The translations under genes and the position numbers were made by a program. A DNA stretch of 26,918 nt from a virus: positions 1 to 26,918 of the IMG/VR virus record IMGVR_UViG_3300030098_003625. One strand, 5' to 3'. This document shows positions 1-26,918 of the stretch, piece by piece (positions within the stretch are counted from its first letter, which is position 1; each line of letters begins with the position of its first letter). The notes beneath the pieces are model-generated. The model saw only the letters and a program-made list of their open reading frames with translations, did not search any database and was not told the origin of the DNA.

Positions 1-3000
1 ATTTTAAAGAAGTTGATAAATTAAAAGCAAGTGATCCAGAAAAATACAAAGATGTAAAAACAAGAGATCAAATAGATCAAGAAGTTTTAGAAAATGCAAG
101 ACAAGCCTGGGAAACAAATCAAGATGTTTTGCGAAATGCTAAAACTGGATTTATGGGTTTTAACTGGGGGCAACTGGCTGGTGGACTTAGAGCTGGTATT
201 ACTGATCCAGTTATTTTAGGCACATTACCTTTAGGCGTTGTGACAGGTGGTTGGGCAACTACTGGCACAATAGGAATGCAATTTCTTAAAACTTTTGCAG
301 TTGAGGCATTAATAGGTTTTGGGGCGGAGGCTGCCATACAAAAAGAAGTTTATCGTTATAATAATGATGAATTAGGAATTAAGTACACAGCAAAAGAGGC
401 AGCAGCTGCAATGATAACTGTTGCTGTTGCAAGTGGTGTTTTAGGTGATGTTGTTTTAGGTTTATTCAAAGGAGGTAAATTTACTAAAGCACAATACGAT
501 GAATTTAAAAGTTTTGCTCAAAGAAAAATTGATCCCGCTGCTTGGTTTGGCAAAGAATTAAATAAAATGATTGATGCTGGAGATCTTAATGCCGAGCAAA
601 TTATTTTTATGTCATTACAGGGATTAAGCAGATCTAACACAGTTAAATTTGTTAATGCATTACCAGATGATATTAAAACAAAAGAAGTAAATGCATTTTT
701 ACACAAAGAAGAACAAAAATTAAACGATATAGATGAAAATCCATTTATGGATAATCTGATAGATAATTTAAAACATGAAGAAGAAATTGAAAACGCTGTT
801 AAAAATTTACAGAATGAAGTTATACCCGATGAAGTTGATACAAATTTCCAATTAAATGAATCTGTTAAAACTTTTTCTGCTGATAAAATAGAATTTAAAA
901 TTGATGAATTAGAAACAGATGCAAATATATTTCAATACAAACAAGGAGGAGATGAGTTTGGTGTCACCGAAAGATTAAAAGGTGTGACCGAATGGAATCC
1001 TCATGCTGCTAATATTATTGTTGCTTTTGAATTTGCAAATGGAAGAAAAGTAGTTGCGGATGGACATCAACGATTAGGATTAGCTAAAAGAATAAAAGCA
1101 CAAAACGATGGTCAAGATCCAAAACTATATGGATATTTGTATAGAGAAGTTGATGGTTATACTCCCGAGCAAATAAAAATATGGGCTGCAATTAAAAACA
1201 TCCAGGAGGGCAGCGGTACATCAGTTGATGCTGCTAAAATATTACGATTAAATAAAACAGAATTTGAAAACTTTAAAAAAGCTATACCTCCACGATCTGT
1301 CATGGTGCGAGAGGCAATGGCAATGGAAAGTTTATCAGATGATGCTTTTGATTTGGTTGCTAGAGGACAAGCAGAATCAAGTCATGCAGCATTAGTTGCA
1401 CAATTAGTAAATGATAAAAGTTTACATTTACCTATATTGCAGCTGCTGGGTAAGGTTAAACCCGATAATCTTGGTAAAGCTAGATCTATTGTTCTCCAGG
1501 CTTTAGATAGTAAATTTGATACATCGGAACAATTAGACTTACTTGGATCAGAATTTATTACTAAATCATTGGTCACAAATAAAGCAGATATATTAGATGC
1601 TGCAATTAAAAGATTAAAACAGAATAAAACTTTATTTAAAGGTTTAAATCAGAATAAAACTAAAATAAACTCATCGGGCAAAAATGTACTTGATGAAAAA
1701 TATAACCAAAACCAGGAGTTAATAAATGAAAAAATCTTACAGCTCATTGAAACCAAAGCTCTCCGCAGCGGTGAACAACTCGCAGCAGATCTCAACGATG
1801 CATCTGTCATTCACGCCAAAGGGAACACAAGAGCAGCAATTGAACAATTCGGAGATGCAATTGAACGAGCAAATGCAAGAGGGGATTTTGATGGGTACGA
1901 TGTTGGCAGATCTAGGGATAATGCACAACATCAGAACACGAACAGTAAACTCATTGAAGAAGAAGATATAGACGAAATAAAAACTATACCCGAACAAAAT
2001 TTTGAAACACCAGCTGGGCAAGGTCAAATAGACCAGGGTAATTTTTTACAAGATCAATTATCAGAAGTATTAGATATAAAACCTAAAACAGAACGAGGCG
2101 AATTTTCTGTTGATGAAGTTTTACAAAACACATCTCCTATTGATAGAAAAATTGTATATCCAATACTTAATAAAATAGATCCAGAAATTTTAGAAGAGGC
2201 TCTTACAGCAATAAATAAAGCTAGAGCAAAATCTAAATTACCACCATTTAAAAATTTAGATGATGCTATTGATCAATACGAGGCAGATCAAATTGCTCTT
2301 AATAAATTAGAAACAACTGAAAGTATTATTAATACGCCTAAAAGAGAACGATTAAGATTTCAAATAATAAATCAATTACAAAAACATCATGGGCATACAA
2401 CAGCAAAAGATAGATTATTTAAAGGACAACCAAAAGCAGAAAAGAAAGTTGTTTTTGTTATGGGTAAGCCTGGTAGCGGTAAATCAAGCATTGAGGCTGT
2501 GCCATTAATAAAAAAATTAAGAGCTGTTTTAATTGATCCCGATGAGGGAAAAAAATTATTTCCAGAATACGATAATGGAAAAGGGGCTGGAGTTATCCAT
2601 GAAGAAAGCTCTATTGTTGCAGCTGAATTAACTGCAAGAACAGTTGAAAAAGGACAAAATATAGTATTCCCAATTGTGGGAGCAGATGCTGATAGTGTTC
2701 TTAGAAAAATAAATGCTTTTAAAGAAAATGGTTATAAAGTGTATTTACATAATGTTGATATTCCTGGAGATGAATCATATAGACGAGCATTTGTACGATA
2801 TTTAAAGACAGGTAGATTAATTGATCATGGATATTTAATTAATGTTGGAAATAAACCAAATGATGTATATAATCATATAAAATCATTAAACATATTAAAT
2901 GGCTATAAAAAAACAGATAATTTCGTCAAACGAGGAGAAAAACCCATACTCATTGAAAAGGAGGGAGGGATTTCTCTCGGAGAAAAGTCTAGCGGATCAA

Positions 3001-3560
3001 GTGGAAAAAAAGCTGCTGGAGTTGGCGGAAAAGAAAAAACAAAAAGAAACCAAGCAAACATAACAAAAATATATCATTCTACAAATCAAGAGTTTGATGA
3101 ATTTGATATTAATAGAACAATGGATAATTCCATTTGGTTTACAGATGATCTTAATGCAATAAAAAGAGGAGAAGTTGGGGCAGCTGGTAGAGGTATTATT
3201 GTTGAAAGATTTATAGATGAAGATGAATTAAAATTAGCAACTGGTGCTGATAAAGATAAATATTTAGATGATGAATTAATACAACAAGGTTTTGATGGTA
3301 TTAAATTTTCAAAATCTGAGGGTTATTCAGAAAATAATTACAGAATTTTTTATCCAGAAAAATTAAAGAAAACTATAACTGATAGATCAGATTTATCTGA
3401 AAATCAAAATATCTTAAATGAATTTATAGACGAAGAATTTTCTATCTCTTCTAAAATAGAAGAAGATGAAATTGTGCCAGAAGTTGTGTCGGCAAGACAA
3501 ATACTAAACGATATAGAAAACGACCAGGCAATAATAAATAGATTGAGAGATTGTGTATGA
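1..3560 (+). CDS. Polyvalent phage protein (ParB-like + zeta kinase + ART-like), 5' partial
   Basis: The frame is open from base 3 with no stop, so the gene enters from the left; the TTG at 129 is internal. Visible in order: hydrophobic, Ala/Gly-rich helices (about 150-480); a ParB/DdrB-like segment around 950-1260 with VVADGHQRLGLAKRI and AAIKNIQEGSGTS; charged linkers; a zeta-toxin/kinase-like domain (about 2440-2900) with Walker A GKPGSGKSS, then DPDEGKKLFPEY and HEESS; and an ADP-ribosyltransferase-like domain (about 3055-3375) with YHSTNQEF, WFTDD and GFDGIKFS. This combination matches the 'polyvalent proteins' of phages and conjugative elements, thought to enter the cell with the DNA and act against host defences. 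Family assignment is from motif recognition. It overlaps the next gene by ATGA. A purely structural internal virion role is the alternative. Confidence 0.85.
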   Translation, partial: FKEVDKLKASDPEKYKDVKTRDQIDQEVLENARQAWETNQDVLRNAKTGFMGFNWGQLAGGLRAGITDPVILGTLPLGVVTGGWATTGTIGMQFLKTFAVEALIGFGAEAAIQKEVYRYNNDELGIKYTAKEAAAAMITVAVASGVLGDVVLGLFKGGKFTKAQYDEFKSFAQRKIDPAAWFGKELNKMIDAGDLNAEQIIFMSLQGLSRSNTVKFVNALPDDIKTKEVNAFLHKEEQKLNDIDENPFMDNLIDNLKHEEEIENAVKNLQNEVIPDEVDTNFQLNESVKTFSADKIEFKIDELETDANIFQYKQGGDEFGVTERLKGVTEWNPHAANIIVAFEFANGRKVVADGHQRLGLAKRIKAQNDGQDPKLYGYLYREVDGYTPEQIKIWAAIKNIQEGSGTSVDAAKILRLNKTEFENFKKAIPPRSVMVREAMAMESLSDDAFDLVARGQAESSHAALVAQLVNDKSLHLPILQLLGKVKPDNLGKARSIVLQALDSKFDTSEQLDLLGSEFITKSLVTNKADILDAAIKRLKQNKTLFKGLNQNKTKINSSGKNVLDEKYNQNQELINEKILQLIETKALRSGEQLAADLNDASVIHAKGNTRAAIEQFGDAIERANARGDFDGYDVGRSRDNAQHQNTNSKLIEEEDIDEIKTIPEQNFETPAGQGQIDQGNFLQDQLSEVLDIKPKTERGEFSVDEVLQNTSPIDRKIVYPILNKIDPEILEEALTAINKARAKSKLPPFKNLDDAIDQYEADQIALNKLETTESIINTPKRERLRFQIINQLQKHHGHTTAKDRLFKGQPKAEKKVVFVMGKPGSGKSSIEAVPLIKKLRAVLIDPDEGKKLFPEYDNGKGAGVIHEESSIVAAELTARTVEKGQNIVFPIVGADADSVLRKINAFKENGYKVYLHNVDIPGDESYRRAFVRYLKTGRLIDHGYLINVGNKPNDVYNHIKSLNILNGYKKTDNFVKRGEKPILIEKEGGISLGEKSSGSSGKKAAGVGGKEKTKRNQANITKIYHSTNQEFDEFDINRTMDNSIWFTDDLNAIKRGEVGAAGRGIIVERFIDEDELKLATGADKDKYLDDELIQQGFDGIKFSKSEGYSENNYRIFYPEKLKKTITDRSDLSENQNILNEFIDEEFSISSKIEEDEIVPEVVSARQILNDIENDQAIINRLRDCV

Positions 3561-6076
3561 GTTTAAGAGAATGTATTTTTAATGCCAATAAAGAGGGTAT
3601 TATTGATGATGTTAAGAAAGCAGAAATACAACAGCATTTTGATAGCTTTGAGGCAGATTTTATTGCTAAAGGAATGTCAAAAACTGATGCAGAAAAAGAG
3701 GCGGGTAAACTTACTTTTGATGCGTTAAAACATAATGCAGCAGAAAAGAAACGACAAAGTTTATTAACACTCCAGGCACAAGCTAAAATTTTAAAATGGA
3801 TTAAAGAGTTTCGTAATGTTGCTGGAGAATTAGATCCAGCGGAGGCTATGATTGCAGTATTAGCATCTAATCACCGAATGCCATTTACTGATGTTGAGGC
3901 TCGTTTTAAAACTGTGCGTGGGCAAATCTATCAACGCATGACTAATTATCTTCTTAAATTTAGACGTAATATGACAGGCGGCATAAGAAATGCAGATGAA
4001 ATGAAAGATGTTGTAAGAGAGATGTTTGATCCTGGCAGTACAAAAAATCCAATAGCCGCAGATCTTGCCGCAGCTGCAATGGATGCAATGGAATTTGCAA
4101 GATTAAAATTTAATGCAGCTGGTGGAAGAATTGCTAAATTAAAAAACTATGGAATGCCACAGCACCATGATTCTATAAGTATAACAAAATATGGCAAACA
4201 AGCGTGGATTGATAAAGTTAAGCCAATGCTTGATAGAGAATTAATGATTAATGAAAAAACTGGTTTAAAATTTGATGATGGATCTTTAGAAATTGCCCTG
4301 GGCGAAGTATGGGAAACAATTACAACTGAGGGTTTTAATAAACAAAGACCAGGCTCGGCTGCTGGTTTTGGTAAAAGTATTGCTAATAGAAGAATGGATC
4401 ATCGTTTTTTAAAATTTAAAGACGCTGATACCTGGATGGAGTATCAAGAAATGTTTGGTAAATCAGATCCATTTTCGACAGTTGTTGGACATTTAGATAG
4501 TATGGCAAGAGATATTGCATCAATGGAAATATTAGGAGCAAATCCAAATGCCACAATTAGATGGATGACACAGTTTCTTAGAAAGCAAGGAGCATTGGAT
4601 GATCAAAAAGGTTTAAAAAGAAAAAATCAATATCCTGGTAGAACAAATAAAGACAGGATGAATACAAAAATTAATTTATTAGAAAATATATGGAATCATC
4701 ATAATGGATCACTTAATGCTCCAGTTGAGGGATCAGTTGCAAGAACATTAGCGGGTACAAGACAAATACTTACATCTGCACAACTTGGATCTGCTGCTCT
4801 TTTATCTTTGGGTGATTTTAATTTTACAAGAATTGCTGCTAAATTTAATGGTATTCCAGCATCAAGAGCAATGTTTTCAAATTTAAAACAATTAGCAAAA
4901 GGTTATTATTCTGATGAATTGGCAGATTTAGCAATGTCCTCGGGTATTATTGGTGAAACTTTTTTAACAGTAGGAGCTGCACAAGCACGATTTATGGGTG
5001 AAGTATTTTCGCCAGAATTAGCAAAAAGAATTAATGAAACTGTATTAAGAGCAAGTCAATTATCACATATTACACAATCGGGTAAATTTGGTTTTGGTAT
5101 GGAATTTTTTAGAACATTATCACGATACTCCGATATTAAGTGGAATAAACTAGATAAAAATTTTAGAGCTTTTTTAGAACGACAAGGTTTTGGTGAAACA
5201 CATTGGGATATAATTAGAACAACACCTAAACATGAATACAAAGGAATTACTTTTATTCGCCCCGATGATATTTATTCTAATACAAATATAGAAGAAAATT
5301 TAGCAAAAGATATAGCATCACGATTAATGGATGGTATTAATAGAGAAATAGAATTTGCTGTACCATCTAGTTCTTATCGTGCCAAAGCATCAATTAAAGG
5401 AAATGCTAAACCAGGTACAGTTGGTGGTGAATTATTATTATCTGCCTCTATGTATAAAAATTTTACATTAACTTTAGCATTTACACATATTGCTAGATCT
5501 TTGTTTCAAGTAAAAGGATTACGAGGAAAAGCCTTTGCAATGGGAGGTTTAATTATATCAACAACATTAATAGGTGCTTTAACTTATGAATTAAAAAATT
5601 TAACTAAAGGTAAAGATATTACGCCAGAAGAAAATAGAGATATAAAATATTGGATGAATGCTATGATACATGGTGGCGGATTAGGTATATTTGGTGATTT
5701 CTTTTTTGCTGGTACAAATAGATTTGGTGGCGGTTATGCTCAAACAGCTGTGGGAGCTGTTGGATCATTCGTATCTGATGTATTAAAATTAGGTGTAGTA
5801 AATCCTATAAATTTAATACGAGGCGAAAAAGTTAATTATGGTAATGATATATCTAATTTTATTAAAAGATATACTCCTGGAGCATCGCTTTGGTATATTC
5901 GATTAGTATTGGAAAGATATATTTTTGATACTTTACAAGAAATGATAGATCCAGATTTTGACAAAAGAGTAAGAAGAAAGGAGAAGAGATCTCGCAAAAC
6001 CACAGGATTAGAATATTGGTGGGGAGCTGGTGAGAAAAAACCAGATAGATTGCCAAATATAAATCCAACAAAATAG
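3557..6076 (+). CDS. Putative internal virion / DNA-ejection protein (839 aa)
   Basis: I chose the ATG at 3557, whose ATGA overlaps the stop of the polyvalent gene, over a TTG two codons earlier. The protein is long and mostly charged and helical, with no enzymatic motif I recognise. An Ala-rich helical stretch lies around 4035-4130, followed by a conserved-looking block (GMPQHHDSISITKYGKQAW). Near the C-terminus are hydrophobic segments (about 5535-5600 and 5690-5790), then a basic tail (RVRRKEKRSRKTTG). Size, position between the polyvalent protein and the tail fibre, and the membrane-active C-terminus resemble podovirus internal core/ejection proteins. That role is inference; it could instead be another polyvalent-associated (LPD-type) protein. 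A promoter and terminator follow it directly. Confidence 0.75.
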   Translation: MSLRECIFNANKEGIIDDVKKAEIQQHFDSFEADFIAKGMSKTDAEKEAGKLTFDALKHNAAEKKRQSLLTLQAQAKILKWIKEFRNVAGELDPAEAMIAVLASNHRMPFTDVEARFKTVRGQIYQRMTNYLLKFRRNMTGGIRNADEMKDVVREMFDPGSTKNPIAADLAAAAMDAMEFARLKFNAAGGRIAKLKNYGMPQHHDSISITKYGKQAWIDKVKPMLDRELMINEKTGLKFDDGSLEIALGEVWETITTEGFNKQRPGSAAGFGKSIANRRMDHRFLKFKDADTWMEYQEMFGKSDPFSTVVGHLDSMARDIASMEILGANPNATIRWMTQFLRKQGALDDQKGLKRKNQYPGRTNKDRMNTKINLLENIWNHHNGSLNAPVEGSVARTLAGTRQILTSAQLGSAALLSLGDFNFTRIAAKFNGIPASRAMFSNLKQLAKGYYSDELADLAMSSGIIGETFLTVGAAQARFMGEVFSPELAKRINETVLRASQLSHITQSGKFGFGMEFFRTLSRYSDIKWNKLDKNFRAFLERQGFGETHWDIIRTTPKHEYKGITFIRPDDIYSNTNIEENLAKDIASRLMDGINREIEFAVPSSSYRAKASIKGNAKPGTVGGELLLSASMYKNFTLTLAFTHIARSLFQVKGLRGKAFAMGGLIISTTLIGALTYELKNLTKGKDITPEENRDIKYWMNAMIHGGGLGIFGDFFFAGTNRFGGGYAQTAVGAVGSFVSDVLKLGVVNPINLIRGEKVNYGNDISNFIKRYTPGASLWYIRLVLERYIFDTLQEMIDPDFDKRVRRKEKRSRKTTGLEYWWGAGEKKPDRLPNINPTK

Positions 6077-6086
6077 AATTTTTTAC

Positions 6087-6115
6087 TTAACAAACATAAC
6101 ATTTTTCTGTATGAT
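6087..6115 (+). promoter_or_regulatory. Sigma70-type promoter upstream of the tail fibre
   Basis: TTAACA (6087-6092) and TATGAT (6110-6115) are separated by exactly 17 bases; each hexamer differs from consensus at one position. Predicted transcription start is about 6121-6123. The sequence TATGATTCTTTATATG recurs almost unchanged at the second module (25751-25766). The start falls just before an intrinsic terminator hairpin, so productive transcription probably requires read-through. Confidence 0.7.
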
Positions 6116-6124
6116 TCTTTATAT

Positions 6125-6151
6125 GCTGGTTGGAATACCAGCTTTTTTTTT
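6125..6151 (+). terminator. Rho-independent terminator directly after the promoter
   Basis: Perfect 6-bp stem GCTGGT/ACCAGC (6125-6130 with 6137-6142), 6-base loop, then nine T (6143-6151). It would end transcripts from the upstream genes, but it also lies within about 30 bases of the start predicted for the promoter at 6087-6115. Stem, loop and T-tract lengths are identical to those at 25766-25792. Confidence 0.85.
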
Positions 6152-6174
6152 GCAATTTTCTCTAAAATTTAAAT

Positions 6175-7698
6175 ATGACAATATCATCAACGACTACCAA
6201 GAATAGTTATTCTGGGAATGGATCAACTACTGCTTTTGCTTATAGTTTTTATATACCAGCATCAACAGATATACAGGTTATAGTAAGATCATCAACAGGT
6301 ACAGAAACTGTAAAAGCCGAGGGTACTGGATCTACAAATTACTCTATAACTGGAGTTGGATCTGCATCGGGTGGAAACATAACATTTGTCACCGCACCCG
6401 CATCTGGCGAAACAGTTGTATTACGAAGAAATACAGCTAAGACACAATCAACTGATTATGTTGCTAATGATCCTTTTCCAGCAGAAACACATGAAGATGC
6501 TCTTGATAAATTAACTATTATAGGTCAAGATTTACAAGAACAAATTGATCGTTCATTAAAACTATCAAGAACAAATACAATGACCTCAACAGAATTTACT
6601 GTTGGAGCAACTGATCGTGCATCAAAAATTTTAGCTTTTGATAGTTCTGGTGAATTATCTGTCACCCAGGAGTTAGGTACAGTTAAAGGCAACTGGGCTG
6701 CATCAACAGCTTATGTTGTAAGAGATATTGTTAAAGATACTTCTACTAATAATATTTTTATTTGTTTAACAGCTCATACTTCTTCTGGCTCACAGCCATT
6801 AACAACTAACACCGATAGTGCCAAATGGTCTTTACTGGTTGATGCTGCTAGTGCAACTACATCAGCAACTAATGCTGCATCGTCAGCCACAGCTGCGGCT
6901 AACTCCGCTACTGCTAGTGCTAATTCTGCAACAGCTGCTGCAAGTTCTGCATCCACAGCCTCTACCCAGGCAACTAACGCATCTAATTCTGCATCCGCAG
7001 CTGCTACTTCTGCAAGTAATGCTGCTACGAGTTATGACAATTTTGATGATAGATATTTAGGACAAAAAAGTTCTGATCCATCTGCTGATAATGATGGAGA
7101 TAGTTTATTAACTGGAGCATTATATTTTAATACATCAAACAATGTAATGATGGTTTACACAGGAAGTGCCTGGGTAAGAACAACACCAACATCTTCTAAT
7201 CAAACTAATATTAATACTGTTGCTGCTGATGCTACTGATATTGGTAATGTTAGTGGTAGTATTTCTAATGTTAATACTGTCGCTGGATCAATTTCAAATG
7301 TTAATACAACTGCTGGATCAATATCAAATGTTAATACAGTAGCTGGTGCAATAGCAAATGTTAATACAACTGCATCTAATATTACTGGAGTAAATAGTTT
7401 TGCTGATAGATATAGAGTAGCATCATCTGCTCCTGGTAGTAGTAATGATGAGGGTGATCTTTATTACGATACAACTGCTAACACTTTAAATTATTACAAT
7501 GGATCATCTTGGGCTTCAATAGTTGCCGATACAGATGTTAAAGTTCTTGTAAGTTCAAATGACTCAACTGCTGGTTTTTTGAATGGTAAATTAGTTGCTG
7601 GTACAGCAATTACTTTTACAGAAAATAACGATGGCAGTAATGAAACTTTAACTATTGCAGCGACAGATCCAACTGCCCTTGCAATAGCCCTCGGATAG
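6175..7698 (+). CDS. Tail fibre protein with T7-type N-terminal domain (507 aa)
   Basis: The first 140 residues (SYSGNGSTTAFAYSFYIPAS, FPAETHEDALDKLTIIGQDL) match the T7 gp17-like N-terminal domain that anchors fibres or tailspikes to podovirus tails. An Ala/Ser/Thr-rich coiled stalk follows (about 6840-7030), then two copies of a 'DRY...GxLYYxTxxNxxxYxGSxW' module (about 7035-7190 and 7400-7530) around a ten-residue tandem repeat. The leader has no clear Shine-Dalgarno, unlike the next gene. It is the first gene after the 6087-6151 promoter/terminator, so its expression depends on read-through. The role in host attachment is well supported by family; the receptor cannot be read from the sequence. 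Confidence 0.88.
   Translation: MTISSTTTKNSYSGNGSTTAFAYSFYIPASTDIQVIVRSSTGTETVKAEGTGSTNYSITGVGSASGGNITFVTAPASGETVVLRRNTAKTQSTDYVANDPFPAETHEDALDKLTIIGQDLQEQIDRSLKLSRTNTMTSTEFTVGATDRASKILAFDSSGELSVTQELGTVKGNWAASTAYVVRDIVKDTSTNNIFICLTAHTSSGSQPLTTNTDSAKWSLLVDAASATTSATNAASSATAAANSATASANSATAAASSASTASTQATNASNSASAAATSASNAATSYDNFDDRYLGQKSSDPSADNDGDSLLTGALYFNTSNNVMMVYTGSAWVRTTPTSSNQTNINTVAADATDIGNVSGSISNVNTVAGSISNVNTTAGSISNVNTVAGAIANVNTTASNITGVNSFADRYRVASSAPGSSNDEGDLYYDTTANTLNYYNGSSWASIVADTDVKVLVSSNDSTAGFLNGKLVAGTAITFTENNDGSNETLTIAATDPTALAIALG
7258..7407 (+). repeat. Five 30-bp tandem repeats in the tail fibre
   Basis: Five in-frame units encode versions of SISNVNTVAG, SISNVNTTAG, SISNVNTVAG, AIANVNTTAS and NITGVNSFAD. 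The first three are nearly identical at DNA level, suggesting recent unit duplication. Unit number is the kind of feature that changes fibre length between relatives. Confidence 0.8.
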
Positions 7699-7708
7699 AA
7701 AGGAGAAT

Positions 7709-8071
7709 ATGGCTAACACATTTAAAACTGTCACTTTTGCAGCTGAACCAGCAAGTGCTGGAACACCTTATACAATGTACACAGTTGCTGGTAGTACCAC
7801 TTCTGTTGTTCTCGGTTTGCGATTAAGTAATATTCACACAACTTCTGTTTCAGTTGAAGTTGATCTTGTTAGTGATACTGCTAATCGTGGAGGAAACAAT
7901 AATGTGGCTAACACTACTTGCAAATTAGTACCTAACGTAGTGATTCCAGCAAAAAGTTCTTTAGAAGTAAATATAAGCAAAATAAATATGGAAACAACTG
8001 ATGCAATCCAAATTGATTGTTCAGTAGCAGACAAAATTTCTGGCTGCTTATCAGTTATGGAGATTACTTAA
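7709..8071 (+). CDS. Small structural/tail-associated protein (120 aa)
   Basis: A strong ribosome site (AAAGGAGA) precedes the ATG. The product is Thr/Ser/Val-rich and reads as alternating beta strands (TVTFAAEPASAG, TTSVVLGLRLSN, SVSVEVDLVSD), with a 'VPNVVIPAKSSLEVNI' strand pair typical of small phage beta-sandwich virion proteins. No catalytic motif or signal peptide is visible. It lies between the T7-like fibre and the first fibre/assembly-factor pair and is cotranscribed with them. A capsid- or tail-decorating role is inferred from composition and context only. Confidence 0.72.
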   Translation: MANTFKTVTFAAEPASAGTPYTMYTVAGSTTSVVLGLRLSNIHTTSVSVEVDLVSDTANRGGNNNVANTTCKLVPNVVIPAKSSLEVNISKINMETTDAIQIDCSVADKISGCLSVMEIT

Positions 8072-8073
8072 TA

Positions 8074-8967
8074 ATGACTTTTATTGGACAACAACCTAGC
8101 ACTACTTTTGATTCTGGTATTCAAGATCGCTTTACTGGACTATCAACAAATACTGTCACACTTACGCATGAAATTTCTGCGGAAGAAGATATACTTGTTG
8201 TTTGGAATAATATCGTACAAGATAAAAATTCTTATTCGGTAGGTGGCACAGGTAATAAAACTTTAACTTTAGGTGGCACATTAGTTTCGGCAGATGTCGT
8301 GACAGTTTACTACCTAAACAAAGTAATGCAATCAGTTAATCCAACTGCAAATTCAGTAGGTATAACAGAATTAAATGTTTCTGATGGTTCTAATGGTCAA
8401 GTATTACAAACTAATGGAAGTGGTACTTTATCCTTTACAACAGTTAGTGGCACAACAATAAATAACAATGCAAATAACAGAATTATAACTGGTAGTGGTA
8501 CAGCGAATACTTTAGAGGGGGAAAGTACCTTAACTTATGATGGAACAACATTACAACCAACAACTTCAGGTGGAGGATTAAAACTAGATAATTTAGGATC
8601 AAGTGATGTTAATACCTTAGATGATTATGAAGAAGGTAGTTGGACACCAAACTGGGATGTTAATGGTGGTTCTGTGACTGGCTCTAGTAGTGTTTCTGGT
8701 AAGTATATTAAAATAGGTAAATGTGTTATGCTTCAAGCACAAGGAACACTAACTACAAATAGCCCTACTGGTTATTATAAATTTACAAATGCACCATTCC
8801 AAGCTGATGGTAATTTTACTGGTACTGGTCACGAATTTGGTCAAACTGGCACACAACAAATAGTTTGGATGGATGACAATTCAACACAAGTTAACATAAA
8901 AAAATATGATGGTAGTGTAATTGCTAACCCATATTTAAGATTAAATATTTTTTATCATACAGATTAG
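8074..8967 (+). CDS. Phage fibre-like protein, pair 1 (297 aa)
   Basis: The ATG at 8074 (MTFIGQQPST) is chosen over an upstream start inside the previous gene; it follows that gene's stop after two bases. The N-terminal 90 residues (ending VVTVYYLNKVMQSV) resemble the N-terminus of the 9920 gene (MTYIGAVPTT...), so the two are probable paralogues sharing a virion-docking domain. The middle is Gly/Asn/Thr-rich (SDGSNGQVLQTNGSGTLSF), as in fibre shafts. The C-terminus (KYIKIGKCVMLQAQGTLT...) reads as a beta-rich tip domain. The next gene is likely its assembly factor. Fibre identity is inferred from sequence style and operon context. Confidence 0.72.
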   Translation: MTFIGQQPSTTFDSGIQDRFTGLSTNTVTLTHEISAEEDILVVWNNIVQDKNSYSVGGTGNKTLTLGGTLVSADVVTVYYLNKVMQSVNPTANSVGITELNVSDGSNGQVLQTNGSGTLSFTTVSGTTINNNANNRIITGSGTANTLEGESTLTYDGTTLQPTTSGGGLKLDNLGSSDVNTLDDYEEGSWTPNWDVNGGSVTGSSSVSGKYIKIGKCVMLQAQGTLTTNSPTGYYKFTNAPFQADGNFTGTGHEFGQTGTQQIVWMDDNSTQVNIKKYDGSVIANPYLRLNIFYHTD

Positions 8968-8974
8968 AGGAAAT

Positions 8975-9238
8975 ATGCCAACAGAAACTAAATTAATTAA
9001 AACAGAAATAAAAGAGCCTTATAAAATAATTCAAGCAGCTTATGACATTATTACAACTAATGATAATGGAGAAGTAGTTGATATTAAAAGACATAGAAAT
9101 ACTTTTGTTCCAGTTGACGATGTATCTGGTGAAGATGAACAAATAAAAGATTTAGCTACTGCAAATTGGACAGATGAAATTAAATCTTCTTATAATGATA
9201 AGGTAAAAAATATTTATGACAATTCAGGAGTAAAATAA
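8975..9238 (+). CDS. Putative fibre assembly factor, pair 1 (87 aa)
   Basis: The ribosome site GAGGAA precedes the ATG at 8975. The product is small, acidic and soluble, with a 'DIITTNDNGEVVDIKRHRNTFVPVDD' segment and a C-terminal helical stretch (ATANWTDEIKSSYNDKV). It follows a fibre-like gene and ends on the TAATG shared with the next one, as do the small genes at 9747, 10903 and 11708. One of those (10903) carries a recognisable tail-assembly-chaperone domain, so a chaperone role is inferred by position here. There is no direct motif proof. Confidence 0.6.
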   Translation: MPTETKLIKTEIKEPYKIIQAAYDIITTNDNGEVVDIKRHRNTFVPVDDVSGEDEQIKDLATANWTDEIKSSYNDKVKNIYDNSGVK

Positions 9239-9747
9239 TGGCATTTAGTAAAATAGCAGCAGAAAATTTAGGTGGCTCTACACTTCCAGCTTTAGGTGGT
9301 GGTAGTTTAACTGGAATTAGTGCTGGAAAATTTAATCAATATGTTTTTGCTAGTGAATCAAGTCAACAAACTATAGATTCATCTGGTAGTTTTACAAATT
9401 TAACTAATGTTGCTGTCACAATAACACCTAGTGCAACTAATTCAAAAATTTTACTTATGGTGACAACACAAGCATACATAGATCACGATAGAGGTTGGTG
9501 GGTTAATATAGATAGAAATATTAGTGGGGGAGCTTCAAGTCAAATATATGCAGAAGCTGCTAAATCATCTTATATGAATACTGATAGTGGAGATAAATTA
9601 TTTTTTTCTACTGATTTTATAACACAAGATACAAGTCATAACACAACTTCTGCAATAACCTATGATGTAGGAATAAAAACTGATGGAGAGGTTTATATGA
9701 ATTATAAAAAACAAAGTTCAATACTAGCAATAGAGGTATTAGCATAA
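9238..9747 (+). CDS. Phage fibre-like protein, pair 2 (169 aa)
   Basis: Begins on a TAATG overlap with the previous gene. After a short Gly-rich head (ENLGGSTLPALGGGSLTG) comes a beta-rich domain containing 'VAVTITPSATNSKILLMVTTQA'. The 11214 gene has the matching 'MSVAITPSATSSKILVKVQT' and a similar end (EVLA), so the two are paralogues. This domain is common in marine phage fibres and looks like a receptor-binding or trimer-tip domain. It is shorter than the pair 1 and pair 3 fibres and lacks their N-terminal domain, so it may attach to a longer fibre. Confidence 0.7.
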   Translation: MAFSKIAAENLGGSTLPALGGGSLTGISAGKFNQYVFASESSQQTIDSSGSFTNLTNVAVTITPSATNSKILLMVTTQAYIDHDRGWWVNIDRNISGGASSQIYAEAAKSSYMNTDSGDKLFFSTDFITQDTSHNTTSAITYDVGIKTDGEVYMNYKKQSSILAIEVLA

Positions 9748-9923
9748 TGGCAACAATAAAAATAGGACAAGCGATAAAATCTTTAAATGCAGATGCAGAA
9801 TATAAATTTTTTGATCATGATTGGGAAAACACTATTGAGTGGTTAAATGGCACAACTCCAATTTCTAATGCAGATATAAAAGCAGAACAACAAAGATTAC
9901 AAACAATAGAGGATAACAAATGA
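9747..9923 (+). CDS. Small putative fibre assembly factor, pair 2 (58 aa)
   Basis: A 58-codon ORF fills the gap between two fibre genes exactly: it starts on a TAATG overlap (9747) and its stop overlaps the next start as ATGA. The product begins MATIKIGQAIKSLNADAEYK and contains 'FFDHDWENTIEWLNGTTPIS'. This resembles the first half of the 11708 protein (IIKSIQAIKSDAQVTVDNND, ITWHDGNPTNIT), so it looks like a shortened paralogue lacking the C-terminal half. Double overlap plus similarity makes translation likely; function is inferred from pairing. Confidence 0.7.
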   Translation: MATIKIGQAIKSLNADAEYKFFDHDWENTIEWLNGTTPISNADIKAEQQRLQTIEDNK

Positions 9924-10903
9924 CCTATATAGGTGCAGTACCAACAACAGGAGATTTTAAAAAACTTGATAGTATAACTACTTCAAGTGCAACCACATTT
10001 AACCTTAGACAAGGTGGTGTTGCTGTATATCCTCAATCAAGTTCACATTGTTTGGTGGTTTTAAATGGGGTTTTGCAAACAGGTGGATCTTCTTTCAATA
10101 TTGTTAATGACACAATAGTTTTTTCAGAGTCGCTTAGTTCGAGTGATGTAATAAATCAAATCCTAGTATTAGGTAATGTTAATGATATTGGAGTTCCAAG
10201 TGATGACACAGTATCTACTGCAAAGATACAAGCAAATGCTGTGACTGACGCAAAAATTGCTGATGTTGCTGCATCTAAATTAACTGGCACTATTGCTACT
10301 GCTAGACTTGGAAGTGGCACAGCTTCATCAAGCACAGTTCTTTATGGAGACAATACATTCAAAGCAGAGCCTAGTGGTGCTATGACTCATATTGGTGGGT
10401 CACAAGGAACAGGTCAAGTATCTAATGTAGAATTACAGGGTTGTTTTAGTGATACTTATGTTGCATACTATTGTTTATTTTCAGGTGCGGCTACAACTAC
10501 ATCAAGTAGTTCACCTTTTATAAGATTTCTTGATAGTAGTAATAATGCTTTAAGTACTTCTGATTATAAATATGCTGGTGTAGAACATACAGGTGGCTCT
10601 GGTGGTGCTGGTGCATATTTTTATCACACAACATCTGCTATTCAACCAATGCATACTTCTTCTATGGGTAATTCAACAAATTTACCTTTTGATATTCATA
10701 TGTGGTTTAGTGATATGACAGATAGTGGTCATAAACCTCACTATTCATGGTTAGCCTCTGGTTTTTTTCATGGGTATACTTTTGGTTGGACAAGTGGTGC
10801 TGGTGGATATGATGTAGAAACTGCTCCAGCTGGATTACATTTTGCTATGAATGGAGGAAATATTAGAGAATATAATATTAGAATATGGGGTAGGAAAGCG
10901 TAA
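9920..10903 (+). CDS. Phage fibre-like protein, pair 3 (327 aa)
   Basis: Starts on an ATGA overlap. The N-terminal 90 residues (MTYIGAVPTTGDFKKLDSIT, then LVVLNGVLQTGGSSFNIVND) match the 8074 protein in layout and many positions; this is a domain I recognise from marine phage fibres. A repetitive linker follows (VSTAKIQANAVTDAKIADVA, ASKLTGTIATARLGSGT), then a Ser/Gly/Tyr-rich tip with His residues (YFYHTTSAIQPMHTSSMG, HYSWLASGFFHGYTFG). The C-terminus ends NIRIWGRKA. The 10903 gene, with an assembly-chaperone domain, starts on the overlapping TAATG. Function as a receptor-binding fibre is inferred. Confidence 0.75.
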   Translation: MTYIGAVPTTGDFKKLDSITTSSATTFNLRQGGVAVYPQSSSHCLVVLNGVLQTGGSSFNIVNDTIVFSESLSSSDVINQILVLGNVNDIGVPSDDTVSTAKIQANAVTDAKIADVAASKLTGTIATARLGSGTASSSTVLYGDNTFKAEPSGAMTHIGGSQGTGQVSNVELQGCFSDTYVAYYCLFSGAATTTSSSSPFIRFLDSSNNALSTSDYKYAGVEHTGGSGGAGAYFYHTTSAIQPMHTSSMGNSTNLPFDIHMWFSDMTDSGHKPHYSWLASGFFHGYTFGWTSGAGGYDVETAPAGLHFAMNGGNIREYNIRIWGRKA

Positions 10904-11214
10904 TGGATAAAATAAAAGTTAATTGTCTTACAGGAGAAGCTGTTAAAGAAACTTTAACATCAGAAGAAGAAACAACTTGGAATAATAGACAACCTTCAAA
11001 TGCTTGGAAATTAGAAGCTATAAGACATATAAGAAAAAAACTTTTACAAGAAACAGATATATGGGTGCTTAAAGGTAATATGACAACAGCACAATCTAAT
11101 TATAGAGAAAATCTAAGAGACATTCCAACTAACTACGACTCATCTAAATATGATGAATTACTTAATAGAGATAGTGATGGAAAATTAACACATTCAATTT
11201 GGGAGAAACCATAA
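10903..11214 (+). CDS. Phage tail assembly chaperone-like protein, pair 3 (103 aa)
   Basis: The C-terminal half has the pattern of the phage tail assembly chaperone family (Phage_tail_APC type): 'RHIRKKLLQETDIWVLKG', then 'YRENLRDIP', then a terminal 'HSIWEKP' in place of the usual W-P ending. These proteins help fibres fold or trimerise and are normally encoded directly after the fibre, as here. The gene starts on a TAATG overlap with the fibre and ends on a TAATG overlap with the next one. This is the best-supported chaperone among the four small partner genes. Confidence 0.75.
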   Translation: MDKIKVNCLTGEAVKETLTSEEETTWNNRQPSNAWKLEAIRHIRKKLLQETDIWVLKGNMTTAQSNYRENLRDIPTNYDSSKYDELLNRDSDGKLTHSIWEKP

Positions 11215-11711
11215 TGGCACTAACAAAACTTAATGCAAGGTCTGGATTAACAACTGGTAAAATAGGACAAGTTTTGCAAACTGCTAAAACTGATACTACT
11301 TCAACCACTTCATCTAGTTTTGCAGATATATCTGGTATGTCAGTAGCTATAACTCCATCAGCAACTAGCTCTAAAATTTTAGTTAAAGTGCAAACTTGGA
11401 TATGTGGTGGCTCATCTGCTAACCAACCTATTAATTTACTTAGAGATAGTACAGTTATAGGTGTTGCTGACACATCAGCAGATTATACAATGCCTTTTAG
11501 ACAAGCAAGTGATGGTCAAAATCAATATCGTATGTTTAATTTAACTACAACATTTCTTGACTCACCCTCAACTACGAGTGCGACAACATATAAACTCCAA
11601 TGGAAAACAAACTCTGGAACATTATATCTTAATAGGTCTGTTGATGAAGGCGGTCTTGGTTCTGGTGTTAATGCTTGTTCAACAATTACAGTTTCGGAGG
11701 TACTAGCATGA
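11214..11711 (+). CDS. Phage fibre-like protein, pair 4 (165 aa)
   Basis: I take the ATG at 11214 (MALTKLNARSGLTTGKIGQV), which overlaps the preceding stop as TAATG, rather than an upstream start inside the previous gene. The domain 'SVAITPSATSSKILVKVQT' and the ending 'STITVSEVLA' match the 9238 gene, marking a paralogous fibre-tip protein. Conserved-looking segments include 'LLRDSTVIGVADTS' and 'YKLQWKTNSGTLYLNRS', typical of a compact beta-sandwich. It ends on ATGA shared with the 11708 assembly factor. Confidence 0.72.
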   Translation: MALTKLNARSGLTTGKIGQVLQTAKTDTTSTTSSSFADISGMSVAITPSATSSKILVKVQTWICGGSSANQPINLLRDSTVIGVADTSADYTMPFRQASDGQNQYRMFNLTTTFLDSPSTTSATTYKLQWKTNSGTLYLNRSVDEGGLGSGVNACSTITVSEVLA

Positions 11712-12010
11712 CCGATATAATTAAATCCATACAAGCAATCAAATCAGATGCACAAGTTACAGTAGATAATAATGATATAAATAAAATTACTTGGCATGAT
11801 GGAAATCCAACTAACATAACTAACAAACAAATAACTGATAAAATTACTGAATTAAATGCTGATTACGATAGCAAAGAATATCAAAGAAAAAGAAAAGAAG
11901 AATATCCTCCAATGGAAGATTATTTAGATGGTATTGTTAAAGATGACCAAGCACAAATAGATAAATACATAGCTGATTGTAAAGCAGTTAAGGAGAAATA
12001 TCCTAAATGA
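11708..12010 (+). CDS. Putative fibre assembly factor, pair 4 (100 aa)
   Basis: The start at 11708 (MTDIIKSIQAIKSDAQVTVD) overlaps the previous stop as ATGA; a longer in-frame start upstream lies inside the fibre gene. The N-terminal half resembles the 58-aa protein at 9747. The C-terminal half carries 'YPPMEDYLDGIVKDDQAQID' followed by 'KYIADCKAVKEKYPK', a tail I recognise from small proteins encoded beside marine phage fibres. It is acidic, helical and soluble, with no membrane segment. A fibre assembly or trimerisation role is inferred. Its stop overlaps the 15-codon ORF that follows. Confidence 0.68.
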   Translation: MTDIIKSIQAIKSDAQVTVDNNDINKITWHDGNPTNITNKQITDKITELNADYDSKEYQRKRKEEYPPMEDYLDGIVKDDQAQIDKYIADCKAVKEKYPK

Positions 12011-12054
12011 TTAATCCTTGTGGTTGTAATGGAAGTTGTATTTGTGGAAAATGA
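12007..12054 (+). CDS. 15-aa cysteine-rich peptide ORF
   Basis: The ORF encodes MINPCGCNGSCICGK. Its ATG overlaps the preceding stop (ATGA, 12007-12010) and its stop overlaps the next start (ATGA, 12051-12054), so it fits without gap or slack between two longer genes. Four of fifteen residues are Cys in a C-x-C-x3-C-x-C arrangement, which could hold a metal or disulphides. Ribosomes terminating at 12010 could reinitiate here and hand over to 12051. It may be a genuine micropeptide or only a coupling device; I know of no family. Confidence 0.5.
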   Translation: MINPCGCNGSCICGK

Positions 12055-12281
12055 AAATAGAATTATCGATAACGAATATTTTAATATTCTGTGGAATTGT
12101 TGCAGCTATTAGTGGAAATGTTTTTATTGTAGGAAAACTATTTGCTGACTTTGAATTATTAAAAACAAACATAGAGGATGTTCAAGCTAATCAAAATGTG
12201 CTTGAATTAAAGAATGAGATTTTAGAAAACTCTTATAAGATTAAGTCTTTAAGATTAGAAATAGATGGCGACTATCAATGA
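12051..12281 (+). CDS. Small membrane protein with coiled coil (76 aa)
   Basis: I take the ATG at 12051 (MKIELSITNILIFCGIVAAI), overlapping the preceding 15-codon ORF as ATGA, not the upstream non-ATG start. A single hydrophobic helix (about residues 8-28) is followed by a heptad-rich helical segment (LLKTNIEDVQANQNVLELKN, then EILENSYKIKSLRLEI). An N-terminal anchor plus coiled coil is the layout of inner-membrane spanin subunits and of holin accessory proteins, but no specific family is recognisable. It ends on an ATGA overlap with an exported protein, so a lysis or envelope role is plausible. Confidence 0.65.
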   Translation: MKIELSITNILIFCGIVAAISGNVFIVGKLFADFELLKTNIEDVQANQNVLELKNEILENSYKIKSLRLEIDGDYQ

Positions 12282-12934
12282 GAATGCTTTTTTTTTTGCT
12301 AACTTTCATTATGATTGTGGCTGCTGTACAAAGTTCAAGAGCCGATGATAACAATGCCACGAATACAAGCGGTAGTAATACCATTATTGATGGAAATTAT
12401 GAAACCACAAATAATAATACTTACCAGTCTGGCAGTTCCAATGATACAACTAGCACAACTACTAATAATACTACCAACACTACAAGTAATAAGTCTAATA
12501 TACCACCTCCTAGTGCCAACGCACCATCGTATAGTTCTATGTCGCAAGATGTTTGTAGTATGGGTATTAGTGGTTCTGTTTCTACTTCCTTTGTTGGGGT
12601 TAGTGGCGGCAAACATGTAGTCGATGAAAATTGTGAACGAATAAAATTAGCGAAAGTCACTAAAGATTTTGGAATGTCTGTCGCAGCTGTGTCAATACTG
12701 TGCCAGGATGAACGAGTATTTAGAGCAATGATGATTTCTAATACTCCTTGCCCAGCTCCAGGGGGATTGCTTGGCGATGCAGCTATTAAGTTTTGGAAAA
12801 CATATCCAAAACTAAGACCAGATTATGAAACATATATTAAAGATGAGGAATATATGGCATCTATTAGGATTGAAAAAATGTGCGAAGATTGCAACGATCC
12901 TTTTGAGCCTATTACTATCCACGACAGGGATTAG
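12278..12934 (+). CDS. Exported Thr/Asn-rich protein with Cys-containing C-terminal domain (218 aa)
   Basis: Residues 1-22 (MRMLFFLLTFIMIVAAVQSS then RA) form a clear Sec signal peptide with probable cleavage before DDNN. A low-complexity Thr/Asn/Ser linker follows (about residues 24-75). The C-terminal domain begins SSMSQDVCSMGISGSVSTSF and contains 'VDENCERIKLAKVTKDFGM', 'AVSILCQDERVFRAMM', 'NTPCPAPGG' and 'MCEDCNDPF'. I recognise this domain from other marine phages, where it has no assigned function. The six visible cysteines in an exported protein could form disulphides. A periplasmic role in lysis or superinfection control is speculation. Confidence 0.75.
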   Translation: MRMLFFLLTFIMIVAAVQSSRADDNNATNTSGSNTIIDGNYETTNNNTYQSGSSNDTTSTTTNNTTNTTSNKSNIPPPSANAPSYSSMSQDVCSMGISGSVSTSFVGVSGGKHVVDENCERIKLAKVTKDFGMSVAAVSILCQDERVFRAMMISNTPCPAPGGLLGDAAIKFWKTYPKLRPDYETYIKDEEYMASIRIEKMCEDCNDPFEPITIHDRD

Positions 12935-14375
12935 TGAAACTGTAAACACAGGAAATATATTAACTAACTCTACGTTTGGTACTGGACAAACATATTCTAC
13001 TGATGGATGGACAGTATCAGATCACACACATGGACATAATGGTACTGGATCTTTTGCAACAGTAGGTGGTGGTAATAATCCTGGTGGATCAGTAGCAGCA
13101 GAAGAAGATACAGTTATAAGCCAAACTGTTTCCCTGGCTGATGATACTGATATGCTCACAGAAGAAATACAAAGTGGGTGGTCGTCAACTCTATCTGCTG
13201 ATCTTTGGTTTTGGAATCAATACGATAATACAGTAATTTTAAAACAAACGATTACTGGCTCTGATGGATCAACAACAGTACAACAAAGAATAATTGAAGA
13301 TACTGGCTGCGGATCTACTAACTGCGGTCAATTTACGAATTATACTGATACATATATTCAAGGTGTAAACACACAAACTGATTTTGATATTGGGGTTAGT
13401 GTTTCAAATACCAATAGCAGATCAGGTCATTGGGGAGCAGATATTGATGATATAGAATTATCAGTTTCTTATACTCAATTCAATCCTATTACCGATGAAA
13501 TCCAGGATGATTTAGATACCATTGATGATATTGATTTTGATTATGAAGAAATAGATTTTACTATACCAGAAGATATATGGACAGAAGATTGGACAGACTT
13601 TGACGTTGTATTCATAGAGGAAGAATTTTTTGAAGAAGAATTTGAAACAATATTCCTAGAGGAGTTTGAGGACTTTGAGGAATTTGAAGAAGCTGCATTT
13701 GAAGAATTAGAAGTACCAGAAGAATTTGAAAGTTTCTTTTCGGAAGAATTTACCGATGAAGAAATGGAAATATTAGAGGAAGAATTTGCTGATGAGTTTG
13801 AAGAGTTTGCTGATGAGGTTATGGAGGAGGCTATCGATGAAGAGCCAACCGAAATTGCCACAAAAGAAGAAGAAGAAATTATTGAAGAAGAAACCAATGA
13901 AGAGAAAGAAGTTGCAGCTGCCGAAGAGGAAACTGCCGAAGAAGAAAAAATAACCGAGGATAAAAATGCTGATATTACAGAAGAAGAAACCAAAACCGAG
14001 AAAGCCGAAAGGGTACTAGAAGAAGATAAAGAAATTGATGTAGCTAAAACAGAAGATAAAAAAATTAAAATTGATGTTGTTGAAAATGTCTTTGTTGAAG
14101 TTAAAGAAATTTCTTTGTTTGATGATGGAAATAAATTAGCTGCTTACGACAACACAGATTTTTATCAGCCAGAAACTATTTATAGTGATGTTGATAATGC
14201 TTTGTTTATCCAGGCTGATTTATCAATTTATAATAAAGGTATTTATCTAAACATAGGATTAGATAACTATATTTCTACTGATCCAGTTGGACAGCATGAA
14301 CAAAAAATATACGATTTAAAAGTACAAAAATTATCTGTGATGATTGAATTACAAAAATTAAAGGATTTATTATGA
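12825..14375 (+). CDS. Exported highly acidic protein with beta-rich N-terminal domain (up to 516 aa)
   Basis: The reading frame starts inside the previous gene. Possible starts are ATG 12825, ATG 12843 and TTG 12870; the TTG gives the cleanest signal peptide (MKKCAKIATILLSLLLSTTG), so the signal sequence lies in a 65-110 base out-of-frame overlap. The mature N-terminus (about 12935-13480) is a beta-rich domain (GNILTNSTFGTGQTYSTDGW; HWGADIDDIELSVSY) reminiscent of carbohydrate-binding modules. From about 13500 to 14060 it is extremely acidic with FEEFEE-like repeats. The C-terminus ends in a helical segment. Its function is unknown; surface attachment is one guess. Confidence 0.72.
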   Translation: MKHILKMRNIWHLLGLKKCAKIATILLSLLLSTTGISETVNTGNILTNSTFGTGQTYSTDGWTVSDHTHGHNGTGSFATVGGGNNPGGSVAAEEDTVISQTVSLADDTDMLTEEIQSGWSSTLSADLWFWNQYDNTVILKQTITGSDGSTTVQQRIIEDTGCGSTNCGQFTNYTDTYIQGVNTQTDFDIGVSVSNTNSRSGHWGADIDDIELSVSYTQFNPITDEIQDDLDTIDDIDFDYEEIDFTIPEDIWTEDWTDFDVVFIEEEFFEEEFETIFLEEFEDFEEFEEAAFEELEVPEEFESFFSEEFTDEEMEILEEEFADEFEEFADEVMEEAIDEEPTEIATKEEEEIIEEETNEEKEVAAAEEETAEEEKITEDKNADITEEETKTEKAERVLEEDKEIDVAKTEDKKIKIDVVENVFVEVKEISLFDDGNKLAAYDNTDFYQPETIYSDVDNALFIQADLSIYNKGIYLNIGLDNYISTDPVGQHEQKIYDLKVQKLSVMIELQKLKDLL

Positions 14376-14869
14376 TACAAAAACTAACTAATTATGCATC
14401 TATTATAGGTGTTATTGGTGCTATTGGTGGTGGCTTTTATGCCTGGGGTGAGTTTAATACAAGACTTGATGCCATAGAGAATAAAGAATTTGTTGTTAAT
14501 GAAACAGTTGATCTAGCTCCAATGAATCAAAAGATTTCTGATTTAGAAGTAGAAATCTTAGATCGTATGTCCGCCCTGGAAGATGAGTGGATGGCTAGAG
14601 ATAATGATAGTATGGATGATATTCTAAATGATATTGCTGGACTTAAATCTGATATGGAAGATCTATTTGATAAAGCAGCAGCTGCGGACAACCAGCTGCA
14701 ATTAAATATTGTTCAGTTATCAGATAAAACTTTTAAAGAATTTGGTAAAGTTAGAGATCTTATAAATGAATTATCTAAAAAGATTGCTATTGCTGAAAAG
14801 CAAAGTGAATTAAATAAAATATTGATTGATGAAATCAAAGCGGAGGCAAGTAATCCGCTAGGTGGATAA
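14372..14869 (+). CDS. Membrane-anchored coiled-coil protein (165 aa)
   Basis: Starts on an ATGA overlap. An N-terminal hydrophobic segment with glycines (about residues 8-26, ASIIGVIGAIGGGFYAW) is followed by a long acidic helical region with heptad spacing (MNQKISDLEVEILDRMSALE; LDEIKAE-like C-terminus). The layout suits a bitopic inner-membrane protein reaching into the periplasm, such as an i-spanin, although the length and acidic charge are unusual for that family. The adjacent 73-aa gene with a signal-type N-terminus could be a partner. No enzymatic motif is visible. Confidence 0.65.
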   Translation: MIQKLTNYASIIGVIGAIGGGFYAWGEFNTRLDAIENKEFVVNETVDLAPMNQKISDLEVEILDRMSALEDEWMARDNDSMDDILNDIAGLKSDMEDLFDKAAAADNQLQLNIVQLSDKTFKEFGKVRDLINELSKKIAIAEKQSELNKILIDEIKAEASNPLGG

Positions 14870-15090
14870 TGTTCAATATTTTTGCAACGATTTGTTTTTT
14901 AAGTTTAACAAATCTACCAACTGTTTGTTTATCAAATGCTTACATTGCTTTTGATTTTGAAACAAAAGAGGATTGTTTATTAAAAAGAAACATTTTGGTT
15001 AAAGAAATAGATGAAGATTTAAAATTAAGAAATGTATCTATGTTCTTGTATTGCCAACCTAAAATAACCTGGGAGCAAACTAATGTCTAA
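14869..15090 (+). CDS. Small protein with signal-peptide-like N-terminus (73 aa)
   Basis: The start overlaps the previous stop as TAATG. The first 22 residues (MFNIFATICFLSLTNLPTVC) are hydrophobic and look like a signal peptide, possibly a lipoprotein-type one ending at Cys20, though the lipobox is weak (PTVC). The rest has cysteines in 'KEDCLLKRN' and 'LYCQPKITW'. Size, position between a coiled-coil membrane protein and a holin candidate, and the export signal would suit an outer-membrane spanin, but the proline-rich region typical of Rz1 is absent. I do not assign a function. Confidence 0.6.
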   Translation: MFNIFATICFLSLTNLPTVCLSNAYIAFDFETKEDCLLKRNILVKEIDEDLKLRNVSMFLYCQPKITWEQTNV

Positions 15091-15277
15091 TTGGGAAAAA
15101 GATATTGCTGAGTTGCGTACCGATATGAAATATATGTTGAAAAGCCAGGAGTTGATGCAGCAAGAAATAAAAAATTTACAGAAGTTTTCTGCAATGGGTG
15201 CGGGAGGTTTAAAAGCCTTAGTAATAATTGGAATTATATTAGGTGTTATTGCTAAGTGGATGGGATTTTTTGATTAG
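15083..15277 (+). CDS. Putative small holin or lysis membrane protein (64 aa)
   Basis: Overlaps the previous gene by eight bases. A charged N-terminal amphipathic stretch (MSNWEKDIAELRTDMKYMLK; SQELMQQEIKNLQKF) precedes one hydrophobic C-terminal helix (GGLKALVIIGIILGVIAKWMG). This layout, with a heptad-like cytoplasmic part and a single membrane helix, is common in small phage lysis proteins just ahead of a lysozyme. The 3-TM protein at 16083 is the other holin candidate, so this one could be a pinholin-type partner or an antiholin. Confidence 0.6.
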   Translation: MSNWEKDIAELRTDMKYMLKSQELMQQEIKNLQKFSAMGAGGLKALVIIGIILGVIAKWMGFFD

Positions 15278-15279
15278 TT

Positions 15280-15570
15280 TTGTCTTATGCTAAAATAGCC
15301 AAAGGAGTGCAATCGGAGTTTATTGCATCGGCTTGGTTATCAAAAAAAGATTATACAATTTATTGGAAAACACAGGATAATGATCCAATAGATATAGTCG
15401 CAGTACATAGAGTGACAGGAAAAGTTTTAAAGATAGATGTTAAAACAGCATCATATCGCAAGACCTGGAAACCAGGCACAATGATTAACAGGAAAGAAAG
15501 TAAGTACCAAAAACAATTAGGAGTGAAAATATTATATGTCTTTAAAGATGGAAGCTGCAAGTTTAAGTGA
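15280..15570 (+). CDS. PD-(D/E)XK nuclease-like protein (96 aa)
   Basis: Begins with TTG three bases after the previous stop; no in-frame ATG lies close by, and a GTG ten codons in is the alternative. The sequence follows the Holliday-junction-resolvase/small endonuclease pattern: 'GVQSEFIASAWLSKKDY' (Glu in helix 1), 'DPIDIVAVHR' (Asp), 'VLKIDVKTAS' (D/E-x-K), then a basic segment. Those acidic and lysine positions would bind metal and cut DNA. It sits inside the lysis cassette and overlaps the lysozyme start, an odd place for a nuclease. Resolution of DNA before packaging or host DNA breakdown are possible roles. Confidence 0.72.
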   Translation: MSYAKIAKGVQSEFIASAWLSKKDYTIYWKTQDNDPIDIVAVHRVTGKVLKIDVKTASYRKTWKPGTMINRKESKYQKQLGVKILYVFKDGSCKFK

Positions 15571-15970
15571 AGTAAAAGAAAGAATACGATCCCATGAGGG
15601 TTTTGAATTAGAGCCTTATGTAGATACATTAGGATTTCTAACCGGTGGAGTAGGTCATAAGATCTTACCATCCGAAGAAGTGCCTAAGACAGAAGAGGGC
15701 TGGTTAAAACTATATGACCAGGATTTTGAAAAAGCAGTAGCAGCTGCGGATGAAATTACTCCAGATGATATTCATCCAACAGCTTTTGGTATTATTGTTG
15801 AAATGATTTTTCAGTTGGGAAAACAAGGCTGTATGAATTTTAAAAAAATGCATAAAGCCCTGGCTGAGAAAAATCACATCGAGGCAAGTGTGCAAATGCT
15901 CGACTCGAAGTGGAGAAAACAAACAAAAGCGAGATGTGAAAATCTCGCAGAATTAATGAGGAGTATATGA
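15536..15970 (+). CDS. T4-type lysozyme / endolysin (144 aa)
   Basis: The segment from HEGFELEPYVDTLGF to TGGVGHK carries the T4 lysozyme (GH24) catalytic triad: Glu21, Asp30 and Thr36, with the same spacing as E11-D20-T26 of T4. It cleaves the glycan strands of peptidoglycan. There is no signal peptide or signal anchor, so release through a holin pore is expected. 'GIIVEMIFQLGKQGCMNFKK' matches the downstream helical region of the family. Length is close to the usual 145-165 residues. The start at 15536 lies inside the nuclease gene; a second ATG at 15548 is possible. It overlaps the next gene by ATGA. Confidence 0.92.
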   Translation: MSLKMEAASLSEVKERIRSHEGFELEPYVDTLGFLTGGVGHKILPSEEVPKTEEGWLKLYDQDFEKAVAAADEITPDDIHPTAFGIIVEMIFQLGKQGCMNFKKMHKALAEKNHIEASVQMLDSKWRKQTKARCENLAELMRSI

Positions 15971-16083
15971 ATTACATCTTAGATAAATGGAATTACTTTT
16001 GGGGAGGTCTTACTAAAAGAGGTAAGATACTTTTCATAGCTGTTGTAGTAATACTAGCAGTTATTGCCTGGGGGCAATTTTAA
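15967..16083 (+). CDS. 38-aa single-pass membrane protein
   Basis: This short ORF starts on an ATGA overlap with the lysozyme stop and ends on a TAATG overlap with the holin gene, filling the gap exactly. The product (MNYILDKWNYFWGGLTKRGK...) has an aromatic, basic head and then one hydrophobic helix (ILFIAVVVILAVIAWG). Its place between endolysin and 3-TM holin suggests a lysis accessory such as an antiholin or pore modulator. No family match is claimed. The double overlap is the main evidence for translation. Confidence 0.72.
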   Translation: MNYILDKWNYFWGGLTKRGKILFIAVVVILAVIAWGQF

Positions 16084-16484
16084 TGGTTTGGCAATTACTC
16101 GCAAAGCCGCTACTTGGAGTGGCGGCTGATGGCGTAAAGGCTTTCGCAGCAAACAAAGCTGCTAAGAATGAATTGAAACTAACTGAAATAAAAGCATCTA
16201 AAAAACGTATGGAAGATGTTGCTGCTGGTAAAATAGCCTGGGAGCAATCAGCTGTTGATCAAATGCAAAACAGCTGGAAAGACGAATTTTGGACTCTTAT
16301 TTTTGGGGCAATATTGCTTGGATGTTTCTTGCCCTGGACACAAGATTACGTTGCAAAAGGATTTATATTTTTAGATGAACACACCCCATCGTGGTTTTCA
16401 ACTTGTTTAATTCTATGCATTAGTGCTAGTTTTGGAATTAAGGGTGCAAAGGGTGCAATGGGATTATTTGGCAAAAAGAAGTAA
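16083..16484 (+). CDS. 3-TM holin of the gene-transfer-agent holin type (133 aa)
   Basis: The segment 'WEQSAVDQMQNSWKDEFWTL' followed by hydrophobic helices (IFGAILLGCFLP; WFSTCLILCISASFGIKG) matches the GTA_holin_3TM family, which forms inner-membrane pores for endolysin or particle release. An amphipathic N-terminus (LAKPLLGVAADGVKAFAANK) may form a further membrane-associated helix. The C-terminus is basic (GLFGKKK), as in many holins. It is the last gene of the rightward late operon and meets the leftward integrase operon tail to tail. Confidence 0.8.
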   Translation: MVWQLLAKPLLGVAADGVKAFAANKAAKNELKLTEIKASKKRMEDVAAGKIAWEQSAVDQMQNSWKDEFWTLIFGAILLGCFLPWTQDYVAKGFIFLDEHTPSWFSTCLILCISASFGIKGAKGAMGLFGKKK

Positions 16485-16517
16485 AAAAAAGCCTCATATT
16501 TGACCATACAAGGCTTT
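16483..16517 (-). terminator. Possible leftward terminator behind the late operon
   Basis: Inverted repeat AAAGCCT/AGGCTTT (16488-16494 with 16511-16517) with a 16-base loop. The eight A at 16483-16490 give a T-tract only when read leftward. It would back up the stronger terminator at 16607-16636. Read rightward it has just three T, so it is a poor end for the late operon. The long loop lowers confidence. Confidence 0.45.
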
Positions 16518-16553
16518 GTAGCAAGTGGGCTGTATGATTAGACCTGGTAAAAT

Positions 16554-16694
16554 ATGCCTAAAAAACAGAAAAAAGAAGAATTAAACGAGCAGCAGCTGCA
16601 AGAGATAAAAAAAATTGCCGCTGTAATTAGCGGCAACTTTACAATTGGAAACGATAAAACTATCCGGAGTATTAAGAGGAAAAAGCCTCGTTAA
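16554..16694 (+). CDS. Possible 46-aa basic protein
   Basis: An ATG ORF encodes a lysine-rich helical product (MPKKQKKEELNEQQLQEIKK, ending RKKPR). Its 3' end overlaps the integrase stop by 23 bases, and it contains the palindrome of the leftward terminator, coding for IAAVISGN. There is no clear ribosome site, though a GACCTGG lies just upstream. Its composition looks protein-like, but terminator overlap and lack of a ribosome site make it doubtful. Confidence 0.3.
   Translation: MPKKQKKEELNEQQLQEIKKIAAVISGNFTIGNDKTIRSIKRKKPR
16607..16636 (-). terminator. Rho-independent terminator of the integrase operon
   Basis: Read leftward: perfect 8-bp stem TTGCCGCT/AGCGGCAA (16629-16636 with 16615-16622), 6-base loop, then eight T (complement of A at 16607-16614). 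It lies 36 bases past the integrase stop and would prevent leftward transcription from running into the lysis genes. Confidence 0.85.
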
Positions 16695-17898
16695 TATCTT
16701 TTCTATCTCTTTTAATATCTTCCCAGGTAGTATTATAAAGATCTGTCATTTTCTGATCTTCATGCCCCATCTGATTTCTTAATCTATCTCCATCATGTCC
16801 AGCGTCTTTTCTTCTACTGTTATTATGTCGTCTATATTGATGGACACTTAATGTTGATGGATCAATACCAAATTTCTTAGCTGGTAATTTTATATTTCTA
16901 TTTAAAACATTTGATGCATTTCTATAATTACCATTCATTGTAGGAAACAATAACCCTTTTGGATTTGGTATCTCTTTATTGTTTAAATAAGCCAACCATT
17001 CTTGTAAGCCCTGGATCAATCGATCTGTTAAAGCTACAATTCTCTCCGACTTATCTGTTTTTGTTAATTCAATATTACCTGTCTTAGCACAATAAACTTG
17101 ATTAACTTCTGCAAATCCTTTTTTTAAATGTACATCTTTAACAAGCATTCCATATATTTCATTGGATCTTTTGCCAGTATGAGCAGAATACAAATTAATA
17201 ATGTAATTAAATTTTGAAGTAAAATCTTTTCTAGGACAACTGTTAGATCCTACATTTTTAACTTGTTCTAAATGATCTAAATATTTATCAACCATTTGTT
17301 TTGTTGGTGCTTTTTTCTTAATAACCCTGGTCTTTGATTGATGATTAGTTCTATCAACCATCTCACAAGGATTAATTTTTAACCCCATATTCTCAACAAT
17401 AGCCAACTTACAAGCAGCTACAAACTTAGCCCAACACTTAGTATTAAAATTTTTATTAAGATCCCTGGCAAAAACTTTTGATACTTCGTTAGCAATTGGT
17501 GGAGTAATTTCACTACATTTATAATCTGATAATTTTTTATCAAATACTTTTATATTGTGATTTGAATTACCTCCTATAATTTTTAATTGCTCACAATACT
17601 CGTTATATGTTCTCTCCCTTAACCCAGTATTTGGATCTTTTTGATGCAGCTCCCACTTAGATAAATAAATTTTTTTAAGACCATCCAGGGCAAATTTAAA
17701 TGGTTTATCTTCAACAATATAATTGCCATCATCAATAGTTCTTTCCAAATCTTTTTTTAATTGTTTTGCTTTGGCAGTTGCCTCAGTTTCAGAAAGTTTA
17801 CCAATGCTTACTTGTTTTTTTAATCTTTTATTTGTTATTGGGCATCGGTAAAAAAACATAACAAACTTACCGCAGCCAGTTGTGAATATATCACCCAT
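16672..17898 (-). CDS. int: Tyrosine site-specific integrase (408 aa)
   Basis: Catalytic residues are visible: Arg244 (HTGKRSNEI), a lysine in the beta-turn region (TKTDKSERI, Lys280/283), His353 and Arg356 (VHQYRR), His379 (MGHEDQKM) and nucleophile Tyr388 (TDLYNTT). The N-terminal 60-180 residues read as an arm-binding plus core-binding region. It would recombine the tRNA-Asp-derived attP at 20201-20239 with the host chromosome. It is the last gene of the leftward operon from 20.05 kb, about 2.3 kb from attP, whereas lambda-type integrases lie next to theirs. Ribosome site GGAGG is 11 bases ahead, and the start overlaps the preceding stop as TAATG. A terminator follows. Confidence 0.95.
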   Translation of the reverse strand: MGDIFTTGCGKFVMFFYRCPITNKRLKKQVSIGKLSETEATAKAKQLKKDLERTIDDGNYIVEDKPFKFALDGLKKIYLSKWELHQKDPNTGLRERTYNEYCEQLKIIGGNSNHNIKVFDKKLSDYKCSEITPPIANEVSKVFARDLNKNFNTKCWAKFVAACKLAIVENMGLKINPCEMVDRTNHQSKTRVIKKKAPTKQMVDKYLDHLEQVKNVGSNSCPRKDFTSKFNYIINLYSAHTGKRSNEIYGMLVKDVHLKKGFAEVNQVYCAKTGNIELTKTDKSERIVALTDRLIQGLQEWLAYLNNKEIPNPKGLLFPTMNGNYRNASNVLNRNIKLPAKKFGIDPSTLSVHQYRRHNNSRRKDAGHDGDRLRNQMGHEDQKMTDLYNTTWEDIKRDRKDINEAFSS

Positions 17899-18074
17899 TA
17901 TCTATGATTCCTCCAGCCAAATTGTCTTGGATTTTTTATTAAATAATTAAAAGCAAAACTATATGCCTCACGCATTTTTTTGCTGTAATGAAAATTTTTA
18001 AAAAACAAAAAAATTAAAAATTTATAATGATAAATTATAATTCCTTTGTAATGATCTAAATAATATTCAATCAT
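17898..18074 (-). CDS. 58-aa aromatic, basic small protein upstream of int
   Basis: An ORF too short for usual cut-offs fits exactly between the GNAT gene and int, with TAATG overlaps at both ends and a perfect ribosome site (AAGGAGG) seven bases before its ATG. The product (MIEYYLDHYKGIIIYHYKFL...) is rich in Tyr/Phe/Ile with a hydrophobic stretch that could be a membrane helix, then 'SKKMREAYSFAFNYLIKNPR'. Its place before int suggests excisionase by analogy, but it does not resemble the usual small winged-helix Xis proteins. The HTH protein at 21111 is the better Xis candidate. Confidence 0.7.
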   Translation of the reverse strand: MIEYYLDHYKGIIIYHYKFLIFLFFKNFHYSKKMREAYSFAFNYLIKNPRQFGWRNHR

Positions 18075-18808
18075 TAATTAACCTCCTTTTCCCATCGAAA
18101 TCTTCTTGCTGGAGATGATTTTGCATACATCGCAGCTGCATTTTTCGATGTCCATTTTCTAGGATATTTTTGTTTGTGTACTACTTTAAAACCAGCAGCT
18201 TTATAATAACTGCCATTTTCATCCTCCCTGGTAAAAGTAATTAGTTTTTTATATCCCATTTTTTTAGCTCTTTTACTAATTGAGCTAACTAACATTGATG
18301 GAATTGGAGAGGCATGATCTTTATTAAATCTCATCAATTCTACATCAAACTCATTAGCATCCTTTTCATCAAGGAATGCAATTCTTGTAATTTCTAAAGT
18401 ATCTCCATCATCCAGGCATCTAGCAACTGGTCTGCCAACTACCGCAACACCATTTAAAATTTTACCAGGTTTTGGCTCAACGACTAAATATTCACATTCA
18501 TATTCCAGGACATAAATATCTTTTTCTAAATGATAATATAAACCATTTATTCCCTCAAAAGTATCTTCGATAAATCCATCATCAAATAAATCTTCTCCCT
18601 GGCATTCGTAAAAATCTTTTATTGCAAAATGTGCAGCTGGATTAACATCTTCATTGTTATTAAAATCTTCTTCTGTATTTCTAAAAACTCCCAGGGTAAA
18701 TTTATGCCCCTGGGGTTTAATATTATGTTTATGAAATTTATCGATTATCTGTTGTGCAACAGTAAAATTATAATCTGAAATTTCTATATTATTTTTATTG
18801 GTTAGCAT
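18074..18808 (-). CDS. GNAT-fold acetyltransferase-like protein, XF1762 type (244 aa)
   Basis: The core 'LNGVAVVGRPVARCLDDGDT' and 'LEITRIAFLD', then 'SSISKRAKKMGYKKLITFTR' with 'EDENGSYYKAAGFKVVHKQK', matches the phage XF1762 family of GNAT-like proteins; the helix around 'KRAKKMGYKKL' is the acyl-CoA-binding part of the fold. Relatives have been compared with the DNA-modifying Mom protein, so base modification against restriction is a possible role, not shown here. An acidic insertion (about residues 48-100) before the core makes it longer than typical members. It is transcribed with int from the repressor-controlled promoter at 20.05 kb. Confidence 0.75.
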   Translation of the reverse strand: MLTNKNNIEISDYNFTVAQQIIDKFHKHNIKPQGHKFTLGVFRNTEEDFNNNEDVNPAAHFAIKDFYECQGEDLFDDGFIEDTFEGINGLYYHLEKDIYVLEYECEYLVVEPKPGKILNGVAVVGRPVARCLDDGDTLEITRIAFLDEKDANEFDVELMRFNKDHASPIPSMLVSSISKRAKKMGYKKLITFTREDENGSYYKAAGFKVVHKQKYPRKWTSKNAAAMYAKSSPARRFRWEKEVN

Positions 18809-18810
18809 CT

Positions 18811-19125
18811 TTATTTAACCTCACTTTCTGCCCAAGTATTTCCTTTTGCGATGCTTTTTTCTCCAGCTTTACCAATCAATCTATATTGCTTGTTGTTTTC
18901 TGGTTTATTAACAGTTTGTTGCTCTTGATAAATTTTTTCAAAACTTTTCTCGGCTAACTCTTTTACCCAAGATTTTAAGTCATAAAATTTAAGTGCATCA
19001 TCTGAATCACTTATTATGCTGGTAATTTGCAGCGACCATGCAACCCATTCTGAAACATACTCCTCCAGGGTAAAATCTTTTTTACCCAGGAATGAGCCTC
19101 TATCTACGTTAATTGTTTTTGCCAC
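18811..19125 (-). CDS. Hypothetical protein (104 aa)
   Basis: Starts with GTG on a TAGTG overlap with the previous stop, behind a GGAGG ribosome site. The product is helical and charged, with aromatic residues in 'EYVSEWVAWSLQITSIISDS' and 'KFYDLKSWVKELAEKSFEKI', and a C-terminus ending SEVK. That ending arises because the ribosome site of the next gene lies in its last codons. No family is recognisable. Its position between the LPD29-like and GNAT genes suggests the same early, possibly anti-defence cassette. Confidence 0.65.
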   Translation of the reverse strand: MAKTINVDRGSFLGKKDFTLEEYVSEWVAWSLQITSIISDSDDALKFYDLKSWVKELAEKSFEKIYQEQQTVNKPENNKQYRLIGKAGEKSIAKGNTWAESEVK

Positions 19126-19313
19126 TATTTTACCTCCTTCTTTGGATTAAGAATATTTATTGTTTTAGGATTAAGAATACTTATTGTTTTATTAAAAATA
19201 CTTTCTAAAATCTTTTTTTCGTGATCTTTTAGAGTGTCTTTAAACTTGCTTAAATTTTGACCAACTGAAACATTAATTTCAATCAGTTCTTTTTTAGTAA
19301 ATTTAACTAGCAT
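19125..19313 (-). CDS. Hypothetical small helical protein (62 aa)
   Basis: An ATG start behind GGAGG; the stop overlaps the next start as TAGTG. A Lys-rich helix (KFTKKELIEINVSVGQNLSK) leads into a short tandem repeat (ISILNPKT, INILNPKK) and the ending EVK. The duplicated ILNPK unit is visible in the DNA as two similar 20-base blocks (about 19145-19190). No family is recognised and no membrane segment is present. Five-gene junction spacing and a good ribosome site support translation. Confidence 0.62.
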   Translation of the reverse strand: MLVKFTKKELIEINVSVGQNLSKFKDTLKDHEKKILESIFNKTISILNPKTINILNPKKEVK

Positions 19314-19835
19314 TTATGCAACCTCCTTTTTTATCATTTGAAAATTAAAACCATTACTAAGGTTTGAAACTGAATTAACTCCATTAAATTCCTGGAGTAA
19401 TTTTTTAAGAACATTTTGCCAATCTTCTCCAACATGATCTCTTAATTTGCCTAGCCATTGCCAAGAAGTTAAATCATAATCATTAAGTTTAAACTCATGC
19501 TCATAAAATCTTTTCTGAGTTTGATCTAAATTTTCCTGGATGATTGTATCTGCTCTATGATCATCAACATTCAAAAATTTAGTTTGTGGAATATCATCTC
19601 TGCAATTGGAATATTCATAAATATCTTCCATGCCATTAAAATGCCCATACTCATACTGACCGCTGTATTCTTTAAACTTTTTTAAATTAGCATCTGTACC
19701 CTCAGTAATTCTAATAACAACACTATTGCCCATGCTAAAATTTTGAGATTTTGCTGTTGCAACCAATCCCAACTCTTTAGCTTTTTGTTTTAAGAGCTTT
19801 GCAACTTGTGCTGCTTGACTTAATTTTCTAGCCAT
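19314..19835 (-). CDS. LPD29-like domain protein (173 aa)
   Basis: The N-terminal half (SQAAQVAKLLKQKAKELGLV; SMGNSVVIRITEGTDANLKK; then YGHFNGMEDIYEYSN) follows the pattern of the large-polyvalent-protein-associated domain 29: two helices, a strand with Ser/Gly, a strand with basic and acidic residues, and a final F-x-G-M-x-D-x-Y motif. The domain is found in phage and conjugative-element proteins linked to early takeover of the host, but its activity is unknown. The C-terminal half is helical without a motif I recognise. It starts on a TAATG overlap and ends KKEVA, with the next ribosome site in those codons. Confidence 0.68.
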   Translation of the reverse strand: MARKLSQAAQVAKLLKQKAKELGLVATAKSQNFSMGNSVVIRITEGTDANLKKFKEYSGQYEYGHFNGMEDIYEYSNCRDDIPQTKFLNVDDHRADTIIQENLDQTQKRFYEHEFKLNDYDLTSWQWLGKLRDHVGEDWQNVLKKLLQEFNGVNSVSNLSNGFNFQMIKKEVA

Positions 19836-20002
19836 TATTTAACCTCCTTATTTTTTTTGATTACTGCCTGGACACAAACACCATGAAAATACAGATCATA
19901 AAATGACCAGGACTTAGTATTAACTTTGTTTTGTTTAAGATTTTGCAAACCTAAACAAGCCAAGTTAAAATCTTTTTTATTTTTTTTGCTCGGTCTTTGC
20001 AT
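19835..20002 (-). CDS. 55-aa first protein of the integrase operon
   Basis: The ATG at 20002 has an AAGGAGA ribosome site seven bases ahead and follows the operator/promoter at 20022-20051. The stop overlaps the LPD29-gene start as TAATG. The product (MQRPSKKNKKDFNLACLGLQ... ending NKKEVK-like) is basic at the N-terminus with two cysteines. No family is recognised. Clean promoter, ribosome site and coupled stop support translation. As first gene it would be made at the highest level; a regulatory or anti-defence role would suit that position but is not shown. Confidence 0.72.
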   Translation of the reverse strand: MQRPSKKNKKDFNLACLGLQNLKQNKVNTKSWSFYDLYFHGVCVQAVIKKNKEVK

Positions 20003-20021
20003 TTTTTATCTCCTTACATTT

Positions 20022-20075
20022 ATAATATAAGCATTAAATGCTAATAGTCAAGGCGGTGTTCGCAAAAAATGCAAA
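20022..20075 (-). promoter_or_regulatory. Promoter of the integrase operon with repressor-type operators
   Basis: Read leftward: -35 TTGACT (20046-20051) and -10 TATATT (20024-20029, spacing 16) or TATTAT (20022-20027, spacing 18). A 17-bp near-palindrome TAAGCATTAAATGCTAA (20028-20044) sits between the two elements, and a second site TTCGCAAAAAATGCAAA (20059-20075) lies just upstream. Both fit the half-site pattern seen at the cI/cro switch, so the operon should be silent in the lysogen. Confidence 0.72.
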
Positions 20076-20083
20076 TAAAAAAA

Positions 20084-20104
20084 ATCGTAGCAAAAATCGT
20101 AGCA
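20084..20104 (+). repeat. Left pair of ATCGTAGCA arm-like sites
   Basis: Two direct copies of ATCGTAGCA (20084-20092 and 20096-20104), 12 bases start to start, lie about 100 bases left of the attP core. With the right-hand copies they look like integrase arm-binding sites. The same spacing recurs at 20280/20292 and 26433/26445. Confidence 0.7.
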
Positions 20105-20114
20105 GCTGCCAAAA

Positions 20115-20146
20115 GGTGCTGGTGGGTTTTGGCGGTTTTTGGTAGG
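20115..20146 (+). other. G-rich island between left arm sites and attP core
   Basis: Seven GG/GGG tracts occur within 32 bases of otherwise AT-rich DNA, with spacers of one to five bases. The pattern would allow a two-tier G-quadruplex. Its role is unknown. It lies inside the attachment region, 55 bases from the tRNA-derived core. Confidence 0.5.
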
Positions 20147-20166
20147 TGTATTTTTTTTAGTATAAA
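20139..20166 (+). promoter_or_regulatory. Possible promoter reading into the tRNA-Asp fragment
   Basis: TTGGTA (20139-20144) and TATAAA (20161-20166) are 16 bases apart; TATAGT (20176-20181) is a second possible -10. After integration the phage would supply the sequence upstream of the reconstituted tRNA-Asp, so a promoter here would be needed to keep the tRNA expressed. The match is moderate. Confidence 0.35.
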
Positions 20167-20200
20167 ATTTTAAATTATAGTTTATAGCGGTTTTCTTGGT

Positions 20201-20239
20201 GCGGGAGTAGTTCAGCTGGTTAGAACGCTGCCCTGTCAC
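20201..20239 (+). other. attP core: 5' half of a tRNA-Asp(GTC) gene
   Basis: Bases 20201-20239 read as tRNA positions 1-38: acceptor strand GCGGGAG, D-arm with stem GTTC/GAAC and a nine-base loop, CTGCC anticodon strand, then CT-GTC-AC. Identity to a tRNA breaks at the next base (A, where G would pair). No 3' half follows, so it is not a functional tRNA gene; it is the stretch shared with the host attB. Crossover is expected toward its right end in the anticodon arm. Tyrosine integrases often target tRNA genes, usually carrying the 3' half; here it is the 5' half. Confidence 0.85.
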
Positions 20240-20279
20240 AATGCTGTTCATTGTTGGTTTTCTCTTATTTATTGTATTT

Positions 20280-20378
20280 ATCGTAGCAAACATCGTAGCA
20301 GTTAAAAAAATATCGTAGCAATATTTTTATTTAATTGATTCTTATTTAGTCGTCAATGGGTGTGAGTGGTGCTACGAT
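20280..20378 (+). repeat. Right set of ATCGTAGCA arm-like sites
   Basis: Direct copies at 20280-20288, 20292-20300 and 20312-20320, plus an inverted copy (TGCTACGAT) at 20370-20378. They begin 40 bases right of the attP core. With the left pair this makes six exact copies of a 9-mer within 300 bases, the usual layout of attP arms. The region from 20052 to 20379 otherwise contains no gene I can support. Confidence 0.72.
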
Positions 20379-20379
20379 T

Positions 20380-20748
20380 TTAGCATTTATGTTTTTGATG
20401 TAATCCCTTTAACCAATTAACATATTGGTAAGGCTCTACATTATAAAACCCATCGCTTTCTTTTGGATATAATTTTTTTACCCTAAAATTTACTATCTCA
20501 TTGCTTTTTGAATCTACTTTATACAATGTCACTAGACCAGGTACTTTAAGCCTCTCAGCAATCAATTGTGTGACAATAAACGACTTAAAATTCTGTCCAA
20601 CATCATAAGCTGTTTCAACTACCGCAAGTGGTGTTTTACATTTTTTACAAATCTCAACTTGGTCAATGTCTATCATTGCCAAGCCATCAAATTGTCTATG
20701 AAATTCTGAGTAGTGATCTCCCTGGTTAAAATAATTATTTCTTGCCAT
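20380..20748 (-). CDS. Conserved-type phage protein with Cys pair (122 aa)
   Basis: The product begins MARNNYFNQGDHYSEFHRQF and has 'LAMIDIDQVEICKKCKTPLA' followed by 'VVETAYDVGQNFKSFIVTQL'. The D-x-D, C-x2-C and E-T-A...K pattern recalls phage proteins that I know as conserved but of unassigned function; a degenerate PD-(D/E)XK-like core is possible. It is the last gene of the leftward recombination operon, ending at the edge of attP, so integration would separate it from the integrase operon. Its start overlaps the previous gene by 14 bases. Confidence 0.65.
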   Translation of the reverse strand: MARNNYFNQGDHYSEFHRQFDGLAMIDIDQVEICKKCKTPLAVVETAYDVGQNFKSFIVTQLIAERLKVPGLVTLYKVDSKSNEIVNFRVKKLYPKESDGFYNVEPYQYVNWLKGLHQKHKC

Positions 20749-20896
20749 CTGGTTTTAAATTTACTTCTGGAATGAGATTTAATTTTTTTCTTAATTCTAT
20801 AATTTCTTGTCGAAGTTTAAAATTATCCTCAATTTTTTTTTCCAGGAGATCTTCCACAAATTTTAATTGTGTTTTTAATTCGTCTTTAGTTATCAT
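20735..20896 (-). CDS. 53-aa coiled-coil protein
   Basis: A short ORF whose start overlaps the previous stop as ATGA. The product is almost entirely a charged amphipathic helix (MITKDELKTQLKFVEDLLEK; NFKLRQEIIELRKKLNLIPE) and ends KPDGKK. It overlaps the next gene by 14 bases. No family is recognised; the coiled coil suggests oligomerisation or docking on a neighbouring recombination protein. Tight coupling on both sides supports it as a real gene. Confidence 0.65.
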   Translation of the reverse strand: MITKDELKTQLKFVEDLLEKKIEDNFKLRQEIIELRKKLNLIPEVNLKPDGKK

Positions 20897-21114
20897 TTTA
20901 AAGTGTGTTTTAATTTTTCCAGGTACACAGCTGCATCTAATAATTCCTCAATAATATCTTCAAATAATTCAGCTGGAGTTTTTTTTGCTTGATCAAAAGT
21001 GCTGCCATATTTTTTAATGCCCATGTTAGACCTGGTGGCTAATCTTTTTATGACATTTTGCACCAATGGATCATCTGTTTTTTCGTCTAATAATTTTGGA
21101 TCTAAATCTGTCAT
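20893..21114 (-). CDS. MazG-like small protein (73 aa)
   Basis: The core 'MGIKKYGSTFDQAKKTPAEL' followed by 'FEDIIEELLDAAVYLEKLKH' carries the KYG motif and the EE-x2-D helix of small MazG-like/dNTP-pyrophosphohydrolase proteins common in phages. The acidic residues would hold magnesium for nucleotide hydrolysis; at 73 residues it has only the minimal core. It overlaps both neighbours by four bases in the leftward recombination operon. Activity is inferred; a nucleotide-pool or ppGpp-related role is the usual suggestion for phage MazG proteins. Confidence 0.65.
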   Translation of the reverse strand: MTDLDPKLLDEKTDDPLVQNVIKRLATRSNMGIKKYGSTFDQAKKTPAELFEDIIEELLDAAVYLEKLKHTLK

Positions 21115-21311
21115 TTAAATTTTCTTTCTTGCCATTCGACTAATTTTTTATAAGGGATCATCCATTGCCTGTTTATTTTTGTCATAGGTAATTCATTGGT
21201 TTTAATTAAATGCATTACTCTTTTTTGTTTGACGATTGTTGGCAGCTGCGGATCGTAGAGTAGATTCCCTACATCCGCAGTTGTCATTAATTTATGCGGA
21301 TTAAATGTCAT
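21111..21311 (-). CDS. HTH DNA-binding protein, excisionase type (66 aa)
   Basis: The pattern 'LMTTADVGNLL' then 'KQKRVMHLIKTNELPMTKIN' and 'RQWMIPYKKLVEWQ' is the helix-turn-helix/wing layout of the HTH_17 excisionase-type family. Small proteins of this kind direct Xis-type excision or act as transcription factors. It is the best excisionase candidate in the window, although it sits in the recombination operon across attP from int. Separating xis and int transcripts would let repressor loss control both. It overlaps the next gene by four bases. Confidence 0.65.
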   Translation of the reverse strand: MTFNPHKLMTTADVGNLLYDPQLPTIVKQKRVMHLIKTNELPMTKINRQWMIPYKKLVEWQERKFK

Positions 21312-21654
21312 TTAACCAATCTTCACCCGCATCTCTCACAGGAGGTTGTGAAACATTATTATTTGGAGCTGGATCATTACTTGGTTGAGCATATTTTGGA
21401 TTATGATCACCAATGTTAATGGTCATTTTAGGATTTCCAGCTTTCGTAAATCCTTTCCACATCACAATATCATACTTCCCAGCTGGTATTGTAATATCTT
21501 CTTTTATTTCTAAGCCCTGGCTATGTGATTTAAAGCCTGGTCTTTTTTCTGGTAATTCGTTTACTGCATCTTTTAATTCATCTGTTTGTGCATAAACATC
21601 CAAATAAATTACAGCCTCACCTTTTTTATTTAATTTAACACCCTTAATTGCCAT
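21301..21654 (-). CDS. Putative DNA-metabolism protein with acidic C-terminal tail (117 aa)
   Basis: The N-terminal 85 residues read as beta strands (VKLNKKGEAVIYLDVYAQTD; ITIPAGKYDIVMWKGFTKAG; NPKMTINIGD). A Pro/Asn-rich linker (PSNDPAPNNNVSQPP) and acidic, hydrophobic tail DAGEDWLNDI follow. Small beta domain, flexible linker and acidic tip recall single-strand DNA-binding proteins, and it lies just after the annealing-type protein. No OB-fold signature is certain, so the SSB-like role is inference. Its start overlaps the previous gene by 11 bases. Confidence 0.6.
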   Translation of the reverse strand: MAIKGVKLNKKGEAVIYLDVYAQTDELKDAVNELPEKRPGFKSHSQGLEIKEDITIPAGKYDIVMWKGFTKAGNPKMTINIGDHNPKYAQPSNDPAPNNNVSQPPVRDAGEDWLNDI

Positions 21655-22138
21655 TGTTCATCCTTTCTTGAATAGCCTGGGGCAAACCACTTGCCCCAGG
21701 AGCATCCCCTTTATTTTTAGCACCATTTTTGTTAGGGGAATCTCGTCTATCTTCTTGCTGCTTTCGTAGATCCATTTCATCCTCAGAATGAAAATCGCCA
21801 TGCAATCCAGCAAGTTTTAATATAGCTCTATCTAAAGCTCTTTTTTCAGCCATTGCTACTGGGTAAGAGTTAAAAGAATTTTTTGGAGTACACTCGCCAA
21901 AAGTTATAACTTTAATACCATCCTTAACAGCTGTGCATTTTACAACACAAGCATTTAGTGTCAGATCTACATAAGAAATTTCTAAATCAACAATTAATAT
22001 TTTTTCTCTCAAAGCAATTTTTTCCATAGCTTTGTGCGTAATTGCCCATTTTTTTGCATTCTTCATAAACCAAACATCTGATTTTGTTAGCTTATGTTTT
22101 TGCAACAATTCTTTTGTTTGTGCGTTTACTTCTGCCAT
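21644..22138 (-). CDS. Putative single-strand annealing recombinase (164 aa)
   Basis: The conserved-looking block 'FGECTPKNSFNSYPVAMAEK' followed by 'RALDRAILKLAGLHGDFHSE' resembles the core of phage recombination proteins of the ERF/Rad52-like kind; a preceding strand pair (KILIVDLEISYVDLTLNACV) fits the fold. The C-terminal 40 residues are low-complexity and charged. It is encoded after a RecB-like exonuclease and before an SSB-like protein, the standard exonuclease plus annealing-protein module. Assignment rests on context and partial pattern, so a related nucleic-acid protein is possible. Confidence 0.62.
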   Translation of the reverse strand: MAEVNAQTKELLQKHKLTKSDVWFMKNAKKWAITHKAMEKIALREKILIVDLEISYVDLTLNACVVKCTAVKDGIKVITFGECTPKNSFNSYPVAMAEKRALDRAILKLAGLHGDFHSEDEMDLRKQQEDRRDSPNKNGAKNKGDAPGASGLPQAIQERMNNGN

Positions 22139-22335
22139 GATTTATCCGCCCAGGTTGCTTGTTTAATGTGATTCCAAATATTTCTATGTGCAATAGGACT
22201 TAACCCTATTTGTTTTCTTCTAGCTGCACATTCTTTTTGTACTGCCTCTTCACGATCCATATTTTTCCAATCGTGAGCAGTACAAATTATTTTTTTCTTA
22301 GAAATAAAATTTATTACTTCTGCTGTTTTACTCAT
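22126..22335 (-). CDS. Hypothetical protein (69 aa)
   Basis: I take the ATG at 22335 (MSKTAEVINFISKKKIICTA), which has GGAGGA four bases ahead and overlaps the exonuclease stop as ATGA; a start four codons earlier lacks both. The product is basic, with 'AHDWKNMDREEAVQKECAAR' and 'HIKQATWADKSWQK'. The pattern of Trp, Asp and His residues recalls small phage proteins of unassigned function. No domain is recognised. It sits inside the exonuclease/annealing module. Confidence 0.65.
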   Translation of the reverse strand: MSKTAEVINFISKKKIICTAHDWKNMDREEAVQKECAARRKQIGLSPIAHRNIWNHIKQATWADKSWQK

Positions 22336-23237
22336 ATGCTCCTCCATAGTTGCTTACATCTTGCGACATACTCATCGCCAAAATCCCAAAATGGATCATC
22401 AAATTCTGGATCTATTTTGGATAAAATATCTGTTAATGAATTGCTTGAAGAAACTATATTTTGCCTAATAATATTTTTTCTAATAAAAGTTTCCCAAGCC
22501 CAATCAATTGCATCTTTGTTTAATGCATCGTGGCTTTCATCAAATATAACAAAACCCTTTTCTTCTTTTTTTGTTTTTGGATTTATGCCAGGTACAACAT
22601 CATTAACATAAACAATAAAAATTTTTTTGTTTGTTGCTTTTTTATAAAAAGCTGTTTGTTTGACATGAGATTCCTGGGGCTTATCTGGTAAAGATCCTTT
22701 TGCAGAACTATACCCACCTTTTTTTAATTCTTTTGGTTTTCCTCGTTGTTTTGTTTTAAATTCAACAACTATGTCTTTGCTTTCATAATCAATAAAACCT
22801 GTCATGGGTAATTCTACTCCAGGCATTTTTGCCCAGCATGAGTTTTCAGATTTTATTTTTTGTTTTTTATAATTAGGGAATATTTCTGAAAGAGCTGTTA
22901 TGCCATTTAGCACCATTTGATGCATACCCTCGGCAATTTTTTCAAAATGTATTAATTGTTCTTCGTTAAATTTTTCTTTATGTAAATTTAATTGAAACTC
23001 TCCCTCTCTTGCAGCAACATCATTATCTAATTTATCAACGATAGCTGCATCGCATCCATCCTGGACTGCATTACCAGCAACCATAATAGGTTTAACTTTA
23101 AATTGTTTTCGTTCTTCCTGTGTGCAGCATAAATATTTTCCAGCCCAAATGCCATTCGGTAAATTCGATTGTGCGGGTGAAGTGTGATAAAGATCATACT
23201 TTAACCAATGCTGCGGAATATTATCAATTTCTTCCAT
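22332..23237 (-). CDS. PD-(D/E)XK exonuclease, RecB/Cas4-like (301 aa)
   Basis: The motif order fits a RecB-family nuclease: an early helix with 'MVAGNAVQDGCDAA' in the position of the usual G-x-x-x-H helix, 'MTGFIDYESKDIVVEFKTK' supplying the D and E-x-K metal ligands, and 'HVKQTAFYKKA' as the Q-x3-Y motif. It would resect DNA ends for the annealing protein downstream. I prefer the ATG at 23237 because AAGGA lies five bases before it; the ATG at 23243 is embedded in a hairpin. It is the first gene of the leftward recombination operon behind repressor-type operators. Confidence 0.82.
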   Translation of the reverse strand: MEEIDNIPQHWLKYDLYHTSPAQSNLPNGIWAGKYLCCTQEERKQFKVKPIMVAGNAVQDGCDAAIVDKLDNDVAAREGEFQLNLHKEKFNEEQLIHFEKIAEGMHQMVLNGITALSEIFPNYKKQKIKSENSCWAKMPGVELPMTGFIDYESKDIVVEFKTKQRGKPKELKKGGYSSAKGSLPDKPQESHVKQTAFYKKATNKKIFIVYVNDVVPGINPKTKKEEKGFVIFDESHDALNKDAIDWAWETFIRKNIIRQNIVSSSNSLTDILSKIDPEFDDPFWDFGDEYVARCKQLWRSI

Positions 23238-23239
23238 AA

Positions 23240-23306
23240 CCATCCTTTTTGGATGGTATTAGCATTATTTGCAAATTAAAACAAATAAATTAGCAAAAAA
23301 TGTTAA
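23240..23306 (-). promoter_or_regulatory. Operator/leader region of the recombination operon
   Basis: Two repressor-type sites, TTAGCATTATTTGCAAA (23259-23275) and TTAGCAAAAAATGTTAA (23290-23306), lie upstream of the exonuclease gene; the second reaches into the 3' end of cI. A perfect hairpin CCATCC-N5-GGATGG (23240-23256) covers the first possible start codon and part of the ribosome site of the second. No promoter hexamers stand out clearly, but the operator pair probably brackets one. Confidence 0.6.
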
Positions 23307-23932
23307 TATGGCTTAATTTCTAATGCTTTTAAGTTGATACTACCTTGAAGAACACAGCACCAATCAACTTCAATATAGAGTGTTGATGTACTGTCCATTA
23401 ATTGAAATGGATGTTTTTTAGTTTTAGTATTTGGATGTCCTAACCAACCTACCATTAACTCTTTGTTATTTTTACGTTGAATTATTCCAATATTTCCATA
23501 ACACCTTTCATCTTTCTTTTTAATTTTTTGAAAATAACTATCAAAAATTTGTACTAATCCATCCTCGAAAGGAAAATGAAAACTAGAGTCTGGATCTTGA
23601 CTACCTCTATAAACTATACCATACCAACCTGGTCTAACACTTGGTAAATCAACATGAAGTCTATCAAATTGAAAAAGCTCGACAGAATTATTTGAAAAAT
23701 ATTGACCAGATAATTCTAAAGGTTGTGGTGGATATAATAAAGATTGAGCTGATGTTATTTCTAATTCTGGTATATTTGCAATTTTTTCTGCAAGTGGCAT
23801 TGTAAGACTTGCATTATTTTTTAAAACTTTGTTTAAATGTATTTTATTTATTTTAAGTTTATTAGCTAACACTTCTTGTGTCATACCAATTTCTAACATT
23901 TTTTCTCTTAGTTTTTCCATCTCTATAACCAT
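23303..23932 (-). CDS. CI-like repressor with S24-like C-terminal domain lacking obvious catalytic residues (209 aa)
   Basis: Residues 5-50 (LREKMLEIGMTQEVLANKLK; INKIHLNKVLKNNASLTMPL) form an HTH of the lambda-repressor type. The C-terminus (RPGWYGIVYRGSQDPDSSFH; GNIGIIQRKNNKELMVGWLG; TLYIEVDWCCVLQGSI) resembles the dimerising LexA/S24 fold, but I see neither a Ser-Met catalytic pair nor an Ala-Gly cleavage site. It may therefore not respond to RecA by self-cleavage. It is divergent from the Cro-like gene across operators of the form TTWGCA-N5-TGCWAA, which also occur at two other promoters. A second in-frame ATG is at 23920. Confidence 0.8.
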   Translation of the reverse strand: MVIEMEKLREKMLEIGMTQEVLANKLKINKIHLNKVLKNNASLTMPLAEKIANIPELEITSAQSLLYPPQPLELSGQYFSNNSVELFQFDRLHVDLPSVRPGWYGIVYRGSQDPDSSFHFPFEDGLVQIFDSYFQKIKKKDERCYGNIGIIQRKNNKELMVGWLGHPNTKTKKHPFQLMDSTSTLYIEVDWCCVLQGSINLKALEIKPY

Positions 23933-23940
23933 AATGGTTA

Positions 23941-24014
23941 TTAGCTTTAAATGCTATTAATAAGATTTGCAAACTATTTTTTTATTATTTGCAAAAAATG
24001 CTAATTAATATAAA
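23941..24014 (+). promoter_or_regulatory. cI/cro intergenic operators and rightward promoter
   Basis: Operator-type 17-mers: TTAGCTTTAAATGCTAT (23941-23957) and TTTGCAAAAAATGCTAA (23988-24004), with a half site TTTGCA at 23966-23971. A -10 box TATAAA (24009-24014) precedes the cro ATG by five bases, so the predicted start lies at or next to the start codon. The -35 is weak and overlaps the rightmost operator. Confidence 0.68.
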
Positions 24015-24019
24015 TAAGC

Positions 24020-24235
24020 ATGAATATGACCTTAGAGGAATACAGAACAAAATATCAGCTTTCATTTACACAATTGGCAAGGCAAGTTGGGCTGCAAGAC
24101 CTTAAAAACCCAACGCAAGAAATAAAAAGATATTGTCAAGGCAGCACAATTCCAAGAGCTGATCGCATGATAAAAATCCGAGATAATACAAATGGAGAAG
24201 TGACAGCTAATGATTTCCTCAACTCATCTCGGTAA
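24020..24235 (+). CDS. Cro-like HTH protein (71 aa)
   Basis: The sequence MNMTLEEYRTKYQLSFTQLA and 'RQVGLQDLKNPTQEIKRYCQ', ending 'NGEVTANDFLNSSR', has a Cro/CI-type HTH followed by the V-T-x-N-D-F tail typical of phage Cro-like proteins. It is divergent from cI, first gene of the rightward early operon, and small like Cro. The start (24020; alternative 24026) has no ribosome site, and the -10 box is only five bases ahead, implying a leaderless mRNA. It should compete with the repressor for the shared operators. Confidence 0.8.
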   Translation: MNMTLEEYRTKYQLSFTQLARQVGLQDLKNPTQEIKRYCQGSTIPRADRMIKIRDNTNGEVTANDFLNSSR

Positions 24236-24491
24236 TTTAGTCGTAATTCGTTGGATTGACGCAAAAGAAATTGATTATGGATGGCATTCAATTGAAACAA
24301 TAAAAGAAGTTAATTGCCCAGCAATTTTAAGTGTTGGCTGGGTTGCACAAATTACAGATAATGAAATAAAATTATCTGCGGATATACCAACAGATAAGGA
24401 AGATGATGAGGCGGGAAGATCCCAAGCTATTCCCATTGGTTGTGTAAAAAATATTCAAATATTGGAGGGCTGGGATTGTTGGAACAAATAA
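24210..24491 (+). CDS. Conserved-type hypothetical protein (93 aa)
   Basis: Starts inside cro (26-base overlap). The product has 'LVVIRWIDAKEIDYGWHSIE', 'CPAILSVGWVAQITDNEIKL' and 'RSQAIPIGCVKNIQIL', a pattern I recognise from small proteins of marine and alphaproteobacterial phages with no known role: an antiparallel beta domain with 'W-x-DA' and 'SVGW' motifs. It is encoded second in the early rightward operon, the position of cII in lambda, but shows no HTH. No function is assigned. Confidence 0.72.
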   Translation: MISSTHLGNLVVIRWIDAKEIDYGWHSIETIKEVNCPAILSVGWVAQITDNEIKLSADIPTDKEDDEAGRSQAIPIGCVKNIQILEGWDCWNK

Positions 24492-24682
24492 AACCTAGCT
24501 TGGATCATGTTATTCCAAGTTATAAAAAAAGACAGCTGCCCCAGGGCAATCATTCGGATGAAGTTTATAGAACAGCTGCACGATTAAAAAAAATATGCAT
24601 GGAGAATTTATATACCTGGAAAACAATGGATGAGGACATTTTGGAAGAGGCTGCAAAGATGGTGAATAATGCCCCTCGTTGA
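24476..24682 (+). CDS. Hypothetical early protein (68 aa)
   Basis: I take the TTG at 24476 because GGAGGG ends six bases before it; an upstream TTG at 24440 lacks a ribosome site. The product (LEQIKPSLDHVIPSYKKRQL; HSDEVYRTAARLKKICMENL; YTWKTMDEDILEEAAKMVNN) is helical and charged with no recognised domain. It overlaps both neighbours by 14-16 bases in the early rightward operon, just before the replication-type winged-helix gene, so a role as a replication accessory is possible. Confidence 0.55.
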   Translation: MLEQIKPSLDHVIPSYKKRQLPQGNHSDEVYRTAARLKKICMENLYTWKTMDEDILEEAAKMVNNAPR

Positions 24683-25076
24683 TAAATGGAAATTAAATTT
24701 ATTTGCCCAGGCTGATCCCAGGTTATCAGCTGTTGCTAGAAGAGTATTATTTTTATTATGTAATTATCACAATGACAAGACCAGACAATGCAATCCATCA
24801 CAGCTGCGGATGTCCAGGGATTTAGGAACTACCGATAGATCTATACGCAATGGATTAAAAGATTTAGTGCTGCATGGGTACATCAAAATTATTAAAAAAG
24901 GCAACGTAGGGTTTTCCACAATGTACGCTATTGATTTTAAACTAGCGGAAAAATTCTTCCAAGCTACTGGAAAAAACTTTCCAAAAGACCAGGAAGATAT
25001 TTTCCTACGAACTAATTTAAGAACTTATTTAGAAGAAGAGGAAATACAAATTTTAAAAGGGGGGAAAAGTGGATAA
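24669..25076 (+). CDS. Winged-helix replication initiator-like protein (135 aa)
   Basis: The segment 'LSAVARRVLFLLCNYHNDKT', 'CNPSQLRMSRDLGTTDRSIR' and 'NGLKDLVLHGYIKIIKKGNV' is the winged-helix pattern of the N-terminal DNA-binding domain of lambda O-like/phage replisome-organiser proteins (first helix, 'PS' helix, recognition helix, wing). The product is shorter than full O-like proteins and lacks an obvious helicase-loader domain. Located in the early rightward operon where replication genes normally sit. It could also be a transcription factor. It ends on an overlap with a GTG-start gene. Confidence 0.68.
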   Translation: MPLVDKWKLNLFAQADPRLSAVARRVLFLLCNYHNDKTRQCNPSQLRMSRDLGTTDRSIRNGLKDLVLHGYIKIIKKGNVGFSTMYAIDFKLAEKFFQATGKNFPKDQEDIFLRTNLRTYLEEEEIQILKGGKSG

Positions 25077-25311
25077 GTCTTACCTGGATAGAATGATAAA
25101 AAATATCGCAAAGAATAGTAATGCAAATTATCAAGCTGTTAAACAAGGAGCTTATGCAGCTAAAGGTACAGATGATTGGATTATAGGAAATATGAAAAAG
25201 AAATTATCAAGCGATACGTTTCTCAGTTGGTTTAGAGTGATGGTCGAGGGTAATTATAAACAAAAAGCAAAGGCAAGAAAATATGCAAAACATCTCCTTG
25301 GCATCGACTAA
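25069..25311 (+). CDS. Small protein with possible DnaA-N-like pattern (80 aa)
   Basis: A GTG start follows a GGGGGG-type ribosome site and overlaps the previous gene by eight bases. The C-terminal half 'TDDWIIGNMKKKLSSDTFLS' continuing 'WFRVMVEGNY' recalls the first helices of the DnaA N-terminal domain (W...L...LS...F..WF), a module that contacts helicase. The resemblance is short and may be chance. Next to the winged-helix gene, a replication-adapter role would fit, but it is a guess. Confidence 0.6.
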   Translation: MDKSYLDRMIKNIAKNSNANYQAVKQGAYAAKGTDDWIIGNMKKKLSSDTFLSWFRVMVEGNYKQKAKARKYAKHLLGID

Positions 25312-25762
25312 AAAGAGAAGAAAATATCGTGATAAGGTTGATTTTACTGACCTTATTAGATTATTTGATGATGCAGCGGAAACAGATAGATTAATGCCAA
25401 GTATTATTCGTAAGCAAAAGATGAGTAGTTGGGTTGATTATCCAGACGAAATAACAGCTTATGGATATACCAGGATGAAAGATTTAGTGAGAATTGTACC
25501 AGATCAAATACAAATAGATCGCTGGGAGATTGCCACAAAAATGTTGATGGAAATAGAAGATGCAAACATGAGAAAAGTTATATGGGCTAAAGCTAAAGGA
25601 GCAACTTGGGTTTGGTTGGGTAAGAAAACAAAATTATCCAGGCAATGGATTAGACAAAAATACCTGGAGGCTCTCATTGTGTTAGCATTTAGAATAAATA
25701 AAACTGTAAAGAAAAATATCAATAAACTTTACATTATTAACAAAATAACTTATGATTCTTAA
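25283..25762 (+). CDS. DUF6362-like HTH protein in the position of a Q antiterminator (159 aa)
   Basis: The middle 'WVDYPDEITAYGYTRMKDLV' and 'RIVPDQIQIDRWEIATKMLM', then 'VIWAKAKGATWVWLGKKTKL' with 'SRQWIRQKYLEALIVLAF', matches the DUF6362 pattern: a helical domain and a sigma-region-4-like HTH (W-x3-K-x-LSRQWIRQKY). RinA, ArpU and some Q-type late regulators share such an architecture. It is the last gene of the early rightward operon, and the late promoter/terminator module begins inside its 3' end. Late-gene control is inference; some HTH proteins of this family have no tested function. Its start overlaps the previous gene by 29 bases. Confidence 0.72.
   Translation: MQNISLASTKKRRKYRDKVDFTDLIRLFDDAAETDRLMPSIIRKQKMSSWVDYPDEITAYGYTRMKDLVRIVPDQIQIDRWEIATKMLMEIEDANMRKVIWAKAKGATWVWLGKKTKLSRQWIRQKYLEALIVLAFRINKTVKKNINKLYIINKITYDS
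25728..25756 (+). promoter_or_regulatory. Late promoter before the terminase genes
   Basis: TTTACA (25728-25733) and TATGAT (25751-25756) are 17 bases apart, each one mismatch from consensus. The promoter lies in the last codons of the DUF6362-like gene; its -10 box encodes part of the C-terminus. Bases 25751-25766 (TATGATTCTTAATATG) match the 6110-6125 module with one difference. A TTAACAAA-ATAAC-like element also occurs in both. Confidence 0.7.
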
Positions 25763-25765
25763 TAT

Positions 25766-25792
25766 GATGGATTTACTTCCATCTTTTTTTTT
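25766..25792 (+). terminator. Rho-independent terminator directly after the late promoter
   Basis: Perfect 6-bp stem GATGGA/TCCATC (25766-25771 with 25778-25783), 6-base loop, nine T (25784-25792). Identical geometry to 6125-6151 but with a different stem sequence, so the structure rather than the bases is kept. It would end the early rightward operon and also stop transcripts from the promoter at 25728. Confidence 0.82.
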
Positions 25793-25798
25793 GTCTAA

Positions 25799-26077
25799 AT
25801 GGTAGGCAGACCATCTAAGAAAATTATATGCGGAGCTAGACGCAAATATGATGGCAATCCTTGCCAAGCAAAAGCTCTTAAAAGTGGTCGCTGCAAATAT
25901 CATGGCGGGATGAGTACAGGTGCTAAAACTATTGAGGGCAAAAGAAAATCATACGCAAATTTAAGACAGTATAAAAACAATGCCAAAAGACTTGAAGAAT
26001 TACTTGGACAAGATCCTGGAAGAGATACAGCTGGGGAACACATTAACCTCAATAACAAAGCAAAAGGGTTATCCTAG
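25799..26077 (+). CDS. HGGxSTG-type zinc-binding protein (92 aa)
   Basis: The sequence CGARRKYDGNPCQAKALKSG followed by 'RCKYHGGMSTGAKTIEGKRK' is the HGGxSTG motif protein commonly found just upstream of phage terminase genes. Cys/Cys/Cys/His residues (Cys11, Cys22, Cys32, His35) can bind zinc. The remainder is basic and helical. Its function is unknown, but conserved placement suggests a packaging or late-regulation role. The leader has no ribosome site (GTCTAA before the ATG). It overlaps the small terminase by about 98 bases. Confidence 0.75.
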   Translation: MVGRPSKKIICGARRKYDGNPCQAKALKSGRCKYHGGMSTGAKTIEGKRKSYANLRQYKNNAKRLEELLGQDPGRDTAGEHINLNNKAKGLS

Positions 26078-26402
26078 TTTATCTGCTGTTTACAAATGGA
26101 TGCGAGAGGATGCAGAAGTTGCTGAGAAAATTATGGCTGCTAGAGCTGTTGGAGCTGCAACACATTTAGATCATTGCTTTGATTTATTATCGCAAGATAT
26201 TAAACCACAAGATGTGCAATGGAATAGAGAAAGATTGCATCACTATCGCTGGGCTGCCTCGAAACTCATTGGAGTTTATGGCGATAAGAGTAAGATTGAA
26301 CAAGATAGCAATATCACTTACAAGTTTGTTTGGGATGATGGATCTAACAAGATAGAAGATCAAACTAATGGCAAGGAGTTGGCTTTTAATAACGCAAAGT
26401 GA
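25980..26402 (+). CDS. Terminase small subunit (140 aa)
   Basis: The pattern 'YLDKILEEIQLGNTLTSITK' with 'GYPSLSAVYKWMREDAEVAE' and 'KIMAARAVGAATHLDHCFDL', then 'RLHHYRWAASKLIGVYGDKS', fits phage small-terminase proteins: an N-terminal HTH ('Psls-vY-W'), a helical centre, and a YG-D/K motif. It recognises packaging DNA and recruits the large subunit encoded a few hundred bases on. The long overlap with the previous gene (98 bases) carries its first 33 codons. A 244-base non-coding stretch separates it from the next gene. Confidence 0.82.
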   Translation: MPKDLKNYLDKILEEIQLGNTLTSITKQKGYPSLSAVYKWMREDAEVAEKIMAARAVGAATHLDHCFDLLSQDIKPQDVQWNRERLHHYRWAASKLIGVYGDKSKIEQDSNITYKFVWDDGSNKIEDQTNGKELAFNNAK

Positions 26403-26432
26403 AAGCTCTCGCACACACGATATGAACTTCGA

Positions 26433-26453
26433 TGCTACGATAAATGCTACGAT
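26433..26453 (+). repeat. Distal pair of inverted arm-like sites
   Basis: TGCTACGAT occurs at 26433-26441 and 26445-26453, the reverse complement of the attP arm 9-mer, again 12 bases start to start. It lies 6 kb from attP in the 244-base non-coding stretch (26403-26646) between the small and large terminase genes. Apart from this pair and a weak inverted repeat CCGAT/ATCGG (26611-26634), I see nothing there. Confidence 0.7.
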
Positions 26454-26646
26454 CTTTTTAGTTTTTGTTAGCTGAATTGAATTGAACATCGACTAGGTTA
26501 TGCGTTAGTCTTGGAATTAATCCTGGATTTACGATTTGGATTTTGTTTTTTCCTGGTTTTTGGTTGTTTTTTTGAAAATATGACAGCCTATATACCCAGA
26601 AAAATACTGTCCGATCTTTTTACATATATATCGGGAGATCAAAACA

Positions 26647-26835
26647 TTGACGAACACAGACGAAAATAATTTTTATGCATCGTTAATTTATAACGAAACA
26701 AGTAAAAAAATAACTTTAGAGTTTACAGGATTTAATACAGACTTAGAGGCAAAGAGTCTTTGTTATTTACTAATGGAGCAGTTTGGTATTAACAACATGA
26801 ATGCCACATTAGGTGTTCAAGAAACAATACATTAA
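26647..26835 (+). CDS. Hypothetical protein (62 aa)
   Basis: A TTG start with GGGAGA eight bases ahead (partly covered by a small inverted repeat). The product (MTNTDENNFYASLIYNETSK; KKITLEFTGFNTDLEAKSLC) reads as a strand-strand-helix protein, with 'TGFNTDLEAKSLCYLLMEQF' resembling small marine phage proteins of unknown role. Its stop overlaps the large terminase start as TAATG, so the two are translationally coupled. No motif assigns a function. Confidence 0.65.
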   Translation: MTNTDENNFYASLIYNETSKKITLEFTGFNTDLEAKSLCYLLMEQFGINNMNATLGVQETIH

Positions 26836-26918
26836 TGGAAAAGATAATATCAATTCCATATACTCCTAGACCACAACAAAAGGAGCTGCATAACCAATTA
26901 AGTAAATACCGCTTTGGC
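26835..26918 (+). CDS. terL: Terminase large subunit, N-terminal fragment
   Basis: The ATG overlaps the previous stop (TAATG) and the gene runs off the right edge after 28 codons. The visible part, MEKIISIPYTPRPQQKELHN, carries the 'IPYTPRPQQ-x3-H' opening typical of phage large terminases, whose ATPase and nuclease motifs would follow beyond the window. Position after the small subunit supports this. With so few residues the assignment rests on that opening motif and context. Confidence 0.72.
   Translation, partial: MEKIISIPYTPRPQQKELHNQLSKYRFG

Follow-up and report, generated by a model that had tools for sequence, protein, structure and literature searches.

The last early gene of a marine temperate podovirus-like phage encodes a DUF6362 protein that is likely to be the phage's Q-type late-gene antiterminator, acting at two promoter-terminator modules, A and B (Table 1). 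The window, i.e., the whole 26.9-kb stretch of DNA analysed here, is a fragment of that phage. Our computations show the anatomy of the modules, their conservation, the register of their elements, their recurrence at other loci and the gene order around them; the fold of the protein is a model prediction, and binding, pausing and read-through are inferred.

The gene order is lambda-like, running repressor, Cro-like gene, O-like gene, DUF6362, module A and terminase small subunit (TerS), the last lying near the beginning of the late operon that follows module A. Two criteria of a Q-type system are fulfilled: the regulator gene closes the early operon and immediately precedes the late one, and an intrinsic terminator stands between the promoter and the late genes. 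Between module A and TerS lies a gene for a 92-aa protein (25799-26077, +) with a conserved CGARRKYDGNPCQAKAL..GRCKYHGG motif; this protein is also kept in group I and in loci L036-L039, and its function is unknown.

Table 1 Coordinates of the features discussed in the text (positions in the window; roles of the pause and binding elements are inferred)
Feature	Position	Strand	Details
Virion protein, epsilon15/phiV10 type	3551-6076		phrog_684
Module B -35, TTAACA	6087..6092	+	17 nt before TATGAT
Module B candidate binding element	6087..6100	+	TTAAC 6087-6091, ATAAC 6096-6100; 9-bp direct repeat; no binding data
Module B -10, TATGAT	6110..6115	+	followed by tcttta
Module B -10-like hexamer, TATGCT	6122..6127	+	12 nt past -10
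Module B intrinsic terminator	6125..6151	+	hairpin GCTGGT-tggaat-ACCAGC 6125-6142, T9 6143-6151
Tail fibre gene	6175..7698	+	first behind module B; phrog_1640 etc.
Endolysin	15536..15970	+	end of late block behind module B; phrog_7, 9e-16
Integrase	16672-17898		phrog_1
Repressor-like gene	23303..23932	-	divergent from early operon; phrog_3, transcriptional repressor
Rightward early operon	24020..25762	+	Cro-like HTH (24020), small genes, O-like protein, DUF6362 last
O-like replication protein	24669-25076		in rightward early operon
DUF6362 gene, candidate Q-type antiterminator	25283..25762	+	159 aa; PF19889, phrog_6836
27-nt block AATAAACTTTACATTATTAACAAAATA	25721..25747	+	codons 147-155; holds -35 and candidate binding element of module A
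Module A -35, TTTACA	25728..25733	+	17 nt before TATGAT
Module A candidate binding element	25728..25741	+	TTTAC 25728-25732, TTAAC 25737-25741; 9-bp direct repeat; function inferred
Module A -10, TATGAT	25751..25756	+	
DUF6362 stop codon, TAA	25760-25762		within tctTAA between the two module A hexamers
Module A -10-like hexamer, TATGAT	25763..25768	+	candidate sigma-dependent pause element, initially transcribed region
Module A intrinsic terminator	25766..25792	+	hairpin GATGGA-TTTACT-TCCATC 25766-25783, T9 25784-25792
Terminase small subunit (TerS), Sf6 type	25980..26402	+	PF20901, 4.6e-19; phrog_1482

Modules A and B share one layout: a -35 element, 17 nt, a -10 element, exactly 6 nt, a -10-like hexamer, a hairpin and a T9 tract. 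Module A lies in and just past the 3' end of the DUF6362 gene, and the putative pause element, the 5' half of the terminator stem and (in module A) the stop codon of the gene are crowded into, or beside, one stretch of a few bases. The hairpin begins ca. 3 nt past the predicted transcription start. The 30-nt RNAs predicted for the two modules have folding energies of -8.3 (A, z -5.3) and -9.8 kcal/mol (B, z -3.2), and no shuffle folded as well. We infer, from sequence alone, that transcripts from either promoter should stop at ~30 nt unless something intervenes. Promoters were scored with E. coli sigma70 weights, the host being unknown.

Both modules have their two hexamers in the same register, the second beginning exactly 12 nt past the first. 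Among all spacings from 7 to 18, 12 is the best for either module, and few shuffles scored as good at the -10-like hexamer (3/1000 for A, 1/1000 for B). The pR' promoter of lambda (TAAATT tgactc AACGAT) has the same 12-nt register, and its hexamer pair is not significant by the same -10 score (268/1000 shuffles), so our argument rests on the register and not on the score. A composite template (-35, 16-18 nt, -10, 6 nt, -10-like hexamer, hairpin with T-tract) found exactly two sites in the window, the two modules, vs. 0.1 per shuffle; in the window and related records together it found 16 vs. about 1 in shuffles, and the number of sites peaked at spacing 12. For Q to load, the promoter needs a binding element, and a -10-like, sigma-dependent pause site in the initially transcribed region is required as well (PMC6606751). 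By analogy with lambda and 21 we infer that the second hexamer of modules A and B is such a pause site; a late promoter with a -10-like element in its initially transcribed region, a further criterion of a Q-type system, is present, with the pausing itself inferred.

As for the binding element, a repeat of [AT]TNAC at about -35 and -26 stands in the same register in both modules. The sequence-only reading that preceded this analysis had placed the start of a promoter-terminator module inside the 3' end of the DUF6362 gene, in the position of lambda Q and its pR'-tR' site, and both statements held, the former by the sequence from 25728 onward and the latter by the lambda-like gene order and the 12-nt register. 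Its second copy of the module also held, with the position corrected to 6.09-6.15 kb (6087-6151) instead of 5.7 kb. The TTAACAAA boxes that it took for shared elements failed as elements of common register: they lie 6 nt from the -10 in module A and 15 nt in module B, and a box 9 nt further from the -10 in one module was ruled out as a fixed binding site, unlike the -35/-26 repeat, which fits both. The -10/-10-like anatomy common to A and B was absent from its description.

Selection on the DNA itself is evident at module A. Codons 147-155 of DUF6362 (AATAAACTTTACATTATTAACAAAATA, i.e., the -35/spacer) are free of synonymous differences in 11 group I sequences, as compared with 0.19-0.52 in 10-codon blocks of codons 11-140 of the same sequences, and we consider that the DNA, and not only the protein, is constrained there. 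All group I records that cover the junction of the virion-protein and tail-fibre genes carry module B (the window, G002, G003, G004, G005 and G011), and the candidate binding element of this module is kept in the five records besides the window. In G003/G004 a T-A pair of the module B hairpin has become A-T with pairing retained, and a degenerate hexamer (TACAAA or TATTAA) takes the place of the first -10.

It could be argued that A and B are ordinary boundary terminators accompanied by fortuitous -10 matches, or that each promoter makes a tiny RNA with a role of its own, given that the DNA of the window is AT-rich and promoter-like matches in it are common. We regard this as very unlikely, as composite sites number only 0.1 per shuffled window, the -35/spacer is frozen at synonymous sites, and promoter blocks stay fixed while the letters of the hairpins vary with pairing kept.

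Similar modules recur beside other DUF6362 genes. Viral loci were collected in two overlapping scans (26 and 54), to which distant plasmid and phage members were added, and in other lineages (marine phages, a gut phage, an Agarilytica plasmid and Shinella) different sequences with the same layout lie past the DUF6362 stop codon. Group II has TTGACG-18-TATGAA-6-TAGAAT with a hairpin just upstream of terS; the gut phage MT837927 has TTTACA-17-TACAAA-6-TATAAT followed by a GGGCGGA...TCCGCCC hairpin and T5; the Agarilytica plasmid has GGGACA-17-TATAGT-6-TATCCT, then CCGCAG...CTGCGG and T7; and in Shinella CGGACA-17-TAGGTT-6-TATCCT is found downstream of DUF6362. In group III a strictly conserved promoter block abuts hairpins whose letters vary between members with pairing kept. 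A terminator falls within the first 260 nt in 21 of 37 loci, vs. 7.3 expected, and in 10 vs. 1.0 under a stricter terminator rule. Testing of next-gene proteins showed that an Sf6-type TerS follows DUF6362 in six other loci checked.

A second module is present in group V too (G014, minus strand, 6481; G015, minus strand, 13050; loci L113 and L115). It reads TTCACA-17-TATAAG-6-TATAGT, lies in a late intergenic gap, shows compensatory changes in its hairpin and is unrelated in sequence to the module B of group I. It was detected with the template; sequence searches for further copies in groups II-V gave single copies only.

Neither the adjacency nor the register is universal, and both were rejected as general rules. 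Five loci (L047, L061, L071, L083 and L119) lack an adjacent module, the tandem hexamers of group III are 9 nt apart, and the spacing after DUF6362 in groups IV and V is also not 12. In four loci (L047, L061, L071 and L083) DUF6362 has other downstream neighbours. In L036-L039, nested inverted repeats (GAAAGAT ... ATCTTTC around two inner hairpins) lie 3' of DUF6362 and stand in for the simple promoter-terminator. The group II leader carries, between promoter and terminator, an invariant ACCTTAC box of unknown role, usually after CCTCCCTTAACTT (L055, L056, L058, L063, L066, L068, L070, L076 and L082).

This recurrence bears on the possibility that A and B are indeed Q-type targets of an antiterminator that is another early product, e.g., the 80-aa protein encoded at 25069-25311. 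The small early genes of the window matched no PHROG family, which leaves room for such a candidate. However, the module follows DUF6362 even where the neighbours differ (gut phage, plasmid copies, group II), and we hold this explanation to be very improbable.

The assignment of the protein to DUF6362 is safe despite a PF19889 score close to the cut-off (31.2 bits, E 3e-7, cut-off 31), because its homologs score 41-127 bits against the same model, which matched 30/30 aligned members. Its PHROG match, phrog_6836, is annotated as of unknown function. None of the 30 members matched PF06530 (the Q21 family) at E <= 1, nor did any match PF03589 (LambdaQ) or PF06323 (Q82) at that threshold, and a search of PDB sequences with a DUF6362 profile gave no match. 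Pfam Sigma70_r4_2 and PHROG sigma-factor models weakly match one distant member. No relative of the window protein in isolated phages was found by tblastn; distant DUF6362 members are located in Rhodobacter phages, a gut phage record and plasmids. Two peptide-pattern scans of genome contigs confirmed no bacterial relatives, the patterns probably being too strict. In the Rhodobacter phages RcKemmy, RcOceanus, RcKai and RcSwan (L122-L126) the DUF6362 proteins are annotated only as HTH, the gene is the last before the right genome end, and an ACGCTA...TAGCGT inverted repeat with a T8 run lies near the junction of the genome ends.

The window protein and a group II member were each modelled with AlphaFold2 (pLDDT 54 and 79, respectively), and both models were compared with the PDB. 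The fold of phage 21 Q joins two N-terminal helices to a sigma-R4-like half of four helices. The window model aligned with it over 101-110 residues (Z 7.4-7.9), the longer alignments of 108-110 residues giving Z 7.5-7.9 and the match spanning residues 17-150, and the group II model over 100-107 of its 132 residues (Z 6.5-7.7), at best with 6p18_Q (107/132 residues, Z 7.7, rmsd 5.1). These matches take in the N-terminal helices, while most of the other leading hits are sigma region 4 and cover the C-terminal half only. All these values are below 8, which the comparison tool's own note calls middling, and a plain Foldseek search with the better model returned no significant match, hence the predicted fold supports the case without deciding it. 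On these models DUF6362 would consist of a sigma-region-4-like DNA-binding half, for which there are no binding data, and an N-terminal two-helix half. The best conserved stretch among marine members, (R)KQKMS.W, is on the second helix; the second helix of 21Q sits in the RNA exit channel (PMC6606751), and we infer that the two are equivalent.

A less remote alternative than those above is that DUF6362 is an activator or sigma-like factor in the style of RinA or ArpU, which recruits polymerase to the two weak promoters, and that the hairpins only end upstream transcription. In its favour, the sigma-region-4 fold is the clearest structural match and some of the -10 elements are poor (TACAAA, TATTAA). 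Yet in both modules the hairpin comes after the predicted start, so that an activated promoter would still meet the terminator, the -10-like hexamer that follows at a spacing of exactly 12 nt is left unexplained, and the 21Q match extends into the N-terminal helices. We therefore consider an activator unlikely and retain the antiterminator as the preferred reading.

Three sequence families of lambdoid Q proteins are recognized (PF06530, PF03589 and PF06323; PMC7171158). Nearest to the system described here is phage 21 Q (PF06530; PDB 6JNY, 6P18-6P1C), with which the predicted helices of DUF6362 align, at the middling Z values given above, over nearly the whole protein with a sigma-R4-like half, and whose pR'-tR' likewise places the late operon behind a promoter and terminator with a candidate direct-repeat site and a -10-like pause element. 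It differs in that no DUF6362 sequence matches PF06530, and in that the DUF6362 hairpin starts from about +3, overlapping the -10-like element, with two target modules. Lambda Q (PF03589) at pR'-tR' has the gene order and the 12-nt register in common with DUF6362, but there is no sequence-family match and tR' ends about 190 nt downstream. AlpA of Pseudomonas aeruginosa is one antiterminator serving two promoters, each with a close intrinsic terminator, at 54 nt and 26 nt from the start (PMC7969949); however, AlpA has a predicted winged-helix motif, and in the DUF6362 modules the hairpin follows the start almost at once. GafZ of the Caulobacter GTA is a sigma-like HTH antiterminator at a late cluster, from an alphaproteobacterium, with a putative binding element between -10 and -35 (PMC11150451), but its terminator is far downstream, behind the first gene.

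The literature searched makes no mention of DUF6362 or PF19889, and no paper assigning an antiterminator role was found. Since there is in addition no match to the three Q families, we infer that DUF6362 is probably a further family of phage Q-type proteins, the fourth, whose promoter-terminator is unusually compact, although the kind of system is itself known. A bolder version, in which this fourth family is widespread, the terminator hairpin starts from about +3, loading has to be accomplished within one pause while the first hairpin is still open, and a single protein switches on two late blocks that lie apart, may equally well prove right or wrong.

The sequence-only reading had proposed that the last early gene encodes an HTH protein with a sigma-region-4-like end, and the DUF6362 assignment held, the sigma-region-4-like end being supported by the predicted fold. 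Its suggested survey for modules beside DUF6362 genes, which it had also named as a way to refute the proposal, was applied to the loci collected here and found modules in far-diverged loci, in support of the proposal, but several loci are without. Its central proposal, antitermination through both hairpins by DUF6362 or another early product, is well supported for DUF6362, though by inference only, from the pause register, the DNA-level constraint, the recurrence, the 21Q-like predicted fold, the gene order and the second target.

We postulate that, without DUF6362, the host RNA polymerase would start at A and B, transcribe the hairpin sequence (about +3 to +21) and release an RNA of ~30 nt at the T9 tract. 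The -10-like hexamer would retain sigma and make the polymerase pause between about +16 and +18, with the hairpin still being completed, and DUF6362, sitting on the -35/-26 repeat, would load onto the paused enzyme. Once loaded it would probably form a sleeve in the RNA exit channel, as 21Q does, narrowing or shielding the exit path, and the modified polymerase would ignore the module terminator and later ones, expressing terminase/packaging and head genes from module A and the genes from tail fibre to endolysin from module B. The module B terminator may also shield the tail and lysis genes from unmodified polymerase arriving from upstream.

If correct, this reading would assign a function to DUF6362 and phrog_6836, a regulator that many marine phages share with Rhodobacter phages and with prophage-like regions of plasmids, and would explain how late genes are switched on in phages that carry DUF6362. 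With start and terminator almost touching, the modules would put the ability of Q-like proteins to overcome hairpins to an extreme test, as loading must precede the first possible termination event. Moreover, the module template is searchable and makes the late promoters of uncultured phages findable.

Other features of the window were seen in passing. The leftward early block contains a gene (22332-23243, -) matching phrog_1706, annotated as CRISPR/Cas-system associated, and a Mom-like DNA modification protein is encoded at 18074-18808 (-; phrog_1384). Two strong terminator-like hairpins lie at 16488-16640 (-), between the converging late and integrase blocks.
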